Source of the DNA: Anaeromyxobacter dehalogenans 2CP-1
GTDB taxonomy: Bacteria > Myxococcota > Myxococcia > Myxococcales > Anaeromyxobacteraceae
DNA: 64,000 nt
Assembly (NCBI RefSeq): GCF_000022145.1
Contig: NC_011891.1
Coordinates: 2,492,001-2,556,000, forward strand
Reading direction: 5' to 3'
The notes beneath the pieces were generated by a model, which was not told the DNA's origin, ran no database searches, and saw only the letters and a list, made by a program, of their open reading frames with translations. Both the position numbers and the translations under genes were made by a program. Shown here in pieces: positions 1 to 64,000 of this stretch. How positions within the stretch are numbered: position 1 is the first letter of the stretch; the number at the start of each line of letters is the position of its first letter.

Positions 1-506
1 ACGGCGCCGAGCGCGCCCGACGCCGGGCGCTGCGCGGGCTGCGGGAGCTGGAGCGCGCCGAGATCGACCGGCCCGAGATCTTCGAGTACCCGCACTACGC
101 CGGGTCGGCCGAGGCGTCCGCCGCGCTCGCGCGGCTGTTCCCGGCGGCGTACCACCGCGGCCTCTACTTCTCGGGACGGCTCGGCGGTCCCGCCGCGGAC
201 GGCGGCGGTGAGCCGGTGGCGCAGCTGTTCCCGTTCGAGGTGACCGACGTCTACGGGTGGCGGGTGCTGCCGGAGAACCTCGGGCGCTACGCGCCGTACG
301 GCGGGAGCGGGGTGCGCGCGCGGCGGGTGGAGGACCTCGTGCGCACCGCGCGGGCGAGCCGGGTGGTGCGCGACGGCTTCGCGAGCTTCTTCTTCGACGC
401 GAGGGACGACCCGCGGGCGCTCGCCGAGATCGTCCGCGGCATCCAGGCGGCGGGCTACGCGTTCGTGAGCCCCCGCGCGCTCGTCCCGCGCCCGCACGGC
501 AGGTAG
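1..506 (+). CDS. DUF2334 polysaccharide-deacetylase-like protein, C-terminal part
   Basis: The reading frame is open from base 3 to the TAG at 504-506, so only the C-terminal ~167 residues are present and the start lies outside the window. The fragment contains FEYPHYAGSA, YHRGLYF, GWRVLPENLG and VRDGFASFFF, all of which recur with small changes at the end of the next gene (527-2188). The two are therefore tandem paralogues. The DUF2334 family belongs to the NodB-like carbohydrate esterase superfamily and is usually exported. Its substrate is not known here. A GTG at 216 is internal and not the true start. Confidence 0.85.
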   Translation, partial: GAERARRRALRGLRELERAEIDRPEIFEYPHYAGSAEASAALARLFPAAYHRGLYFSGRLGGPAADGGGEPVAQLFPFEVTDVYGWRVLPENLGRYAPYGGSGVRARRVEDLVRTARASRVVRDGFASFFFDARDDPRALAEIVRGIQAAGYAFVSPRALVPRPHGR

Positions 507-526
507 GACCACATGGGAAGGGCCAC

Positions 527-2188
527 ATGACGACGCGACGGTGGAAGCGGTGGGGAGGGTGGGTGGCTGCGCTGGCGCTGGCGTCGATGGCCGGCTGGGC
601 CGCGGCGGCCGGCCAGGACGCGACGAGCGCGCCGCGCGACGACGCTCGCCACGACGGGGCAGCCTCGACGCTGGTGCTCTACGACGAGGGCGGTCCTTGG
701 GGGTGGATGGGCGAGCTCTACGCGGCGTCGGTCGGCAACCTCGTCTCCCACTTCGGTCGCTGGCGCGCCATGCCGGTCGGGCGCTACCGGGCCGGCGACC
801 TGGCCCGCCACGACGCCGCCGTATACGTGGGCTCCACCTACGACGAGCCGCTCCCGGCGGCGTTCCTGACCGACGTCCTCGAGCAGCGGACGCCGGTGCT
901 GTGGGTCGGCGACAACCTGTGGGCGCTCGCCCGGCACGCCGGGAGCGAGCGCTTCCAGCAGCGGTTCGGGTTCCTCCCCGGCGAGTACGATCCGCGCCGC
1001 GTCGAGGCGGTCCGGTACAAGGGGGTCGAGCTCACCCGCGACGCGGTCCACAACGACGCGAAGCTGGTGGGCGTGACCCTGCCGCCCGCCGGCGGCGCGC
1101 GCGTGCTCGCCACCGGCGTCGCCCGGGGCGGGGGCACGCTCCCGTGGGCGGTGCGGGGCGGCCACCTCACGTTCGTCGCCGAGAACCCGCTCACCTACGC
1201 GACCGAGCGCGATCGCTACCTCGCGTTCTGCGACCTGCTGTTCGACCTGCTCGCGCCGGGAACGCCCGAGCGCCACCGCGCGCTGGTCCGGATCGAGGAC
1301 GTGCTGCCGACCGACGACCCCGCGCGCCTGCGCGCGCTGGCGGACGCGCTCGCCGCCGAGGGCGTCCCGTTCGCCGTGGCCGTGATCCCCGTCTACGTGG
1401 ACCCGCGCGCGGCCTACAGCGACGACGGCCGGCCGCAGCGCGTGACCTGGAGCGACGTGCCCGAGGCGGCGGCCGCGCTCCGGTACATGGTCGCGAAGGG
1501 CGGCACGCTGGTCATGCACGGCTACACCCACCAGCTCGGGACGCGGCCGGCGCCCTACACCGGCGTCTCCGGCGACGACTTCGAGTTCTGGACCGCGCAC
1601 GTGGACGCGAACGACCGGGTGGTCCTCGACGGGCCGGCCCCGGGCGACTCCGAGGCGTGGGCGCTCGACCGCGCCCGACGCGGCCTCCGCGAGCTGGAGC
1701 GGGCGGGGCTGGGCAGGCCGGCGATCTTCGAGTACCCGCACTACGCCGGGTCGGCGGCCGACTCGCGCGCGCTCGCGGGCGTGTTCCCGAACGCGTACCA
1801 CCGCGGGCTCTACTTCGCGGGCGTCCTCGGCGGCGAGAAGGGCCCGCCCGCACGGTCCATGGGCCAGTTCTTCCCGTACGAGGTGAACGACGCGTACGGC
1901 TGGCACGTGCTTCCGGAGAACCTGGGGAACTACTCCCCCAAGGCGTTCAACGGGCATCCACCGCGGCTCCCGGACGAGCTCGTCGCGAACGCCCGCGCGA
2001 ACCGCGTGGTGCGCGACGGGTTCGCGAGCTTCTTCTTCCACGGCTACTACGACCCGGCCGTCCTGGTCGAGATCGTCCGCGGGATCCGCGAGGCCGGCTT
2101 CACGTTCGTCGGCGCCGCCTCGCTCGCGGCCGGCTCGCCCGAGCCGGTCCGGGCGGCCGCGCGCGAGCCTCGAGGGGCTCGGCAATGA
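527..2188 (+). CDS. Exported DUF2334 polysaccharide-deacetylase-like protein
   Basis: Encodes 553 residues. The ATG at 527 follows a GGAAGG ribosome-binding site at 516-521 and begins a clear signal peptide (basic MTTRRWKR, then an Ala/Leu-rich segment ending near AAAAGQ), so the protein is exported. Longer in-frame starts upstream would run through the previous gene and are rejected. The C-terminal half carries a deacetylase-like core: VRIEDVLP with acidic residues, MHGYTHQ with the HxxxH-type pair, and FEYPHY. It starts 20 nt after the upstream paralogue stops, so the pair is probably co-transcribed. A role in cell-surface or exopolysaccharide modification is inferred from the family; no glycan cluster is visible on this side of the window. 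Confidence 0.85.
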   Translation: MTTRRWKRWGGWVAALALASMAGWAAAAGQDATSAPRDDARHDGAASTLVLYDEGGPWGWMGELYAASVGNLVSHFGRWRAMPVGRYRAGDLARHDAAVYVGSTYDEPLPAAFLTDVLEQRTPVLWVGDNLWALARHAGSERFQQRFGFLPGEYDPRRVEAVRYKGVELTRDAVHNDAKLVGVTLPPAGGARVLATGVARGGGTLPWAVRGGHLTFVAENPLTYATERDRYLAFCDLLFDLLAPGTPERHRALVRIEDVLPTDDPARLRALADALAAEGVPFAVAVIPVYVDPRAAYSDDGRPQRVTWSDVPEAAAALRYMVAKGGTLVMHGYTHQLGTRPAPYTGVSGDDFEFWTAHVDANDRVVLDGPAPGDSEAWALDRARRGLRELERAGLGRPAIFEYPHYAGSAADSRALAGVFPNAYHRGLYFAGVLGGEKGPPARSMGQFFPYEVNDAYGWHVLPENLGNYSPKAFNGHPPRLPDELVANARANRVVRDGFASFFFHGYYDPAVLVEIVRGIREAGFTFVGAASLAAGSPEPVRAAAREPRGARQ

Positions 2189-2207
2189 CGGCCGCCTGCG
2201 GTAGAAA
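2179..2207 (+). promoter_or_regulatory. Putative sigma-70-type promoter of mutS
   Basis: TCGGCA (2179-2184), a 17-nt spacer, then TAGAAA (2202-2207), ending 11 nt before the mutS ATG. The promoter overlaps the end of the upstream deacetylase gene. No Shine-Dalgarno sequence fits between the predicted transcript start and the ATG. Confidence 0.4.
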
Positions 2208-2218
2208 CGCGGTCGCCC

Positions 2219-4867
2219 ATGCCGGAGATCGCCCAGGCCCACACGCCGATGATGCGGCAGTACCTCGAGACCAAGGCGAGGTACCCCGACGCCATCCTGT
2301 TCTTCCGCCTCGGCGACTTCTACGAGATGTTCTTCGAGGACGCGCTCACCGCGTCCGAGGCGCTGCAGATCACGCTGACGGCGCGCTCCAAGGGCGACGA
2401 CAAGGTCCCGATGTGCGGCGTGCCCTACCACGCGGCGCGGGGCTACGTGGCGCGCCTGCTGGAGAAGGGCTTCAAGGTCGCCATCTGCGACCAGGTCGAG
2501 GAGCCGGGCAAGTCGCAGCTCGTGAAGCGCGAGGTCACCCGGGTGGTGACGCCGGGCATGGTCCTCGACGACCAGGTGCTCGATCCGCGCGAGGCGAGCT
2601 GGCTGGGCGCGGTGGCGCTGGAGGACGGGCGCGCCGGGCTGGCGCTGCTCGACGCCTCGACCGGGCAGCTCCAGTGCGGAGAGGTGGACGGCGACGAGCG
2701 GCTGGTGGACGAGCTGCGCCGGGCCGGCGTGCGCGAGCTGGTGTTCTCGAGCGCGGCGGACGGCGCGCGGACCGACGCGATCGCGCGCGCGGCGGGGGCA
2801 CCGGCGGCCCGCCGCGACGCGGCCGAGTTCGACCGCGCCGAGGACCGGCTGCGCAAGCACCTGGGCGTGCCGAGCCTGGACGGCTTCGGGGTCTCCGGGC
2901 TGCCGCTCGGGCTCGCCGCGGCCGCGGCCGCGCTCGCCTACCTCGCCGACACGCAGCGCGCGACGCCGCGCCACGTGGACCGGATCTCGCGGCTCTCCAC
3001 CGACGACGTCCTCCTGCTCGACGAGGCCACCCGCACGAACCTCGAGCTGGAGCGGACGCTGTCCGGCGGCCGCAAGAAGGGGACGCTGCTCGCGCTCCTG
3101 GATCGCACCGTGACCGCGCCCGGCGGGCGGCGCCTGGCGGAGTGGCTGCGCTACCCGCTCACCGACCTCGCGCGCATCGGGGCGCGGCTCGACGCGGTGG
3201 AGGAGCTCACCGGCGCCGCGGTGGCGCGCGAGGAGCTGGCGCTGGCGCTCCGGCCGGTCGCAGACCTGGAGCGGCTGCTCTCGCGGCTGGTGCTGGGGCA
3301 GGGGAACGCGCGGGACCTGCGGGCGCTGGCGGGCGCGCTCCTGGCGCTGCCGGCGCTCGCGGGCGTGCTCGAGGCGCGCGGCGCCGCGCGGCTGCGCGAG
3401 GCGGGCGCGCGGCTGCGCGGGCTGGAGGCGCTGGCGGCGCACCTCGACGCGGCCGTCGCCGAGGAGCCGCCGGCCACCCTGCGCGAGGGCGGGTTCATCC
3501 GCCGGGGCCACTCCGCCGAGCTGGACGAGATCGTCGCCATCGCCGAGGACGGCAAGGGGTGGATCGCCGCCATGGAGGCGAAGGAGCGGGAGCGCACCGG
3601 GATCGGCTCGCTCAAGGTCCGCTTCAACAAGGTCTTCGGCTACTACCTCGAGGTCACCAAGCCCAACCTGCACCTCGTCCCCAAGGACTGGGAGCGGCGG
3701 CAGACCACGGTCGGCGGCGAGCGCTTCGTCACCCCCGAGCTGAAGACGTTCGAGGAGAAGGTCCTCACCGCCGAGGAGCGGCGGGCGGCGCTGGAGGAGC
3801 GGCTGTTCGAGGCGCTGCGGCAGGCGGTCGCCGCCGAGGCGCCGCGGGTGCGCACCGCGGCGGACGCGGTCGCCACCGCGGACGCGCTCCTGTCGCTCTC
3901 GCGCGTCGCGGCGGAGCGCGGCTACGTGCGGCCCGAGGTGGACGCGTCCGAGGCGCTCGAGATCGTGGACGGGCGCCACCCGGTGGTGGAGGCGGTGCTG
4001 CCGGACGGGCCGGCCGCCTACGTGCCGAACGACGTCCTGGTGGCCTCGCGCGGCGCGCCGGAGTGCGGCGAGCACGGCGCGCTGCTGGTCATCACCGGGC
4101 CGAACATGGCCGGCAAGAGCACGGTGATGCGCCAGGCGGCGCTGGTGGTGCTGCTCGCGCAGATGGGCGCGTTCGTGCCGGCGCGGCGCGCGCGCATCGG
4201 GCTGGTGGACCGGATCTTCACGCGGGTGGGCGCCTCCGACGACCTGGCGCGGGGCCGCTCCACGTTCATGGTGGAGATGACCGAGACCGCGGCCATCCTC
4301 CACAACGCCACCCGCCGGTCGCTGGTGGTGCTCGACGAGATCGGCCGCGGCACCTCCACGTTCGACGGCGTGTCCATCGCCTGGGCGGTCGCGGAGCACC
4401 TCCACGACGTGACCGGCTGCCGCACGCTGTTCGCGACGCACTACCACGAGCTGCAGGACCTCGCGCGTGAGCGGCCGGCGGTGCGCAACCTCACGGTGGC
4501 GGTGCGCGAGGTGGGCGACCGGGTGGTGTTCCTGCGCAAGCTGGTGCAGGGCGGCGCGTCGCGCAGCTACGGCATCGAGGTCGCGAAGCTGGCGGGCCTG
4601 CCGGCCGAGGTGCTGGCGCGGGCCCGCGAGATCCTGAAGAACCTGGAGGCGATGGAGGTGGACGAGGGCGGCCACCCCGCGCTGGCCCGCGGCCGGCGGC
4701 GCCGCGCCGGCCCCTCCGCCGCGCAGCTCGGCCTGTTCGGCGGCGGGGCGCCGGCGGACCCGGCCGCGGAGGACGTCGCGAAGGCCATCCGCGCGATCGA
4801 CCTCGACGCGCTCCGCCCGCTCGACGCGCTCAACCTGCTGGCCGGCTGGAAGAAGTCGCTGGAGTAG
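2219..4867 (+). CDS. mutS: DNA mismatch repair protein MutS
   Basis: 882 residues, the usual MutS1 length. The N-terminal mismatch-recognition domain has the Phe-x-Glu motif (F34, E36 in GDFYEMF) that stacks on the mispaired base. The C-terminal ATPase has Walker A (GPNMAGKST, about residues 625-634), Walker B (VVLDEIGRGTST) and a conserved FATHYHEL. It senses mismatches after replication and recruits MutL. No mutL lies in this window. The ATG at 2219 is preceded by a -10-like TAGAAA only 11 nt upstream and no strong Shine-Dalgarno. It converges with the cytochrome gene at 4941-5219, separated by a hairpin. Confidence 0.98.
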   Translation: MPEIAQAHTPMMRQYLETKARYPDAILFFRLGDFYEMFFEDALTASEALQITLTARSKGDDKVPMCGVPYHAARGYVARLLEKGFKVAICDQVEEPGKSQLVKREVTRVVTPGMVLDDQVLDPREASWLGAVALEDGRAGLALLDASTGQLQCGEVDGDERLVDELRRAGVRELVFSSAADGARTDAIARAAGAPAARRDAAEFDRAEDRLRKHLGVPSLDGFGVSGLPLGLAAAAAALAYLADTQRATPRHVDRISRLSTDDVLLLDEATRTNLELERTLSGGRKKGTLLALLDRTVTAPGGRRLAEWLRYPLTDLARIGARLDAVEELTGAAVAREELALALRPVADLERLLSRLVLGQGNARDLRALAGALLALPALAGVLEARGAARLREAGARLRGLEALAAHLDAAVAEEPPATLREGGFIRRGHSAELDEIVAIAEDGKGWIAAMEAKERERTGIGSLKVRFNKVFGYYLEVTKPNLHLVPKDWERRQTTVGGERFVTPELKTFEEKVLTAEERRAALEERLFEALRQAVAAEAPRVRTAADAVATADALLSLSRVAAERGYVRPEVDASEALEIVDGRHPVVEAVLPDGPAAYVPNDVLVASRGAPECGEHGALLVITGPNMAGKSTVMRQAALVVLLAQMGAFVPARRARIGLVDRIFTRVGASDDLARGRSTFMVEMTETAAILHNATRRSLVVLDEIGRGTSTFDGVSIAWAVAEHLHDVTGCRTLFATHYHELQDLARERPAVRNLTVAVREVGDRVVFLRKLVQGGASRSYGIEVAKLAGLPAEVLARAREILKNLEAMEVDEGGHPALARGRRRRAGPSAAQLGLFGGGAPADPAAEDVAKAIRAIDLDALRPLDALNLLAGWKKSLE

Positions 4868-4877
4868 GAAAAAGGAA

Positions 4878-4897
4878 GGGGCCGGTCGCCCGGCCCC
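4878..4897 (-). terminator. Intrinsic terminator of the first triheme cytochrome gene
   Basis: Perfect 8-bp stem (GGGGCCGG / CCGGCCCC) with a 4-nt loop. Read on the reverse strand it is followed by TTCCTTTTTCC, a U-rich tail, so it terminates the cytochrome gene that stops at 4941. On the forward strand there is no T-tract, so it may only weakly stop mutS transcription. Confidence 0.75.
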
Positions 4898-4940
4898 TCG
4901 CGCTGCGGTCGTGACCGGGAAGACCCGGCCGACGGGTTCG

Positions 4941-5219
4941 CTACGCCTTCTTGTGGCACTCGGCGCACTTCGCCGGGCCCTTCGCTTCCTTCTTGTGGCA
5001 CTCGATGCAGCTCGCGTGCGCCTTCTCCTTGCCGAACCCCTCGATCTTGCCGCCGGCGGCGGTCGCGTGGCAGGTCTCGCACTTCACCGCCGCGTGGGTC
5101 TTGTGGTTGAAGGTCACGTCGCCGTTCTTTGCCTTGAGCACGGTCGGCGCGGCGGGCGCGGCGGCCATGGCGGAGCCGGTGAGCACGAAGGCGGCCACGA
5201 TCGAAGCGAGGAGCTTCAT
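4941..5219 (-). CDS. Periplasmic triheme cytochrome c (c7/PpcA-like)
   Basis: 92 residues. A signal peptide (MKLLASIVAAFVLTGSAMA) is followed by a mature domain of about 72 residues with three CxxCH heme sites: CETCH, CIECH and CAECH. Extra His residues (HKTH, KAH) can supply the distal ligands. Size and heme count match the cytochrome c7 family, such as PpcA of Geobacter, which shuttles electrons across the periplasm during metal respiration. That role is inferred by family. Only the Lys-rich linkers and heme segments are strongly conserved with the neighbour at 5442-5729. It has its own terminator (4878-4897), so it can be expressed independently. Confidence 0.93.
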   Translation of the reverse strand: MKLLASIVAAFVLTGSAMAAAPAAPTVLKAKNGDVTFNHKTHAAVKCETCHATAAGGKIEGFGKEKAHASCIECHKKEAKGPAKCAECHKKA

Positions 5220-5393
5220 TGGGATGTACCCCTGGTGAGAGCGGACGGGTCCATTCCCGTCGCGAATTGGACGGGCACTCTAGCCCGCGCATTCTCCGGG
5301 GGGCCTGCGGCAAGTGCGCGCATGCGCGCGCGAGCGCAGGCGTGGATTGAGCACATGCACCCGCACCCTGGGTCAAAGCGGAGCAAATGAAAA

Positions 5394-5414
5394 GGGGCCG
5401 CGCGCGGCGGCCCC
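5394..5414 (-). terminator. Intrinsic terminator of the second triheme cytochrome gene
   Basis: 8-bp perfect stem (GGGGCCGC / GCGGCCCC) with a 5-nt loop. On the reverse strand it is followed by TTTTCATTTGC. It lies 28 nt beyond the stop codon of the cytochrome at 5442-5729 and upstream of the first cytochrome, separating the two transcripts. Confidence 0.75.
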
Positions 5415-5441
5415 CTCGGTGCGGCGGCGAAGCGGTGCGGG

Positions 5442-5729
5442 CTACGCCTTCTTGTGGCACTCCGCGCACTTCGTCGGGCCCTTGGCCTCCTTCTTGTGGC
5501 ACTCGATGCAGAGGCCGTGGGCCTTGTCCTTGCCGAAGCCCTCGATCTTCCCGCCCGCCGCGGTGGCGTGGCAGGTCTCGCACTTGCCGAGCTTGTCGGC
5601 GTGCGCCTTGTGCGGGAACGTCACGTTGCCCGGCTTGGCCTGGAGGGTGAGGGTGGCGGGCGGCTCGGCGGCGACGGCGACGACGGAGATGGTCAGTGCG
5701 GCGAACAGCGCAGCGAGGTACTTGGTCAC
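5442..5729 (-). CDS. Periplasmic triheme cytochrome c (c7/PpcA-like), tandem paralogue
   Basis: 95 residues with a signal peptide (MTKYLAALFAALTISVVAVA) and three CxxCH motifs (CETCH, CIECH, CAECH) in the same spacing as the cytochrome at 4941-5219. From CETCH to the C-terminus the two proteins are nearly identical, while the first ~45 residues diverge (HKAHADKLGK versus HKTHAAVK). This suggests a duplication with divergence of the first heme environment. A good ribosome-binding site (AGGAG) precedes the ATG. A periplasmic electron carrier role is expected; the redox partner cannot be told from sequence, although a six-heme membrane cytochrome is encoded at 44891-46297. Confidence 0.93.
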   Translation of the reverse strand: MTKYLAALFAALTISVVAVAAEPPATLTLQAKPGNVTFPHKAHADKLGKCETCHATAAGGKIEGFGKDKAHGLCIECHKKEAKGPTKCAECHKKA

Positions 5730-5895
5730 GTGAGGCTCCTCGGAATCGGGGCGGACCAGCCCGCCCGGCTATCGGACGCGCGACATTACTCGATATTCAG
5801 GGGGGTCCGGAAGAATTGTCGCAGAGGGGCCCTGACCGGCATCCCCGGTTGACGTGCATCAATTCAGGGCCTTTCCTCCCGCCGGGAGGGGGCTG

Positions 5896-6561
5896 TCAGG
5901 CCATCTCCAGCACCGCCGAGACCAGCTTGTCGATCCCGGTCGCCACCGGGGCGATCCAGGGGCCGAGCATGTAGGCGGGCGTGCTGGCGATCTTCAGCCG
6001 CTCGTCCACCACCGCGTCCTCCACCTTGCAGTCCACGTGGCGCGCGCCCCAGGACTCGATCGCGGCGGCGGTGTCGCGGTCGTTCCCGATCGTGACCTTG
6101 ACCCCCTCGGGCCCGAGCAGGCGCGCCGCGATCACCGGGGCGATGCAGATGAAGCCCATCGGCCTGCCGGCGCCGCGCACCTCGCGCACGATCCGCTCCA
6201 CCTCCGGGAGGACGCGCATGGCCCGGCCCTCCACCGCGAAGCTGCAGAGGTTCTTGGCCGCGCCGAAGCCGCCCGGGAACACCAGCGCGTCGAGGTCCCG
6301 CCCCGACACCGCGGAGAGCGGCGTGATCTGCCCGCGCACGATGCGGGCCGCCTCCACCAGCACGCGGCGCCGCTCGCCGTCGGCCGGCGCCCCCTTCACG
6401 TGATCGACGACGTGCAGCTGCTCGACGTCCGGCGCGGTCGCGACGAGCTTCACGCCGCGGCGGTCGAGGGACAGCAGCGTGCACACCGCCTCGTGGATCT
6501 CGGCGCCGTCCAGGAACCCGCAGCCGGACAGGACGACGCCCACGCGCTTCTGGCTCGCCAT
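5896..6561 (-). CDS. elbB: ElbB-type DJ-1/PfpI family glyoxalase
   Basis: 221 residues, the usual ElbB length. It shows the family N-terminus (VLSGCGFLDGAEIHE) and the nucleophile elbow with C139 (GFICIAP), plus the FPGGFGAAKNL loop. The E. coli homologue ElbB has been described as a glyoxalase III-like protein and was historically linked to isoprenoid synthesis; the physiological role is unsettled. The ATG at 6561 has a GGAGG ribosome-binding site 7 nt upstream. Longer frames reaching upstream are the antisense of the amidase gene and were rejected. It is divergently oriented from the amidase at 6718. Confidence 0.93.
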   Translation of the reverse strand: MASQKRVGVVLSGCGFLDGAEIHEAVCTLLSLDRRGVKLVATAPDVEQLHVVDHVKGAPADGERRRVLVEAARIVRGQITPLSAVSGRDLDALVFPGGFGAAKNLCSFAVEGRAMRVLPEVERIVREVRGAGRPMGFICIAPVIAARLLGPEGVKVTIGNDRDTAAAIESWGARHVDCKVEDAVVDERLKIASTPAYMLGPWIAPVATGIDKLVSAVLEMA

Positions 6562-6717
6562 CGGAGGCCTCCGAGGAGTGTGGGACGGGCCAGGATACCG
6601 CCGCCGCGCGCACCCGGGCAGTGTCCCGGGCCGGTCGGGAATGGCCCCGCGCATGGGATGCGCGCCGGCGGCCGGAAATTGGACGGAGATATCGAGCGGG
6701 GGGACATTCGCCCTCCC

Positions 6718-8529
6718 ATGCGCCGCGCCGCCGTCCTGCTCACCGTGCTGATGCTCGCTGCCCCGGTGGAGGCAGCGCCGGCGGCGCGCTACCGCGGCAG
6801 GACGCCCGCCGCCGCGAAGCACGACGCGCCGCGGCGAACGGCGGCCCGCGCGCGCCCGGCCCCGGCGCCGAAGAAGCCCGCGGCCCGGGCGAAGGTGAGC
6901 CGGCTGGTGGACGCCAAGGCCGCGATGTCCGCGCTGATGCGCGACCGGAACCGGCGCCGCTACCGCCACAACTGGGAGAAGGCGATCCGCGGGCTCGAGC
7001 AGGCGGCGCGCGGGAAGGACGCGCCGGCCGCGCTGCTCGAGGCGTCCCGCGCGCGGTACGCGCTGTACCGCTGGTCCGCGGTGGAGGCGGATCGCGACGA
7101 GGCGCTTCGGCTCGCGGCGCGCGCGACGCGCCTCGGCTCGCGCGACGCGCCCGCGCTCGCCGCCGCGATCCGCCGCGAGGCCGGCGACGATCGCCCGGCG
7201 CGCGCCGCCGCGCCGCCCCGGGCCGCGCCGAAGCGGGCGCCGACGCCCGCGCCCGCGGCCCCTGCGGCGCCCGAGCCGGAGCCCGCCGACGCCGACGAGG
7301 AGCCCGCCCCGGAGCCCGCGCTCGACGCGGCCCTGGCCGACCTGCGCGGCGAGCCCGCCCGGCCCATGCCGCTCGGCGAGTCCGGCGGGGAGGGCACGGC
7401 CACCGTCTCCGAGGTCCGGGCCTGGTCGAGCGGCGACTACACCCGCGTCGCGATCTACTTGTCGCACTGGGTGGGCTGGCACAAGCTGGAGCTCGCCCCG
7501 GAGGGCGACCGCCCTCGCCGGCTCGCGCTCGACCTGCGCCCGGCGCACCTCGACGGCAAGGCGGTCGAGCGCGCCGTGGCCGGCGACCAGGTGGACCGGG
7601 TGCGCGCGGCGCAGAACGGCCCGGACACCGTGCGCGTGGTGCTGGACCTGCCCGGCGACGACAAGGTGCAGCTCTTCACGCTCGACGACCCGCCGCGCCT
7701 GATCGTGGACGTCGGGACGCACGCCGCCATCCACCAGGCGATCGCCGGGGCGACCCGCGCGCCGGAGCCGCCGCCGGCGCCCGGCCCGGCCGCGCCCGCG
7801 GGCAAGGCCGGCCCGTCCGCCGGCGAGGGCGAGCTCGGGCCCATCCGTCGCATCGTGGTGGACGCCGGGCACGGCGGCCACGATCCCGGCGCCATCGGCC
7901 CGACGCGCGTGCGCGAGAAGGACGTGACGCTCGCGATCGCGCGGCGGCTGGCGCGCAAGCTGGAGGCCGAGGGCTTCCAGGTGGTGCTGACGCGCCGCGA
8001 CGACCGGTTCCTGGCGCTCGAGGAGCGCACCGCGCTCGCGAACACCGCCCGCGGCGACCTGTTCGTCTCGGTGCACGCGAACGCCCACCCGCGCCGCGTC
8101 CGCGCCGGCGTGGAGACCTACTTCCTGAACGTGGCCGACGACCGCTACGCGGCCCGGCTCGCCGCCCGCGAGAACGGGCTCGACGCCGAGGACGCGCCGT
8201 CGGAGGTGGCGCGCATCCTGAGCGACCTCGACGCGAAGGCCAGCGCCGACAGCTCGCGCCGGCTCGCGCAGCTCGTCCAGCGCGAGGTGTGCGCGGGCGT
8301 GCGCTCGAGGGTGGGGGACGTGAAGGATCTCGGCGTGAAGAGCGCGCTGTTCTACGTGCTGCTGGGCGCGCGCATGCCGGCGGTGCTGGTCGAGACCGGG
8401 TTCATCTCCAACCGCGCCGAGGAGCAGCGCCTCGGCTCGGCGCGCTACCAGGACGAGGTCGCGTCCGGGATCACCCGCGCGGTCGCGCAGTTCGCCCGGG
8501 GCGACGCGCGGGTCGCGGCGGCGCGCTGA
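6718..8529 (+). CDS. Periplasmic N-acetylmuramoyl-L-alanine amidase (AMIN plus Amidase_3)
   Basis: 603 residues. A signal peptide (MRRAAVLLTVLMLAAPVEA) is followed by a basic Ala/Pro-rich and helical stretch to about residue 230, then an AMIN-like beta domain (about 235-340, starting GTATVSEVRAWSSGDYTRV), then a zinc amidase. The catalytic zinc ligands and acid are visible as H385 (DAGHGGHD), E398 (REKDV), H453 (SVHANA) and E559 (VETGFISN). The enzyme cleaves the peptide stem from peptidoglycan, typically at the division septum, and AMIN targets it there. The long Lys/Arg/Pro/Ala region before AMIN is larger than in AmiC and may be disordered. The start is chosen because the signal peptide begins there. 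Confidence 0.93.
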   Translation: MRRAAVLLTVLMLAAPVEAAPAARYRGRTPAAAKHDAPRRTAARARPAPAPKKPAARAKVSRLVDAKAAMSALMRDRNRRRYRHNWEKAIRGLEQAARGKDAPAALLEASRARYALYRWSAVEADRDEALRLAARATRLGSRDAPALAAAIRREAGDDRPARAAAPPRAAPKRAPTPAPAAPAAPEPEPADADEEPAPEPALDAALADLRGEPARPMPLGESGGEGTATVSEVRAWSSGDYTRVAIYLSHWVGWHKLELAPEGDRPRRLALDLRPAHLDGKAVERAVAGDQVDRVRAAQNGPDTVRVVLDLPGDDKVQLFTLDDPPRLIVDVGTHAAIHQAIAGATRAPEPPPAPGPAAPAGKAGPSAGEGELGPIRRIVVDAGHGGHDPGAIGPTRVREKDVTLAIARRLARKLEAEGFQVVLTRRDDRFLALEERTALANTARGDLFVSVHANAHPRRVRAGVETYFLNVADDRYAARLAARENGLDAEDAPSEVARILSDLDAKASADSSRRLAQLVQREVCAGVRSRVGDVKDLGVKSALFYVLLGARMPAVLVETGFISNRAEEQRLGSARYQDEVASGITRAVAQFARGDARVAAAR

Positions 8530-8580
8530 GCGCCTCGGGGAGCGGGCGGCGCCCCGCGCGGTGCCCGGTCGCGGAAGCCC

Positions 8581-8609
8581 TCGACACGGCGGCCGGCCTC
8601 CGCTATGCG
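8581..8609 (+). promoter_or_regulatory. Putative sigma-70-type promoter of the M61 peptidase gene
   Basis: TCGACA (8581-8586), 17-nt spacer, TATGCG (8604-8609). The expected start near 8616 leaves an 18-nt leader containing GGGAG before the ATG at 8634. Confidence 0.45.
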
Positions 8610-8633
8610 TGAACGCTCTCTCCGGGAGCGTGC

Positions 8634-10505
8634 ATGCTGGGAGCCGCAGTCGCCGTGGGCCTCGCCGCGCTGGGCGCCGCGGCCGCGCCGATCGACCTCG
8701 AGGTGGACCTCCGCGACGCGCCGTCGGGCGTGATCCACGCGCGGCTGGTGATCCCGGCGCGGCCCGGCCCGCTCACCCTGGTCGCGCCGAAGTGGCTGCC
8801 CGGAGATCACCGGCCCAGCAACGCGGTGGCGGAGCTGGCCTCGCTGGCCGTGACCGCGGGCGGGCGGCCGCTCGCGTGGGCGCGCGATCCGGTCGATCCG
8901 TACGCGTTCCACCTGCAGGTGCCCCGCGGCGCGGAGCGCGTCGAGGTGGCGCTCGACCAGCTCGCGCCGCCGGCCGGGCAGGGGAGCTCCGCCGCCGGCT
9001 CCTCCTTCACCTCGCAGCTCGGGATCCTGGGCTGGGGGACGGTGGTCCTGGTACCGGCCGGCGTCCCTGCCGCCGATCAGCCGGTCCGCGCGCGCGTGAC
9101 GCTGCCGCGGGGCTGGAAGGCGAGCACCGCGCTGCCGGTGGCCGCGCGCGAGGGCGACGCGATGCGGTTCGCGCCGGCCAGCCTGGAGCTGCTGGTGGAC
9201 TCGCCGGTCCTCTCCGGCCGTCACCTGATGGAGCTGCCGGTGCACGCGCCCGGCGCCCCGCCGCACCTGCTGGTGGTGGCGGCGGAGTCGGAGGACGCGC
9301 TGGCGGTGCCCGCCGAGCTGCGCGCGGACGTGGAGCGGCTGGTCGCGGAGGCCGGCGCGCTGTTCGGCGGCTACCCGTTCGCCGGGTACCGGTTCCTCGT
9401 CACGCTCTCCGACGAGATCGTCTTCTCCGGGCTGGAGCACCACCAGTGCGCCGACATGCGCATGCCGGAGCGGGCCCTGGCCGACCCGATCGCGCGGCGG
9501 ACGCGGGCGGGCCTGCTGTCGCACGAGTACGTCCACGCCTGGAACGGCAAGTCGCGGCGGCCGCAGGGGATGGCGGCTGCGGACTTCCAGGCGCCGCCGG
9601 ACGCGCGGCTGCTCTGGGTCTACGAGGGCCTGACGCACTACCTCGGCTGGGTCCTCGCCGCGCGCAGCGGCCTCGGCGGCGCGCGCCTGCCGGACTCGAT
9701 CGCGGTGGCCGCACAGGGCATGGCGAGCACCACCGGCCGGGCCTGGCGATCGCTCGAGGACACCGCCGCGGCGGCGCAGGTGGGGTACTCGGCGCGCTCC
9801 GAGGGCGCGTACGCGCGCCGCAGCGTGGACTTCTACTGGGAGGGCGCCCTGGTCTGGCTGGAGGTGGACGCCCGCATCCGCCGCGAGTCGCGCGGCGCCC
9901 GCTCCCTCGACGACTTCGTGCGGGCGTTCCTGGGCGGGCGGTCCGGCGGGCCCACCGTGTCGGCGTACCGGCTCGACGAGGTGATCGCCGCGCTGGGCAA
10001 GGTGGCGCCGCTCGACTGGGCCGGCCTCCTCGACGCGCGCGTGGCCCGCCCGCGCCCGGAGGCGCCCACCGCCGGGATCGAGGCGGCGGGGTGGCGGCTC
10101 GCCACCAGCGACACGCCCACCTCGCTCCAGGTGGCGCAGGAGCGGGTGCTCGGGTCGTTCAACCTGGAGGCGTCCATCGGCCTCTACCTCTCCGAGGATC
10201 GCGTGGTGGACGTCGTCCCCGGCTCGCCGGCCGCGCGGGCGGGGATCCCGCCGGGCGCGAGGCTCGTGGCGGTGAACGGCCGCAAGCACACCCGCCAGCG
10301 CCTGGAGGACGCGCTGCGCGCCACCGAGCGCGGCGGACCGCTGGAGCTGCTGGTCGAGGCGGGCGACCGCTTCCGGACGCACGCGATCGCCTGGCGCGGC
10401 GGGCTGCGCTACCCGGTGCTCGTCCGGGAGGCAGGTGTGCCCGATCTCCTGGCAACGATCGCCGCCCCGCGGGCGTTCGCCGCCATCCACGCGCCGGCGC
10501 CGTGA
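8634..10505 (+). CDS. M61 family metallopeptidase with PDZ domain
   Basis: 623 residues with a short hydrophobic leader (MLGAAVAVGLAALGAAAA), so probably exported. The M61 zinc motif is HEYVHAWN (H297, E298, H301), and the downstream VYEGLTHY (about residue 331) supplies the third ligand Glu. The C-terminal ~100 residues form a PDZ-like domain (VVDVVPGSPAARAGIPPGARLVAVNGRK). Known M61 members are glycyl aminopeptidases of uncertain role. It lies alone between the amidase and glnD, with a promoter at 8581-8609. Confidence 0.9.
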   Translation: MLGAAVAVGLAALGAAAAPIDLEVDLRDAPSGVIHARLVIPARPGPLTLVAPKWLPGDHRPSNAVAELASLAVTAGGRPLAWARDPVDPYAFHLQVPRGAERVEVALDQLAPPAGQGSSAAGSSFTSQLGILGWGTVVLVPAGVPAADQPVRARVTLPRGWKASTALPVAAREGDAMRFAPASLELLVDSPVLSGRHLMELPVHAPGAPPHLLVVAAESEDALAVPAELRADVERLVAEAGALFGGYPFAGYRFLVTLSDEIVFSGLEHHQCADMRMPERALADPIARRTRAGLLSHEYVHAWNGKSRRPQGMAAADFQAPPDARLLWVYEGLTHYLGWVLAARSGLGGARLPDSIAVAAQGMASTTGRAWRSLEDTAAAAQVGYSARSEGAYARRSVDFYWEGALVWLEVDARIRRESRGARSLDDFVRAFLGGRSGGPTVSAYRLDEVIAALGKVAPLDWAGLLDARVARPRPEAPTAGIEAAGWRLATSDTPTSLQVAQERVLGSFNLEASIGLYLSEDRVVDVVPGSPAARAGIPPGARLVAVNGRKHTRQRLEDALRATERGGPLELLVEAGDRFRTHAIAWRGGLRYPVLVREAGVPDLLATIAAPRAFAAIHAPAP

Positions 10506-10536
10506 TCCGCCGCGGGAGCGCGGGGCCGGCGGACGC

Positions 10537-10542
10537 TATACT
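10537..10542 (+). promoter_or_regulatory. -10 element of a probable leaderless glnD promoter
   Basis: TATACT ends 8 nt before the glnD ATG at 10551, so a transcript starting ~7 nt downstream would begin almost at the start codon. No clear -35 element is seen at the matching distance. Confidence 0.4.
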
Positions 10543-10550
10543 CCGCCGCG

Positions 10551-13343
10551 ATGACGCCCCCCGCGCTCGACGCCCTGATCAACCTCCCCGTGGCCGCGCC
10601 CTTCGAGTTCGAGGCGAAGCTCGCCGAGCTGCCGCAGGTGACGGGGGATCCCAAGGCCGCGTTCGCCGAGCTGCGCCGCTACGTCGAGGACGTCCACCGC
10701 GCCGGGGCGAGCGGGCACACGGTGGTCCGGCTGCAGAGCGCGGCCATGGACCGGGTGGTGGGCGCGCTGTGGGACCGCGCGCTGGCCGAGGCGGGTCAGG
10801 CGCACGCGCCCTCGCCGGTCTCGCTGGTGGCGCTGGGGGGCTACGGCCGGCGCGAGCTGGCGCCGTTCAGCGACGTGGACCTGCTCGTGCTCCACGCGCC
10901 GGGGAAGCCGGACGCGTTCGTGAAGACCGCCGCGGAGCGGCTGGTCTACGCGCTCTGGGACCTGCGGCTCGAGGTCGGCTACGCGGTCCGCGACCTGAAG
11001 ACCTGCGACCAGCTCGCCTCCGAGGACCACACCGCGCGCACCGCGCTGCTCGACCTCCGGTGGCTGGGCGGCGATCGCGACCTCTACCGCGAGCTGGAGC
11101 GCGAGGAGCTGCACGGGCTCTCCACCGCCAAGGTCGAGAAGTTCCTGCAGGACAAGCTCGACGAGATGCGCGGCCGCCGCGAGCGGTTCGGCGACTCGCT
11201 CTACCTGCTCGAGCCGAACGTGAAGGAGTCGGAGGGCGGGCTGCGGGATCTCCAGTCGGCGCTGTGGCTGGCGCGGGTGCGCTTCAAGGTCGCCGGGATC
11301 ACCGAGCTGCTCTCCCGGGCGCTGCTGCCGGAGCGCGACATCCGCGAGATGCGCCGCGCGCGCGACTTCCTCTGGCGGGTGCGCAACGAGATGCACTACC
11401 TCGCCGGCCGCAAGTGGGACCAGCTCACCTTCGACGTGCAGCCGCAGGTCGCGCAGGCGATGGGGTACCGCGACCGCGAGGGCGCGAGCGGGGTCGAGGA
11501 GTTCATGCGCCACTACTACCTGGCCGCGAAGGCGGTGCTGGTGGCGTGCGACGCGATCGTGGACCGGTGCCTGGAGACGCAGACCGCCACCGGCTGGCGC
11601 ATGGTGCCGCCGCCGGCCGCCACCATCGGCGCCGAGCGGCCGGTGCCGGTGCTGCAGGGGCAGCCCACCCGCGCCGCGGACCGGTTCCTGCCCGGCGGCG
11701 AGCTGAAGGTGTTCCGCGGCCGGCTCACCGTGTCCGACAAGGACGTGCTGCGCCGCTCGCCCGCGGCGCTGGTGCGCCTGTTCGCGGCGGCGGACCGGGA
11801 GCAGCTCGACCTGTACCCGTACGCGCGGGACCTCGCCGCGCAGGTGGCCGAGGAGCTGCCGCCGGAGGGCGCGGCCGACCCGGAGCTGAACCAGGAGCTG
11901 CTGGCGTGCTTCACGCGGGCCGGCACGCGCGGCCGCTTCCTCACGCAGATGCACGAGCTGGGCGTGCTGCCCAAGGTGCTGCCGGAGTTCGCGCGGATCA
12001 CCGCCCGCCGGCAGATCGACGTCTACCACGTGTACACGGTGGACGTTCACACGCTGTTCGCGGTGCGCCGGCTGTTCGCGCTCCGCTGCGGCGACGTGAA
12101 GGAGCCGGTGCTGGGCGAGCTCATGCAGGCGCAGGCGCGCCCGCTGGCGCTCTACCTCGGCACCCTCTTCCACGACATCGGCAAGGGCGCGGGCAAGGAC
12201 CACTCGGTGCGCGGCGCGGAGATCGCCGCCGAGGCCTGCGTGCGCATGGGCGTGGACCCGGACGACGCCGGCGACATCGAGTGGCTGGTGCTGAAGCACC
12301 TGCGGATGTCGGCCATCGCGCAGCGGCGCGATCTCTCGGATCCCGATCTCATCCACGCGTTCGCGGAGGAGGTCGGCACCCTAGACCGGCTGGAGAAGCT
12401 GTACCTCCTCACCTACGCGGACATGGCCACGGTCGGCCCGCGCACCTGGACCGAGTGGAAGGCGCGGCTGCTGCTCGAGCTGTACGGGAAGACGCGCGAG
12501 GTGCTGCAGCGGGGCGAGCGCCGTCCGGAGCCCGGGACCGCGGAGGCGGCCGGCAGGACGCGGGTGGTCGCCGCGCTCGCCGCCAGCCCGCGCCACGGGT
12601 CGGAGGCCGAGCAGCGACGCTTCGTCGCGGCCATGCCGGCGCGGTACTTCCTGACCGCCGCGCCCGGGGAGGCGCCGCACCACCTGCGACTGCTCCAGCT
12701 CGGGCGCGACCGGGTGCTCGCCGGAGCGCTGCGCCACCGGCGCGACCTGGGGCTGACCGAGCTGGCGCTCACCGCCCGGGACCGCCCCGGCCTGCTCGCC
12801 ATCGTGGCGGGCGTGCTGGCGGCCCACCGCATCGACATCCAGCACGCCGAGGTGTTCTCCAGCTCGCCCGACCCCGCGGCGGCCGGCTGGCTGGCCGGCC
12901 GGGCGCTCGACGTGTTCGAGCTGCGGGGCCCCGACGACGGTCCGGTCGAGCCGGCGCGCTGGCGCGCCGCGCGGCGGGATCTGGTCCGCGTGCTCGCGGG
13001 CGAGGAGCCGCTCGCCGCCCTGATGACCCGGCGCCTGCGCGCCTCCTCGGTCGCGGCGAAGCCGCTCCCGCGGGTGCCCACCAAGATCGTGATCGACAAC
13101 CACAGCGCCCGCGCCCACAGCGTGGTGGACGTCTTCACCGCGGATCGCGTGGGCCTGCTGCACACCGTCGCGCGCACGTTCTTCGAGCTGGGCGTGTCGG
13201 TGGACCTGGCGCGCATCGCGACCGAGGGCCACCGGGCGGCCGACGCGTTCTACGTCCGCACGTCGGACGGGCGGCCGCTCGAGGGCGAGCAGGCCGGGCG
13301 CGTGGTGGCTGCGCTCGAGGCGGCGCTCGCCCGCGCCGATTGA
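10551..13343 (+). CDS. glnD: Bifunctional [protein-PII] uridylyltransferase/uridylyl-removing enzyme
   Basis: 930 residues. Domain order is canonical: a nucleotidyltransferase with GGYGRRELAPFSDVDLLVL-type active site near residue 95, a GlnD helical region, an HD phosphohydrolase (TLFHDIGKGAGKDHS, near 540), and two C-terminal ACT domains (ALTARDRPGLLAIVAGVLA near 738; VFTADRVGLLHTVARTFFE near 860) that sense glutamine. It uridylylates PII when glutamine is low and reverses this when glutamine is high. No glnB or amtB is nearby. The ATG is 8 nt after a TATACT box with no Shine-Dalgarno. Confidence 0.96.
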   Translation: MTPPALDALINLPVAAPFEFEAKLAELPQVTGDPKAAFAELRRYVEDVHRAGASGHTVVRLQSAAMDRVVGALWDRALAEAGQAHAPSPVSLVALGGYGRRELAPFSDVDLLVLHAPGKPDAFVKTAAERLVYALWDLRLEVGYAVRDLKTCDQLASEDHTARTALLDLRWLGGDRDLYRELEREELHGLSTAKVEKFLQDKLDEMRGRRERFGDSLYLLEPNVKESEGGLRDLQSALWLARVRFKVAGITELLSRALLPERDIREMRRARDFLWRVRNEMHYLAGRKWDQLTFDVQPQVAQAMGYRDREGASGVEEFMRHYYLAAKAVLVACDAIVDRCLETQTATGWRMVPPPAATIGAERPVPVLQGQPTRAADRFLPGGELKVFRGRLTVSDKDVLRRSPAALVRLFAAADREQLDLYPYARDLAAQVAEELPPEGAADPELNQELLACFTRAGTRGRFLTQMHELGVLPKVLPEFARITARRQIDVYHVYTVDVHTLFAVRRLFALRCGDVKEPVLGELMQAQARPLALYLGTLFHDIGKGAGKDHSVRGAEIAAEACVRMGVDPDDAGDIEWLVLKHLRMSAIAQRRDLSDPDLIHAFAEEVGTLDRLEKLYLLTYADMATVGPRTWTEWKARLLLELYGKTREVLQRGERRPEPGTAEAAGRTRVVAALAASPRHGSEAEQRRFVAAMPARYFLTAAPGEAPHHLRLLQLGRDRVLAGALRHRRDLGLTELALTARDRPGLLAIVAGVLAAHRIDIQHAEVFSSSPDPAAAGWLAGRALDVFELRGPDDGPVEPARWRAARRDLVRVLAGEEPLAALMTRRLRASSVAAKPLPRVPTKIVIDNHSARAHSVVDVFTADRVGLLHTVARTFFELGVSVDLARIATEGHRAADAFYVRTSDGRPLEGEQAGRVVAALEAALARAD

Positions 13344-13557
13344 CCGGCGCACTTCACGGTCCGTTCCTCCGTCCCCCGCCGCCCGCGCGCGCGCGACGGC
13401 CGCCGACGCACGCCCGGCGGCCGCCCGGGCCGCGCCGCGGGCCGGACCCGGCGGGACCTCCGAGAAAGGTTCGGGATGGCGCGCCCTTGTCCAGCCAGCC
13501 GGGCATGGTCACCATGTTGCGCGGCGGTCGGGGTGGGGGAAGGGAAGCAAGCCTCGC

Positions 13558-14502
13558 ATGGAACGCTTCATCCGGATCGGGGTGGTGACCGCCTGGCCGG
13601 AGGAGGACTGGCACAGCAAGCGCCTGCTCGCTGCGTGTGCCCGGCGGGGCGAGGCGGTGGTGATCGATCCGTCGGCGATGGCGGCCGGCGTGGGGGCGGA
13701 GGGCGTGGGCGTCTCGCTCGGCACCATGCGGATGGAGGAGGTCGATGCGTTCGTGCTCGCGCGCGGCCTCGGCCGGGAGGGCGACCCCGACGCGCAGTTC
13801 GAGATCTACCGCGCGATGGAGGGAGCCGGCGCGGTGGTGGTGAACCGGATCGAGCCGCTGCTCGCGGCCCAGGACAAGTTCCGCAGCTCGTGGCTCCTGG
13901 TCCGCGCCGGCGTGCCGACCCCGCCGGCGGCGGTGGCCCAGGCGCCGGTCGGCGCCGAGCACGCGCTGGAGCGGCTCGGCGAGTCCGTCGTGAAGCCACT
14001 GGCGGGCTCGCTCGGCGAGGGCGTGGAGCGCGTCCGCCCGGATCGGGCGGGGCGAGACCGCGTCCGGGAGCGGGCGGGAAGGGACGGCGCGGTGTACCTG
14101 CAGGCGTACGTCCCGCACCCGGGGCGAGACCTGCGCGTGTTCGTGGTCGGGGGCACGACTCGGGCCGCGATGGTGCGGCACGCGCCGCCGGGCGAGTGGC
14201 GCACCAACGTGGGCGGCGGCGGGCGCGTGGAGGCGGTGGAGTGCCCCGCCGCGGTGCGCGCGGTGGCGGAGGCGGCGGCGGCGGCGCTCGAGCTGGACTA
14301 CGCCGGCGTGGACCTCGTGCTGGGCGACGAGGGCCCGACGGTGATCGAGGTGAACGGGAACCCGAGCTGGCAGGGGATCCTCGAGGCCACCGGCCTGGAC
14401 ATGGCGGAGGCCATCGCCGAGCACGTGCTCGCCCGGGCCCTGCGCCGGCGGAAGACCAGCGACCACATTGTGCGTGAACGGACGGGGGCGACACATGGCT
14501 GA
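13558..14502 (+). CDS. RimK-like ATP-grasp ligase
   Basis: 314 residues. ATP-grasp landmarks are present: VVKPLAGSLGEGV (glycine-rich ATP loop with Lys), YLQAYVPHPGRDLRVFVVGG, and the metal-binding DLVLGDEGPTVIEVNGNPSW. This matches the RimK/MptN/CofF group, which forms amide bonds by adding glutamate to a protein or cofactor carboxylate. Which substrate it uses is unknown. Its last 8 nt overlap the start of the KGG-repeat gene at 14495, so the two are translationally coupled and the ligase may act on, or with, those proteins (inference). A purine-rich GGGGGAAGGGAAG lies 13-25 nt upstream of the ATG, a rather distant ribosome-binding site. Confidence 0.85.
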   Translation: MERFIRIGVVTAWPEEDWHSKRLLAACARRGEAVVIDPSAMAAGVGAEGVGVSLGTMRMEEVDAFVLARGLGREGDPDAQFEIYRAMEGAGAVVVNRIEPLLAAQDKFRSSWLLVRAGVPTPPAAVAQAPVGAEHALERLGESVVKPLAGSLGEGVERVRPDRAGRDRVRERAGRDGAVYLQAYVPHPGRDLRVFVVGGTTRAAMVRHAPPGEWRTNVGGGGRVEAVECPAAVRAVAEAAAAALELDYAGVDLVLGDEGPTVIEVNGNPSWQGILEATGLDMAEAIAEHVLARALRRRKTSDHIVRERTGATHG

Positions 14503-14890
14503 AGAGAAGAAGGGCGGCAGCAAGGGGGCGATGACGGTCTCGGAGGCCGGTCGCAAGGGCGGGGTGCGGGTCCGTGAGACGCGCGGCCGCAAGTTCTACG
14601 AGGAGATCGGCAAGAAGGGCGGCGAGACCGTGAAGGCCGAGCGCGGCCGCAAGTTCTACGAGGAGATCGGCAAGAAGGGCGGCGACACCGTCAAGGCCGA
14701 GCGCGGGCCGCGCTTCTACGAGGAGATCGGCAAGAAGGGCGGCGAGACCATCAAGGCCGAGCGCGGGACGCCCTTCTACGAGGAGATCGGCCGGAAGGGC
14801 GGGCACAAGGTCCGCGAGCTGATCGAGAAGGGGAAGGCTGGCGCCGAGGAGGAGGCGGGGAAGGGCGAGGGATTGGGGGACGATCGCTAG
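14495..14890 (+). CDS. KGG-repeat (GsiB-like) stress-type protein
   Basis: 131 residues, very rich in Lys, Gly and Glu. It starts with MTVSEAGRKGG-type sequence and then has four copies of a 20-residue repeat centred on FYEEIGKKGG. The KGG motif family (stress-induced bacterial acidophilic repeat, as in Bacillus GsiB) is usually a hydrophilic general-stress protein, often compared with LEA proteins. The role here is inferred from that resemblance. The ATG at 14495 overlaps the 3' end of the ATP-grasp gene by 8 nt. The C-terminal ~20 residues are an acidic Glu/Gly tail (GAEEEAGKGEGLGDDR) not present in the next gene. Confidence 0.88.
   Translation: MAEEKKGGSKGAMTVSEAGRKGGVRVRETRGRKFYEEIGKKGGETVKAERGRKFYEEIGKKGGDTVKAERGPRFYEEIGKKGGETIKAERGTPFYEEIGRKGGHKVRELIEKGKAGAEEEAGKGEGLGDDR
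14581..14820 (+). repeat. Four tandem 60-bp repeats inside the KGG-repeat gene
   Basis: Units of exactly 60 bp at 14581, 14641, 14701 and 14761. The first two are nearly identical in DNA and the third and fourth diverge mainly at the first ~15 and last ~20 bp. They encode the 20-residue KGG repeats. The absence of non-coding spacers excludes CRISPR. Confidence 0.95.
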
Positions 14891-14914
14891 CACGCGGACG
14901 GGAGGGGGACGGGA

Positions 14915-15109
14915 ATGGCGGACAACGAGGAGAAGGTCGGGCGGGGCGAGCCGGACGAGGGCCGGCGCGGGATGACGGTCTCGGAGGCGGGCCGCAAGGG
15001 CGGCATCGCGGTGCGCGACGAGCGCGGGCACGCCTTCTACGAGGAGATCGGCAAGAAGGGCGGCCAGAAGGTCCGCGAGCTGATCGAGCGCGGGAAGAGC
15101 CGCAGCTGA
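14915..15109 (+). CDS. Small single-repeat KGG protein
   Basis: 64 residues. The N-terminal half is acidic (MADNEEKVGRGEPDEGRR), followed by MTVSEAGRKGG and one FYEEIGKKGG repeat, ending VRELIERGKSRS. It shares both the N-terminal MTVSEAGRKGG block and the HKVRELIE/QKVRELIE end with the preceding gene, from which it is separated by 24 nt, so it is a shortened paralogue in the same operon. A GGAGGGGGACGGG ribosome-binding site precedes the ATG. Predicted hydrophilic stress protein. Confidence 0.85.
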   Translation: MADNEEKVGRGEPDEGRRGMTVSEAGRKGGIAVRDERGHAFYEEIGKKGGQKVRELIERGKSRS

Positions 15110-15186
15110 CGGAGGGTCGCCCGCGCCGCGGACGCCCGCCCGGTGTGCCGGGAGGGCGCCCGCGGTGCGCGCCTCCGCCGCGGCGC

Positions 15187-15215
15187 TTGGGGAGCCGGCG
15201 GAAAGCTGCTAGATC
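15187..15215 (+). promoter_or_regulatory. Putative leaderless promoter of yciO
   Basis: TTGGGG (15187-15192), 17-nt spacer, TAGATC (15210-15215), ending 8 nt before the ATG at 15224. The transcript would start within a few nt of the start codon. Confidence 0.5.
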
Positions 15216-15223
15216 GCGGGCTC

Positions 15224-15847
15224 ATGCCGGCCGCGCCCATCGTCGAGATCGACCCCCTCCACCCGCAGCCGCGCGTCGTCGAGCGCGCCGTCTCGGCGCT
15301 CTCGTCCGGGGGCGTGATCGCGTACCCGACCGACACGTTCTACGGGATCGGCTGCGACCTGTTCGACAAGCGCGCCATCGAGCGCATCTACCAGCTGAAG
15401 CAGCTCCCGCGCACCCACGAGCTGGCGTTCATCTGCCAGGATCTGGCGGAGATCTCGCGCTACGCCATCGTGGACAACGCCGCCTACCGGGTGCTGCGTC
15501 GCAAGGTGCCCGGGCCGTTCACGTTCATCCTGCCGGCCACCCGGCTCGTCCCGGAGCTGGTGCTGCGGCGGCAGAAGACGGTCGGCATCCGCATCCCCGA
15601 CAGCCCCATCGCGCTCGAGCTGGTGCGCCGGCTCGGCCACCCGCTCATCTCCACGTCAGCGGCGAAGCCGGAGGGCGAGATCCTCATCGACGCGCACGAC
15701 ATCAAGGACGAGCTGGGCCACGGGCTCGACCTCATCCTGGACGGCGGGTTCCGCCCGGCCGAGCCGTCGTCGGTCATCGACCTCTCCGGCCCGGAGCCGG
15801 TGGTGGTCCGCGCCGGCAAGGGCGACGTCTCCGACCTGCTCGCCTGA
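15224..15847 (+). CDS. yciO: YciO-type member of the Sua5/YrdC/YciO family
   Basis: 207 residues comprising one YrdC-like fold. Blocks such as GGVIAYPTDTFYGIGCD, RYAIVDNAAYRVLRRKVPGPFTFIL, LISTSAAKPEGE and PSSVIDLSGPEPVVVRAGKGDV resemble E. coli YciO more than the essential TsaC. TsaC makes threonylcarbamoyl-adenylate for tRNA t6A; YciO homologues have weak or no such activity, so the exact role is open. The ATG at 15224 is chosen because a promoter with ideal 17-nt spacing ends 8 nt before it. Confidence 0.88.
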   Translation: MPAAPIVEIDPLHPQPRVVERAVSALSSGGVIAYPTDTFYGIGCDLFDKRAIERIYQLKQLPRTHELAFICQDLAEISRYAIVDNAAYRVLRRKVPGPFTFILPATRLVPELVLRRQKTVGIRIPDSPIALELVRRLGHPLISTSAAKPEGEILIDAHDIKDELGHGLDLILDGGFRPAEPSSVIDLSGPEPVVVRAGKGDVSDLLA

Positions 15848-15866
15848 GCGGCGCGCCGGCCGCGAA

Positions 15867-15895
15867 CTGGACGGGCGCGGGCCCGGCGCTATCGT
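15867..15895 (+). promoter_or_regulatory. Putative leaderless promoter of the Xer recombinase gene
   Basis: CTGGAC (15867-15872), 17-nt spacer, TATCGT (15890-15895), ending 7 nt before the ATG at 15903. Confidence 0.45.
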
Positions 15896-15902
15896 CGCCG
15901 CG

Positions 15903-16799
15903 ATGTCCGCGCTGGAGCCCGCCCTCGACCTGTTCCTCGCCCACGTGCGCGTGGAGAAGGGGCTCGCCGAGAACAGCGTCGAGGCCTACGGGCGCGACCT
16001 GCGCCGCTACCTCGAGCACCTGGACGAGCTGGGGGTGGACGCCTGGGAGCGGGTGGGCCGCGGCGAGATCCAGGCCCACCTCGCCGAGCTGGTGCGCCGC
16101 GGTCTCTCGCCGCGCTCGCAGGCGCGGGCGCTCTCCGCCATCCGCTCGCTGCACCGGCTCCTCGCGGCCGAGCGCGTCACTCCCGCCGATCCGTCGGACG
16201 AGATCGAGTCGCCGCGGCCCGGGCGCCGCCTCCCGGGGCTGCTCTCGCACGACGAGGTGGACCGCCTGCTGGCCGCGCCGGACGTGCGCAGCGCCGCCGG
16301 CATCCGCGACCGCGCCATGCTGGAGCTGCTCTACGCGACCGGGCTGCGCGTCTCGGAGCTGGTCTCGCTGCAGCTCAACGACGTGAACCTCGAGACGCGG
16401 GTGCTCGTCGCCCGCGGCAAGGGGAACAAGGAGCGGATCGTGCCGGTGGGCGCGCCCGCCGCCGCGGCGGTGAAGGCGTACCTGGCGGTCGCGCGGGAGC
16501 GGCTGCTCCACGGCCGCCGCTCGAAGGACCTGTTCGTCACGCCGCGGGGCGGCCGGATGACGCGGCAGGGGTTCGCGAAGATCCTGGACCGCTGCGCCCG
16601 GCGCGCGGGCATCCGCCGGCGCATCTCACCGCACAAGCTGCGCCACTCGTTCGCCACCCACCTGCTGGAGGGGGGCGCCGACCTGCGCGCGGTCCAGGAG
16701 ATGCTGGGCCACGCCGACGTCTCCACCACGCAGATCTACACCCACGTGGATCGCACCCACGTGAAGCGGCTGTACGACCGCTTCCACCCCCGCGCCTGA
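15903..16799 (+). CDS. xerD: Tyrosine recombinase XerC/XerD
   Basis: 298 residues, the standard Xer size. The N-terminal SAM-like core-binding domain (about 1-90) is followed by the catalytic domain. The catalytic residues are all visible: R149 (ATGLRVSEL), K173 (ARGKGNKERI), H244 and R247 (HKLRH), H270 (MLGHADVSTT) and nucleophile Y279 (IYTH). It resolves chromosome dimers at dif with its partner recombinase and FtsK. No dif-like site was identified in the window, and no integron or phage context is present, which favours the housekeeping XerC/D role. Whether it is XerC or XerD cannot be settled without alignment. Confidence 0.93.
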   Translation: MSALEPALDLFLAHVRVEKGLAENSVEAYGRDLRRYLEHLDELGVDAWERVGRGEIQAHLAELVRRGLSPRSQARALSAIRSLHRLLAAERVTPADPSDEIESPRPGRRLPGLLSHDEVDRLLAAPDVRSAAGIRDRAMLELLYATGLRVSELVSLQLNDVNLETRVLVARGKGNKERIVPVGAPAAAAVKAYLAVARERLLHGRRSKDLFVTPRGGRMTRQGFAKILDRCARRAGIRRRISPHKLRHSFATHLLEGGADLRAVQEMLGHADVSTTQIYTHVDRTHVKRLYDRFHPRA

Positions 16800-16894
16800 G
16801 CCGCGCCGCGATCCCGGGCGGAATCGGCGCGCCCCGGCTGTTCGGAGGGGGGAGCGGGCCGCGGTCCCGGCGCGTCCGGCGGCCGCCGAGCGCG

Positions 16895-16923
16895 TTGACC
16901 GCCCGGCCCCACGCTGCTAAAGA
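16895..16923 (+). promoter_or_regulatory. Sigma-70-type promoter of the S2P-trpS-scpAB operon
   Basis: TTGACC (16895-16900), 17-nt spacer, TAAAGA (16918-16923). The predicted start near 16930 gives a ~22-nt leader ending in TTTAGGCA before the ATG at 16952. Confidence 0.6.
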
Positions 16924-16951
16924 ACCGCTTTTCCCGACGAGGCTTTAGGCA

Positions 16952-17596
16952 ATGGGGTTCGACCTCCAACGCGGGCTGATGATGCTCATCCCGCTCGTGC
17001 TCTCGCTTTCCGTGCACGAGTTCGCGCACGCGTGGAGCGCCTGGAAGCTGGGCGACGACACGGCGTCCCGCATGGGGCGTCTCACGCTCAACCCCATCGC
17101 CCACGTGGACCCCATCGGAACGGTGCTGCTGCCGCTGCTCGGCATCCCGTTCGGCTGGGCGCGCCCCGTGCCGGTGAACCCGGCGCGATTCCGGCAAAAC
17201 GTGAACATGAGCACGGGGATGGCGCTCACCGCGGCGGCCGGGCCCATCTCCAACATCCTGCTCGCGGTGCTCTCGACGGTGGCGCTCGCGCTGTGCTGGC
17301 GGTGGGCGCCGACCGCCATCGCGCCGGGGCAGGGCGTGGGCGAGCTCCTGCAGATCATGGTCCTGCTGAACGTGAACCTGGCGCTGTTCAACCTCATCCC
17401 CGTGCCGCCGCTCGACGGCAGCCGGGTGGTGGACGGGTTCATGCCGGCGCGGCTGCGGCCGCAGTGGGAGCGCGTCACCGCGCTGTCGCCGTTCCTGCTC
17501 CTCGCCGTCTTCGTCTTCGCCGGCCGCATCATCTCGGGCCCGTCGAGCTTCGTGGTCGGCCTGCTCGCCCAGCTCGCCGGCGCCATCACCGCCTGA
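16952..17596 (+). CDS. Site-2 protease family (M50) integral membrane metalloprotease
   Basis: 214 residues with several hydrophobic segments. The zinc motif HEFAHAW is at about residues 18-24 in the first membrane segment, and the second conserved motif NLIPVPPLDGSRVV is near residue 150. This is the compact, PDZ-less S2P type found next to trpS and scpA in many bacteria. Members cut membrane-embedded substrates, often anti-sigma factors; an anti-sigma factor is encoded at 25542-26075, but no link is shown. It is first in an apparent operon with trpS (17 nt downstream). Confidence 0.9.
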   Translation: MGFDLQRGLMMLIPLVLSLSVHEFAHAWSAWKLGDDTASRMGRLTLNPIAHVDPIGTVLLPLLGIPFGWARPVPVNPARFRQNVNMSTGMALTAAAGPISNILLAVLSTVALALCWRWAPTAIAPGQGVGELLQIMVLLNVNLALFNLIPVPPLDGSRVVDGFMPARLRPQWERVTALSPFLLLAVFVFAGRIISGPSSFVVGLLAQLAGAITA

Positions 17597-17613
17597 CCCG
17601 CACCCGGAGATCC

Positions 17614-18606
17614 ATGTCCTCGAAGCGCCCCATCATCGTCAGCGGCATGCGGCCCACCGGCCGCCTCCACCTCGGCCACCTGCACGGCGCGCTCGCGAAC
17701 TGGGTCAAGCTCCAGGACGACAACGAGTGCTTCTACTTCAGCGCGGACTGGCACGCGCTCACCACGAACTACCACGACACCTCGGTCATCAAGCAGGCCG
17801 AGCGCGAGATGTTCGTGGACTTCATCGCCGCGGGCATCGACCCCTCGCGGTCGACGCTGTTCATCCAGAGCCGGGTGAAGCAGCACGCCGAGCTGAACCT
17901 GCTGCTCGGCATGATCACGCCGCTCGGGTGGCTGGAGCGCTCGCCGACGTACAAGGAGCAGCGCGAGAACATCACCGACCGCGACCTCGCCCTGTACGGC
18001 TTCCTCGGCTACCCGGTGCTGATGACCGCGGACATCATCCTGTACAAGGCCACCCGCGTGCCGGTGGGCGTCGACCAGGTGCCGCACCTGGAGCTGTCGC
18101 GCGAGATCGTCCGCAAGTTCAACTTCCACTACGGCGAGGTGTTCCCCGAGCCGCAGCCGCTGCTCACCGCCGCTCCCAAGATCCTGGGCACCGACGGCCG
18201 GAAGATGTCGAAGAGCTACGGCAACACCATCGACCTGGGCGAGAGCGCCGAGTCCACGCAGAAGAAGATCATGGGCATGGTCACCGACCCGGCCCGCAAG
18301 CGGCGGCAGGACCCGGGCAACCCGGACGTCTGCGGCGTGTTCTACCTGCACAAGGTGACGAGCGACGCCGAGACCGTCGCCTGGGTGGACCAGAACTGCC
18401 GCACCGCCGGGATCGGCTGCGTGGACTGCAAGAAGAAGCTGCTCGAGCGGCTCCTGCCGCAGCAGGAGGAGATGCGCGCGCGGCGCGAGGCGCTGCTCGC
18501 GAAGCCGAAGGACCTCGACGACATCGTGCAGCTCGGGAACGAGAAGGCGCGCGCCGCGGCGGAGGCCAACATGGTCCAGGTCCGCGCCGCGATGAAGCTC
18601 GAGTAG
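17614..18606 (+). CDS. trpS: Tryptophanyl-tRNA synthetase with putative [4Fe-4S] motif
   Basis: 330 residues. Class I synthetase signatures are HLGHLHG (HIGH-like, near residue 20) and KMSKS (near residue 200). It charges tRNA-Trp. An unusual feature is four cysteines C240, C262, C269 and C272, spaced C-x21-C-x6-C-x2-C. The Thermotoga maritima enzyme binds a [4Fe-4S] cluster with C-x22-C-x6-C-x2-C, so this protein probably does too. The E. coli-type enzyme lacks these. The ATG at 17614 follows GGAGATCC. It is second in the operon and is followed by scpA after 28 nt. Confidence 0.95.
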   Translation: MSSKRPIIVSGMRPTGRLHLGHLHGALANWVKLQDDNECFYFSADWHALTTNYHDTSVIKQAEREMFVDFIAAGIDPSRSTLFIQSRVKQHAELNLLLGMITPLGWLERSPTYKEQRENITDRDLALYGFLGYPVLMTADIILYKATRVPVGVDQVPHLELSREIVRKFNFHYGEVFPEPQPLLTAAPKILGTDGRKMSKSYGNTIDLGESAESTQKKIMGMVTDPARKRRQDPGNPDVCGVFYLHKVTSDAETVAWVDQNCRTAGIGCVDCKKKLLERLLPQQEEMRARREALLAKPKDLDDIVQLGNEKARAAAEANMVQVRAAMKLE

Positions 18607-18634
18607 GACCCACCACGGGGGGCGGTCCGCCGGG

Positions 18635-19534
18635 ATGGCCAGGAACAGCGACACGGACGCCGGGCTCGGCGCGGACTCGCCGCGCGCCGACGACGCCGAC
18701 GCGCGCGCCGCGGCGGACGCGTTCCGGGTCACGCTCCCCCCGCTCCGCGAGGGCCAGCCGCCGTTCGAGGGGCCGCTCGACCTCATCCTTCACCTGGTGA
18801 AGGAGCACGAGGTCGATCTCTTCGACATCCCCATCGCGCGGATCACCGAGAGCTACCTCGCCACGCTCGAGGCGATGCGCGACCTCGACATCGACATCGC
18901 CGGCGAGTTCCTGCACATGGCGGCGCAGCTCCTGCTCATGAAGAGCAAGCTGCTGCTCCCGCGCACCGAGGTGGCCGAGGACGCGGCCGGTCCCGAGGAC
19001 GCCGGGGTGGACCCGCGCGCCGAGCTGGTGCGGCGGCTGCTCGAGTACCAGAAGTACAAGGCCGCCGGCGAGGAGCTGGGCGGGCGCGACATCCTCGACC
19101 GCACCGTGTTCACGCGGCGCGTCCGGGCCGAGCGCCCCGCCGCGCCGGACGGGCCGGAGGGGCTCGCCGACGTCTCGGTGTTCAAGCTCATCGAGGCGCT
19201 CGATCGCGCCATCGCGCACGCGCGCCCGGAGCACACGCACGACGTGATCACCGACCGGCTCACCATCAGCGACGCCATCTCCCGCGTCGCCGACGTGCTC
19301 CGGCTGCGGCGGCGCGCCACGTTCGAGGAGCTGCTCGCCGGCCCGGCCGAGAACCGGAACACCAAGGCGAACGTGATCTCCACGTTCCTCGCCATCCTGG
19401 AGATGGCGAAGCTGAAGCTCATCCGCATCTACCAGGCCGCGCTGGACGACGCCGGCCCCGGGGCCGAGATCCTCGTCGAGGCGAAGGACACCCTCGGCGA
19501 CGACGTCCCCGTCGGACAGGAGGACTACCGATGA
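18635..19534 (+). CDS. scpA: Segregation and condensation protein A
   Basis: 299 residues. The kleisin N-terminus (FEGPLDLILHLVKEHEVDLFDIPIARITESYL) and the conserved helical AAQLLLMKSKLLLP are clear, as is the C-terminal winged helix (FLAILEMAKLKLIRIYQ). ScpA bridges the two SMC heads and binds an ScpB dimer in the SMC condensin. A ~30-residue acidic extension precedes the kleisin core. The 3' end overlaps scpB by 4 nt (ATGA), the usual coupled arrangement. Confidence 0.95.
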   Translation: MARNSDTDAGLGADSPRADDADARAAADAFRVTLPPLREGQPPFEGPLDLILHLVKEHEVDLFDIPIARITESYLATLEAMRDLDIDIAGEFLHMAAQLLLMKSKLLLPRTEVAEDAAGPEDAGVDPRAELVRRLLEYQKYKAAGEELGGRDILDRTVFTRRVRAERPAAPDGPEGLADVSVFKLIEALDRAIAHARPEHTHDVITDRLTISDAISRVADVLRLRRRATFEELLAGPAENRNTKANVISTFLAILEMAKLKLIRIYQAALDDAGPGAEILVEAKDTLGDDVPVGQEDYR

Positions 19535-20694
19535 CCGAGCCCACCGACCGGCCGACCGCCGCGGAGGACGTGCCCGCGCCGGACGGCGCGGGGCCGGAGG
19601 GCTCCGCCGCGCAGCCCGAGGCCGCGCCCGCTGCCGCGACGCCGGCTGCCGACGCGCCGGGTACCGAAGCGCCGGGTACCGAAGCGCCGGGTACCGACGC
19701 GCCGGCTGCCGACGCGCCGCCCGCGGCGTCGGTGTCCGCGGCCGAGCTGGACGCGCTCCAGGCCGCCGAGGAGGCGAAGCAGGGCGACCCGGCGCTCGAC
19801 GAGGTGGATCCGGCCGACATCGACGTGGCCGACGACAAGGAGCTCCCGTTCGAGAAGCTGGCCGCGGCGGCCCGGCGGCTCAGCGCCGACCGGGTCCGCA
19901 CCGTGGTCGAGACGCTGCTGTTCCTGGCCGAGCGCCCGCTGAGCGTGGAGGAGATGCGCGCCGCGAGCGGCGTCGAGGTGGAGCGGCTGGAGAAGGCGCT
20001 CGACAAGCTCTCCGGCCACTACCGCGAGGGCCCCTGCGGCATCGTGCTGCACGAGGTGGCCGGCGGCTGGCAGCTCCGCACCTCGCCGGACAACTCCGAC
20101 TTCGCGCGCCGCTTCCTCAAGGTGAAGCCGCAGCGGCTGACCCGCGCCGCGCTCGAGACGCTCGCCATCATCGCGTACCGGCAGCCGGTGACCCGCCCCG
20201 AGATCGAGGACATCCGCGGCGTGGACTGCGGCGCGGTGGTGAAGGCGCTGCTCGAGCGCAAGCTGGTCAAGATCCTCGGCAAGAAGGAGGAGCCGGGGCG
20301 GCCCATCCTGTACGGCACCACCCGCGAGTTCCTGGAGTTCTTCGCGCTGAAGGACCTCGCCTCCCTCCCCACGCTGCGCGAGTTCCACGAGCTCTCCGAG
20401 GAGCACCGCGACATCGTGGAGAAGGAGGCGCCGGCGGAGCAGGCGCCCGGGATCGAGGGCATCGTGGCCGAGCTCTCCGACGAGAAGCTCCGCGCCGAGC
20501 TGGAGGCGAAGCGCGCCGAGAGCGACGCGGCGCTCGACGAGCTCGAGCAGGCGATGGCCGCGGCGGACGAGAAGGCGCGCGCGGCCGAGGCCGCGCTCGC
20601 CGACAAGAAGCGGGCCGACGAGGCCGAGGCGCAGGCCGACGCGGAGCCCGGCGCCGGCGCCGGGCCCGGTGGACCGCCGGCGGCGGGGAGCTAG
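19531..20694 (+). CDS. scpB: Segregation and condensation protein B with long flanking tails
   Basis: 387 residues, roughly twice the ~190-200 of typical ScpB. The winged-helix core (about 110-275) includes VVETLLFLAERPLSVEEM, GGWQLRTSPDN and TLAIIAYRQPVTRPEIEDIRGVDCGAVVKALL. It is preceded by an Ala/Pro/Glu-rich tail containing a short DNA repeat (19639-19713), and followed by an acidic/Lys coiled-coil-like tail (RAELEAKRAESDAALDELEQ). The tails are probably disordered or regulatory (inference). The start overlaps the scpA stop by 4 nt. Confidence 0.95.
   Translation: MTEPTDRPTAAEDVPAPDGAGPEGSAAQPEAAPAAATPAADAPGTEAPGTEAPGTDAPAADAPPAASVSAAELDALQAAEEAKQGDPALDEVDPADIDVADDKELPFEKLAAAARRLSADRVRTVVETLLFLAERPLSVEEMRAASGVEVERLEKALDKLSGHYREGPCGIVLHEVAGGWQLRTSPDNSDFARRFLKVKPQRLTRAALETLAIIAYRQPVTRPEIEDIRGVDCGAVVKALLERKLVKILGKKEEPGRPILYGTTREFLEFFALKDLASLPTLREFHELSEEHRDIVEKEAPAEQAPGIEGIVAELSDEKLRAELEAKRAESDAALDELEQAMAAADEKARAAEAALADKKRADEAEAQADAEPGAGAGPGGPPAAGS
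19639..19713 (+). repeat. Five 15-bp tandem repeats in scpB
   Basis: Units of the form GCGCCGGGTACCGAA or close variants, encoding Ala-Pro-Gly-Thr-Glu/Asp-like pentapeptides in the disordered N-terminal tail of ScpB. The three central units share the GGTACC core; the outer two read GGCTGCC. Confidence 0.9.
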
Positions 20695-20696
20695 CG

Positions 20697-21671
20697 ATGG
20701 CCGAGGAGCGGCTGCAGAAGTTCCTGGCGGGGGCGGGCATCGCCTCGCGGCGCAAGGCGGAGGCGCTCATCAGCGCCGGCCGCGTGCGCGTCAACCAGCG
20801 CACGGTGACCGAGCTGGGCACCAAGGTGGACCCGGGGCGCGACCTCGTCACGGTGGACGGCGCGCTCGTCTCGCAGCCGGAGCAGCGCAGCTACTACCTG
20901 CTCTACAAGCCGTCCGGCTGCGTCACCACCGCGTCGGATCCGCAGGGTCGCCCCACCGCGATGGAGTACCTGCGCGGCGTGCCGGGGCGGCCGTTCCCGG
21001 TGGGCCGGCTCGACTACGACGCGGAGGGCGCGCTGCTGCTCACCGACGATGGCGAGCTGGCGAACCGCCTGGCCCACCCGCGCTACGGCCATCAGCGCGT
21101 GTACCTGGTGAAGGTGAAGGGCGATCCGCCGGCGGAGGCGCTGGAGCGGATGAAGGCCGGGGTCCGGCTGGAGGACGGCCCGGCGCGCGCGCTGGAGGTG
21201 GCCGTCCACGAGCACGCCGACCGGAACGTGTGGATCCGCGTGGTGGTGGGCGAGGGCCGCTTCCACCTGGTGAAGCGGCTCTGCGAGGCGGTGGGGCTGC
21301 AGGTCCAGCGCCTGTTCCGGCCGGAGTTCGGCGGCATCGGCGTCGGCGGGCTGCGGCCCGGCAGGTTCCGCCGGCTGGAGCCGGAGGAGGTGCGCGCGCT
21401 GCGGCAGCGGGTCGGGCTCGAGTCCGGCACGCCGGCCCGGGGACCGTCGGTGCGCGAGCTCCCGAAGGCGGCCCGCCGCCACGGCCACGGGCCGCCGGCG
21501 GCGCCCGGCGCGGCCCCGCCGCCGGCCGAGCCGGACGCGGACGAGGTCGGGCCGCGGGCTCGCGGCGCGAGCCGCGCCGGTCCGAGGGCCGCCGCCCCCG
21601 GCCCCGGCGGCCGCGCGTCCCGGCCGTCGCGCCCGTCGCGCCCGGGCCGCGCCGGCACCCGCCGCCGCTGA
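20697..21671 (+). CDS. rluB: RsuA/RluB-family pseudouridine synthase
   Basis: 324 residues. An N-terminal S4 RNA-binding domain (RLQKFLAGAGIASRRKAEALI) is followed by the synthase domain with the catalytic Asp in GRLDYDAEGALLLTDDGEL (around residue 106). It isomerises a uridine in rRNA, in the RluB/RluE/RsuA group. The C-terminal ~90 residues are a Pro/Ala/Arg-rich basic tail (ending SRPSRPGRAGTRRR), a common addition on RNA enzymes of this organism type. It starts 2 nt after scpB, the same order as in many bacteria. Confidence 0.92.
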   Translation: MAEERLQKFLAGAGIASRRKAEALISAGRVRVNQRTVTELGTKVDPGRDLVTVDGALVSQPEQRSYYLLYKPSGCVTTASDPQGRPTAMEYLRGVPGRPFPVGRLDYDAEGALLLTDDGELANRLAHPRYGHQRVYLVKVKGDPPAEALERMKAGVRLEDGPARALEVAVHEHADRNVWIRVVVGEGRFHLVKRLCEAVGLQVQRLFRPEFGGIGVGGLRPGRFRRLEPEEVRALRQRVGLESGTPARGPSVRELPKAARRHGHGPPAAPGAAPPPAEPDADEVGPRARGASRAGPRAAAPGPGGRASRPSRPSRPGRAGTRRR

Positions 21672-21740
21672 CCAAGGGCGCTGGCCGCCGCGGGCGCCCG
21701 CGCTTGCGCGCGGCGGGGTTCGCGGCGAGCATGGCGGCCC

Positions 21741-23762
21741 GTGTCCCGCGTTCCCGCAGCCGCCACCTTCGCAGCCCGTCCATGCCGTGCAGGCCTCGCG
21801 GCCCTCCTCGCCGCGTGCCTCGCCTGCGGCGGCGGCGACCTCGGGTCGCCGGACCCGGCGCGGCGCGCCGCGGCGGTGCGCGCGGCGGGCGCGCGCGGCG
21901 GCGCGGACGCGCTCGCCACGCTGCTGGTCGCGCAGCGCGACGGCAGCGCCGAGGTGCGCCGGGCGGCGGCCGAGGCGTTCGCGGCGCGCGGCGGCGCCGA
22001 GGGGGCCGAGGCGCTCGGGGCGCTCCTGGCGGATCCCGACGCGACGGTGGCGGCCGCGGCGGCGCGCGGGCTCGCCGGCATGCCGGACCAGCCGCGCGCG
22101 CGCGGCGCGCTGCGCGTCGCCTACGCGGACGCGTCGCCCGAGGGCCGCGCGGCCATCGCCGACGCGCTCGACGCGGTCGGCGTCTCGCTGCGCGAGGCGG
22201 TCGAGCAGGAGGCGCGCACGCTGTGGGAGCGCAACCTGGCGGCCCTGGGCGGGCGCGGGCCGGCCCGCGCGGGCGCGGCCGAGGAGCTCGGCGCGAGCGG
22301 CCGGGCCGAGGTGGTGGCGCGGCTCGTGCCGCTGCTCGATCCGGCGCGCAACGCGGATCGCGCGCTCGCGGCGGGCGCGGCGCGCGGGCTGGGCGAGGCC
22401 GGGGACTGGGCGGCGCGGCCGGCGCTCGAGGGGCTCCTGCGCTCGCCGGATCCGGAGCTGATCGAGGCCGGGGCCGGCGGGCTGGGCCGGCTCGGCGATC
22501 CCGGGGCGACCGCCGCGCTCGAGGCCGTCGCGCTCGCGTCCTCCGGCCGGATCGCGGCCGCGGCGGCGGACGCGCTCGCCGCGCTGCCGGAGGCGCTCGA
22601 GGTCGGGGCGGCGCTCTGCGAGGTGGCGGTGCGGAGCGCCGATCCCGCCGTGGCGGCGCGGGCCGCGCGCGAGGTCCGGCTGCGCGAGGCGGACTGCCCG
22701 GCGCGCCCGTTCCTGGCGCGGCTGGGCCGGCCCGGGGCCGAGGCCGCCCTGGCCGCGCTCGGCGAGCTGGGCCTCACCGGCGCCGCGGCGGAGGCGGCCG
22801 CCGCGCGCCTGCTCCCGCTGCTCGACCCTGCGCGCGGCGACCCCGGGCTGCGCGCCGCCGCCGCGCGCGCGCTCGCCAGGCTCGGCGCGCCGGGCTCGGC
22901 CGGCCCGCTCCGCGACCGCGCCGCGACGCTCTCCGCGCGCCGGGCGGCCGCGCTCGGGCGGCCGGCGCCGGAGGCGCTGCCCGCAGGGGCGGGGACCGCC
23001 GCGGCGCGGGCCGGGGCGCGCCCGCCCACCGGCGACGGCGACGCGCGCGAGCTGGGCGCGCTGCTCGCCGCCGCTGGCGGGCTCCGCGCGCCGGGCGCGG
23101 AGCCGCTCCTGCTCGAGGCGGTGCGCGATCCGCACGCGGCGGTGCGCACCGGCGCCATCGCCGGCCTGGCGGGGCTGGGCACCGACGCGGCGCTGCGGGC
23201 GGTGGCCGCCGCGCTCGACGACGGCGCGCCCGAGGTGCGCCTCTCGGCCGCCGCGGCGCTGGGCCGGGCCGGGCCGCGAGCGGTGCCGGCGCTGGCGCGC
23301 GCGGCGGGGCAGGCGGCGCCCGACGACGGCAGCTGGCGCTCCGCGCTCGCGGTGGCGCTGGGCGACGCCGGCGGCGCGAGCGCGGTGGCGCCGCTCACCG
23401 CGCTGCTCGAGGGGGCCTCCGCCCCGGCGGCGGCGTTCGCGCTCGGCAAGACCGGCGCGCCCGCCGCGGTGAAGCCGCTGGTGGACTGGCTGGCGCGCCC
23501 GGGCTCGCTCGCGGACGCCGAGGCCATCGAGGCGCTCGCGCAGCTCGCCGCCCGCGACGCCGGGCCGGCCATCGCCGCGCAGCTCACCGCCGATCGCGCC
23601 GAGGTGCGGGCGGTGGCGGCGCGCGCCATCGGCCGGCTGCGTCACGAGGCGGCCGCGCCGCGGCTGGAGGCGCTGCGGAGCGACTACCACGGTCGCGTCC
23701 GACGCGCGGCGGTGGAGGCGCTCTCGCGCCTGCCGGCGGGCGCGCCGCGGATGCGCCGCTGA
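21741..23762 (+). CDS. HEAT-repeat lipoprotein
   Basis: 673 residues, strongly Ala-rich. The GTG start at 21741 is followed by a probable lipoprotein signal peptide (LAALLAACLACGGG, with a lipobox Cys near residues 26-29). The remainder is a long chain of ~30-residue HEAT-like units with the pattern DP...VRxAAAxALAxLG (for example DPHAAVRTGAIAGLAGLG and DGAPEVRLSAAAALGRAG). HEAT arrays are protein-binding scaffolds. No catalytic motif is seen. It faces the convergent envelope-protein gene at 23770. Function unknown. Confidence 0.8.
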   Translation: MSRVPAAATFAARPCRAGLAALLAACLACGGGDLGSPDPARRAAAVRAAGARGGADALATLLVAQRDGSAEVRRAAAEAFAARGGAEGAEALGALLADPDATVAAAAARGLAGMPDQPRARGALRVAYADASPEGRAAIADALDAVGVSLREAVEQEARTLWERNLAALGGRGPARAGAAEELGASGRAEVVARLVPLLDPARNADRALAAGAARGLGEAGDWAARPALEGLLRSPDPELIEAGAGGLGRLGDPGATAALEAVALASSGRIAAAAADALAALPEALEVGAALCEVAVRSADPAVAARAAREVRLREADCPARPFLARLGRPGAEAALAALGELGLTGAAAEAAAARLLPLLDPARGDPGLRAAAARALARLGAPGSAGPLRDRAATLSARRAAALGRPAPEALPAGAGTAAARAGARPPTGDGDARELGALLAAAGGLRAPGAEPLLLEAVRDPHAAVRTGAIAGLAGLGTDAALRAVAAALDDGAPEVRLSAAAALGRAGPRAVPALARAAGQAAPDDGSWRSALAVALGDAGGASAVAPLTALLEGASAPAAAFALGKTGAPAAVKPLVDWLARPGSLADAEAIEALAQLAARDAGPAIAAQLTADRAEVRAVAARAIGRLRHEAAAPRLEALRSDYHGRVRRAAVEALSRLPAGAPRMRR

Positions 23763-23769
23763 CCGCGGC

Positions 23770-25530
23770 CTAGAACGCGGCGGGCGGCGGCACGGGCGTG
23801 GTGGGCAGGACCGGCGGCGACTGCTGGCCGAACCGCGAGCGGAGCACCGCGCCGAAGGTGATGAGCCAGGTCGCGATCCAGACCAGCGCCCCGACGAACG
23901 GGATGTGCGCGAGCACCACGAAGATCGCCGTCCCGAGCGCGAGCTGCAGGACCACGGTGCGGCGCCGCTCCGGCACCGGCAGCGCGCGCCCCACGTGGAA
24001 GGTGAGGGCGGTGACGCCGAGGACCCCGGCCGCGATCATCCCCAGGATCTGCACCGGGATGAGCAGGATGCCGACGACCGTGACGGCGAGCAGCACGAGC
24101 AGCACCGGCATGGCCACCGTGCCGAGCGTGCCGGCGAGCAGCGACTTGCCCGGGCTCGCGACCATGTAGCTCGCCACCGCCTCCAGCCGCCGGGGGAACA
24201 GCGCCAGCACCAGCAGGCCGAGCACGAACAGCACCGCGAAGGAGATGAGCGCCTCGAGCACGGCGACGATGGGCGAGGCCTCGCGGAAGAAGTTGGAGGC
24301 GGTGCGGCCGAACACGCCCGGGAGGCTGGGGAACGGGATGGACTTGGTGTCCCCGCCCACGGTGGCGCTCGGGTCCACGATGACGCGCCCGCCGACGCTC
24401 ACCACGTCCTGCTCCACCGCGGCGCCGGGGCCGATCTCGACGTCCCCGCCCACCGCCACGACGTTGCGCGTGACCGCGCCGCCGGCCAGCCGGACACCGC
24501 CGAACACCGAGGAGACGTCGCGCGCCGCGGCCCCGCGGTCGAGCTGCACCGAGCCGAACACCGACGAGACGTCGCGCGCCGCGGCGCCACCCTGCACCTG
24601 CACGCTCCCGCGCACCACGTTCACGTCGCGCACGACCTCGCCGGACCGGACCACCACGTCCTGCCCGGTGGACTGCCGATCGCGCCCGCCGCTCTCGTCC
24701 ACCTCGCGCCCGGCGCGGCGCAGCTCGCGCTCGGCCTGGCGCAGCGCCTCCTCGGCGGAGCGGCGCGCCTCGTCGGCGATGCCCTGGGGGATCCGCAGGC
24801 CGAAGCCGCGGCCGGCGCGGATCGTGATGAGCGAGCCGGCCCGCTCCGCGGAGAGCCCCGCCTGCACCAGCACCGCCTGCAGCGCCTCCTCGACCGGGAT
24901 GTCCACGAAGTGGCCGCTCACGGTCCCGGCCGCCTCGTCGGGGATGACCACGGAGAGCCCGGCGGACTTGCAGATGACCCGGATGGCCTCGGCCACGGGC
25001 GTGTGGTCGAAGTCGCCGGTGAAGCGCTTGCCGCTGGGCTTGTCGAACCCCGAGAGCGCCCCGGGCGCCGCGCCGGTCCGCTCGCCGGTCGGCGCGACCA
25101 CCACCATGTCGCCGGTGCGGGTGGCGACCAGCTCGGTCCCGGCCAGCGCCGCCTTGAGCGCGTCCTCCACCGGCACGTTCCGGAGCTTCAGCACCAGCAG
25201 CTTGTTCCCGGTGCGCCCGGTGTTGAGCACCACGTCCCAGCCGGCGGCGTTCGCGATCTCCTCGAGCGCGTCGTCGAGCGAGGTGGTGTCGTCGATCGTG
25301 ACCCGCTTCCCGGACGGCGCCGGCCACTCACCCTGCAGCACCGACGGCGGGGCCTGGCGCTGGGGCGGCGCGGGCGGGGCCGGCGGCGCGGGGAGGGCCG
25401 CCTCGGGCCGGGCGCGCGGCGCGGGCTTCCGGGGCGGCCGCGGCGCCGGGGCGGTCGCCTGCGCGTTCACGACCGGCGGCGGTTCGGGGCTCTCGAGGGT
25501 GAGCGCGGCGAGGAGGAGGGCGAAGAGCAT
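23770..25530 (-). CDS. Envelope protein: two STN-like domains, polymer-forming repeats and C-terminal membrane domain
   Basis: 586 residues. The order is a signal peptide (MLFALLLAALTLES), a Pro/Ala linker, and two tandem secretin/TonB short N-terminal (STN)-like modules (about 75-145 and 165-235; each with a DALEEIANAAG or EAIRVICKSAG helix and VPVEDAL/IPVEEAL). A helical Arg/Glu stretch follows, then a repetitive beta segment of bactofilin type (VVRGSVQVQGGAAARDVSSVFGSV and similar), and finally about four transmembrane helices. The start at 25530 is preceded by GGAG. It is the third gene of an operon with an ECF sigma factor and an anti-sigma factor, so it may be an output or sensor of that envelope response (inference). 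Confidence 0.8.
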   Translation of the reverse strand: MLFALLLAALTLESPEPPPVVNAQATAPAPRPPRKPAPRARPEAALPAPPAPPAPPQRQAPPSVLQGEWPAPSGKRVTIDDTTSLDDALEEIANAAGWDVVLNTGRTGNKLLVLKLRNVPVEDALKAALAGTELVATRTGDMVVVAPTGERTGAAPGALSGFDKPSGKRFTGDFDHTPVAEAIRVICKSAGLSVVIPDEAAGTVSGHFVDIPVEEALQAVLVQAGLSAERAGSLITIRAGRGFGLRIPQGIADEARRSAEEALRQAERELRRAGREVDESGGRDRQSTGQDVVVRSGEVVRDVNVVRGSVQVQGGAAARDVSSVFGSVQLDRGAAARDVSSVFGGVRLAGGAVTRNVVAVGGDVEIGPGAAVEQDVVSVGGRVIVDPSATVGGDTKSIPFPSLPGVFGRTASNFFREASPIVAVLEALISFAVLFVLGLLVLALFPRRLEAVASYMVASPGKSLLAGTLGTVAMPVLLVLLAVTVVGILLIPVQILGMIAAGVLGVTALTFHVGRALPVPERRRTVVLQLALGTAIFVVLAHIPFVGALVWIATWLITFGAVLRSRFGQQSPPVLPTTPVPPPAAF

Positions 25531-25541
25531 TCTGGCTCCGG

Positions 25542-26075
25542 TCAGGCGAGCTCTGCGCGCGCCGAGGGGATGAGGCGCGAGAGCGCGAACAGCAGCGGGA
25601 CGGCGAGGACGGCGCACGCGAGCGCGAGCTGGAAGCGGAGCGCCGACAGCAGCGTGGCGGCCAGGCCGGCGCCGAGCCGCAGCGCCTCGCCGGCCGAGCC
25701 GAGGCCGCCGGCGAGCCGGCTGGCGGCGGGCGCCCAGGTGCCGGCCCCGGCGGCCACCACGGTGACGCCGATCGCGACGAGCACGGCGGCGAGGATGGCG
25801 ACGGCGAAGCGCCGCTCGCGCCGGACCGCGTGCTCGCGGGCGTCGATGCGGGAGAGCACGCCGGCGGTGAAGTCGCGCGGCAGCTCCGGGAGCTCGAGGG
25901 CGCCGAGCGCCTCGCCCAGCGCGTCGCCGAGCACGCGGTACGACTCGGTGAGCGCCTGGCACTCCGGGCAGCCGCCGGCGTGCGCCAGGACCTCGTCCGC
26001 CTCGGCCTCGAGCAGCATCCCGTCCATCAGGCGCTGCGCCTGCGCGTCGGTGAGGTGTCCGGTGAAGGTCGTCAT
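25542..26075 (-). CDS. Anti-sigma factor with zinc-finger (zf-HC2) domain
   Basis: 177 residues. The N-terminal HAGGCPEC (His-x3-Cys-x2-Cys) is the ZAS-type zinc motif of anti-sigma factors. A transmembrane helix (FAVAILAAVLVAIGVTVVAAGAGTW, about residues 89-112) and a second hydrophobic region near the C-terminus (FQLALACAVLAVPLLFAL) follow. The ATG overlaps the sigma-factor stop by 4 nt (ATGA), the standard sigma/anti-sigma arrangement. It should hold the ECF factor at the membrane until an envelope signal triggers release. Confidence 0.88.
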   Translation of the reverse strand: MTTFTGHLTDAQAQRLMDGMLLEAEADEVLAHAGGCPECQALTESYRVLGDALGEALGALELPELPRDFTAGVLSRIDAREHAVRRERRFAVAILAAVLVAIGVTVVAAGAGTWAPAASRLAGGLGSAGEALRLGAGLAATLLSALRFQLALACAVLAVPLLFALSRLIPSARAELA

Positions 26076-26728
26076 GGCGTGATCTCCGGGGCGCTCGCGT
26101 CGAGGGTCGCCTTGAGCCGCGCGCGGGCGCGGTGCAGCCAGGTCATCACGGTGCCGATGGGGACGTCCATGGCGGCGGCGATCTCCTTGTAGGAGAGGTG
26201 CTCCACGTGAAAGAGGTGCACGACCTCGCGGTAGTTCGCCGGCAGGGCCGCGACCGCGGCCTCGATCGTGCGCGCCAGCTCGCGGCGCTCCAGCGCGTCG
26301 TCGCCGCGGGGCGCGTCCGGGTCGGCGAGGTCGCGCGGCGCGCCGTCCTCCGGGTCCGCGTCCAGCTCGACCCGCTGCGCCTGCGGCAGGCGCCGGCGGA
26401 GCACGTCGAGGCAGTGGTTGCGGGCGATGCGCAGCAGCCAGGGCGCGAACGGCTGCGAGGCATCGAACGCGGCCAGGCTCGCGTAGGCGCGCGCGAACGC
26501 CTCCTGGGCGGCGTCCTGCGCCTCGTCCTGGTCCCGCAGCAGCCGGACGCAGAGGGCGAACACCGTGCGCTTGTGCAGGTCCACCAGCCGTGAGAAGGCC
26601 TGCCGGTCGCCTCGCGCGGCCGCCCGCGTCCACGCGGCCTCGCCGGACAGTGAGGGACCCAACGAGCGCTCCTCTGCGGGACAGGTGAGCGCGAAAGCTA
26701 GATCGGGGAGTGCGGCCACCGCAACCAT
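26072..26728 (-). CDS. ECF-type RNA polymerase sigma factor
   Basis: 218 residues. Sigma region 2 (FALCVRLLRDQDEAQDAAQEAFARAYASLAAFD, then WLLRIARNHCLDVLRRR) and region 4 (LPANYREVVHLFHVEHLSYKEIAAAMDVPIGTVMTWLHRARARLK) are complete and there is no region 1.1 or 3, as in extracytoplasmic-function factors. The ATG at 26728 leaves a ~30-residue extension before the conserved part; internal starts are possible. Its target promoters are unknown, but the downstream co-transcribed anti-sigma and envelope protein genes are likely ones. Confidence 0.92.
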   Translation of the reverse strand: MVAVAALPDLAFALTCPAEERSLGPSLSGEAAWTRAAARGDRQAFSRLVDLHKRTVFALCVRLLRDQDEAQDAAQEAFARAYASLAAFDASQPFAPWLLRIARNHCLDVLRRRLPQAQRVELDADPEDGAPRDLADPDAPRGDDALERRELARTIEAAVAALPANYREVVHLFHVEHLSYKEIAAAMDVPIGTVMTWLHRARARLKATLDASAPEITP

Positions 26729-26854
26729 GCAGAACCCTACGGAGAACGGCGGGTCCTATTTCGGCGGAGCGGCCGATCTCACGCTCCGTCCCGCCCTGCC
26801 TGGGGTGCTTCCCGGGAGGCGTCAAAAGCCGCTGTCATCCCAACGAGTTGAAGG

Positions 26855-28096
26855 CTACCCGATCAGCCCGAGCCGGTGCTCCAGGAGCAGGATCCCGAGC
26901 CCGGCGGCCACCGTCGCGGCCGTGATCACCGCGCCCGCGCGGAAGAAGCGCCAGAAGCCGATGCGGCCGCGCGCGCCGGCCAGCTCGAGGACGATGACGT
27001 TCGCGACCGAGCCGACGATGGTCAGGTTGCCCGCCAGCGTGGCGCACAGCGCGGTGGCGAGCCAGAGCAGGGTGGGATCGGCGAGCCGGGGGATCCACTC
27101 GCCGGCCAGGATCACGAACGGCACGTTCGAGACCACCTGCGACGCCGCGATCGAGAACAGGCCGAACACCGCCGACTGGCGCGCCGGATCCGCCCCGAGC
27201 AGCGGGGCCACCGCCTGGTACATCCGCTCGGTCACGCCGGCCCGCCCGATGCCCGCCACCACCACGAACAGCCCGGCGAAGAACACGAGCAGCGGCCAGT
27301 CCACCCGCTGCAGCGCCTCCCGCGGCGCGCGCCCGGCCACCGCCATGCAGAGCGCCGCCGCGAACAGCGCGGTCCAGGCGAGCTCGAGGCCGAGCAGGAA
27401 CCCCGCCACCGCCACCGCCAGCGCGCCGAGCGCCTTCGCGAGCAGCGCCCGGTCCACCTCGGGCGCCGCCGGCCGGCCGCCGGTGAGCGCGCCGCGGGGC
27501 AGGACGCGGCGGAACAGCGCGTGGAGCAGCGCGGCCACCAGCAGGAGCGAGGCGAGCGCCGGGAGCGCCAGCGCCGCGGCGAAGCGGCCGTAGCCGATGC
27601 CCGAGAGCGTCCCGACGATCATGTTCTGCGGGTTGCCGGTGAGCGTGGCCGCCGAGCCCGCGTTCGACCCGAACGCGACCGCCAGCAGGTACGGCAGCGG
27701 CGGCAGGTCCGCGTCGTCCACCATCCGCAGCACGAGCGGGGTCATCATCAGGCAGACGGTGTCGTTCACGAGCAGCGCCGAGAGCGCACCGGCGGTGAAC
27801 ACCACGCCCCAGAGGAGCGTCCGCGGCGTCCCGGCCGCGCGCAGCACCCTCCAGCTGGCCCACCGAAAGAACCCCGCCTCCCCCAGGTAGGCGGTCAGGA
27901 CCATCATCCCGAGGAGCAGGCCCAGCGTCTCGCCGTTCACCGCCGCGCCGCCCTCCGCCGGCGTGAGCACGCCCAGCGCGACCATCAGGACGGCGCCGAG
28001 CAGGGCGGCCGCGGGGCGATCCACCGAGAGATAGGGGAAGCGTCCCGCGGCGACGGCCACGTAGGTGAGGGCGAACACGGCGACGGCGGCGATCAC
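26855..28096 (-). CDS. ArsB/NhaD/SLC13-type ion transporter
   Basis: 413 residues with about 10-12 transmembrane helices. Recognisable blocks are ALLVNDTVCLMMTPLVLRM, FGSNAGSAATLTGNPQNMIVG and ASQVVSNVPFVILAGEW, typical of the ion-transporter superfamily that includes ArsB, NhaD and SLC13 permeases. The second block (GNPQNM) is the usual substrate loop. The substrate cannot be deduced. The GTG at 28096 is preceded by AAGG and starts a hydrophobic N-terminus; longer frames upstream are antisense to rtcA. It is divergent from rtcA. Confidence 0.85.
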   Translation of the reverse strand: MIAAVAVFALTYVAVAAGRFPYLSVDRPAAALLGAVLMVALGVLTPAEGGAAVNGETLGLLLGMMVLTAYLGEAGFFRWASWRVLRAAGTPRTLLWGVVFTAGALSALLVNDTVCLMMTPLVLRMVDDADLPPLPYLLAVAFGSNAGSAATLTGNPQNMIVGTLSGIGYGRFAAALALPALASLLLVAALLHALFRRVLPRGALTGGRPAAPEVDRALLAKALGALAVAVAGFLLGLELAWTALFAAALCMAVAGRAPREALQRVDWPLLVFFAGLFVVVAGIGRAGVTERMYQAVAPLLGADPARQSAVFGLFSIAASQVVSNVPFVILAGEWIPRLADPTLLWLATALCATLAGNLTIVGSVANVIVLELAGARGRIGFWRFFRAGAVITAATVAAGLGILLLEHRLGLIG

Positions 28097-28151
28097 CCGC
28101 GCCTTGTAGCACGCCCCGGGGAGGGGGCGGCCGGCCCAGCCCACGCACCGC

Positions 28152-28180
28152 TTAACGCCGCGGCGTCGCCGGACTACATT
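28152..28180 (+). promoter_or_regulatory. Putative leaderless promoter of rtcA
   Basis: TTAACG (28152-28157), 17-nt spacer, TACATT (28175-28180), ending 6 nt before the ATG at 28187. It lies between the divergent transporter gene and rtcA. Confidence 0.5.
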
Positions 28181-28186
28181 GCGCCG

Positions 28187-29302
28187 ATGCCGGCGGATCT
28201 CCCCATCGTGCTGGACGGCAGCGCCGGCGAGGGCGGCGGCCAGATCCTGCGCACCGCGCTCGCGCTGTCGGCGGTCACCGGGCGGCCGTTCACCATCGAG
28301 CGCATCCGCGAGCACCGGCTCAAGCCGGGGCTGCGCCCGCAGCACCGCGAGGCGGCGCGCGCCACCGCCCGGATCGTGGAGGCGGAGCTCGCGGGCGACG
28401 AGGTCGGCTCGAGCGCGCTCGAGTTCCGGCCGCGCCACGCGCCGCGCGCGGGCGACTGGGCCTTCGACATCGGGACCGCCGGCTCGACGCCGCTCCTGTT
28501 CCAGACGGTGTGCTGGCCGCTGGCGCTGGCCGGCGCACCCTCCACGCTCACCCTGCGCGGCGGGACGCACCAGGACCACGCGCCCACGTTCCACTACCTG
28601 GCGCTGGTGTGGGCGCCGGCGGTGGCGCGGCTCGGGTTCCGGTTCGGGCTGGAGCTGCAGGCGGCCGGGTTCTACCCCGAGGGCGGCGGCGAGATGACCG
28701 CCCGCATCGAGCCGGCGCACCCGATGCCGCCGCTCGACGTGCGCCACCGCGGCACGCTGCAGGACGTCGAGGTGGTGTCGATGGTGGGCGGGCTCGGCTT
28801 CGAGATCGCCGAGCGGCAGGCGGCGCGCGCGCTGCGCGGCCTGCGCGACGCGGGCATCCCCGCGGAGGCCGAGCGGGTGCCGGTGCCCTCGCGCGCCTCG
28901 CGGGGCGGGCACGTGCTCCTGGTCTCCACGTTCGAGCGGACCCGCACCGGGCACGGCGCGGTCAGCGCGCGCGAGCGGTCGCCGGAGGAGGTCGCGGACC
29001 TGGCGGTGGAGGGGCTGCGCGACCACCTCCGCGGCGGCGCCGCGGTCGACCTGCACCTCGGCGATCAGCTGCTCCTGCCGGCCGCGCTGGCCGCGGCCGG
29101 GATCCTGCCCGCCGCCCCCGGCGTCGTGCCGGTGACGCGCTACAGCGTGGCCACGATCACGCGGCACCTCACCACCAACGCCGAGGTGATCCGCCGGTTC
29201 CTCGACGTGGAGATCGCGGTGGACGGCGGCGAGGGTCAGGAGGGCGAGGTGCGGGTCCAGCCGCCCGGCGCCCGGGGCGACGTGGTGCCGATCGGACGCT
29301 GA
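28187..29302 (+). CDS. rtcA: RNA 3'-terminal phosphate cyclase
   Basis: 371 residues. The N-terminus (LDGSAGEGGGQILRTALALSAVTGRPF) and the central GTHQDHAPTFHYL and EGGGEM segments are diagnostic of RtcA. The nucleotidylated His is likely the one in TRHLTTNAEV near residue 325. The enzyme converts RNA 3'-phosphates to 2',3'-cyclic phosphates using ATP. In E. coli rtcA sits with rtcB and the sigma-54 activator rtcR; neither is nearby here, so regulation differs. Promoter at 28152-28180 has no sigma-54 signature. Confidence 0.95.
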   Translation: MPADLPIVLDGSAGEGGGQILRTALALSAVTGRPFTIERIREHRLKPGLRPQHREAARATARIVEAELAGDEVGSSALEFRPRHAPRAGDWAFDIGTAGSTPLLFQTVCWPLALAGAPSTLTLRGGTHQDHAPTFHYLALVWAPAVARLGFRFGLELQAAGFYPEGGGEMTARIEPAHPMPPLDVRHRGTLQDVEVVSMVGGLGFEIAERQAARALRGLRDAGIPAEAERVPVPSRASRGGHVLLVSTFERTRTGHGAVSARERSPEEVADLAVEGLRDHLRGGAAVDLHLGDQLLLPAALAAAGILPAAPGVVPVTRYSVATITRHLTTNAEVIRRFLDVEIAVDGGEGQEGEVRVQPPGARGDVVPIGR

Positions 29303-29306
29303 GCGG

Positions 29307-30251
29307 CTACAGCCAGCGCTTCCGCCGGAACACCCCGTACATCGCGACCGGCATCACCACCATCGACAGGAGCACCAGCGGCACCGCGAGGCGCGGTGGC
29401 AGGATGTCGAGGTTCATGCCGAAGAACGTGCCGATGAAGTTGAGGGGCAGGAAGATGGTCGAGATGAGCGTGAGGCGCGTCATCACCGAGGAGAGCCGGT
29501 TGTTCGTGGACGAGAGGTAGGCGTCCATCGCGGACGCGAGCAGGTCGCGCCCGGTGTCGATCTCCTCGGTGAGCCGGACGGCGTGGTCCACCACGTCGCG
29601 GAAGTAGATGGCGGTCTGGTCGCGCACCAGCGCCTGCCCGGGCCGCGCCAGCGCCGCGAACACCTCGCGCTGCGGGGCGAAGCGCTTGCGGAGCAGCACG
29701 TGCTGCCGCCGCGCCGTCAGGATGCGGTCGAGCAGCTCCTGGTCGCTCTCGTCCCGCCGCTCCGCCAGCACCGACTCGGCCAGCTCCTCCACGTCCGCGG
29801 TGAGCGCGTCCACCAGCGTGAAGTGGGCGTCGGTGATGGCGTCGTGGACCAGGTACAGCGCGAAGTCCACGCCGCGCGCGAGCAGCTCGGGCTCGGTGGC
29901 GCACCGCTCGAACACCCGGTCCACCTCGGCGATGCGGGCGGCGTGCACGGTGACCAGCGCCTCGGCGGTGAGGAACGCGTCCACCTCGTGGGTGAGGAGC
30001 TCGGAGTCGTCCGGCGCGGGCGAGATGCGGTGGACCACCGTGAACAGGTTGTCCGTGTACTGCTCCAGCTTGACGCGCTGGTCCTCGTGCGCCGCGTCCT
30101 CGAGCGCGAGCGGGTGGAAGCGGAACCGCGCCGCCAGGAACGCCATGTTCTCGGCGGTGGGCGCGAGGTCGATCCACACCGGCGCCCCGGGGCCGGCCAG
30201 CTCCTCGCCGCCCGACCGCACCTGCCCGCCCTCGACCCGGAGCACCCGCAT
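29307..30251 (-). CDS. corA: CorA family magnesium/divalent metal transporter
   Basis: 314 residues. The C-terminal pair of membrane helices contains the ion-selectivity motif GMN (FFGMNLD, about residue 282), preceded by TLISTIFLPLNFIGTFF. The N-terminal cytosolic domain has the family helical funnel region. It forms pentameric Mg2+ channels in the inner membrane. The stop is 4 nt from rtcA's stop, so the two genes converge. An extended -10-like element ends 6 nt upstream of the ATG. Confidence 0.95.
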   Translation of the reverse strand: MRVLRVEGGQVRSGGEELAGPGAPVWIDLAPTAENMAFLAARFRFHPLALEDAAHEDQRVKLEQYTDNLFTVVHRISPAPDDSELLTHEVDAFLTAEALVTVHAARIAEVDRVFERCATEPELLARGVDFALYLVHDAITDAHFTLVDALTADVEELAESVLAERRDESDQELLDRILTARRQHVLLRKRFAPQREVFAALARPGQALVRDQTAIYFRDVVDHAVRLTEEIDTGRDLLASAMDAYLSSTNNRLSSVMTRLTLISTIFLPLNFIGTFFGMNLDILPPRLAVPLVLLSMVVMPVAMYGVFRRKRWL

Positions 30252-30257
30252 CCGCGG

Positions 30258-30263
30258 AGCGTA
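30258..30263 (-). promoter_or_regulatory. Extended -10 element upstream of corA
   Basis: On the reverse strand TG-A-TACGCT; the hexamer lies at 30263-30258 and ends 6 nt before the ATG. No good -35 was found. Consistent with leaderless transcription. Confidence 0.3.
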
Positions 30264-30318
30264 TCACCGGGCTCGCGCGGCGTGGCGCGCCCGCGGCCGG
30301 GGTGATATCGGTCGGCCC

Positions 30319-30720
30319 GTGCCGTCCCGCTGGCTCCTCCCGCTGTGCGTCGCCGCCGCGCTCTCCTGCGCCGGTCCCGGCGCCCGCGCCCCCGCGCCTC
30401 CCCCGGCCGGCCTCGACGAGGCCGCCGCCCGCGAGGTGTTGCGGCGCTTCGCCGACGCGCTCCGCCAGGAGCGCTGGCCGGACGCGCACGCGCTCCTCTC
30501 CGCGCGCTGGCAGGGGGCGTACACCCCGGCGCGCCTCGCCACCGACGCCGGCGGCGCCGGGCCGGCCGGGAGGGAGGCGGCCGAGCGGGTGCGCGCGCTG
30601 CTCGGCCAGGGGGCGTCGCTCCGCGACGTGGGGGGCGCCCGCGTCCTGGACGTGGGCGGCGGACGGCGCGCGGTGCTGGTCGCCGAGGGCGGGCGCTGGC
30701 GCGTGGACGCGCTGGAGTGA
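30319..30720 (+). CDS. Small putative lipoprotein of unknown function
   Basis: 133 residues from a GTG at 30319. The N-terminus (MPSRWLLPLCVAAALSCAGPGARAP) is a lipoprotein signal peptide with lipobox LSC-A. The mature part has a helical segment (EAAAREVLRRFADALRQERW) and a C-terminal beta part (VLDVGGGRRAVLVAEGGRWRVDAL) reminiscent of SnoaL/DUF4440-like lipoproteins, though that assignment is weak. GATATC is 10 nt before the start and no Shine-Dalgarno is visible. It precedes mrp by 53 nt but a strong promoter separates them. Confidence 0.65.
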   Translation: MPSRWLLPLCVAAALSCAGPGARAPAPPPAGLDEAAAREVLRRFADALRQERWPDAHALLSARWQGAYTPARLATDAGGAGPAGREAAERVRALLGQGASLRDVGGARVLDVGGGRRAVLVAEGGRWRVDALE

Positions 30721-30736
30721 GCGGCGCCCCTTGAGA

Positions 30737-30765
30737 TTGAGAAGCCGAGGGCAGACCGCTATAAA
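30737..30765 (+). promoter_or_regulatory. Strong sigma-70-type promoter of mrp
   Basis: TTGAGA (30737-30742), 17-nt spacer, TATAAA (30760-30765). This is one of the closest matches to consensus in the window. It ends 8 nt before the ATG at 30774, so the transcript should be leaderless or nearly so. Confidence 0.65.
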
Positions 30766-30773
30766 GGCCGACC

Positions 30774-31859
30774 ATGCCGCTCGACAACGCCGCCGCGCTC
30801 GAAGCCCTGAAGAAGGTCATGGACCCGGAGCTTCACCGGGACCTCGTCTCCCTCGGGATGGTCAAGGATCTCTCGGTGGACGGCGACGCCGTGCGCCTGA
30901 AGGTGGAGCTCACCACCCCGGCCTGTCCGCTGAAGGACACCATCGGACGCGACGTGGAGGGGGCGCTCCGGCGCGCCGGCTTCGCGCGGGTCGAGATCCA
31001 CTGGGGCGCGCAGGTCCGCTCCGCGCCCGGCGTGGCGCAGTCGTCGCTCACCCCCGGGGTGAAGAACATCATCCTGGTGGGCGCCGGGAAGGGCGGCGTG
31101 GGCAAGAGCACCGTCGCCATCAACCTCGCGGTGGGCCTCGCCCGCCAGGGCGCCAAGGTCGGCATCCTCGACGCCGACATCTACGGGCCCTCGGTGCCGA
31201 TCCTCACCGGCCTCGACCAGAAGCCCACCTCGCGCGACGGGCAGAAGCTCGATCCGCTCGAGGCGCACGGCATCAAGGTCATGTCGATCGGCTTCCTCAT
31301 CGACCCGGAGCAGGCGCTGATCTGGCGCGGCCCGATGGTCACCGGCGCGCTGGTGCAGCTGCTGCGCGACGTGAACTGGGGCGAGCTGGACTACCTCGTG
31401 CTCGACCTGCCGCCGGGCACCGGCGACGTCCCGCTCACGCTCGCCCAGAACGTGCGCGCGGCCGGCGTGGTGCTGGTCTCGACGCCGCAGGACGTGGCGC
31501 TCGCCGACGTGATCCGCGCCAAGCTCATGTTCGACAAGGTCTCCATCCCGGTGCTCGGCCTGGTGGAGAACATGTCCGCGTTCGTGTGCCCGCACTGCCG
31601 CCACGAGACGGCCATCTTCGACAAGGGCGGCGCGCAGGCCGCGGCGGAGAAGATGGGCGTCCGCTTCCTGGGCGCGGTGCCCATCGACCTCGCCATCCGC
31701 GAGGGCGGCGACAAGGGCGTCCCGGTGGTCGCGGGCGCGCCCGACAGCCCGCAGGCCGAGGCGTTCCTGAGCGTGGCCCGCAACGTGGCCGGCGCGGTCA
31801 GCACGCAGGTGCTGAAGGCGCCGCGCCTGCCGGTGATCGGCGCGCAGCCGCGCGCCTGA
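30774..31859 (+). CDS. apbC: Mrp/ApbC family iron-sulfur cluster carrier ATPase
   Basis: 361 residues. An N-terminal MIP18/DUF59 domain (about 1-85) precedes a deviant Walker A P-loop (GKGGVGKST, about residues 104-112) in a Mrp/NBP35 ATPase fold. The CxxC pair CPHC (about residues 272-275) binds the bridging [4Fe-4S] cluster in the family dimer. The protein delivers Fe-S clusters to apoproteins in the cytosol. This organism has many Fe-S targets, including ThiC and probably TrpRS in this window. The first residues start almost at the predicted transcript start. Confidence 0.95.
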   Translation: MPLDNAAALEALKKVMDPELHRDLVSLGMVKDLSVDGDAVRLKVELTTPACPLKDTIGRDVEGALRRAGFARVEIHWGAQVRSAPGVAQSSLTPGVKNIILVGAGKGGVGKSTVAINLAVGLARQGAKVGILDADIYGPSVPILTGLDQKPTSRDGQKLDPLEAHGIKVMSIGFLIDPEQALIWRGPMVTGALVQLLRDVNWGELDYLVLDLPPGTGDVPLTLAQNVRAAGVVLVSTPQDVALADVIRAKLMFDKVSIPVLGLVENMSAFVCPHCRHETAIFDKGGAQAAAEKMGVRFLGAVPIDLAIREGGDKGVPVVAGAPDSPQAEAFLSVARNVAGAVSTQVLKAPRLPVIGAQPRA

Positions 31860-31873
31860 CCGAGGAGGGCGCC

Positions 31874-32362
31874 GTGGAGGGGCGGCCGTTCGAGGACGAC
31901 GAGGTGCCGGCGGGCGAGCCGGACGACGCGCTCGACGCTCCCGGGCTGGAGCCGGACGCGGCGGCCGGTCCCGGCGTTCGCGGGCTCATCCCCGACACGG
32001 TCAAGAAGGCGCTGCTCGCCGGCGTGGGCGCGCTCTTCATGACCGAGGAGGGCGCCCGCCGGATGGCGCGGGACTGGAAGCTGCCGAAGGACGTCATCGC
32101 GTTCATCGGGCAGCAGGCGCAGGGCGCCAAGGGCGAGGTCCTGCGCGTGTTCTCCGACGAGGTGCGCCGGTTCCTCGAGTCGGAGGCGGTCCGCCGCGAG
32201 TTCCTGAAGGCGCTGTCGTCCATGGCCATCGAGGTGAAGGCGGAGATCCGGCTGAAGCCCTCGGCCGAGGGCGGCGCGCTGCGGCCGGAGGTGAAGGCCG
32301 AGGTGAAGGCCGGCCGCCCCGGGCCGTCTCGCCGACGTCGGGCCAGGAAGGACCGGGCGTGA
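31874..32362 (+). CDS. Uncharacterised basic-tailed protein
   Basis: 162 residues from a GTG at 31874 with GAGGAGGGC upstream. The N-terminal ~35 residues are acidic (EDDEVPAGEPDDALDAPGLE). The middle is helical (KKALLAGVGALFMTEEGARRMARDWKLPKDVIAFI, then EVLRVFSDEVRRFLESEAVRREFLKAL). The end is Lys/Arg-rich. Similar helical proteins in deltaproteobacteria are unannotated; no domain is assigned. It follows mrp by 14 nt and overlaps the next gene by 4 nt, so it is probably in the same operon. Confidence 0.65.
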   Translation: MEGRPFEDDEVPAGEPDDALDAPGLEPDAAAGPGVRGLIPDTVKKALLAGVGALFMTEEGARRMARDWKLPKDVIAFIGQQAQGAKGEVLRVFSDEVRRFLESEAVRREFLKALSSMAIEVKAEIRLKPSAEGGALRPEVKAEVKAGRPGPSRRRRARKDRA

Positions 32363-32703
32363 CCCGGAAGCCGCTCCTGCGGCTCCTGCTCCTCGTCGGC
32401 GCCATCGGCGTCGGCGCCCTCCTGTTCCGGGCCGCGCCGCGCGACGTGGAGCTGGTCTACGACCTGCGCGGCATCCCGGGCGCGACCGGCCTCGAGGTGG
32501 AGGTGCGGCGCGGCGCCGAGCTGATGCGCCGCGCGGAGCTGCGCGTGCCCGCCGGGCAGGCGCTCGTGCACCACCCGGTCCGGCTGCCCGACGGTGCGTA
32601 CCGGCTCGACATCCGCGTCGAGTCCCCGGACGGCGCGGTGGCGATCGAGCGGCCGCTCGAGGTCCGCGAGGCCGGCACGGTCGTCCTGCCGCTCGCCCGC
32701 TGA
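32359..32703 (+). CDS. Small membrane-anchored beta-rich protein
   Basis: 114 residues from a GTG overlapping the previous stop (GTGA). An N-terminal hydrophobic segment (LLRLLLLVGAIGVGALLF, residues 6-23) acts as anchor or signal. The remainder is a beta-rich domain (VELVYDLRGIPGATGLEVEVRRG, GAYRLDIRVESPDG). No family recognised. The coupling to the gene before it suggests the two act together in the envelope. Confidence 0.6.
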   Translation: MTRKPLLRLLLLVGAIGVGALLFRAAPRDVELVYDLRGIPGATGLEVEVRRGAELMRRAELRVPAGQALVHHPVRLPDGAYRLDIRVESPDGAVAIERPLEVREAGTVVLPLAR

Positions 32704-32765
32704 GCGCGCGCGCCGGCGGGCGCTGCCGGGCCTCGGGTACCGCGCGTGCCGCGGCGCGGCGGCGG

Positions 32766-33350
32766 GTGCAACGTTCCGGGGTGATCGACCTGCACTTCGT
32801 CGCGCCCGGCCTGGCGGTCGGGGCCTGCTTCCCGGCCGAGGCCGCGCTGCGGCTCGCCCGCGAGCACGGGATCCAGCGGGTGCTGGACGTTCGCGGCGAG
32901 GCCTGCGACGACGCCGAGGCGCTGGGCGCGTGCGGGATCCGGCTGCTGCACCTGCCCACCCGCGACACCTGCGCGGTCTCGCAGGAGCGGCTGCGCGAGG
33001 GCGTGGCGTTCGCGTGCGAGGCGCTGGAGCGCGGGGAGCGCGTGCTGGTGCACTGCCAGTACGGCATCGGCCGCAGCGCGCTGGTGGCGCTCTGCGTGCT
33101 GGTGGCGCGCGGCGTCCCGCCGCTCGAGGCGCTGGCGCAGGCGAAGGACGCGCGGCCGGTGATCTCGCCCAGCCCCGAGCAGCTGGAGGCGTTCGCGGCG
33201 TTCGCCGCGCGCGTGCGGGACGAGGCCGGGGCGGCCTGGCCCGTGCCGACGCTCGAGGCGCTCGGGATCATCGCCTGGCGCCACCTGCACGACGGGCGCG
33301 GGGCGGGGCCGGCGCCGGACGCGGCGCGGCAGGCGTCCACGCGGGCGTGA
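32766..33350 (+). CDS. Dual-specificity-type protein phosphatase
   Basis: 194 residues. The Cys-based phosphatase loop is VHCQYGIGRSAL (HCx5R, Cys about residue 98), preceded by a fold typical of DSP/tyrosine phosphatases (LDVRGE, RDTCAVS). It should remove phosphate from Tyr/Ser/Thr or from a phosphorylated metabolite. GTG starts at 32766 or 32781 are both possible; 32766 is used. The stop overlaps the start of the next gene by 4 nt (GTGA), so the two are translationally coupled. See the gene at 33347. Confidence 0.8.
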   Translation: MQRSGVIDLHFVAPGLAVGACFPAEAALRLAREHGIQRVLDVRGEACDDAEALGACGIRLLHLPTRDTCAVSQERLREGVAFACEALERGERVLVHCQYGIGRSALVALCVLVARGVPPLEALAQAKDARPVISPSPEQLEAFAAFAARVRDEAGAAWPVPTLEALGIIAWRHLHDGRGAGPAPDAARQASTRA

Positions 33351-35113
33351 GCGTGCGCTGGTTCGGCGACCGGGAGCGCGAGGCGGAGCCCGGCGCGGCG
33401 CTCGCCGCGCTGCGGGCGCGGCTGGCGGGCGTGGCGGCCGCCGCCCCCGGGCCCGAGCGCCACGGCCTGCTCGCCGGCGCGCTGGTGGAGGCCTCGGCGC
33501 TGGCGCAGGGGCTGGCCGACGCCGAGCGCGCGGCGGCGGGGGCGGACGACGGCGGCCCGGCCGATCGCGCCGCGCTGGACCTGCTGGCGGCGCTGGCGCG
33601 CGCGCTCTGGGCCTCGTGGCGCGCCGGCGGGCGGACGGCGCCGCCCGGGCCGGAGCTGCTCGCGCCCCTCGAGCGGCTGCCGCGCCCCGCCGCGATCCGG
33701 CTGCGGCGCGCGGAGGGGCACGCGCTGTACGCGGTCTACCCGGAGTGTCACGCCGCCGCGGCGCGCGCGCTGGCGGGCTCCGACGCAGTGGTCATCGGGA
33801 TCCGGTCGATCGGGGCCGGCCTCGCCGCGGCGGTGGCCGCCGGCGCCGGGCTGGCGCCGCCGCTCGCCACGGTGCGCCCGGTGGGCCCGCCGTTCCGCCG
33901 GGAGGTGCACCTCGGGCCGTCGCTCGCGGCGCGCGTCGCGGCCGCTCGCCGCGGCGTGTTCGCGGTGGCGGACGAGGGGCCGGGGCAGTCGGGGAGCAGC
34001 CTCGCCGCCGCGGTCGCCGCGCTGGAGGCGCTCGGCGTCCCTGCGGAGCGGGTGCACCTGTTCCCCAGCCACGCCGGCGGGCCCGGTCCCGAGGCGGGCG
34101 CGGAGATCCTCGACCGCTGGGCGCGCGCGGCCCGGCACCACGTGCCGTTCGAGGCGCTCCTGCTCGCGGATCACCCGCTGGCGCTGCACCGGTCGGCCGA
34201 GGACGTGCTCGGGCGCGCCGAGGCGCCGCCCGCGGATCTCTCCGCCGGCGGGTGGAGGCGGCACGCGTTCGCGCCCGGAGACCAGAGCGCCTGGCCGCCG
34301 TCGCAGGGCTGGCGGGAGCGGCGAAAGTACCTGCTGCGCGCGGGCGGGCGCAGCTGGCTGGCGCGCTTCGCCGGGCTGGGGGCCGCCGGCGAGGCCGCGC
34401 TCGCGCGCGCCCGGGCGCTGGCGGGCGCGGGGCTCGGGCCCGCGCCCGCGGCGCTGCGCCATGGCTTCCTGTTCGTGCCCTGGCTGGAGGACGCGGTGCC
34501 GCTGCCGGCGGCGCCTCCGCCGCCGCGGGCCGTGCTGCTCGACGCGGCGACCCGCCACCTCGCGTTCATCGCGCGCGCGTTCCCCGCCGCGCCGGACGCC
34601 GGCGCCGGGCCGGCCGCGCTGCTCGAGGCCGCGCGTGCGAACGCGCTCGAGGCGCTCGGGGGCGACGCGCGGCGCGGCCTGGACGCGGCGGCGGCGCGGC
34701 TGCCGGAGGTGGTGCGGTGGGCGCGGCCGGTGGAGGTGGACGGGACCGCCGACGCCTGGGACTGGCTGGTGCGCCGCGACGGCGCGCTGGTGAAGGCGGA
34801 CGCGCTCGACCACCACGCCGACCACGGCCTGGCCGGCTGCCAGGACGCGCTGTGGGACGTCGCCGGCGCCGAGCTCGCGCTCGGCCTCACGTCGTCCGAG
34901 GGCCAGGCGCTGGCGAAGCGGGTGCGGGCCGCTGCGCCGGGCGCGCCGCCGGGGCTGCTGCCGTTCTACCGGCTGTGCCGCGCGGCGCTGGAGCTGGCGC
35001 GCTGGTCGCTCGCCCTGGGCGACGGGGCGCTCGACCCCGCCGAGCGGGTGCGGCGGCAGGGCGCGCGCGCCGCCGCCGAGGGCGCGCTCCGGCGCGCGCT
35101 CGGCGCCGCCTGA
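33347..35113 (+). CDS. Large protein with phosphoribosyltransferase-like and kinase-like regions
   Basis: 588 residues from a GTG in GTGA overlap with the phosphatase. A phosphoribosyltransferase-like segment is seen at about residues 130-260: VIGIRSIGAGLAAAV, then VFAVADEGPGQSGSSLAAAVAAL in the position of a PRPP loop, then VHLFPSH. The C-terminal ~260 residues (RKYLLRAGGRSWLARFAGLGAAGE, LVKADALDHHADHGLAGCQD and DALWDVAGAE) loosely resemble the aminoglycoside-phosphotransferase/kinase fold, including a possible active-site H/D cluster. Both assignments are by pattern only. The pairing with a phosphatase suggests a small nucleotide- or phosphate-handling system. Confidence 0.7.
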   Translation: MSVRWFGDREREAEPGAALAALRARLAGVAAAAPGPERHGLLAGALVEASALAQGLADAERAAAGADDGGPADRAALDLLAALARALWASWRAGGRTAPPGPELLAPLERLPRPAAIRLRRAEGHALYAVYPECHAAAARALAGSDAVVIGIRSIGAGLAAAVAAGAGLAPPLATVRPVGPPFRREVHLGPSLAARVAAARRGVFAVADEGPGQSGSSLAAAVAALEALGVPAERVHLFPSHAGGPGPEAGAEILDRWARAARHHVPFEALLLADHPLALHRSAEDVLGRAEAPPADLSAGGWRRHAFAPGDQSAWPPSQGWRERRKYLLRAGGRSWLARFAGLGAAGEAALARARALAGAGLGPAPAALRHGFLFVPWLEDAVPLPAAPPPPRAVLLDAATRHLAFIARAFPAAPDAGAGPAALLEAARANALEALGGDARRGLDAAAARLPEVVRWARPVEVDGTADAWDWLVRRDGALVKADALDHHADHGLAGCQDALWDVAGAELALGLTSSEGQALAKRVRAAAPGAPPGLLPFYRLCRAALELARWSLALGDGALDPAERVRRQGARAAAEGALRRALGAA

Positions 35114-35157
35114 TCGCGCGCGCTGCGGCCTGTTCAGCGCGCCGACAGGGCGCTGTC

Positions 35158-35181
35158 CGTCCCCCGACGCGTCGGGGGACG
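35158..35181. promoter_or_regulatory. 24-bp perfect palindrome upstream of the outer-membrane protein gene
   Basis: Both arms match perfectly over 12 bp each, with the core CCGACGCGTCGG. A shorter inverted repeat (GACAG / CTGTC) lies just upstream at about 35143-35156. The palindrome stands 9 nt before a -10-like TAGATC at 35191-35196, over the expected -35 region, so a regulator binding site is likely. It has no T-tract, so it is a poor terminator for the gene ending at 35113. Confidence 0.6.
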
Positions 35182-35190
35182 CGCGCGCGG

Positions 35191-35196
35191 TAGATC
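35191..35196 (+). promoter_or_regulatory. -10 element for the outer-membrane barrel gene
   Basis: TAGATC, the same hexamer as the yciO -10, with the palindrome covering the -35 position where no TTGACA-like sequence is found, as expected of an activator-dependent promoter. The leader of about 115 nt to the ATG at 35317 contains a small hairpin (GCCGGA / TCCGGC at about 35208-35224). Confidence 0.4.
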
Positions 35197-35316
35197 GCGG
35201 CATTCTGGCCGGATCCGTTCCGGCGCGACGGATGCAATACGGGAGGACGCGCCGGCACGGCCCCGTCCGCGGAAGCCGAGCCGACCAGCGTCTCCCAAGA
35301 AGGAAGGAAGGTCACC

Positions 35317-35880
35317 ATGAAGAAGCTGCTCATCGTCGTCGCCGCCCTCGTCGGCATGGCCGGTACCGCGCAGGCGCAGGAGCCCGCGCGCAAGTTCGAG
35401 ATCTCGCCGTACGCCGGCGCCTACCTGGGCCTGGGCGACCAGCGCGACACGCTCAAGGACGCGTTCCTGCTCGGCCTGAAGCTCAAGTACGACGTCCACC
35501 CGTACGTCGCGGTGGTCGGCTCGTTCGCGTGGTCGCCCACCGAGGCGAAGCAGTACGGCGACGCCAAGCTCGACCTGTTCCAGTACGACGTCGGCCTGCA
35601 GGGCCAGTACCCCGTCGCGATCACCGCCGACTGGACGCTCAAGCCGTTCGTGGGCGTCGGCGTGGGCGCGCGCACCTACGAGTTCCGCGACCTCAACGTG
35701 GACTCCGAGACCGACTTCGTCTGGTACAGCGAGCTCGGCGCCAACGTCGAGCGCGGGCCGATCGCCTTCGGTGTCACGGCGCGCGACACCATGAGCGCGT
35801 ACGACGGGCTCGCGGGGGAGCGCGACTCGACCACCCGCGTCGACCTGCAGCTGGCCGGCCACGTCGGCGTGCGCTTCTAG
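35317..35880 (+). CDS. Small outer-membrane beta-barrel protein
   Basis: 187 residues. A textbook signal peptide (MKKLLIVVAALVGMAGTAQA, cut before QEPARK) is followed by alternating hydrophobic/polar strands (FEISPYAGAYLGLG, LFQYDVGLQGQYPV, VDLQLAGHVGVRF) and a C-terminal Phe. This is the OmpA/OmpX-like eight-strand barrel type. It has a strong repeated-GGAAGG ribosome-binding site, an apparently regulated promoter (35158-35196) and a strong terminator (35924-35966), suggesting high, controlled expression. The cargo or partner is unknown. Confidence 0.85.
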   Translation: MKKLLIVVAALVGMAGTAQAQEPARKFEISPYAGAYLGLGDQRDTLKDAFLLGLKLKYDVHPYVAVVGSFAWSPTEAKQYGDAKLDLFQYDVGLQGQYPVAITADWTLKPFVGVGVGARTYEFRDLNVDSETDFVWYSELGANVERGPIAFGVTARDTMSAYDGLAGERDSTTRVDLQLAGHVGVRF

Positions 35881-35923
35881 GCACGGCTCAGGCGGCGGCG
35901 CCTTCCCCCCTGCGCCGCAGCCC

Positions 35924-35966
35924 GGCGCCCGCGCGTTCCAGGGAGCGCGCGGGCGCCGTTTTTTTT
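35924..35966 (+). terminator. Strong intrinsic terminator of the barrel gene
   Basis: 12-bp perfect GC stem (35924-35935 with 35946-35957), 10-nt loop, then a G and eight T residues (35959-35966). This is the strongest intrinsic terminator in the window and separates the barrel gene from the convergent histidine kinase. Confidence 0.92.
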
Positions 35967-35985
35967 CCTCGAACGGACGGCGACG

Positions 35986-38175
35986 CTACGAGGCGTCGGC
36001 CTCGCGCCCGCCGGGCGCGGTCGCGGCGGCGGGGAGGGTGAAGCGGAACCGCGTGCCCCAGCCCACGCGCGAGCGGACGCCGATCTCGCCGCCGTGGGCC
36101 TCCACGATCCCCTTCGCGATGGAGAGGCCGATCCCCAGCGCGCCGCCCTCGCGGCGCGGGGCGTCGTCCCGGACCTGGTACAGCCGCTCGAAGATCAGCG
36201 CCTGGTGCTCCACCGGGATGCCGGGCCCCCGGTCGGTGACCGAGACCGCCACCCGATCCCCGACCGCCGCGGCGGCGAGGTGGATGGCCGAGCCCGCCGG
36301 CGCGTAGCGCTCGGCGTTCCCGAGCAGGTTGACGATCACCTGCAGCACGCGCTCGCGCTGGCCCTGGGCCGGGGGCGTGCCGCGCGCCACCCGCGCCCGG
36401 ACCCGGAGCCCGCGCTCGGCGAAGCGCGGCGCGAGCGCCACCACCGCCTGCGTGATCACGTCCGCGAGCGGGAACGGCGCGAACGGCTCGGCGGGCCGCG
36501 CCAGCTCGTGGCGCGACAGCTCCAGCAGCTCCTCGATGAAGGCGCGCAGCCGCCGGCCGCTGCTCGCCACCACTTGCAGCGCGGTGCGCTGCCGGGGCGC
36601 GAGCGGGCCCAGCTTGTCGGCCAGCAGCAGGTCGGCGTAGCCGAGCACCGTCACGAGCGGCGTGCGCAGCTCGTGCGAGACGTTGGCGAGGAAGTTGTCC
36701 TTGCGCCGGTCCGCCGCCTCGAGGGCCGTCACCGCGCGGCGCAGCTCCGCGGTGCGCCGCTCGACCTCGCTCTCCAGCCGGGCGCGCTCGTCCCGCAGCG
36801 CGCCCACCAGCCGCGCCTTGTCGAGCGCGATCGAGGCCTGCAGCGCGAACGCGTCGATGGCCTCCGGATCGCTGCGCCGGACCCGCGGCGCCGCCACCAC
36901 CAGCGCCGCGGCGGCCCGCCCCTCGCGCAGGAGCGGGGCCAGGATCACCCGCCGGATGGCGACGAGCCGCGCCAGCCGCCGGAGGTCGAGCGGCGACGCC
37001 GCGCCGAGGAGCCCGGCGGCGGCGCGGCGCGGCCGGTCGGTGTGCACGGTCCGGCGCTCCGCCAGGCAGCGCCGGAGCAGCGGCGCCTCCATGGGATCGA
37101 CGCGGACCGCCGCCAGCGGGGTCCCGAGCGCGTGATCGAGCGCGCGCCGGAGCGACGGCGGGAAGGACAGGAACCGCCACGTGAAGGCGGGCGGGCCGTC
37201 CGGCGCGGGGGCGAGGACACCGCAGTGGTAGCCGAGCCGCGCCAGCTCGCGCGCCAGCACGCCGTACACCGCCTCCTCGTCGGTCTCGACGCTGAGGTGC
37301 GCGCCCGCGAGGTGCAGCGCCGCGAGCAGCTCGCGCGCCTCCCGCTGCTCGGCGAGCGCGCGCCGCTCGCGGCTCACGTCGCGGGCGATGAGGTGGAGCA
37401 CCGGACGGCCGTCCAGCTCGATCCGGGCGCTGGTGAGCGCCACCGGCACCGGCTCGCCGCGCCGGCGCCGCAGGCGGGCGTCGTCCACCGAGGCCGTCGC
37501 GGTCCCCGAGAGCGCCTCCAGCAGCGCCCCCGCGTCGAGCGCCGGATGCTCCACGAGCCGCCCCAGCGTGAGGCGGCGCAGCTCCTGGCGCCCCCAGCCG
37601 GTGAGCTGCGACAGGCGCTGGTTCGCCTCGAGCAGCCGCCCGGTCCCGGCGTCGAGCACCAGGATCGGCTCGCCGGCGGCCTCCTGGTAGACGCGGTACG
37701 CGGCACGGCGCCCGGCCGCCTCGCGGCGGTAGCTCTCGCCCGCGAGCCGGCCCGCCGCCAGGCGCGCCACCGCGTCGAGCGCGCGCAGCTCGCCCGCGTC
37801 GAGCCGCCCGGCGGCCACCATCCGCAGGAGCACCGCCTCGCCGGGGCCGGCCTGGAGGCGGAAGAACACCGAGGTCGCGGCCGGCGGCTGCACGTGGTCC
37901 GGCCAGAGCGCGACGGCCAGCGCCGACTCGCACGGCGCGGTCAGCCGGAACACCCGCGGCGCGGCCAGCAGCGGCCCCGCGGGCAGGTGGCCCGGCGCAC
38001 CGTCGAGGAGGGTGGCGATCCGCCCCCTGAGGGTGCGCGAGGAGAGGGCAGGTCCCTCGACCGCCAGCGTGACCGCCGGCGCGGCCTCACCGGGCACCAC
38101 GGCCACGAGCTGGGCCAGGGGAACCCCGGCGGCCCGAGCCGCATCCCGCGCGATCTCCCGGTGGATCCTGAGCAT
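35986..38175 (-). CDS. Hybrid-sensing histidine kinase with PAS and GAF domains (orphan)
   Basis: 729 residues. The layout is an N-terminal uncharacterised region (about 1-160), a PAS domain (about 165-285; [36 protein letters not shown]), a GAF-like domain (about 290-460), a coiled coil, HisKA with H501 ([10 protein letters not shown]) and HATPase_c ([36 protein letters not shown]). No transmembrane helix is obvious, so it is probably a cytosolic sensor. The start is placed at the ATG of 38175, with an alternative GTG at 38190. No response regulator is adjacent. It is divergent from the beta-oxidation operon. Confidence 0.9.
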
Positions 38176-38232
38176 GAAAGCGGCGCGCACCCCGGTTGGG
38201 ATCTCGCGCTCGGCGCCGGATCGTCACACGCT

Positions 38233-38242
38233 CGAACGTTCG
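38233..38242. promoter_or_regulatory. Palindromic site between the histidine kinase and hbd
   Basis: CGAACGTTCG, a 10-bp perfect palindrome in the 138-nt divergent intergenic region. It could be an operator for either direction; no promoter could be placed securely here. Confidence 0.3.
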
Positions 38243-38313
38243 CTGACAAGCCCGGCATGGTCGCGCCGCGACGGCGCACGGCCGCAGGGCCACACCCGAG
38301 CGACGGAGGGAGC

Positions 38314-39171
38314 ATGGGCAGCGGGATCGAGCGGCTGGCGGTGGTGGGCGCGGGGCAGATGGGCTCGGGCATCGCGCAGGTGGCGGCCCAGGCCGGGCTC
38401 TCGGTGCAGGTGGCGGACGCCACGCCCGAGCTGGCGCGGCGCGCGGTGGAGCGGCTCGGCGCGGCGCTCGCGAAGGGGGTGGAGAAGGGGAAGCTGGCGG
38501 CGGCGGAGCGGGAGGCGGTGCTGGGCCGGATCCGTGCGGTGGACCGGATCGAGGACTGCGCGGGCGCCGACCTCGCCATCGAGGCGGTGGTGGAGCAGGA
38601 GGCGGTGAAGGCCGACCTGTTCCGCCGGCTCGACGCGGTGCTCGCGCCGGGCGCCATCCTCGCGTCCAACACCAGCTCGATCTCGATCACCAAGCTCGCC
38701 GCCGGGACCCGCCGGCCGGACCGGTTCGTGGGGATGCACTTCATGAACCCGCCGCCGGTGATGCAGCTCATCGAGGTCATCCGCGGACTGCAGACCTCCG
38801 ACGAGACCTACCAGGCGGTGATGGCGCTCGCGAAGCGCTTCGGGAAGACCACCGTCACCTCCAAGGACTCGCCCGGCTTCATCGTGAACCGGATCCTCAT
38901 CCCGCTGCTGAACGAGGCCTGCTTCGCGCTGCAGGAGGGCCTCGCCTCGCCGGAGGACATCGACACCGCGGTGAAGCTCGGCCTCAACCACCCGATGGGC
39001 CCGCTCACGCTGGCCGACTTCATCGGGCTCGACACCTGCCTGTTCATCGCCGAGGTGCTCCACCGCGAGCTGGGCGACGACAAGTACCGGCCCGCGCCGC
39101 TGCTGCGGAGCTACGTGGCGGCGGGCTGGAACGGCCGCAAGAGCGGGCGCGGCTTCTACACCTACGGCTAG
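38314..39171 (+). CDS. hbd: 3-hydroxybutyryl-CoA dehydrogenase
   Basis: 285 residues, the size of monofunctional enzymes. The Rossmann motif [17 protein letters not shown] starts near residue 11, and the catalytic His/Glu region is [12 protein letters not shown]-terminal [17 protein letters not shown] and [17 protein letters not shown] are characteristic. It oxidises (S)-3-hydroxyacyl-CoA with NAD(P). It is first of an operon with a crotonase (12 nt downstream) and two acyl-CoA dehydrogenases, together the central steps of short-chain acyl-CoA interconversion. A GGAGGG ribosome-binding site precedes the ATG. Confidence 0.95.
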
Positions 39172-39183
39172 CGCGAGGACGCC

Positions 39184-39966
39184 ATGGCCTACGAGAACGT
39201 GCTCTGGGAGGTCGCCGACGGGATCGGCACCCTCACCGTGAACCGCCCGAAGCAGCTCAACGCGCTCGACCAGCGCACGCTGCAGGAGCTCGGGGCGGCG
39301 CTGGAGGAGGCGGCCCGGGATCCTGCGGTCCGCGCGGTGGTGGTGACCGGCGCCGGCGAGAAGGCGTTCGTGGCCGGCGCCGACATCGCGGCCATGGCGG
39401 GGATGGGGCCGTCGGAGGCGCGCGAGTTCGCGGCGCTGGGCCACCGGGTGTTCGCGCAGCTCGAGGCGCTGCCGGTGGTGACGGTCGCGGCGGTGAACGG
39501 CTTCGCGCTGGGCGGCGGCTGCGAGCTGACGCTGGCGTGCGACCTCGTCTACGCGAGCGAGCGGGCGAAGTTCGGCCAGCCCGAGGTGAACCTGGGGCTC
39601 ATCCCGGGGTTCGGCGGGACCCAGCGGCTCACGCGGCGGGTGGGCCTGATGCGCGCGAAGGAGCTGGTGCTCACCGGCGAGAGCGTGGACGCCGCCACCG
39701 CGAAGGCCATCGGCCTGGCGCTCGACGTGCTGGCGCCGGCGGCGCTGCTCGACCACGCCCGGGCCAAGGCGCGGGCGGTGGCGTCGCGCGGCCCGGTGGC
39801 GGTGGCCCAGGCGAAGAAGGTCATGCAGCAGGGCGCCGACCTGGCGCTCTCCGAGGCGAACGCGCTCGAGCGGCAGGGGTTCGCGGCGCTGTTCGGCGGC
39901 GAGGACGCGAAGGAGGGCATGCGCGCGTTCCTGGAGAAGCGCGCGGCGCGCTGGAGCGGGCGTTGA
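39184..39966 (+). CDS. Enoyl-CoA hydratase (crotonase family)
   Basis: 260 residues. The oxyanion-hole segments are AGADIAAM and FALGGGCELTLACDLVYASERAKFGQPEVNLGLIPGFGGTQ, with the catalytic Glu residues in place. The C-terminal helix is standard. It hydrates crotonyl-CoA or longer enoyl-CoA to 3-hydroxyacyl-CoA, the step before hbd. It is located directly after hbd. Confidence 0.95.
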   Translation: MAYENVLWEVADGIGTLTVNRPKQLNALDQRTLQELGAALEEAARDPAVRAVVVTGAGEKAFVAGADIAAMAGMGPSEAREFAALGHRVFAQLEALPVVTVAAVNGFALGGGCELTLACDLVYASERAKFGQPEVNLGLIPGFGGTQRLTRRVGLMRAKELVLTGESVDAATAKAIGLALDVLAPAALLDHARAKARAVASRGPVAVAQAKKVMQQGADLALSEANALERQGFAALFGGEDAKEGMRAFLEKRAARWSGR

Positions 39967-40039
39967 CGCACCGTTGACGCAGGGCGCGGTGGCCTGAGAC
40001 GCTGCGCGCCGAGGCTGCACCTTCCAGAAAGGACGTTCC

Positions 40040-41182
<1,143 letters not shown>

Positions 41183-41265
41183 CCGCCGGCACCTCGACCG
41201 AGCGCTCCACCGGCGACCCCGCCCAGGGCGGCCCCGCGCCGGGCGGAGCCACACCCGGATCCTGC

Positions 41266-42435
<1,170 letters not shown>

Positions 42436-42455
42436 GCGCGCCGCGCCGCGGGCGG

Positions 42456-43130
42456 TCAGGCGGTGCGCGCGGTGCCGTCGTCGTCGGTCTGGATGAGGTG
42501 CCCGGTCCGCTCGCGCTTCACCCGCAGGTACTCGACGTTGAACGGGTTGGCCGGGGAGGGCAGCTGGATCCGCCCCCGCACCGGGACGCCGGCCTCGGCC
42601 AGCCCGGAGAGCTTCTGCGGGTTGTTCGTGATGAGCTCCACCGAGCGCACGCCCAGCAGGCGAAGCATCTCGGCGGCGACGTCGTAGCGCCGCAGGTCGT
42701 CGGGGAACCCGAGCAGCCGGTTCGCCTCGTAGGTGTCGTGCCCCTGGGCCTGAAGCGCGTAGGCGCGGATCTTGTTGCCGAGCCCGATGCCGCGGCCTTC
42801 CTGGCGCAGGTACAGGAGCGCGCCGCGGCCGCGGGCCGCGATGAGGTCGAGCGCGCGGTCGAGCTGCGCGCGGCAGTCGCACTTCAGCGAGCCGAGCACC
42901 TCGCTGGTGAGGCACTCGGAGTGGACGCGCACCGCGACGGACTCGCCGGCCACGTCGCCCATCACCATGGCCACGTGCTCGACGCCGGTGCGGCGCTCCC
43001 GGAACACCACCGCGCGGAACAGGCCGCGCTCCGTCGGCAGCGGGGCCTCCGCATACAGGTCGATGGTCGCGGCGCTCGCCTCGTGGGCCCCGCGCCCCTT
43101 GCGGCCGGCGACCGCCACCAGGTTGCTCAT
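42456..43130 (-). CDS. ribA: GTP cyclohydrolase II
   Basis: 224 residues. Zinc-binding C73, C84 and C86 (SECLTSEVLGSLKCDC) and the LRQEGRGIGLGNKIRAYALQ nucleotide-binding segment identify a stand-alone RibA, without the fused RibB domain. It opens GTP to start riboflavin synthesis. The ATG at 43130 has a GAGGAG ribosome-binding site. The promoter at 43182-43210 leaves a leader of about 45 nt, too short for an FMN riboswitch, and no FMN-riboswitch sequence is seen. Other rib genes are not in the window. Confidence 0.95.
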   Translation of the reverse strand: MSNLVAVAGRKGRGAHEASAATIDLYAEAPLPTERGLFRAVVFRERRTGVEHVAMVMGDVAGESVAVRVHSECLTSEVLGSLKCDCRAQLDRALDLIAARGRGALLYLRQEGRGIGLGNKIRAYALQAQGHDTYEANRLLGFPDDLRRYDVAAEMLRLLGVRSVELITNNPQKLSGLAEAGVPVRGRIQLPSPANPFNVEYLRVKRERTGHLIQTDDDGTARTA

Positions 43131-43181
43131 CTCGGATGCTCCTCAGGGTCGCGCCCGCGAAGCGGTGCGCCAGCGGGCTGC

Positions 43182-43210
43182 ACATAACGGCCGACGGCGA
43201 CCCCGGTCAA
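43182..43210 (-). promoter_or_regulatory. Sigma-70-type promoter of ribA
   Basis: On the reverse strand TTGACC (43210-43205), 17-nt spacer, TTATGT (43187-43182). The expected start near 43175 lies ~45 nt before the ATG. Confidence 0.6.
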
Positions 43211-43260
43211 GCCGAACGCTCTCCCGAAATCGGGGTGCGGCAGGTGCGCGGGTGAGCGCA

Positions 43261-43289
43261 TTGACATCGTCGATTCGCGCGGTTAGGTG
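43261..43289 (+). promoter_or_regulatory. Promoter of the MerR regulator gene
   Basis: Consensus TTGACA (43261-43266), 17-nt spacer, TAGGTG (43284-43289), ending 9 nt before the ATG at 43299. The GTG at 43287 lies inside the -10, which argues for the ATG start and for a leaderless transcript. Confidence 0.5.
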
Positions 43290-43298
43290 ACTCGCGCC

Positions 43299-43946
43299 AT
43301 GAGTGCCGACCTCTCGTCAGGGGACCTCGCCCGAGCGACGGGGAACACCGTCCGGACCATCCGCTTCTACGAGGAAGAGGGCCTGCTGCGCCCGGCGGAG
43401 GTCAGCGACGGCGGGCACCGGCGCTACACCGAGGACGAGCTGGAGCGGCTGCGGCTCATCACCGATCTCCGGGAGCTGGGCCTGGCGCTGGGCGAGATCC
43501 GCACGCTGCTCGAGCTGCGCAGCGGGTGCGTCACCGCGGCCGAGTTCGCCATCCGGTTCCAGCAGGTCCTGGCCGGCCACCTGGAGCAGGCGCAGCGCCG
43601 GCTCGAGCGCATGCGGCGGGTGAAGAAGGAGCTGCTCGACGCGCTCGCCAGCATCCAGGAGCGGCTGTCGTCGGAGGGCGCCGAGCAGTGCCCGTGCGCC
43701 GTCGCCGAGGCCGCGCGCGCGCCGCGCATCGTGAAGGTCCTCGCGCGGCAGGAGGGGTGCTGCAAGCACCCGGAGCACCACCACGTGCACGACGCCGCGA
43801 TCGAGGCCGCCGCGGCGGCGCGGACGCTCGGCGCCGGGGACGCCCAGGTGCCGCTGCCCGGGCTGGCCGTCGCGGTCCCGCAGCACGACGATCCCGCCGC
43901 CGATCCGCAGCTCCGTCCCGCCGCCAAGCGCGGCGCCGGGCTCTGA
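43299..43946 (+). CDS. MerR family transcriptional regulator, metal-responsive type
   Basis: 215 residues. The N-terminal winged helix is typical (LSSGDLARATGNTVRTIRFYEEEGLLRP, GGHRRYTEDELERLRLI), followed by the dimer coiled coil. The C-terminal part is long for a MerR protein and metal-rich: SGCVT (Cys about 76), CPC (about 129-131), and CCKHPEHHHVH. These resemble soft-metal sensors such as ZntR/CadR/PbrR, so a Zn/Cd/Hg-type ligand is plausible (inference). No efflux or reductase gene is adjacent, so the target is unknown. It is divergent from ribA. Confidence 0.88.
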   Translation: MSADLSSGDLARATGNTVRTIRFYEEEGLLRPAEVSDGGHRRYTEDELERLRLITDLRELGLALGEIRTLLELRSGCVTAAEFAIRFQQVLAGHLEQAQRRLERMRRVKKELLDALASIQERLSSEGAEQCPCAVAEAARAPRIVKVLARQEGCCKHPEHHHVHDAAIEAAAAARTLGAGDAQVPLPGLAVAVPQHDDPAADPQLRPAAKRGAGL

Positions 43947-44252
43947 CCGCTCCGCGCGCCGCGATCGGCGCCTCCGCGCCGGGCAGGGCGAAGCGAACTC
44001 CCGAGCAGCCACGTCCCAGCTGGCGTCCGCGGAGCATCGCGCGAACGCCGTGCCGCGCCGGCCCGGGCCCCGCGTCTAGTTACCATAATCCATATTATCG
44101 GACGTCCTGCGGGATCGCGGGATCCGCTGGATTCGCTGGGCTGCAGCCGTCTTGGTGATCCCGAGGGTCCCGTGCGCGGGCCTCTGCGGTTGCCGCTCCA
44201 GCGCGCGCGCCGCACCCTTCACCCGACCCGACGCACACGGAGGATGCCCGCC
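43947..44252. other. Intergenic region with AT-rich inverted repeat
   Basis: About 300 bases between the MerR gene and the small membrane protein gene, without a convincing ORF. The only notable point is an AT-rich island at 44079-44099 (around ATAAT CCAT ATTAT), a 5-bp inverted repeat with 4-nt spacer that stands out in this GC-rich sequence. It could be a promoter or operator. The rest is unremarkable GC-rich sequence. Confidence 0.5.
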
Positions 44253-44489
44253 ATGGCGATGCTCTCGAGGACCTCGAGGATCCCGCCGCTCGAGCGTCCG
44301 CGCCGTCAGCTGGCGCTCGCCCGCATCGGCACCGCGCTCGCGGCGACGAGCATGGGCGCGCTCGCGCTCGGCGCGGTCGCGGTGGGCGCGCTGGTGATCC
44401 GGCGGCTCGCGGTGAAGCGCGCGCGGATCCACCGGCTCGAGATCGACGAGCTCTTCGTGAACGGCCGGCCCTTCCAGCCGCAGGCCTGA
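44253..44489 (+). CDS. Small single-span membrane protein
   Basis: 78 residues from the ATG at 44253, which is 9 nt from a GGAGG ribosome-binding site at 44239-44243 (an ATG at 44244 abuts the GGAGG and is less likely). One hydrophobic helix (GTALAATSMGALALGAVAVGALVI) is followed by a basic and then acidic short tail (RLAVKRARIHRLEIDELFVNGRPF). The cytosolic tail and an N-terminal basic segment (RPRRQ) suggest a small membrane protein of unknown role. Confidence 0.6.
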   Translation: MAMLSRTSRIPPLERPRRQLALARIGTALAATSMGALALGAVAVGALVIRRLAVKRARIHRLEIDELFVNGRPFQPQA

Positions 44490-44512
44490 GCGCGCCCGTC
44501 CGCGGCGCGCCT

Positions 44513-44716
44513 TCAGTCGAGCGACGCCGCCGCGGCCGGCTCGATCCGCCCCAGGCCCGCCGGCCCGTCGGACCCCGAGCGTCCGTCGGGCCCAGCGGCG
44601 CCGTTCGGGCCCATCGGGCCGTCGAACCCGCCGGACAGCTGGGCGGATCGGCCGTCCTTCAGGGAAAGCGACGCGCGGCGCCCGCCGGCGCCCCCGTCGC
44701 CGCCGTGTCCGCCCAT
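44513..44716 (-). CDS. Tentative short Gly-rich collagen-like protein or gene remnant
   Basis: 67 residues from an ATG at 44716. A Gly-rich start (MGGHGGDGGAGGRR) leads to nine consecutive Gly-x-y triplets (beginning GFDGPMGPNGAAGPDG). Such collagen-like blocks occur in surface proteins. No good ribosome-binding site or family match is seen and the frame continues upstream without a start, so it may be a gene remnant. It is the only coding candidate in 44490-44890. Confidence 0.35.
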   Translation of the reverse strand: MGGHGGDGGAGGRRASLSLKDGRSAQLSGGFDGPMGPNGAAGPDGRSGSDGPAGLGRIEPAAAASLD

Positions 44717-44890
44717 GCCGCCCCGAGGTTGACTGAAAGTGCGGTAGAACCCCGTGAGGGCACTCCGCTGCGTGGCGAACGGCACCCGCGGCCGAGCGAC
44801 GCAGGGGCGCTCCGGGCGGCACCCCCGCCACCGCCCGGCGCTAGAGTGGCGCGCGCGCAGCGGATTCCGCGCGGCGCAGGAGCGCGCCCC

Positions 44891-46297
44891 ATGCCCTCGT
44901 CCCGTTCCGGAGCCGACTGGCTGCGTCACCCGGTGAGCCTCGCCGGGGCGGCGCTGGCCACGGTCTCCGGCGTCCTGGTGGTGGTGCTGTTCGCCGCCAG
45001 CCTGCTCGGCCTGGAGGGCGGCCCGTACCTCGGCATCCTCGCGTACCTGCTGCTCCCCGGGCTGCTGGTGGCGGGCCTGATCCTCGTGCCGGTGGGCGCG
45101 GCGCTGGAGCGCCGGCGGCTGGTGCGCCTCGCGGCCCGCGGCGCCGCGGAGCCGCCGCTCCCGGTGATGGACCTGAACCACCCGCGCACCCGGCGGCGCC
45201 TGCTGGTGTTCCTCGGCCTCACCACGGTGAACCTCCTGCTGCTGGGCATCGCCTCGTACAAGGGGCTCGAGGTGATGGACTCGCCGGCGTTCTGCGGGTC
45301 GTGCCACAGCGTGATGGACCCGGAGGCCTCGGCGCACCGGCGCTCCGCGCACGCGCGGGTCGCGTGCGTCGAGTGCCACATCGGCCCGGGCGCGAGCTGG
45401 TTCGTGAAGTCGAAGCTCTCCGGCGCCTGGCAGGTGGTGTCGGTCGCGCTCGACCTCTACCCGCGGCCCATCCCCACGCCGGTCCAGAACCTGCGCCCGG
45501 CGCGCGACACCTGCGAGCAGTGCCACTGGCCCACCAAGCTGGTGGGCGACCGGCTGAAGGTGATCACCCGCCACGCCGAGGACGCCGGCAGCACGCCGCT
45601 GCGGACCGTGCTGGTGGTCCACGTGGGCGGCGCACAGGGGCTCGGGGCGCGGACTCGCGGCATCCACTGGCACGTGGACCCCGGGGTGCGCATCCGCTAC
45701 CTCGCCGACGAGAAGCGCGAGACCATCGGGACGGTCGAGCTGACCGGCCCGGACGGCGCACGCGCCACGTTCCGCTCGAAGGCGCCCGCCGGCGAGGCGC
45801 GCTGGCGCGAGATGGACTGCGTGGACTGCCACAACCGGCCCACGCACGTGTACCGGTCGCCGGAGGACGAGGTGGACGCGGCGGTGGCGGCGGGGCGCAT
45901 CGACGCGGCGGCGCTCCCGTTCGCGCGCCGCGAGGCGCTGAAGGCGCTCCGCGCCGGGTACCCGTCCCACGAGGCCGCCCGGGCCGGGATCGCGGCGGCG
46001 CTCGGCGCGTTCTACGCCGGCCCGGAGGGCGGCGGCGCGCCACGCGAGGCGGTGGAGCGCGCCGCGAGCGAGCTCGGCGACGCGTGGGCGCGCAACGTGT
46101 GGCCCTCGATGCGCATCGCCTGGGGGACCTATCCGTCGCTGCTCGGCCACGAGGCCGCGCCCGGGTGCTTCCGCTGCCACGACGGCGACCACGAGACCGA
46201 GGACGGCCGGGCCATCCGCGCGGACTGCGATCTGTGCCACGAGATCCTCGCGCAGGAGGAGAAGGATCCGGCCGTCCTGAAGCTGCTCGCCCCGTGA
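44891..46297 (+). CDS. Membrane-anchored six-heme cytochrome c (NapC/NirT/ImcH-like)
   Basis: 468 residues. Three hydrophobic segments in the first ~125 residues anchor it in the inner membrane. Six CxxCH sites follow at residues 135 (CGSCH), 159 (CVECH), 208 (CEQCH), 310 (CVDCH), 426 (CFRCH) and 446 (CDLCH). The N-terminal heme block (MDSPAFCGSCHSVMDPE, VACVECHIGPG) is NapC/NirT-like. In Geobacter a similar three-helix, seven-heme protein, ImcH, passes quinol electrons to the periplasm, so a quinol-oxidising role is plausible. The start is the ATG at 44891; upstream frames lack the membrane start. The small triheme cytochromes at 4941-5729 could accept its electrons. Confidence 0.9.
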   Translation: MPSSRSGADWLRHPVSLAGAALATVSGVLVVVLFAASLLGLEGGPYLGILAYLLLPGLLVAGLILVPVGAALERRRLVRLAARGAAEPPLPVMDLNHPRTRRRLLVFLGLTTVNLLLLGIASYKGLEVMDSPAFCGSCHSVMDPEASAHRRSAHARVACVECHIGPGASWFVKSKLSGAWQVVSVALDLYPRPIPTPVQNLRPARDTCEQCHWPTKLVGDRLKVITRHAEDAGSTPLRTVLVVHVGGAQGLGARTRGIHWHVDPGVRIRYLADEKRETIGTVELTGPDGARATFRSKAPAGEARWREMDCVDCHNRPTHVYRSPEDEVDAAVAAGRIDAAALPFARREALKALRAGYPSHEAARAGIAAALGAFYAGPEGGGAPREAVERAASELGDAWARNVWPSMRIAWGTYPSLLGHEAAPGCFRCHDGDHETEDGRAIRADCDLCHEILAQEEKDPAVLKLLAP

Positions 46298-46358
46298 GAA
46301 CGTTGGCGCCCAAACGGTCTCGCGGCGCGCGCTTCCGCTCCCGCCGCGGCGGCACGCG

Positions 46359-46367
46359 TGGTACCTT
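46359..46367 (+). promoter_or_regulatory. Extended -10 promoter of the lipoprotein gene at 46376
   Basis: TG-G-TACCTT (46359-46367), ending 8 nt before the ATG at 46376, so probably a leaderless transcript. No -35 is clear, as expected of an extended -10 promoter. Confidence 0.4.
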
Positions 46368-46375
46368 GGGCCGCC

Positions 46376-47023
46376 ATGCCGATGCCCCGAGCCGTGCTCG
46401 CCACCGCGCTCGCCGCCCTGCTCTCCGGGGGCTGTGAGCGCTCACCGCAGCCCGCCGCCGGCTCGCCGGCGCAGCCCGCGCCCGCCGCCGCGACCCCCGC
46501 GCCCGCGGCGCCGGTCGAGGCCCCGCCGGCGCCCTCCCCCGGCGCAGCCGTCGCGGCCGCGCCCGCGGATGCACCCTCCCCCGCGCAGCCCGGCGCCGCC
46601 GCCGACCCCGCCGCCGCGTTCACCGTGCTCCGCGACCCGGTCGCGCTGGAGCCCGGCGGCGCGGCGTTGCCGCTCGCGCTCCAGGCCGAGACGGTGGTGG
46701 ACGCCGGCGCGCACTTCCGGCTCGACCTCGCGGTCGCCAGCGCCGACGCCCGGCTGGCCCTGCTCGACGCGAACGACGCGGCGGTGGCCGCGGCCGGCAC
46801 GCACGAGGTGGGCACCACCACGCGCCTGACCCTCTCGCCCTCCGAGCCGCTGCGGCCGGGCAGCCGCTACACGCTGCGCCTCGACGGCGCCGCCACCCGC
46901 GAGTTCCACGACGCGGCTGGCAAGGCCTACGCGCCGGCCGGCCTCAGCGTGCTGGTCGCCGGCACGCCGCCGCCGCCCGAGCCGAAGCCGCAGCCCGCGA
47001 AGCGCAAGCGCCGGGCGCGGTGA
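46376..47023 (+). CDS. Pro/Ala-rich lipoprotein
   Basis: 215 residues. The signal peptide ends in a lipobox (ALLSGGC, Cys near residue 21). A ~60-residue Ala/Pro linker follows (a region often used to reach across the periplasm), then a beta-rich domain of about 110 residues (VALEPGGAALPLALQAETVVDAGAHFRL, RLTLSPSEPLRPGSRYTLRLD), resembling an Ig-like or bacterial sandwich domain, and a basic tail (PKPQPAKRKRRAR). Function unknown. It follows the six-heme cytochrome by 78 nt. Confidence 0.65.
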   Translation: MPMPRAVLATALAALLSGGCERSPQPAAGSPAQPAPAAATPAPAAPVEAPPAPSPGAAVAAAPADAPSPAQPGAAADPAAAFTVLRDPVALEPGGAALPLALQAETVVDAGAHFRLDLAVASADARLALLDANDAAVAAAGTHEVGTTTRLTLSPSEPLRPGSRYTLRLDGAATREFHDAAGKAYAPAGLSVLVAGTPPPPEPKPQPAKRKRRAR

Positions 47024-47031
47024 CGGGCGCG

Positions 47032-47430
47032 TCAGGGCGCCGAGCGGCGCTCGAGCTCGCCCAGCACGGCCCGGTCCGCCTCGAGGAAGTCGTAGCCGGC
47101 CAGCGTGCCCGCCGGCGCCCAGGCGATCTCGGCCACGCCGAGCGCGCACGGCACCTGGTCCGAGGCGAGCGCGCCGGCGTAGAACGCCAGCTCGACCTCG
47201 AGCTCCGGGTAACGGTGCTCGTGCCGGAGCAGGAGCGCGCCCACGGTGAGCTCGCAGCCCAGCTCCTCGCGGATCTCGCGCCGGAGCGCGTCGGGCTCGG
47301 ACTCGCCGGCCTCGACCTTGCCGCCGGGGAACTCCCACTGGCCGCGCAGGCCGTCGCGGTCGGGACGGCGGGTGACGAGGATGGCGTCGCCCCGCCGGAC
47401 GACGGCCGCGACGACGCGGATCCGCTTCAC
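47032..47430 (-). CDS. MutT-type Nudix hydrolase
   Basis: 132 residues from a GTG at 47430 that overlaps the stop of the previous gene by 4 nt (GTGA). The Nudix box is complete: GGKVEAGESEPDALRREIREELG, with all conserved Gly, Glu and Arg positions. The size and WEFPGGKVE context fit an 8-oxo-dGTP diphosphatase of the MutT group, a mutation-preventing role that is inferred by family. Last gene of the yfgM-bamB-nudix operon. Confidence 0.9.
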   Translation of the reverse strand: MKRIRVVAAVVRRGDAILVTRRPDRDGLRGQWEFPGGKVEAGESEPDALRREIREELGCELTVGALLLRHEHRYPELEVELAFYAGALASDQVPCALGVAEIAWAPAGTLAGYDFLEADRAVLGELERRSAP

Positions 47431-48518
47431 CGCAGGTCGAGCGCGAGCAGGTCGCCGCCGTTGGAGAGCACGTACACGCGCTCGCCGCCGACGCCCGGCG
47501 TGGAGGAGATGCCGGTGCCGGGGTCGAGCACGCGCAGCGTGCGCCCGCTCGACGCCTCCAGGAACCGGAGCCCGCCCTGGCCGGCGGGCACGAGCACCCA
47601 CGGCCCGGCGATCACCGGCGCGCCGCCGCCGGGCGCGCCGCCCAGCGGCGCCGTCCAGAGGACGTGGCCGGCGGCCGGATCGAGCGCGTGGACCGAGCTG
47701 GAGGTGACCGCGATCACGGCCCCGCGCCCGAGCACGAGCCGCGCCGCGCCGGGGGCGCGGAAGGCCCAGACCGGATCGCCGGTGGCCGCGTCCATCGCCA
47801 GCACCGCGCCGGAGAACGCGGTCGCGTACAGGTGCTTCCCGTCGAGCTGGATCGCGTCCACGTCGAGGTAGTCGCCGGCGGGGGCCACGGTACGCTCCCA
47901 CCGCGTCGCGCCGTTCGCCACGTCGAGCGCCGCGACCCATCCGTCGGAGTAGCCGGCCCACACCGTGCCGCCGCGGGCGACCGGCCAGGCGGCGCCACGG
48001 ACCGTGAACCCGGCGCGCGCCTCGCGCCGGTGGTGCCACTTCCAGGCGCCGGTCTTCGCGTCCACCGCGAACAGCGTGTCCTGCAGGCTCATCACGAAGA
48101 CGGTGCCGTCCGCGACGGCAGGGCGCGTGCCCAGCTCCTCCTTCGCGTCGTAGCGCCACAGCTCCTTGCCGGTGGCCGTCGCCAGCGCGTAGAGCCGCCC
48201 GTCGGTGCACCCGACGTAGGCGACGCCGTGGTCGATGGCCGGCGGCGCCCAGAAGCTCCCCGCGGTGCGGAGCTCCCAGGCCACCGAGCCGTCCGGCCGG
48301 AGCGCGTGGACCCAGCCGTCGCGCGTGCCGAACACGGCGTACCCGGTCTCCGGGTCCACCGCCACGCCGCCCGGCTCGAGCGGGCGCGACTCCATCGCCT
48401 GCGGCCCGACCACCGGGCGCATCCAGGCGATGCGGTACAGGTCCAGCGGGCCGGCCGGCAGGCGCGACGACACGCCCGGCGCCGCCGCCAGCGCGAGCGC
48501 CAGCGCGAGCGCCGTCAC
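47427..48518 (-). CDS. bamB: BamB-like PQQ-repeat beta-propeller protein
   Basis: 363 residues, a signal peptide (MTALALALALAAAPG) then repeated WD-like PQQ units (for example GKELWRYDAK, GDPVWAFRAPG and HVLWTAPLGG), enough for one eight-blade propeller. The usual lipobox Cys of E. coli BamB is absent, so it would be soluble in the periplasm. Its place between yfgM-like and der mirrors the E. coli yfgM-bamB-der region, supporting a role in outer-membrane protein assembly. Starts in 4-nt overlap with the upstream gene. Confidence 0.75.
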   Translation of the reverse strand: MTALALALALAAAPGVSSRLPAGPLDLYRIAWMRPVVGPQAMESRPLEPGGVAVDPETGYAVFGTRDGWVHALRPDGSVAWELRTAGSFWAPPAIDHGVAYVGCTDGRLYALATATGKELWRYDAKEELGTRPAVADGTVFVMSLQDTLFAVDAKTGAWKWHHRREARAGFTVRGAAWPVARGGTVWAGYSDGWVAALDVANGATRWERTVAPAGDYLDVDAIQLDGKHLYATAFSGAVLAMDAATGDPVWAFRAPGAARLVLGRGAVIAVTSSSVHALDPAAGHVLWTAPLGGAPGGGAPVIAGPWVLVPAGQGGLRFLEASSGRTLRVLDPGTGISSTPGVGGERVYVLSNGGDLLALDLR

Positions 48519-49246
48519 TCCTTGCCACCCAGCCGCGCGAGCCGCTCGGATGCCTCGGGCGTGAGCAGCGAGTCCTTGTGCTTCTCGGCGAAGCCGGCCA
48601 GCAGCGCCCTGGCCTCGGACGCCTTCCCCGCAGCCGCGAGCACGCGGGCCCGCTCCAGATCGGCGCGGTCGGCCATCTTCGGCGCCTCGGTGGCGAGCCG
48701 CTCGTACGCCTGCGCCGCGCCGGCGAGATCGCCCTTCGCCTCCCGGACCAGGCCGACGCCCTCCAGCGCGCCGAAGCGGAACGAGTCGTCGGCGGGGGCG
48801 TCCTTCAGGTAGCGCTCGTAGGACGCGAGCGCGGCGTCCCAGTCGCCCAGCTTGTAGTGCGCGTCGCCGCGGGCCAGCTCGGCCACCAGCGCCGGGCCGG
48901 TGCCGCCGTGCGCCGCGATCACCTTGTCGGCCTCGGCGATCACCGCGCGCTGCTTGGCCTCCTGCGTCGGGAAGAACGGCCCGGGCACGCCGGGGAGCGG
49001 CACGCTCGAGACCTCGCCGCCCATGGCCGCGAGCAGGGCCGAGGCGGCCGCGCCGGCGGTCTGCTCGCGCTGCGCGCGCAGCGCCGAGACGGCCGCCACG
49101 ATCACCAGCGCCGCCACCACCGCGCCGCCCGCGATGACGAGGTGCTTCTTCCGGGAGGCGGCCCAGCTCGCGGCCTGCGTGGCCGCCACCTGGAACTTGT
49201 CCGGCTCCTTCATGTCCTTCCGGGTGATCACGGTGTCCTTCGACAT
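48515..49246 (-). CDS. YfgM-like membrane-anchored TPR protein
   Basis: 243 residues. One transmembrane helix (HLVIAGGAVVAALVIVAAVSAL, about 35-56) is followed by TPR-like helices in the periplasm (LARGDAHYKLGDWDAALASYERYL, KGDLAGAAQAYERLATEAPKM). E. coli YfgM is an ancillary SecYEG/PpiD-associated protein encoded just before bamB. The same order here supports orthology, although sequence similarity is weak at this length. Promoter at 49295-49323 drives it together with bamB and nudix. Confidence 0.75.
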   Translation of the reverse strand: MSKDTVITRKDMKEPDKFQVAATQAASWAASRKKHLVIAGGAVVAALVIVAAVSALRAQREQTAGAAASALLAAMGGEVSSVPLPGVPGPFFPTQEAKQRAVIAEADKVIAAHGGTGPALVAELARGDAHYKLGDWDAALASYERYLKDAPADDSFRFGALEGVGLVREAKGDLAGAAQAYERLATEAPKMADRADLERARVLAAAGKASEARALLAGFAEKHKDSLLTPEASERLARLGGKE

Positions 49247-49294
49247 GGCGCCTCTCGGGTGCGTGCTCGGCGAAAATGTGAGGAAAACCGGGCC

Positions 49295-49323
49295 AATCTA
49301 GGCGGCTACCCGGGGGGCGTCAA
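49295..49323 (-). promoter_or_regulatory. Sigma-70-type promoter of the yfgM-bamB-nudix operon
   Basis: On the reverse strand TTGACG (49323-49318), 17-nt spacer, TAGATT (49300-49295). Predicted start near 49288, giving a ~42-nt leader to the ATG at 49246. Confidence 0.6.
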
Positions 49324-49358
49324 GCGAAAGCCCGCCCCGCCGGGCCGGCCCGACCGCC

Positions 49359-50756
49359 CTACTCGCGGGGCCGCCGCGGGCGGGCGCGGTGCTGGCGCTC
49401 CTTGAACACCAGGCGCATCGGCACCTCCAGCCCGAACGCGGCGCGGAACCGGTTCTCGATGTAGCGGCGGTAGTGGTCGGTCAGGCCATCCGGGTGGTTG
49501 GCCTGGATGACGAACGTGGGCGGGGCGTAGGCCACCTGGGCGACGTAGTAGAGCTTCACCCGGCGCCCGCGGGCGATGGGGGCCGGGTGCTCGTCCTGCA
49601 GCGCCTCGAGCAGCTCGTTGAGCTGCGGCGTGGGGAACCGGGCCCGGTACTGCTCCACCAGGCGCGCGGCCTTCTCCAGCACGCGGTGCACGCCGCGCCG
49701 CTCCTTCGCGGAGACGAACAGCATCGGCGCGAAGCCCACGAACGGCAGGCGCTTGGTGAGCTCCTTGCGGTACCAGTCCTGCGTGGCGCCCTCGCGCTCG
49801 GCGATGTCCCACTTGTTCACCACGATGACCAGCGCCTTGCCCTTCTCCGCCACCAGGCCGAGGAGCCGAGCGTCCTGCTCGACGCCGGCCTCGGTCGCGT
49901 CGAGGAGGCACGCCACCACCTCGGCCTGATCCATCGCCTTCATGGCGCGGACCACCGAGAAGGACTCGACCTTCTGCGCGATCGAGCGCTTGCGCCGGAT
50001 CCCGGCGGTGTCGGTGACCACGAAGCGCCGGCCCTTGTGCGCGACCAGCGAGTCGATCGCGTCGCGGGTGGTGCCGGGCACGTCGGAGACCACGAAGCGC
50101 TCCTCGCCGAGCAGCGCGTTCACGAACGTGCTCTTGCCCACGTTGGGCCGGCCCACGATGGCGAGCCGGATGTCGCCGACCGGCCGCTCCGCCTCCGAGA
50201 CCTCCTGCGGCTCGTCGGCCTCCTCCGGCGCCGGCGGGAGCGGCGGGAGCGCGAGCTTCTCGACGATCGCGTCCACCAGCCCGGACACGCCGCGCCCGTG
50301 CTCGGCCGAGACGGCGTGCACCTCGCCGAACCCGAGCCCGTAGAACTCGGCCAGCGGCACGTCCTCCTCGGTGCGGGCGGTGTCCACCTTGTTCACCGCG
50401 ACGAACAGCGGCTTGCCGGCGCGCCGGAGCAGGTCCGCCACGTTGCGATCGAGCGCGGTCAGGCCGTCGCGGCCGTCCACCACCAGCACCACCGCCGAGG
50501 CCTCGTCCACCGCGAGCTGGGCCTGCTCGCGCACCTGCGACATGAGGCGGTCGCGCGACTCGGGCTCGAAGCCGCCGGTGTCCACCACCGAGACGGCGCG
50601 GCCTTCCCAGATCACGTCGGCGTAGTTGCGGTCGCGGGTCACGCCGGGCACGTCCTCCACGATCGCGACGCGCCGGCCGGCCAGCCGGTTGAACAGCGTG
50701 GACTTCCCGACGTTCGGGCGGCCCACCAGCGCCACCACGGGGCGGGGGGCCGTCAC
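49359..50756 (-). CDS. der: Ribosome-assembly GTPase Der (EngA)
   Basis: 465 residues with two tandem GTPase domains, each with a GRPNVGKST P-loop (about residues 10 and 185) and DTGGFE or DTAGIRRK switch II, NKVD/NKWD base-recognition loops, and the C-terminal KH-like domain (LYYVAQVAYAPPTFVIQANHP). It acts in 50S subunit maturation. The GTG at 50756 overlaps the era stop by 4 nt, so era and der are coupled. Frame extension upstream of the GTG is the era gene. Confidence 0.96.
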   Translation of the reverse strand: MTAPRPVVALVGRPNVGKSTLFNRLAGRRVAIVEDVPGVTRDRNYADVIWEGRAVSVVDTGGFEPESRDRLMSQVREQAQLAVDEASAVVLVVDGRDGLTALDRNVADLLRRAGKPLFVAVNKVDTARTEEDVPLAEFYGLGFGEVHAVSAEHGRGVSGLVDAIVEKLALPPLPPAPEEADEPQEVSEAERPVGDIRLAIVGRPNVGKSTFVNALLGEERFVVSDVPGTTRDAIDSLVAHKGRRFVVTDTAGIRRKRSIAQKVESFSVVRAMKAMDQAEVVACLLDATEAGVEQDARLLGLVAEKGKALVIVVNKWDIAEREGATQDWYRKELTKRLPFVGFAPMLFVSAKERRGVHRVLEKAARLVEQYRARFPTPQLNELLEALQDEHPAPIARGRRVKLYYVAQVAYAPPTFVIQANHPDGLTDHYRRYIENRFRAAFGLEVPMRLVFKERQHRARPRRPRE

Positions 50757-51685
50757 AGCCCGAACCTCTTCAGCGCGCCCTCGCGCTCGCTCCAGCGCTC
50801 GTCCACCTTCACGGTCAGCGACAGGAACACCTTGCACCCGAGCAGCCGCTCCAGCCCCTCGCGCGCGCGCGTGCCGATCTTCTTCAGCATCGCGCCCTGC
50901 TTGCCGATCACGATCGCCTTCTGCGAGTCGCGCTCGACCACCACGAGCGCCGAGATGCGGACCAGCCCGCCGCGCTCGCGCCGGCCGGACTCGTCGAACT
51001 CCTCCACCTCGACCGCGGCCGCGTACGGGATCTCCTGGCGCGTCTGCAGCATCACCTGCTCGCGCACGTACTCCGCCGCCAGCGCGCGCTCCGCCTGGTC
51101 GGTGAGCACGTCGGCCGGGAACAGCGGGGCCTCGGACTCGGGCAGCCGCCGGATGAGCGCCTGCACCAGGGTGTCCACGTTCTCGCCCGTGAGCGCCGAG
51201 AACGGGACGATGTCGGCCCAGTCGTGCAGCCCGCGGTAGGCGTCGATGACCGGCAGCAGCGTGGCGCGGGGCGCGCGGTCCATCTTGTTGACGCCCAGCA
51301 CCGCCGGCTTCCGCGCGCGCCGGACCTCGTCGATCGCCCAGCGGGTGGACTCGCCCACCTCGACGCGACCCTCGGGGCCGGTGCCGGCCTCGATGAGCAT
51401 GAGCACCGCGTCCACCTCCGACAGCGTGGACAGCGCGGTCTCGACCATGCGCCGGTTGAGCGCGCCCTTGGCCTTGTGCAGGCCGGGGGTGTCGAAGAAC
51501 GCCACCTGCGCGCCCGGGACGTTGTGGACGCCCAGGATGCGGGTGCGGGTGGTCTGCGGGCGGGGGCTGACGATGGCCACGTGCTCGCCGAGCACGCGGT
51601 TCAGCAGCGTGGACTTCCCCACGTTCGGCCGGCCGACGATGGCGACGAAGCCGGCGCGGAACGGGGTCTTCTTCTTGCTGGCCAT
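50753..51685 (-). CDS. era: 16S rRNA-binding GTPase Era
   Basis: 310 residues. An N-terminal G domain has P-loop GRPNVGKSTLLNRV, switch I PQTTRTRI, DTPGLHK and NKMD. The C-terminal KH domain (EIPYAAAVEVEEFDE, KAIVIGKQGAMLKKIG) binds the 16S 3' end. It is needed for 30S maturation. It is separated from rnc by two cyclophilin genes, whereas rnc and era are adjacent in E. coli. Confidence 0.97.
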   Translation of the reverse strand: MASKKKTPFRAGFVAIVGRPNVGKSTLLNRVLGEHVAIVSPRPQTTRTRILGVHNVPGAQVAFFDTPGLHKAKGALNRRMVETALSTLSEVDAVLMLIEAGTGPEGRVEVGESTRWAIDEVRRARKPAVLGVNKMDRAPRATLLPVIDAYRGLHDWADIVPFSALTGENVDTLVQALIRRLPESEAPLFPADVLTDQAERALAAEYVREQVMLQTRQEIPYAAAVEVEEFDESGRRERGGLVRISALVVVERDSQKAIVIGKQGAMLKKIGTRAREGLERLLGCKVFLSLTVKVDERWSEREGALKRFGL

Positions 51686-51764
51686 GGAGGTGATCGCGCC
51701 CGCGCCCGTCCGCTCGAGGCGGAGGGGGCGCGGGCGCCCGGGTTCCTTCGTGCGGCGGCGCGCG

Positions 51765-52271
51765 CTAGGGCTGCGCGCCGCGGGTGATGGTGACCTTCTC
51801 GAGCTTGACCTTGGCGTTGCCGGCGCGGGTGATCTTCGGGACGAGCTCCCCGCCCTTGACCACCTCGCCGAAGATGGTGTGCCCCTTGTTCAGCCAGGGC
51901 GTCTCCACCTCGGTGATGAAGAACTGCGAGCCGTTCGTGTTCGGGCCGGCGTTCGCCATGGCGAGCAGGCCGGGCTTCGAGAACACGTTGTCCGGGCCGA
52001 TCTCGTCCTCGAACCGGTACCCGGGGCCGCCGGTGCCGGTGCCGAGCGGATCACCGCCCTGGATCATGAAGTCCGGGATGACGCGGTGGAACACCGTGCC
52101 GTCGTAGAGCGGCTTCGTCACCTTCTGACCGGTGCGCGGGTCGGTCCACTCGCGCGCACCCTCGGCCAGGTCCACGAAGTTCTTCACGGTCTTGGGCGCC
52201 TTCTCCGGCAGCAGCTTCACCACGATGTCGCCCATCGACGTCTTGAACGTCGCGTACAGCTCCTCGGCCAT
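51765..52271 (-). CDS. Cytoplasmic cyclophilin-type peptidyl-prolyl isomerase
   Basis: 168 residues. The cyclophilin core is complete: VFHRVIPDFMIQGGDP, NTNGSQFFITE, LNKGHTIFGEVVKG. The catalytic Arg (HR in FHRVI), Phe and Gln positions are present. No signal peptide, so it acts in the cytosol to speed proline isomerisation during folding. It is a shorter relative of the exported one at 52331-53023, 59 nt upstream. Confidence 0.95.
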   Translation of the reverse strand: MAEELYATFKTSMGDIVVKLLPEKAPKTVKNFVDLAEGAREWTDPRTGQKVTKPLYDGTVFHRVIPDFMIQGGDPLGTGTGGPGYRFEDEIGPDNVFSKPGLLAMANAGPNTNGSQFFITEVETPWLNKGHTIFGEVVKGGELVPKITRAGNAKVKLEKVTITRGAQP

Positions 52272-52330
52272 GGTTCACCTCTCCCGGCGCGCCGCCGGGT
52301 GGCGGGCCCGCGCACGGGCCCGGGTTGTCG

Positions 52331-53023
52331 CTACTTGCAGGTGGGGCGCTCGCCGGTGATGGTGACCTTCACCAGCCGCGTCTGCGAGTTCCCGGCGCGG
52401 GCGATGCCGCCGACCAGGTCGCAGCCGCACACGCCCTGCCCGAAGCGCGTGTAGCCGCACACGCCCGACTTCGAGTCGCAGGCCCGCGGCTCGAGCTGCG
52501 GCACGCGGTCGCCGGCGCCCTCGGTGATGAAGAACTGCGAGCCGTTCGTGTTCGGGCCCGAGTTCGCCATGGCGAGGACGCAGGGCTTCTCGAACAGGCG
52601 GGTCCCGGGCGCCGGCAGCTCGTCCTCGAACTTGTAGCCGGGCCCCGAGACGCCGAACGGGAGGTTCTTCTGCGCCGAGCTGCCGAGCGGCGCGCCGCGC
52701 GTGGCCGGATCGCCGCCCTGGATCATGAAGCCGGGGATCACGCGGTGGAACAGCAGGCCGTCGAAGTACGGCGCCTTGCGCTGCTGCCCGGTGAGCGGGT
52801 CGGTGAACGCCTTCTTGCCCTCGGCGAGCTGGACGAAGTTCTCGACCGTCTTCGGCGCCTCGGCCGGCAGCAGCTTCACGCCGATCTTGCCGCGCGAGGT
52901 CTCGAACACCGCGTACAGGTCCTTGCCCTTGGCCGGGGCGGCCGCGGGCGCCTGCGCGCGGGCGGCGGGCGGGACGGCCAGCGACACGAACAGTGAAATC
53001 ACCAGAAGGGAGGAGCGCGTCAT
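52331..53023 (-). CDS. Exported cyclophilin with Cys-rich loop
   Basis: 230 residues. A signal peptide (MTRSSLLVISLFVSLAVPPAARAQ) targets it to the periplasm. The core (LFHRVIPGFMIQGGDP, NTNGSQFFITEGAG) is cyclophilin, but the loop after it is replaced by a Cys-rich segment with four Cys (ACDSKSGVCGYTRFGQGVCGCD), and one Cys is in PCVLAMA and one at the C-terminus. These could form disulfides or bind a metal in the periplasm. The usual GHTVFGEVV loop is missing in recognisable form. Confidence 0.88.
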   Translation of the reverse strand: MTRSSLLVISLFVSLAVPPAARAQAPAAAPAKGKDLYAVFETSRGKIGVKLLPAEAPKTVENFVQLAEGKKAFTDPLTGQQRKAPYFDGLLFHRVIPGFMIQGGDPATRGAPLGSSAQKNLPFGVSGPGYKFEDELPAPGTRLFEKPCVLAMANSGPNTNGSQFFITEGAGDRVPQLEPRACDSKSGVCGYTRFGQGVCGCDLVGGIARAGNSQTRLVKVTITGERPTCK

Positions 53024-53078
53024 GCCGCGGGATGCTAGTCGCGGGTGGGAGCCCCGGCAAATGGAAAGACGGCGCCCC

Positions 53079-54230
53079 TCAGCGCCGGGGGCGCGTCCCC
53101 TTGCGGGCTCCCTTGGCGGCGCCCTTCCCGGTCGCCGTCTTCCGCTTCGGCGCAGCCTTGCGGGTGCGCGCCGGGGCGGCGGCCTTCCGGCCGCCGGACG
53201 GGGCCGCGCGGCGGCGCCGGGGCGCCGGGGCGTGCGGCGGGTGCGCGGTCGCCGCCGGGTCCTCGACCACCCCGGCCGGCGCGCGGTCGGGGCGGCGGTC
53301 CTCCGGTCCCGGCTCGGCGGCGATCGCCTCCGGGGGCGCGAGCGGCGCCGGGGCTGCCGTGAGCGCCTCGTCCGGCGCCGGTGCGGCGGCCGGCGCCTCG
53401 GTGACCTCGGCCCGCGGTGCGGCCGCGGGGACCGTGGCCGTGGGCTCCGCCCCGCCGTGTCCTGCCTCCACCGCGAGGCGTCGCCCGAGCGCATCCAGCG
53501 CGAGCCGCGCCGCCGCCTGCTCCGCGTCCTTCTTCGACCGTCCGGCGCCGCGCCCCAGCACCTCGCCGCGCAGGTCGGTCTCGACCTCGAACGTCTTCGA
53601 GTGGTCCGGGCCGTGCTCGGCGACCACGCGGTACCGCGGGGTGGCGCGCAGCCGGCTCTGCGAGAGCTCCTGGAGCTGGGTCTTGAAGTCGCGGTCCAGG
53701 GTGCCGGCCGCCGCGCGCGCGAACGCCTCGCCGAGGAAGCGGTCCACGAAGCAGAGCACCGCCGGGAGCCCCTGCCCCTGGTACACGGCGGCGATCACCG
53801 CCTCCATCGCGTCGGCGAGCAGCGACGACTTCTGCCGGCCGCCGGTCAGCTCCTCGCCGCGCCCGAGGCGGAGCAGCGTCCCGAGGTCGAGCGCGCGGGC
53901 CATCCCGGCGAGCCCCTGCTCGTCCACCACCGCGGCGCGCATCTTGGAGAGGTCGCCCTCGCGCGCCGAGGGGAAGCGCTCCATGAGCCGGTGCGACACG
54001 GCCAGGTCGATGACCGCGTCCCCCAGGAACTCGAGCCGCTCGTTGTCCTGCAGCCCGTCCTCGCGGTGCTCGTTCACGTAGGACTTGTGCGTGAGCGCGG
54101 CCAGGGCGGCCTGGCGGTCGGTGACCGCGATGCCGAGCCGCGCCTCCAGCGCGCCCACCGGGTCGAGCGCCGGGTCCGGCTCCGGCGGCGCGCCCGCGGG
54201 CTCCTGCGCTGGTCCTCGATCCTCGCCCAT
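53079..54230 (-). CDS. rnc: Ribonuclease III with long C-terminal basic tail
   Basis: 383 residues, against about 225 usually. The catalytic domain signature NERLEFLGDAVIDLAV is near residues 63-77 and a dsRNA-binding domain spans about 184-252. The remaining ~125 residues are an Ala/Pro-rich then Lys/Arg-rich tail (TRKAAPKRKTATGKGAAKGARKG), histone-H1-like. RNase III processes rRNA and other double-stranded RNA. The tail is probably disordered and could raise RNA affinity. It is 15 nt downstream of meaB and may be read through from that operon. Confidence 0.94.
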   Translation of the reverse strand: MGEDRGPAQEPAGAPPEPDPALDPVGALEARLGIAVTDRQAALAALTHKSYVNEHREDGLQDNERLEFLGDAVIDLAVSHRLMERFPSAREGDLSKMRAAVVDEQGLAGMARALDLGTLLRLGRGEELTGGRQKSSLLADAMEAVIAAVYQGQGLPAVLCFVDRFLGEAFARAAAGTLDRDFKTQLQELSQSRLRATPRYRVVAEHGPDHSKTFEVETDLRGEVLGRGAGRSKKDAEQAAARLALDALGRRLAVEAGHGGAEPTATVPAAAPRAEVTEAPAAAPAPDEALTAAPAPLAPPEAIAAEPGPEDRRPDRAPAGVVEDPAATAHPPHAPAPRRRRAAPSGGRKAAAPARTRKAAPKRKTATGKGAAKGARKGTRPRR

Positions 54231-54245
54231 CGTCCGCTCTCCCGC

Positions 54246-55280
54246 TCAGGCCCGCAGCAGCGCAGCCAGCTCTTCCGCGAGCTGGTACGGGTCGGCGCTC
54301 CGCGCCGCGATCCGCTCGGCCACCGCGTCCAGCCGCCCCTTCTCCGCCTCTAGGCGCGCCAGCGCCCCGGCCATCAGCCGCTCCCGCAGCACCGCCACGA
54401 ACGCGGCGCGGGCCCGGGCCACCTCGCGCTCACGGCGACCGCCGGTGGCCTCGAGGTGCGCGCGGTGCGCGTCCACCGCCGCGATCAGCTCCGCCACGCC
54501 CTCGTCGCGCACCGCCACGGTGCGCACGATGGGCGGCTCCCAGGGCGCCTGGGCCGGGCCCTGGGGCGGCACCGGGCCGCCGGTGAAGCGGTGCGCCGCG
54601 TCGTGGTCGGCCGGCACAGGCCCCAGGCCCATGACCGTGCGGCGCAGCTCCAGCATGGTCTGCAGGTCGCGCACGGTCCGGTCGGCGCCCTCCCGGTCGG
54701 CCTTGTTCACCGCGAACACGTCGGCGATCTCGAGCACGCCCGCCTTGATGGCCTGGACGTCGTCGCCCAGCCCCGGCACCGCCACCACCACCACGGTGTG
54801 CGCCAGCGTCGCGACCTCGATCTCGTCCTGCCCGACCCCGACCGTCTCCACCAGGATGACGTCCTTGCCCATGGCGTCCATCACCTGGACCAGATCGGAG
54901 GTGGAGCGCGAGAGGCCGCCCAGGTGGCCGCGGGTGCCGAGCGAGCGGATGAAGACGCCCTCGTCGAGCGCGTGGTCCTGCATCCGGATGCGGTCGCCCA
55001 GGATGGCGCCGCCCGAGAACGGGCTGGTGGGATCGACCGCGATCACGCCGACCGTCTTGCCCAGCCGGCGGTAGTGGCCGATGAGCCGGTCGGTGAGCGA
55101 GGACTTGCCGGCGCCGGGCGCGCCGGTGAGCCCCACCACGTACGCCCGGCCGGTCCGCGGGAACAGGGTCCGCAGCGTGGCCTCGGCCTCGGGGAGCCGG
55201 TCGTCGAGGTCGCGCATGAGGCGGGCGGCGGCGCGGATCTCGCCCGCGAGCACGCGCTCCGCGATGGATGGGGAGGACAT
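54246..55280 (-). CDS. meaB: MeaB-type GTPase (methylmalonyl-CoA mutase-associated)
   Basis: 344 residues. P-loop GAPGAGKSS (about residues 54-62), the switch (DRIRMQDHA), DPTSPFSGGAILGD and VETVGVGQDE are diagnostic. MeaB/ArgK protects and assists methylmalonyl-CoA mutase and related B12 enzymes. No mutase is encoded in the window. It follows the leucine operon directly (one-base TGATG overlap with the gene at 55280-56590). Confidence 0.94.
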   Translation of the reverse strand: MSSPSIAERVLAGEIRAAARLMRDLDDRLPEAEATLRTLFPRTGRAYVVGLTGAPGAGKSSLTDRLIGHYRRLGKTVGVIAVDPTSPFSGGAILGDRIRMQDHALDEGVFIRSLGTRGHLGGLSRSTSDLVQVMDAMGKDVILVETVGVGQDEIEVATLAHTVVVVAVPGLGDDVQAIKAGVLEIADVFAVNKADREGADRTVRDLQTMLELRRTVMGLGPVPADHDAAHRFTGGPVPPQGPAQAPWEPPIVRTVAVRDEGVAELIAAVDAHRAHLEATGGRREREVARARAAFVAVLRERLMAGALARLEAEKGRLDAVAERIAARSADPYQLAEELAALLRA

Positions 55281-56590
55281 CAGTAGGCCGCCGCCTCGGG
55301 GACGAAGTTCGCGACGAGGATCGCGCTGGACATCTTGCGCGGCGCGCCCATGGGCTGCCGCTGGCGATCGAGCTGCCGGTAGATCACGCTGCCGTCCTGC
55401 ACCTGGTCGATCTGGATGAGCAGGCGCCATCCGCCGCGCTCCTGGGCGAACACCGCCTCGAAGTCCGAGCGCTTCAGGACGCGCGCGGCGCCGTAGGGCC
55501 GGCCGTCGATGTCGGTGCCGACGTAGCGGACCTCGTCCGGGCCCGCCTCCTCCACCACCACGCTCATCACCCAGATCTCGCCGGGGTGCGGCATGAGGTG
55601 GCTCGGGACCTCGGAGGCCACCGCGACCGGCCCGGGCGGTGGCGCCGGAGCCGCGCCCGGATCCGCCGCGCCCAGCGCGAGCGCCACCACCTTGGCCGTG
55701 CCGGGGAAGCTCGCCAGCTCGAAGCGGTCCGACCAGACGTCGCCGTTCGGGCCGATCACCCGCCCCTTGAACCGGGTGCCCATCTCCCTGCTGGCCACGA
55801 ACCGGTAGCGGGTGTTGCCGTAGGCGAACTCCTTCACCAGCTCGACCATGGCGTTCGGCGCGAGCATGGCGTCGTCGCCGAACACCTGCGCCAGCGCCGC
55901 GAGCGTGAGCGCGTTGCGCGGCGCCGGCGTGGCCGCGAGCGTCGGCGCGGAGGTCGGCGGCGGCGTGAGCGCCGGCGCCGGCGCGGCGGGCCGCATCCGC
56001 GCCACCGAGCCGACCAGGTAGATCTCCAGGTCGGTGGGGCTGGCGAAGTCGGAGAGGTCGAGCGCGGGGAAGTCCGGCGCGACCTCGAACGGCCGCCCGC
56101 CCACCGGCGCGACGCGCGACACCCGCACCGACTCGGGCCCGCCCAGCACCTCGAACGCGTGGGTGGCGGTCTTCACCAGGGCCCGGACCGCCAGGCGCTC
56201 CGGATCGAGCGCGGTCTCCAGCCGCAGCGATCGCATGCGCGCGGCCAGGTCCTGGAGCGCCGCGGCGTGCCGCCCGAGCGCCTGCGCCACCGAGACCTCG
56301 AGCCCGGTGGCCCGCTCGTGCTCGTAGAAGTTGACCTCGCCCAGGGCGGAGAGCGGCGCGTCGAGGAAGCGGAGGTGGTCGTGGCCGGTGACCACGAAGC
56401 GGCCGCGGGCGATGGTCTGGCCGGTGACGGGGTGCTGGACCCGGCCGGCGAACGCGAGCTCGCCCTCGAGCGTCTCGCGGTCGGCGCCGAGGCGGACGGG
56501 GATCCCGAGCGCGGACAGCTTGCGCGAGGCGATCTGGTTCAGGCGCTCGCGCGGGATCTTTCCGATGATGGTGTGTTCGCCTTCGCCCAT
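55280..56590 (-). CDS. Uncharacterised protein in the leucine-degradation operon
   Basis: 436 residues with no recognised domain. The first ~200 residues are mixed alpha/beta (HTIIGKIPRERLNQIASRKLSALG, VNFYEHERATGLEVSVAQALGRHAAALQDLAARM). A Pro/Thr/Ala linker follows (about residues 205-230), and the C-terminal part is beta-rich (VMSVVVEEAGPDEVRYVGTDIDGRPYG, GSVIYRQLDRQRQPMG). No signal peptide or transmembrane helix. It sits between the acyl-CoA dehydrogenase and meaB and may be an accessory of that pathway; nothing more can be claimed. Confidence 0.7.
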   Translation of the reverse strand: MGEGEHTIIGKIPRERLNQIASRKLSALGIPVRLGADRETLEGELAFAGRVQHPVTGQTIARGRFVVTGHDHLRFLDAPLSALGEVNFYEHERATGLEVSVAQALGRHAAALQDLAARMRSLRLETALDPERLAVRALVKTATHAFEVLGGPESVRVSRVAPVGGRPFEVAPDFPALDLSDFASPTDLEIYLVGSVARMRPAAPAPALTPPPTSAPTLAATPAPRNALTLAALAQVFGDDAMLAPNAMVELVKEFAYGNTRYRFVASREMGTRFKGRVIGPNGDVWSDRFELASFPGTAKVVALALGAADPGAAPAPPPGPVAVASEVPSHLMPHPGEIWVMSVVVEEAGPDEVRYVGTDIDGRPYGAARVLKRSDFEAVFAQERGGWRLLIQIDQVQDGSVIYRQLDRQRQPMGAPRKMSSAILVANFVPEAAAY

Positions 56591-56656
56591 GGTCTCCCAC
56601 GCGCGCGCGCCACGGGCGTCCCGCCCGTCCGGCGCGCTCCCCTTCCGCGCGAGAGA

Positions 56657-57796
56657 CTACCTCAGAATCTCCCGCGAGATGACCATCCGCTGCACCTCGC
56701 TCGTCCCCTCGCCGATCTCGGTCAGCTTGGCGTCGCGAAAATGGCGCTCCACCGGGAAGTCGCGGGTGTAGCCGTAGCCGCCGTGGATCTGGATCGCGCG
56801 GGAGGTGGCGCGCATGGCGGCCTCGCTCGCGTAGAGCTTCGCCATCGAGGCCGCCGTGCCGAACGGCTCGCCCGCGTCGCACAGGGCGGCCGCCCGCCGG
56901 ACCAGCAGCCGCGCCGCGTCGAGCTCGGTGGCCATGTCGGCGAGCATGAAGCCGATCGCCTGGAACTCGGCGATGGGCTTGCCGAACGCCTGGCGCTCCT
57001 TCGCGTACGCCCGGGCCTCCTCCAGCGCGCCCCGGCCCAGGCCCACCGCGAGCGCGCCGATGGTGATCCGGCCGCGGTCGAGGATCTGCAGCGTGTCGAT
57101 GAAGCCGTGGTCGACCTCGCCGAGCCGCTGCGCGTCCGGGACCTCGACCTCGTCCAGGAACAGCTGCGCGGTGTCGGAGCTGCGCATGCCGAGCTTGCCG
57201 TGGATGGGGCGCTGCGTGAACCCGCTCATCCCCGGCTCGAGGATGAACGCGGTGATCCCGTGGTGGCGTCGCCCCGGGTCGGTGCGGGCCAGCACCACGA
57301 AGCTGCCGCCCACCGTCCCCTGCGTGATGAACGTCTTCGAGCCGGAGAGCGCCCAGGCGTCGCCGCGTCGCACCGCGGTGGTGCGCATGGCCGAGGCGTC
57401 CGAGCCGCTCCCCGGCTCGGTGAGCGCCCAGGCGGCCAGGCGCTCGCCCGTCGCCAGCGACGGCAGGTACCGCTCCTTCTGCGCGTCGGTGCCGAACCGC
57501 GCGATGTGGCCGGTGCCGAGCCCGTTGTGGCTCGCCACGGTGAGGGCGAGCGAGCCGTCGAAGCGCGCGACCTCCTCCACCACCACCGCCACCGCCAGCG
57601 CGCCCATGCCGGCGCCGCCGTAGCGCTCCGGCACGGTGATGCCGAGCAGGCCCATGGCGCCGAGCTTCGCCACCACCTCGCGCGGGAACGTCTCGCTCGC
57701 GTCCCACGCGGCGGCGTGCGGCCGCACCTCCGCCTCGCAGAACGCGCGCACGGTCCGCTGGATCTCGACCAGCTCCGCGGGGAGTTCGAAGTCCAT
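56657..57796 (-). CDS. Isovaleryl-CoA dehydrogenase-like acyl-CoA dehydrogenase
   Basis: 379 residues. Landmarks are [74 protein letters not shown] and [12 protein letters not shown] with the catalytic-region Glu. The genomic setting with carboxyltransferase, methylglutaconyl-CoA hydratase and HMG-CoA lyase makes isovaleryl-CoA the likely substrate (context inference). Confidence 0.92.
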
Positions 57797-57804
57797 GTGG
57801 GCTC

Positions 57805-59379
57805 CTAGACCGGGAGGACGCCGCGCTTGCGCTCGCGGGTCGGCTCGTGGCCGGCCGCGTAGATCCGGAACCGGCGGGAGAGCTCCTCGCGCAGCCGCTC
57901 GCCGGGCACCACCGCGTCCACCACCAGCTCGCTCGCCAGCTTGAGCAGGTCGATGTCGGCCCGGTACTCCTCGCGCAGGGCCTGTACGTAGGCGGCCCGC
58001 TCGGCCTCGGGTCGCTCCTGGATCTTGTTGAAGAAGACCGCGTTCACCGCCGCCTCCGGCCCCATCACCGCGATCATGGCCTCCGGCAGCGCCAGCGTGG
58101 CGGACGGGCCGAACGCCGGGCCGTCCATCGCGTAGAGGCCGGCGCCGTACGCCTTGCGCACCACCACGCAGATGCGCGGGACGGTGGCCTCCGAGACCGC
58201 GCTGATCATCTTGGCCCCCGCCCGGATGATCCCGGCCCGCTCGACCTTCGTGCCGATCATGAACCCGGGCACGTCGGCGAGGTAGAGCAGCGGCACGTTG
58301 AACGCGTCGCACAGCCAGATGAAGCGGGTGGCCTTGTCGGCGGAGTCCACGAACAGCACCCCGCCCTTCACCTTGGGCTGGTTCGCGACGATCCCCACCA
58401 CCTGGCCGTCGATGCGGGCGAGCCCGGTGACGAGCTCGCCGGCCCAGAGGCGCTTCACCTCCAGGAACGAGCCCTCGTCCACGATCGCGTCGACGAGCTC
58501 GAGCATGTCGAACGGCTTGTTCTGGTCGCGCGGCACCACGTCGGCGGGCGCGCGGGCGCCGGGGCGCGGCGGCCGGGCCGGCGCCTCGGGCGGCAGGCCA
58601 CGGTGGCTGGAGGGCAGGTACGAGAGCCAGCGGCGCGCCAGCGCGATGGCCTCCTCCTCGGTCTTCACCAGGAAGTCGCCGCAGCCGGACACCGAGCAGT
58701 GCATGCGCGCGCCGCCCAGCTCCTCCAGCGTCACCTTCTCGCCGATGACCATCTCGGCCATCCGCGGGGAGCCCAGGTACATGGAGGCGTTCCCCTCCAC
58801 CATCACGACCACGTCGCAGAACGCCGGGATGTACGCGCCGCCCGCCGCCGACGGACCGAACAGCAGGCAGATCTGGGGGACCACGCCGGAGAGGTGCACC
58901 TCGTTGTGGAAGATGCGCCCGGCGCCGCGGCGCCCCGGGAACATCTCCACCTGGTCGGTGATGCGCGCGCCGGCCGAGTCCACCAGGTAGAGCAGCGGCA
59001 GGCGCTGCGCCGCCGCGACCTCCTGGATGCGCAGGATCTTCTCGACCGTGCGCGCGCCCCAGCTCCCCGCCTTCACGGTGGAGTCGTTCGCCATGACGCA
59101 CACCGGGCGGCCGTCCATCCGGCCCATGCCGGTGACGACGCCGTCGGCGGGCAGCTCCGGGTCGAGCGCGTTCGCGAGCGCGCCGTCCTCGACGAAGCTC
59201 CCCGGGTCGAGCAGGAGCGCGATCCGCTCCCGCGCGAAGCGCTTGCCCTGCTCGGCGTTCTTGGCGTGGTACTTCGCCGCGCCGCCCTGCTCCACCCGCC
59301 GCAGCTCCCGCGCGATGCGCGCGTCCGGCGACTCGTCTCGGGCCACTGCGCCACCTCCGGGCGTTCCGTCCGCGTCCAT
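57805..59379 (-). CDS. Acyl-CoA carboxylase carboxyltransferase (beta) subunit, probably methylcrotonyl-CoA
   Basis: 524 residues, a carboxyltransferase with crotonase-like fold repeats. Recognisable motifs include [45 protein letters not shown] and [19 protein letters not shown]-like [14 protein letters not shown], and [14 protein letters not shown]. It transfers CO2 from biotin to methylcrotonyl-CoA or a related acyl-CoA. The biotin-carboxylase/BCCP alpha subunit that must accompany it is not in the window. Second-to-last core gene of the leucine operon. Confidence 0.92.
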
Positions 59380-59425
59380 GGTGCCTTCCCCCGTCGTGTC
59401 CTCGCGGCGCGCTGCGCGCCCCGGC

Positions 59426-60199
59426 TCACTCGCCCGTGAACACCGGCGGGCGCTTCTCGGCGAACGCGGCCAGCGCCTCGCGCCGGTCGCGGGTGCCGAG
59501 GCAGTCCTGGTACATCCGGTGCTCCAGCGCGAGCGCCTCCTCGAGCGGCAGGTGGAACCCGCCGTCGATGGCGCGCTTCGCCTGGCGCAGCGACACCGGC
59601 GCGTTCCGGGCGATGCGCCCGGCCAGCGCGAGCGCGTCGTCGAGCAGCCGCCCCGGCGGCGCGATCTGCGTGACGAGCCCCATGGCGAGCGCCTCGGCGG
59701 CGCCGATCCGGCGCGCGGTGAGGACGAGGTCCTTCGCGCGCGCCACGCCCACCAGCCGCGCCAGCCGCTGCGTGCCGCCGCCGCCCGGGATGATGCCGAG
59801 CGCGACCTCCGGCAGCCCGAGCTGCGCCGAGTCGGCGGCGACGCGCAGGTCGCAGGCGAGCGCCAGCTCCAGGCCGCCGCCCAGCGCCGCGCCGTTCAGC
59901 GCGGCCACGAACGGCTGCGGCGCCTGCTCGATGCCGCGGAGGGCGTCGCGCAGGCCCTCGTGGAACCGGTGCACGTCGTCGGCGGACATCCCGGCGCGCT
60001 CCTTCAGATCGGCGCCGGCGCAGAACGCCTTGTCGCCGTCGCCGGTGATCACCACGCAGCGCAGGGCCCGGTCGCCCCCGGCGCGCGCCAGCTGCGCGCG
60101 CAGCGCGCCGAGCAGCCCCACGGTGATCGAGTTCCGGCGCGAGGCGCCGTCGATCGTCCAGACCTCGACCGCGTCTCTGCGCTCCACCCGGAGATCCAT
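59426..60199 (-). CDS. Methylglutaconyl-CoA hydratase-like crotonase
   Basis: 257 residues. Crotonase signatures [14 protein letters not shown] and [39 protein letters not shown] are present. The position between HMG-CoA lyase and the carboxyltransferase subunit makes 3-methylglutaconyl-CoA the probable substrate. It starts 1 nt after the lyase stop. Confidence 0.92.
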
Positions 60200-60200
60200 G

Positions 60201-61136
60201 TCAGCCTCCTGCCGGCGCCGCCCGCGCCAGCTCCGCCTGGAGCGCCTTGCCCGGCAAGGTCCGCCCCACCAGCCGCTGCGCCAGCGCGCCGGCGGCCACC
60301 AGCTTCCGGAAGTCCACTCCGGTCTCGAGCCCCATCCCGTCGAGCATGTAGACGAGGTCCTCGGTGGCGAGGTTCCCGGAGGCGCCCGGCGCGTACGGGC
60401 AGCCGCCCAGGCCGCCGATCGACGCGTCGAACGTCGTGACGCCCTCCTCCAGGCCGGCCAGCACGTTCGCGAGCGCGGTGCCGCGGGTGTCGTGCATGTG
60501 CAGCGCGATCTGCTCCGGCCGGGCGCGCGCGCGCAGCAGCCCGAGGATGCGCCGGGTCTGGTTGGGCGTCCCCACGCCGATGGTGTCGCCGAGCGACACC
60601 TGGTGGCAGCCGAGCGCGAGCAGCCGCTCGACGATCTCGGCGGCGCGGCCCGGGTCGACCGGGCCCTCGTACGGACAGCCCCACACCGTGGAGACGTACC
60701 CGCGCACGCGGAGCCCGCGGGCGAGCGCCGCGGGCACGAGCGCCTCCAGCTCGCCCAGCGTCTCCGCCACCGTTCGGTTCAGGTTCTTGCGGTTGTGCGT
60801 CTCGGAGGCCGAGAGGAACACCGCGGCCTCCACCGGCGGATGTCCCTCTCCCGCCCGCGCCAGCGCGACGGCGAGCCGGTCCAGCCCCTTCGCGTTCGGC
60901 ACCAGCACCACGTACGAGGTCCCGTCCACCGCCGGGAGCGCCGCGGTCACCTCGGCGGCGTCGGCGAGCTGCGGGATCCAGCGCGGCGACACGAAGCTCG
61001 AGGCCTCGATGCGCCGCAGGCCCGCGGCCGCGAGCGCCCCGATGAGCGCCAGCTTGTCCGCGGTCGGGACGGTGCGCGCCTCGTTCTGGAGCCCGTCCCG
61101 CGGGCCGACCTCGTACACCGTCACCCGGTGGGCCAT
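60201..61136 (-). CDS. Hydroxymethylglutaryl-CoA lyase
   Basis: 311 residues. The TIM-barrel sequence includes [52 protein letters not shown] and the catalytic loop [17 protein letters not shown] with its Cys. It splits HMG-CoA into acetyl-CoA and acetoacetate, the final step of leucine breakdown. It is first gene of the operon. A -10 box (TAATAT) ends 7 nt before the ATG, so it is probably leaderless. Confidence 0.95.
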
Positions 61137-61143
61137 GTGGCGG

Positions 61144-61171
61144 ATATTAAGGCCCAGGTCCGGGCCGGACC
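61144..61171 (-). promoter_or_regulatory. Promoter and putative operator of the leucine-degradation operon
   Basis: On the reverse strand TAATAT (61149-61144) ends 7 nt before the ATG at 61136. A 7-bp inverted repeat with one central base (GGTCCGG-G-CCGGACC, 61157-61171) overlaps the spacer and -35 position where no TTGACA-like box is seen. This layout fits binding by a regulator. No liuR-like regulator gene is adjacent. Confidence 0.5.
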
Positions 61172-61265
61172 GGTGATCCCGCGTGGGTCCGCGCGGGGCG
61201 ATGACGGCGCCGGCGCCCCGGGTTAACTCCCCTCCCCGGACCCAACGACCCCACGAGAGGTGAAC

Positions 61266-61676
61266 ATGATCCGGTTCCTGCGTCTCACCGTGCTCGCCGC
61301 GGCGGCCCTCGCCGCCGGCGCCGGCGCCCGCGCCGAGGACGCGCCGTACCGCGAGGCCTCGGTGGACGAGGTGGCGAGGCTCCTCGGCACGCCGGGCGCG
61401 CGCGTCTTCGACGCGAACGGCCCGGAGACCTACGCGAAGGCCCACCTGCCCGGGGCCACGCTCGTCGCGTACCGCACGTACGAGGCCCGCGAGCTGCCGG
61501 CGGACAAGGACGCGCCGCTCGTCTTCTACTGCAAGAACACGCGTTGAAGCGCGAGCCACGAGGCCGCCCGGCGGGCGGCCAGCTTCGGGCACCGCAACGT
61601 GTACGTGATGCCGGCCGGCATCGACGGCTGGGTGGCCGCCGGCAGGCCGGTGGAGGAGGGACCGCCGGGGCGGTGA
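61266..61676 (+). CDS. Periplasmic rhodanese-like selenoprotein, Sec at in-frame TGA
   Basis: 136 residues if the TGA at 61545-61547 is read as selenocysteine (U94). A signal peptide (MIRFLRLTVLAAAALAAGAGARA) precedes a rhodanese domain: FDANGPETYAKAHLPGA, FYCKNTR-U-SASHEAARRAASFG, VYVMPAGIDGWVAAG, stop at 61674-61676. The TGA sits where relatives have the catalytic Cys (YC..T.C.ASH). Translation stopping there would lose the last third of the domain. A stem-loop at 61562-61580 fits a bacterial SECIS. Rhodanese moves sulfane sulfur to a nucleophile; Sec at the active site would make it a selenol enzyme. The alternative is a pseudogene. GAGAGGTGA precedes the ATG. It is convergent with thiC. 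Confidence 0.85.
61545..61580 (+). promoter_or_regulatory. In-frame UGA with bacterial SECIS-like stem-loop
   Basis: The UGA is followed by 14 nt and then a perfect 8-bp stem (GGCCGCCC, 61562-61569, with GGGCGGCC, 61573-61580) enclosing loop GGC. The loop begins 22 nt after the UGA and has G in its first two positions. Published bacterial SECIS models place the loop about 16-37 nt after UGA with a G there. The structure overlaps coding sequence, as in bacterial selenoprotein mRNAs. Confidence 0.75.
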
Positions 61677-61698
61677 AGGCCGAGGCCTCCGGGTGCGC

Positions 61699-64000
<2,302 letters not shown>

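Follow-up and report, generated by a model that had tools for sequence, protein, structure and literature searches.

A predicted ECF sigma factor module with an STN–solenoid membrane protein and a Psp/Lia-like regulon in Anaeromyxobacter

In a 64,000-nucleotide stretch of the Anaeromyxobacter dehalogenans 2CP-1 genome (the window), genes for an ECF sigma factor, an anti-sigma factor and an STN–solenoid membrane protein form an operon. In the reading that we favour with modest confidence, this operon is an autoregulated three-gene envelope-stress module with a Psp/Lia-like output, and its third protein is probably the input partner. Domain content, operon conservation, promoter conservation and genome-wide motif enrichment were computed here; autoregulation, the stress signal and the periplasmic placement of the solenoid rod and the STN domains we infer. 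The features are as follows.

26738–26762, minus strand: predicted ECF-type promoter, GAAATA-N15-CGTA, with CGTA 9 nt before the sigma start codon
26072–26728, minus strand: ECF sigma factor gene, 218 aa, with Pfam match, conserved 5′ of the third gene
25542–26075, minus strand: anti-sigma factor gene, 177 aa, with zf-HC2 (H-x3-C-x2-C) and two hydrophobic regions with a short loop between them
23770–25530, minus strand: third gene, 586 aa, STN-STN-helix-solenoid-membrane helices, core profile in 50 loci
25471–25530, minus strand: predicted N-terminal hydrophobic (signal-like) segment, a short helix at residues 2–12 of the model
25090–25305, minus strand: STN domain 1, residues 76–147, from a Pfam STN stretch (101–147) and fold matches
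24811–25035, minus strand: STN domain 2, residues 166–240, from the second Pfam STN stretch and fold matches
24691–24786, minus strand: helical linker, residues 249–280, from the structure model, partly at low confidence
24331–24684, minus strand: beta-solenoid of bactofilin fold, residues 283–400, from the sequence repeat and the predicted model
23839–24273, minus strand: membrane region, residues 420–564, probably five helices with basic loops

The gene coordinates and strand reported by the first-pass annotation hold on the window sequence, as do the 4-nt overlap of the sigma and anti-sigma genes (ATGA) and the 11-nt gap between the anti-sigma gene and the third gene. The solenoid–membrane core was found by its profile in 50 fetched loci, and a sigma/anti-sigma pair lies upstream of it in 43 of the 45 loci that are complete on the 5′ side. 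Because it recurs in this way, the three-gene arrangement is not a product of chance; the domain fusion and the operon, both originally proposed from the window alone, are borne out by Pfam, the fold model and the conserved gene order. As the regions were chosen from matches, this fraction describes core-bearing loci and not all genomes: 20 places came from a first search (55 of 60 genomes matched, many over short stretches) and the remaining 30 from 29 genomes of a second search (32 of 39 matched), where G072 gave two places, G034 was already covered, and weak matches in G071 and G085 were left out. The 43 include a locus with the sigma gene cut by the contig (L057), one whose third gene is truncated at the 3′ end (L123) and one with the anti-sigma match divided between two frames (L058). 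With third-gene start codons chosen by eye, the distance from the anti-sigma stop to the third start was −4 to +18 nt in those first-set loci, 16 of 17, whose anti-sigma frame is clean. A search of plasmid proteins returned three matches, all weak and spanning 13% of the query.

The 218-aa protein has the make-up of an ECF sigma factor, sigma-70 regions 2 and 4 alone (Pfam Sigma70_r2, 61.6 bits; Sigma70_r4_2, 61 bits; both above cut-off). The anti-sigma protein combines an H-x3-C-x2-C zinc finger (zf-HC2, 23.1 bits against a cut-off of 22.2) with a membrane anchor, and in the window protein and its homologues the hydrophobic regions are separated by a short loop only. No sensor domain was recognised in it by Pfam or hydropathy, and no FecR- or STN-type periplasmic domain matched in Pfam at E values up to 1. 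The literature searched returned nothing on rpoE1/orf5 of Myxococcus xanthus.

Both STN-like modules first noticed in the third protein were recovered by Pfam (STN, 64.2 bits against a cut-off of 28.4, in two stretches). The region of STN domain 1 (residues 61–150) matches the fold of DotD (3ady, Z 8.7), and STN domain 2 matches EscC (Z 11.0), PilQ N0 (Z 10.3), the anti-sigma structure 4m0n (Z 9.7) and FpvA (Z 9.2); the STN fold is common to the signalling domains of FecA, FpvA, PupB and FoxA and to the PupR anti-sigma domain. The PilQ model aligns to the STN part at 52 bits, that model's whole-protein cut-off being 284, and the secretin models align by their N-terminal part (99–118 residues). 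As STN was the sole Pfam match, with no match to a secretin pore domain, membership of the secretin family was rejected; nor did a plug or TonB-dependent barrel follow the STN domains at E values up to 1. Among the loci the number of STN copies ranges from 0 to 3, and of 21 proteins in an alignment 18 have a Pfam STN match at E 0.01. STN is lacking in the operon L061, which keeps its sigma and anti-sigma genes, and also in the copy L062, around which the 11 kb read contain no ECF genes. The single STN domain of a second bacterial family scores weakly, at 17.8–33.5 bits with a profile built from the first; the homologue L063 reaches 15.4 bits in Pfam, under cut-off, and L059 shows two STN stretches by Pfam and three by the profile built here. 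The N-terminal segment of the window protein lacks a basic residue and is atypical as a signal; L063 has a clear Sec-type signal, judged by eye.

The beta segment is a repeat of 18–19 residues. By VIA-align, on which the fold match rests, the predicted beta-helix is closest to the two bactofilins with solved structures, 6rib (Z 14.5, 97 residues, 1.5 Å) and 2n3d (Z 12.3), with the next solenoid at 10.7. Foldseek found no structure in the PDB at an E value of 0.001 or below with either model; 2n3d reached E 0.2 with the first, and no bactofilin was among the best 50 matches listed for the second. Pfam Bactofilin (PF04519) has no match in the window protein, and its match in L063 (E 6.7e-5, 23.5 bits) is under the 27.9 cut-off. 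When compared profile to profile with three of the four bactofilins encoded in the same genome, the solenoid reached a probability of 4.9% in one direction and 30.7% in the other (single-pair E 0.0082 and 0.00053; STN control 0.1%). With no Pfam call and this weak profile match we withhold the family name, and assignment to the bactofilins by family was rejected; the "bactofilin-like" label thus stands at the level of fold and fails by family profile, and a profile search of the third protein recognises its STN part and not its Bactofilin part. A toastrack identity was also rejected, the DUF2154, DUF4097 and DUF2807 profiles being unmatched and the toastrack structure 4opw scoring Z 7.3 against the window solenoid model, versus 14.6 for 6rib. 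In the membrane part, five helices (one plus two hairpins) are more probable than the four first counted, and in an alignment of 21 sequences R448 and R515 are nearly invariant and R566 is invariant. Of the earlier idea of a possible membrane-anchored polymer, the fold and the anchor are backed by prediction; as part of our favoured reading, the third protein is a candidate periplasm-facing membrane scaffold.

The predicted promoter is the single match in the whole window, with 0 mismatches where up to 1 was allowed (shuffled windows averaged 0.05 matches, and 4 of 100 had one). Upstream regions were compared for the window and 42 of the 43 paired loci, that of L057 being too short. G[A/C]AAT-N16-CGTA occurs in 37 of these 43 regions and at N17 in 4 more, with none at N10–15 or N18–22; mononucleotide shuffles gave a mean of 0.005 loci with the motif. 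In two regions (L118 and L120) it is absent at both N16 and N17. This shared, conserved promoter supports the predicted co-regulation of the three genes.

Across nine genomes of the same genus the motif has 41 sites, compared to 1 for a reversed-pattern control, and in each of the 7 genomes that have any, a site lies at the sigma gene; the 100% complete genome G041, in which nucleotide search finds no operon, has 0 sites. In five genomes of the second family, its own motif variant has 33 sites versus 3 in the control, 30 of the 33 being examined; in one of them (G092) none of the four exact sites is at its sigma gene. Recurring predicted targets are the operon itself, secreted solenoids, toastrack proteins (DUF2807 in one family, DUF4097 in the other), PspC and short membrane proteins, and the secreted solenoid, toastrack and PspC classes are common to both families. 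By a hydropathy rule, 30 of 34 downstream proteins in the genus were envelope-like versus 17 of 47 window genes, and 12 of 23 passed in the second family, the two sets including two and four sigma factors, respectively. PspC behind the motif scores 71.4 bits (L161) and 55.2 bits (L215) in Pfam, with further assignments made by similarity and control by the ECF sigma factor predicted; a PspC site occurs in 3 of the 7 genomes of the genus that have sites, and the window's own genome has none with the exact motif. The secreted solenoids are named bactofilin-like from their repeats, as Pfam Bactofilin did not match two of those tested and gave a third 16.1 bits (cut-off 27.9). No iron-uptake gene was recognised among the predicted targets. 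Two sites (L163 and L176) have no convincing gene; at L176 the DUF2807 leader is kept and DUF2807 itself was not found by tblastn. Rfam at gathering thresholds gave no match in the regions that share this leader.

We propose the following model. In the resting state, the zinc-finger anti-sigma factor would hold the sigma factor at the inner membrane. Because this short-loop protein has no recognisable sensor domain, its input would most likely come through the third protein, which lies in the same membrane and would carry its STN repeats and bactofilin-fold rod on the periplasmic side. Envelope (inner-membrane) stress would free the sigma factor, which would fire its own promoter and raise a small regulon comprising the operon, secreted bactofilin-like solenoids, DUF2807/DUF4097 toastrack proteins, PspC and short membrane proteins. 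On the sequence evidence, the motif is very probably read by the operon's own sigma factor; that the third protein is an input partner, and not an output alone, is about an even call.

A serious competitor, to which we give somewhat less than even chances, makes the third protein nothing but an output: a periplasmic scaffold, anchored in the membrane and induced by stress, that is one of several solenoids in the regulon. On this view something else, for example proteolysis or the lipid bilayer, controls the anti-sigma factor. The conserved part is indeed the solenoid–membrane core, with STN dispensable, and secreted solenoids lie within the predicted regulon; furthermore, the orphan third-gene copy L107 (in G072) has the regulon promoter and lacks the sigma/anti-sigma pair, which is what a plain output would look like and which counts against the module reading. 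However, in 43 of 45 loci the third gene comes immediately behind the anti-sigma gene, a tighter link than one of several targets would be expected to show, and no sensor domain is seen in the anti-sigma factor itself. Secretin surveillance is a narrower version of the module reading, with odds that overlap those of that reading: the STN repeats would bind or mimic the N0 rings of mislocalised secretins and trigger a Psp-like ECF response. Sensing of this kind, raised in the first-pass annotation, is indirectly plausible, as the STN domains resemble N0 in sequence (PilQ) and fold (EscC, PilQ), PspC lies behind the motif in both families, and passages in PMC5596341 describe a complex of Psp proteins with mislocalised secretin multimers. 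The variable STN number and the retention of sigma and anti-sigma genes in the STN-less operon L061 speak against it, and we regard it as unlikely. Equally unlikely is its fuller form, a dedicated secretin-assembly surveillance in place of the PspF/PspBC circuit, in which STN (N0) repeats, carried by a bactofilin-fold scaffold of the inner membrane that faces the periplasm, would recognise stray secretin N0 rings and free the ECF sigma factor, with a periplasmic scaffold built from secreted and anchored bactofilin-fold proteins, PspC and toastrack proteins.

The order of fecIRA is likewise sigma factor, anti-sigma factor and STN protein. Cell-surface signalling of this type, in which the anti-sigma factor would offer a periplasmic domain for the STN domains to bind, is suggested by the shared gene order and STN fold and by the contact of such a domain with an anti-sigma factor that PMC11637429 documents for FoxA/FoxR. 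Yet the reading is largely refuted, since the anti-sigma periplasmic domain is missing by Pfam and hydropathy; the third protein also has a predicted inner-membrane anchor in place of an outer-membrane receptor barrel, and the predicted regulon differs, with no recognised iron-uptake gene. We consider it very improbable.

Returning to the envelope-stress module, the operon resembles RpoE/SigW-like ECF sigma/zf-HC2 operons in its sigma regions 2 and 4, zinc-finger membrane anti-sigma factor, overlapping genes and conserved promoter, and differs from them in having an anti-sigma factor with no recognised sensor domain and an STN–solenoid–membrane gene fixed in third place. Its solenoid shares the bactofilin fold but, unlike bactofilins, lies outside PF04519, is fused to STN domains and is predicted to be periplasmic and membrane-anchored. 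The predicted targets PspC and toastrack recall the Psp/Lia systems treated in PMC11237479, parts of which suggest that toastrack operons are coupled to a linked sigma factor, whereas control here would pass through an ECF/zf-HC2 pair with an STN–solenoid membrane protein. The terms "ECF" and "STN" are absent from the main text of that article, and the count for "bactofilin" is nil. Among the literature matches listed, which leave subscription journals mostly outside, none describes this combination. The analysis predicts, in two bacterial families, an envelope-stress regulon that is under ECF control and marked by a sharp promoter. If true, it would mean a periplasmic location for the bactofilin fold and a link between STN modules of the secretin type and a Psp-like response, and may bear on the sensing of inner-membrane damage and stray secretins by bacteria.

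The genome containing the window is a single contig of 5,029,329 bases, with Anaeromyxobacter sp. PSR-1 as a relative at 87% identity. The operon consists of three genes:

26072-26728, minus strand: sigma gene (Pfam: ECF sigma regions 2 and 4)
25542-26075, minus strand: anti-sigma gene (Pfam: zf-HC2)
23770-25530, minus strand: third gene (Pfam: two STN stretches)

Coordinates, strand, the 4-nt sigma/anti-sigma overlap and the 11-nt gap between the anti-sigma and third genes agree with the first-pass annotation, whose two STN-like modules in the third protein are borne out by Pfam. A repeat-rich open frame (HEAT-like by eye; 21741-23762, plus strand) is convergent with the third gene and ends 7 nt from its stop codon.

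The three-gene system is real and conserved. Fifty regions (L numbers) were chosen from nucleotide searches that covered 60 genomes of the order plus 39 from a second family; by profiles made in this analysis, all 50 contain the solenoid-membrane core of the third protein. Five regions lose their 5′ end at a contig edge; in 43 of the other 45, our profiles place a sigma and an anti-sigma gene upstream of the core in the same orientation. The anti-sigma frame is clean in 16 of the 17 loci of the first set, and in these the 4-nt overlap recurs 14 times and the anti-sigma-to-third-gene distance is −4 to +18 nt. At L058 (6229-6764, minus strand), anti-sigma matches are split over two reading frames, which suggests a frameshift or an assembly error. 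The anti-sigma homologues keep the zinc finger and are hydrophobic around residues 85-111 and 130-168, with a short loop in between; that of L061 has a longer hydrophobic run than the others. By a profile made here, the window and most members of its family carry two STN copies, L052, L058 and L060 carry one, L061 and L062 none, and all 31 second-family loci one with a weak score. The L059 homologue (4699-7026, minus strand) has three STN copies by this profile and two by Pfam, plus a Pfam PEGA domain. The core tree suggests that STN copy number shifts within clades.

When the sequences preceding the sigma gene are aligned, GAAATA-N15-CGTA stands out in the window and at 13 loci, with CGTA 8-9 nt before the ATG; the exact motif has no matches beyond these 14 in the 510 kb scanned (window and loci). 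In the window (26728-26762, minus strand), 9 nt separate CGTA from the start codon of the sigma gene, and the transcript is therefore predicted to be nearly leaderless. The form G[AC]AAT-N16-CGTA occurs in 37 of 43 regions upstream of the sigma gene (mononucleotide shuffles: mean 0.005 loci), N17 spacing in four more (L061, L106, L109, L110), and spacings of N10-15 or N18-22 in none of the 43. The third gene also occurs as a second, orphan copy (L107, 4839, minus strand); this has no sigma or anti-sigma gene nearby and carries the regulon promoter with CGTA 39 nt before its ATG.

The third protein is organized as follows:

N-terminus: short hydrophobic segment
Between this segment and STN1: proline-rich linker
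Residues 76-147: STN1
Residues 166-240: STN2
Residues 249-280: helix
Residues 283-400: solenoid of 18-19-residue repeats
C-terminal to the solenoid: membrane region

Its AlphaFold2 model (alignment of 21 sequences) has a mean pLDDT of 77.5, with ten-residue blocks at 76-94 in the STN domains and 76-93, mostly about 90, in the solenoid; a pTM of 0.36 leaves domain placement uncertain. In VIA-align comparisons of the predicted model, the STN domain resembles secretin N0 domains (EscC, Z 11.0; PilQ, 10.3) and also the anti-sigma domain 4m0n (Z 9.7) and FpvA (Z 9.2); the best Foldseek match is to PilQ N0 (E = 1.2e-3). The segment previously called bactofilin-like deserves that name at the level of the predicted fold, where its closest counterparts are the solved bactofilins 6rib (Z 14.5) and 2n3d (Z 12.3), ahead of the next solenoid at 10.7, but not at the family level, as Pfam gives no bactofilin match in the window protein. 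Sequence kinship with bactofilins is weak: hhalign probabilities are 4.9-30.7%, and homologue L063 matches Bactofilin at E 6.7e-5, under the Pfam cut-off. The four membrane helices of the first reading are more probably five in the AlphaFold2-based one. Basic loops (residues 445-463 and 511-525) and further basic residues 564 and 566 accompany them, with R566 invariant and R448 and R515 nearly invariant among the 21 aligned sequences; in the model, the five helices and basic stretches would be compatible with a solenoid outside and a C-terminus inside.

A scan of nine same-genus genomes for the exact motif gives 41 sites vs 1 for a reversed-pattern control. The sites fall in seven of the genomes, 4-7 in each and always including one at the sigma gene; exact sites are absent from G041, a 100% complete genome in which nucleotide search detects no operon, and from G089, which is 66% complete. 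The second-family variant, GMAATG-N15-CGTAG, gives 33 sites vs 3 controls in five genomes.

Predicted target classes: 34 same-genus sites other than sigma-gene sites (Pfam on one representative per class except the class-less membrane protein, the remainder assigned by similarity; secretion signals judged by eye) and 30 of the 33 second-family sites.
Sigma gene: second family, 4 sites (4 of 5 genomes)
Secreted solenoid: same genus, 6; second family, 2 (L200 without Pfam match)
DUF2807: same genus, 5
Toastrack-like proteins: second family, 4 (L193 DUF4097 by Pfam; L213 without Pfam match)
PspC: same genus, 3; second family, 2
Conserved membrane peptide directly behind the promoter: same genus, 53-55 aa, 6 (L158, L165, L169, L175, L181, L187); second family, 36 aa, 2 (L192, L211)
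Membrane protein, ~70 aa: same genus, 4
Protein with CBM9-type domain: same genus, 4
Yip1: same genus, 2
CAAX-type protease: same genus, 1
Other membrane protein without class name: same genus, 1
bPH_2: second family, 1
DUF5683/TM2-like: second family, 4
Transgly_assoc: second family, 1
Other kinds, e.g. ABC ATPases: second family, 8
Without convincing gene: same genus, 2; second family, 2

Of two same-genus secreted solenoids submitted to Pfam, one had no match and the other scored 16.1 bits for Bactofilin, under the 27.9 cut-off. At five DUF2807 genes, and at one further site that lacks an intact gene (L155, L157, L164, L173, L176, L188), the promoter is followed by a common leader, CTCTGGGGAGAGAGGACC, which looks hairpin-like by eye and has no Rfam match at gathering thresholds. 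The strongest sign that the predicted targets form one single regulon is the recurrence of the solenoid, toastrack and PspC classes in two families despite different motif variants.

The searches of the anti-sigma factor turned up no sensor domain, so the signal must be relayed by some other part. For this role the third protein is the obvious candidate, since (i) it is fixed in the operon, (ii) its predicted topology faces the periplasm, and (iii) its STN/PEGA modules are swappable; that it is an input partner passing the signal to the anti-sigma factor seems to us an evenly balanced proposition. It could instead be a stress-induced scaffold with no role in signal input, a reading that we find credible if somewhat doubtful. 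The existence of the orphan copy (L107) and of STN-less versions speaks for an output role, and the third protein may thus also be output.

PMC11237479 unites DUF2807 and DUF4097 as toastrack, presents toastrack and PspC proteins as partners in Psp/Lia responses, and suggests that they may be coupled to a sigma factor encoded alongside; the output set predicted here, with toastrack and PspC proteins, is similar. Psp proteins bind mislocalised secretin multimers, according to PMC5596341, which makes the unproven first-pass idea of a sensor of secretin state testable. Literature searches aimed at this combination returned no description of it among the matches listed, partly titles and abstract openings. 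As read from its sequences, the system is one of the ECF/anti-sigma kind in a new form, with a Psp-like predicted regulon.

What the first reader, a model, noticed from the sequence alone, without database searches (positions are those of the whole stretch)
61266..61676. Probable selenocysteine-containing rhodanese-like protein, easily misannotated as truncated
Seen: the gene has a signal peptide and starts a rhodanese domain, then an in-frame TGA at 61545-61547, and the same frame continues 42 further codons that complete the domain (SASHEAARRAAS, VYVMPAGIDGWVAAG) and end in a second TGA at 61676. Established knowledge: relatives have a conserved catalytic Cys exactly here (Y-C-x-N-T-x-C-x-A-S-H pattern), and predicted rhodanese-related selenoproteins are known from computational surveys. 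Inference: codon 94 is Sec. A standard gene finder would end the gene at the TGA and lose the active site. The exact replacement of Cys, with no frameshift and an intact downstream frame, argues against decay.
Basis: partly seen in the sequence, partly recalled or inferred. Interest (0 to 1): 0.92.

Follow-up and report, generated by a model that had tools for sequence, protein, structure and literature searches.

The report
Selenocysteine rhodanese hidden by a stop
A small exported bacterial sulfur-handling protein in an Anaeromyxobacter genome is almost certainly made with the rare amino acid selenocysteine at a UGA "stop" codon, so standard annotation would cut it short; it belongs to a family in which this selenocysteine pairs with the usual rhodanese cysteine and which is present in at least three bacterial phyla.

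Summary
An exported rhodanese-like protein (61266-61676, 136 codons) is interrupted only by an in-frame TGA (61545-61547, codon 94). The selenocysteine reading is strongly supported. The genome has selA, selB, selD (with its own TGA) and a UCA tRNA-Sec. In 36 distinct homologues, nearly all from Myxococcota, the same codon is TGA; in 107 others it is Cys (TGC/TGT); no TAA or TAG was seen there. All 27 TGA-bearing genomes at least 90% complete have selB, against 10 of 21 Cys-only genomes. A SECIS-like hairpin lies 15-33 nt after the TGA in Sec genes (94% of cells paired), but not beyond codon-usage expectation in Cys genes (59%). It recurs in Acidobacteriota and Binatota, with synonymous compensatory changes. 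Both sides of the TGA are under purifying selection.

The rhodanese Cys is C89, upstream of the TGA; Sec94 is the last residue of the active-site loop, giving C-x4-U (C-x4-C in Cys homologues). I infer that Sec94 is a redox/resolving partner of Cys89 in a periplasmic persulfide or disulfide reductase-transferase. Substrate and partner are unknown. Rhodanese selenoproteins are known; this free-standing CxxxxU form is not named in the 2026 review, though its "form 1" (UxxS) could be the same family.

The parts
61256..61263 (+). Ribosome-binding site (AGAGGTGA) before the ATG
   Evidence: Read from the sequence; supports the ATG at 61266 rather than the GTG at 61260 listed mechanically
61266..61676 (+). 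CDS of the predicted selenoprotein, 136 codons plus final TGA stop; rhodanese-like domain
   Evidence: Translation with TGA=U; PF00581 55 bits, cut-off 22.2; AlphaFold2 model pLDDT 91, Foldseek matches to rhodaneses E about 1e-7
61266..61334 (+). Predicted signal peptide (MIRFLRLTVLAAAALAAGAGARA|ED), so exported
   Evidence: Sequence inspection; relatives also begin with signal peptides or lipobox-like ends, e.g. L024 LGALAC, L016 ALGC. No signal-peptide program was run
61530..61532 (+). Codon of Cys89, the canonical rhodanese catalytic Cys (first residue of the active-site loop CKNTRU)
   Evidence: Invariant in A1 and A2; aligns with YgaP C63 (C63D mutant 5hbq listed)
61545..61547 (+). In-frame TGA read as selenocysteine 94, last residue of the six-residue active-site loop (CxxxxU)
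   Evidence: TGA in 36 distinct homologues, TGC/TGT in 107; no TAA/TAG found; selA, selB, selD, tRNA-Sec in the genome
61562..61580 (+). bSECIS-like hairpin: 7-bp stem (61562-61568 with 61574-61580), loop CGGCG 61569-61573; positions +15 to +33 after the TGA
   Evidence: 94% of stem cells paired in Sec genes against 59% in Cys homologues; 76% expected from synonymous recoding of the Sec genes, z 8.6; pair counts; recurs in other phyla
61674..61676 (+). Terminating TGA (true stop)
   Evidence: homologues end near here with TGA, TAG or TAA

Best explanation
The gene encodes a selenoprotein. UGA94 is decoded as selenocysteine by SelB and tRNA-Sec with the help of a hairpin just downstream in the coding sequence. 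The product is an exported single-domain rhodanese whose active-site loop holds two redox residues, the usual Cys89 and Sec94 (C-K-N-T-R-U). Inferred mechanism: Cys89 takes up a sulfur (or selenium, or another thiophile) as a persulfide-type adduct. Sec94, across the same loop, resolves it, releasing reduced sulfur or passing it on and leaving a Cys-Sec selenenylsulfide. That bond is then reset by periplasmic thiol electrons, plausibly from a DsbD/CcdA-type membrane reductase. Shown here: the reading frame, conservation, TGA/Cys exchange, SECIS hairpin, Sec machinery and the two-residue loop. Inferred: export, the role of Sec94, the electron donor. Unknown: the substrate. My confidence is about 0.96 that codon 94 is Sec and about 0.5 for the resolving-partner mechanism.
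For: Machinery in the own genome: selB 293 bits over a cut-off of 242, selA 509 bits joined, selD 381 bits and itself with one in-frame TGA, tRNA-Sec 76.7 bits with UCA anticodon. Homologues: position 89 is Cys throughout; position 94 is U in 36 and C in 107 distinct sequences, TGA or TGC/TGT and no other stop. The scan required Cys there, but searches did not. selB co-occurrence: 32 of 35 TGA genomes against 11 of 29 Cys-only (Fisher p 8e-6); among genomes at least 90% complete 27 of 27 against 10 of 21 (p 1.6e-5; tallied). Hairpin: Sec genes 94% paired, null 76% (sd 2%), Cys genes 59% with null 61%; 10 cells changed on both sides, shuffles 2.2 +/- 1.3, 0 of 500 as high. Out of sample, ten Sec genes of Acidobacteriota and Binatota have 87% of the same pairs; pair 18-30 is C:G, U:A or G:C, all made by synonymous third bases of two Ala codons. 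dN < dS on both sides of the TGA. Sec and Cys rows interleave in the tree: 8 changes, at least 2 forced. DsbD link: TsoB, the nearest selenoprotein family, is a rhodanese(UxxxxU)-DsbD fusion, and the DsbD half is a separate gene in this genome.
Against: No protein evidence. In the window alone the hairpin is not unusually stable against dinucleotide shuffles (z -1.49), and Rfam reports nothing. Three TGA-bearing genomes lack a selB match, but they are 61-82% complete. DsbD-like genes are near universal in the phylum, so they are no specific support. Neighbour genes do not point to a substrate.
Confidence: 0.88

Rival explanations
1. Codon 94 is Sec, but the protein is an ordinary periplasmic thiosulfate or polysulfide sulfurtransferase working through Cys89 alone; Sec94 only tunes the loop and does not form a bond with Cys89.
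For: Rhodanese fold and conserved catalytic Cys. Single-domain rhodaneses such as periplasmic PspE are active sulfurtransferases (title and abstract of PMC2593051).
Against: Position 94 is Cys or Sec in essentially all homologues, whereas the ordinary rhodanese loop has R/S/T there (YgaP). Repeated Cys/Sec exchange suggests a nucleophile or redox role.
Confidence: 0.25
2. Codon 94 is Sec and the protein is a reductase of oxyanions (arsenate, selenite, tellurite) built on the rhodanese/Cdc25-like fold, with Cys89 as nucleophile and Sec94 as resolving residue.
For: Two-residue redox loop on a fold shared with Cdc25/Acr2-type enzymes (established knowledge; 1t3k dual-specificity phosphatase is a weak sequence match). 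The host genus respires metals (own knowledge).
Against: No arsenic, selenite or tellurite gene is conserved next to it. The loop is six residues as in sulfurtransferases, not seven as in Cdc25/Acr2 (established knowledge).
Confidence: 0.15
3. The gene is decaying: TGA94 is a premature stop and the product is a 93-residue fragment or nothing.
For: A standard gene finder ends the frame at the TGA (ORF 61260-61547, 95 aa).
Against: Same TGA in 36 distinct homologues, and in further ones from other phyla, with intact downstream frames and dN < dS after it; no TAA or TAG; correlation with selB; selected hairpin.
Confidence: 0.02
4. UGA is read through by a near-cognate tRNA (Trp, Cys or Arg) rather than as Sec, giving a Cys- or Trp-containing protein.
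For: Readthrough of UGA is known in bacteria (own knowledge).
Against: Cys, not Trp or Arg, is the exchange partner at the codon. The hairpin is selected only in TGA genes, and selB co-occurs.
Confidence: 0.02

Closest known systems
TsoB (NF045694), rhodanese/DsbD fusion-like selenoprotein; 'form 5, UxxxxU' in PMC13188914
   Same: The best selenoprotein-family match of the members scanned. Same spacing of two redox residues in the rhodanese loop; Sec at the second place in both.
   Different: Here the first residue is Cys, not Sec, and there is no fused DsbD. Score 43 bits against a cut-off of 805; no genome of 193 in the phylum passes the cut-off.
Rhodanese-like selenoprotein 'form 1' (PF00581, UxxS, WP_010941598.1) from Zhang and Gladyshev 2005, listed in PMC13188914
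   Same: PF00581 domain and one Sec. Our U94-S-A-S97 would also be written UxxS.
   Different: Cannot be decided: that sequence and paper are not held. If its Sec is the loop-end residue it is the same family; if it replaces the catalytic Cys it is not.
Rhodanese_LYCAU (NF041203), 'form 3, CxU'
   Same: Rhodanese-related (seleno)protein with Cys and Sec in the loop region.
   Different: Spacing CxU, not CxxxxU; 35 bits against a cut-off of 115.
BH2092 of Bacillus halodurans (PDB 3nhv, 3o3w)
   Same: Rhodanese fold; among the top Foldseek matches; Cys-Cys version of the loop, YCWGPAC.
   Different: Cys in place of Sec; function unknown; only 24% identical over the structural alignment.
E. coli YgaP rhodanese domain and PspE/GlpE
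   Same: Single rhodanese domain with catalytic Cys aligned to C89.
   Different: YgaP has no Cys or Sec at the sixth loop position in the alignment shown; none is a selenoprotein.

Membership tests
Bacterial selenoprotein | In-frame UGA with the frame intact beyond it, conserved in relatives | tested here: met
Bacterial selenoprotein | Cys at the UGA position in homologues | tested here: met
   107 distinct Cys sequences, codon TGC or TGT; Cys relatives in genomes found without a Cys-requiring pattern
Bacterial selenoprotein | SECIS hairpin just downstream of UGA with a G in a small apical loop | tested here: met
   loops CGTGC, GGTCG, CGTGA, CGGCG and others each hold G within the first two bases
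Bacterial selenoprotein | SelA, SelB, SelD and tRNA-Sec in the same genome | tested here: met
Bacterial selenoprotein | Selenium actually present in the protein | not testable with these tools
   Needs mass spectrometry or 75Se labelling
Rhodanese superfamily (PF00581) | Domain match over the curated cut-off and rhodanese fold | tested here: met
   55.2 bits, cut-off 22.2; model pLDDT 91, PDB matches to rhodaneses
Rhodanese superfamily (PF00581) | Catalytic Cys at the first position of the active-site loop | tested here: met
   C89 invariant
Rhodanese superfamily (PF00581) | Sulfurtransferase activity | not testable with these tools
   Needs purified protein
TsoB (NF045694) | Whole-protein score over 805 bits, with fused DsbD-like part and UxxxxU | tested here: not met
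   43.3 bits, matched only in the rhodanese part; 136 residues; CxxxxU
Rhodanese_LYCAU (NF041203) | Score over 115 bits; CxU motif | tested here: not met
   35.2 bits; CxxxxU
PQQ_CXXCW (TIGR03865) | Score over 128 bits; CXXCW motif | tested here: not met
   48.5 bits; no CXXCW
Rhodanese-like selenoprotein form 1 (UxxS) | Sec followed by xxS in a PF00581 protein, same site as WP_010941598.1 | tested here: inconclusive
   U94-S-A-S97 fits the written motif, but the reference sequence could not be obtained

The most novel reading that the evidence does not exclude
A separate, so far unnamed selenoprotein family: free-standing exported rhodaneses with a Cys-x4-Sec active-site loop, spread over Myxococcota, Acidobacteriota and Binatota. 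The rhodanese Cys forms a persulfide that a selenocysteine in the same loop resolves, making the enzyme a periplasmic persulfide or polysulfide reductase rather than a plain sulfurtransferase.
Probability: 0.35. Interest if true: 0.65.

Novelty: new member of a known kind. Interest (0 to 1): 0.45.

Why it matters
It corrects a gene that standard pipelines would truncate. No curated NCBIfam model reaches its cut-off for it, so its relatives in many genomes are probably cut short too. It adds a selenoprotein that the 2006 list for A. dehalogenans (11 selenoproteins, no rhodanese) does not contain. The C-x4-C/U loop makes a clear, testable proposal: that some rhodaneses carry a second redox residue, and that lineages swap it between Cys and Sec. 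The pair of homologues, one Sec and one Cys, side by side in Binatota-type genomes is a natural comparison.

Tried and rejected
Accession CP001359 was not in the record collections. Rfam on 61400-61800: nothing. Single-sequence folding of the window hairpin was not significant; only the comparison across genes was. Neighbour analysis of 37 regions gave no conserved functional partner: in Anaeromyxobacter the flanks are an HMG-CoA-lyase-like gene and thiC, both on the other strand; some Myxococcaceae have a cytochrome c maturation cluster nearby, also on the other strand. Search for true TsoB in the phylum: none. Plasmid search: only ordinary rhodaneses. Attempts to reach the papers behind TsoB and the 2004 selenoproteome failed, and no route to the form 1 sequence was found. 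My first Fisher count for complete genomes (second line) used wrong numbers and is replaced. A first regular expression for stop types missed most rows and is replaced.

Full report
OBSERVATION. The reading frame at 61266-61676 is as described: 136 codons with one in-frame TGA at 61545-61547 and a final TGA at 61674-61676. Read through, the protein has an N-terminal signal-like segment and a PF00581 rhodanese domain over residues 32-124 (55.2 bits, cut-off 22.2). AlphaFold2 gives a confident model (pLDDT 91) that Foldseek matches to solved rhodaneses.

GENOME. The window lies in a single 5,029,329-base contig, which by size I take to be Anaeromyxobacter dehalogenans 2CP-1; its relative G002 (5,013,479 bases) has the size of strain 2CP-C. 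Both identifications rest on memory of genome sizes. The genome holds the whole Sec pathway: selB, selA, selD with an in-frame TGA of its own and a 99-base tRNA-Sec with UCA anticodon. None of these lies in the window.

CONSERVATION. A protein search of 60 related genomes finds the gene with one TGA in two near-identical species (93-94% identity) and in many diverged ones. In the alignment A1 the TGA column is Cys in relatives without TGA. A profile search of the phylum and a genome-collection scan extend this. After removing duplicates 143 sequences have Cys89 with either U94 (36) or C94 (107). A codon count gives TGA 36, TGC 91, TGT 11, no TAA or TAG. The scan required Cys at the position, so its 80 Cys rows are not independent evidence for Cys there; the rows are. 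dN is below dS before and after the TGA in ten pairs of Sec genes. On a quick tree the Sec/Cys label needs 8 changes, at least 2 forced by well-supported branches. Two further phyla hold Sec forms: Acidobacteriota (nine genomes) and Binatota.

CO-OCCURRENCE WITH SELB. Tallying: 32 of 35 TGA genomes have selB over the cut-off, and the three without are 61-82% complete; 11 of 29 Cys-only genomes have it (p 8e-6). For genomes at least 90% complete: 27 of 27 against 10 of 21 (p 1.6e-5). These p values ignore shared ancestry. The genome of locus L086, which carries both a Sec and a Cys copy, has selB.

SECIS. In the Sec genes a hairpin sits at a fixed distance, +15 to +33 after the UGA. Its seven pairs are formed in 94% of cells in Sec genes, against 76% (sd 2%) expected when the same codons are recoded synonymously; in Cys genes the figure is 59%, no more than their own null of 61%. 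The structure exceeds slid versions and shuffles. The stem was defined on the Myxococcota-centred set; the ten new Sec genes from Acidobacteriota and Binatota keep 87% of the pairs. Pair 18-30 is C:G in the window, U:A in several Myxococcaceae (L170, L175, L176) and G:C in Acidobacteriota (L264), each made by third bases of Ala codons, so the changes are silent in the protein. The window hairpin alone is not significant (z -1.49).

THE ACTIVE SITE. The alignment with YgaP places the known catalytic Cys63 on our Cys89. Sec94 is thus the last residue of the six-residue loop C-K-N-T-R-U. In Cys homologues it is the second Cys of C-x4-C, as also in BH2092 of Bacillus halodurans, which has a solved structure. 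Both residues are almost invariant.

MECHANISM. Two near-invariant redox residues in one loop, one of them exchanging between Cys and Sec, suggest a pair that forms and breaks a bond. I infer that Cys89 takes the sulfur and Sec94 resolves it. The exported location and the existence of TsoB, in which a UxxxxU rhodanese is fused to DsbD, suggest reduction by a DsbD-type conduit. A separate DsbD-like gene exists in this genome at C1:694577-695770, but such genes are near universal in the phylum. The substrate is unknown and neighbours do not help.

COMPARISON WITH THE KNOWN. The 2026 review lists five rhodanese selenoprotein forms: UxxS, UxxG, CxU, UxxG and UxxxxU. Ours fails the TsoB and LYCAU cut-offs. 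Forms 2 and 4 (UxxG) fit replacement of the catalytic Cys, a different site (inference). Form 1 (UxxS, a protein whose accession I take, from memory of numbering, to be from Geobacter) could be the same family, since our U94-S-A-S97 fits; I could not get that sequence. The 2006 survey lists 11 selenoproteins for A. dehalogenans without a rhodanese, and a 2016 survey counts a 'sulfurtransferase homologous to a rhodanese-like protein' with the figures 24 and 25 in its table, without naming this genus in the main text. I therefore file it as a new member of a known kind, with a real chance that it is a separate variant.

VERDICT. The Sec reading is as well supported as sequence alone allows. The gene is of moderate interest: a solid, probably misannotated selenoprotein with an unusual two-residue rhodanese loop, in a kind already known.

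Noticed in passing
L086 (about 5636 and 6216) and L253 (genome G323): Two Binatota-type genomes carry a Sec copy (TGA) and a Cys copy of this rhodanese side by side, about 0.5 kb apart; close relatives of each other in the tree for L086.
   Followed up: partly
L033, L034, L036, L179, L180 (genomes G003-G007, same genus): A second subfamily with loop YCRGGGU/YCRGLGU, also with TGA at the same codon and the same hairpin place; no such copy was found in the window's own genome.
   Followed up: partly
L237, L240, L235 (Myxococcaceae): The Sec rhodanese lies near genes that look like CcmF, CcmG/DsbE and CcmH (cytochrome c maturation) on the opposite strand; a possible hint at envelope thiol chemistry.
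   Followed up: partly
L057 (G000:C1:3923608-3924534): selD of the own genome contains an in-frame TGA, so SelD is itself probably a selenoprotein here.
   Followed up: no
window 61699-63339 (-) and about 60201-61136 (-): Flanking genes on the other strand look like thiC and an HMG-CoA-lyase-like gene (motif [13 protein letters not shown]); thiC is near the rhodanese in several Anaeromyxobacter relatives, probably incidental.
   Followed up: partly
L181 (G113): A more distant rhodanese, loop YCNGPTU, also has TGA and a GGUC-type hairpin, suggesting Sec at this place arose or spread more than once.
   Followed up: no
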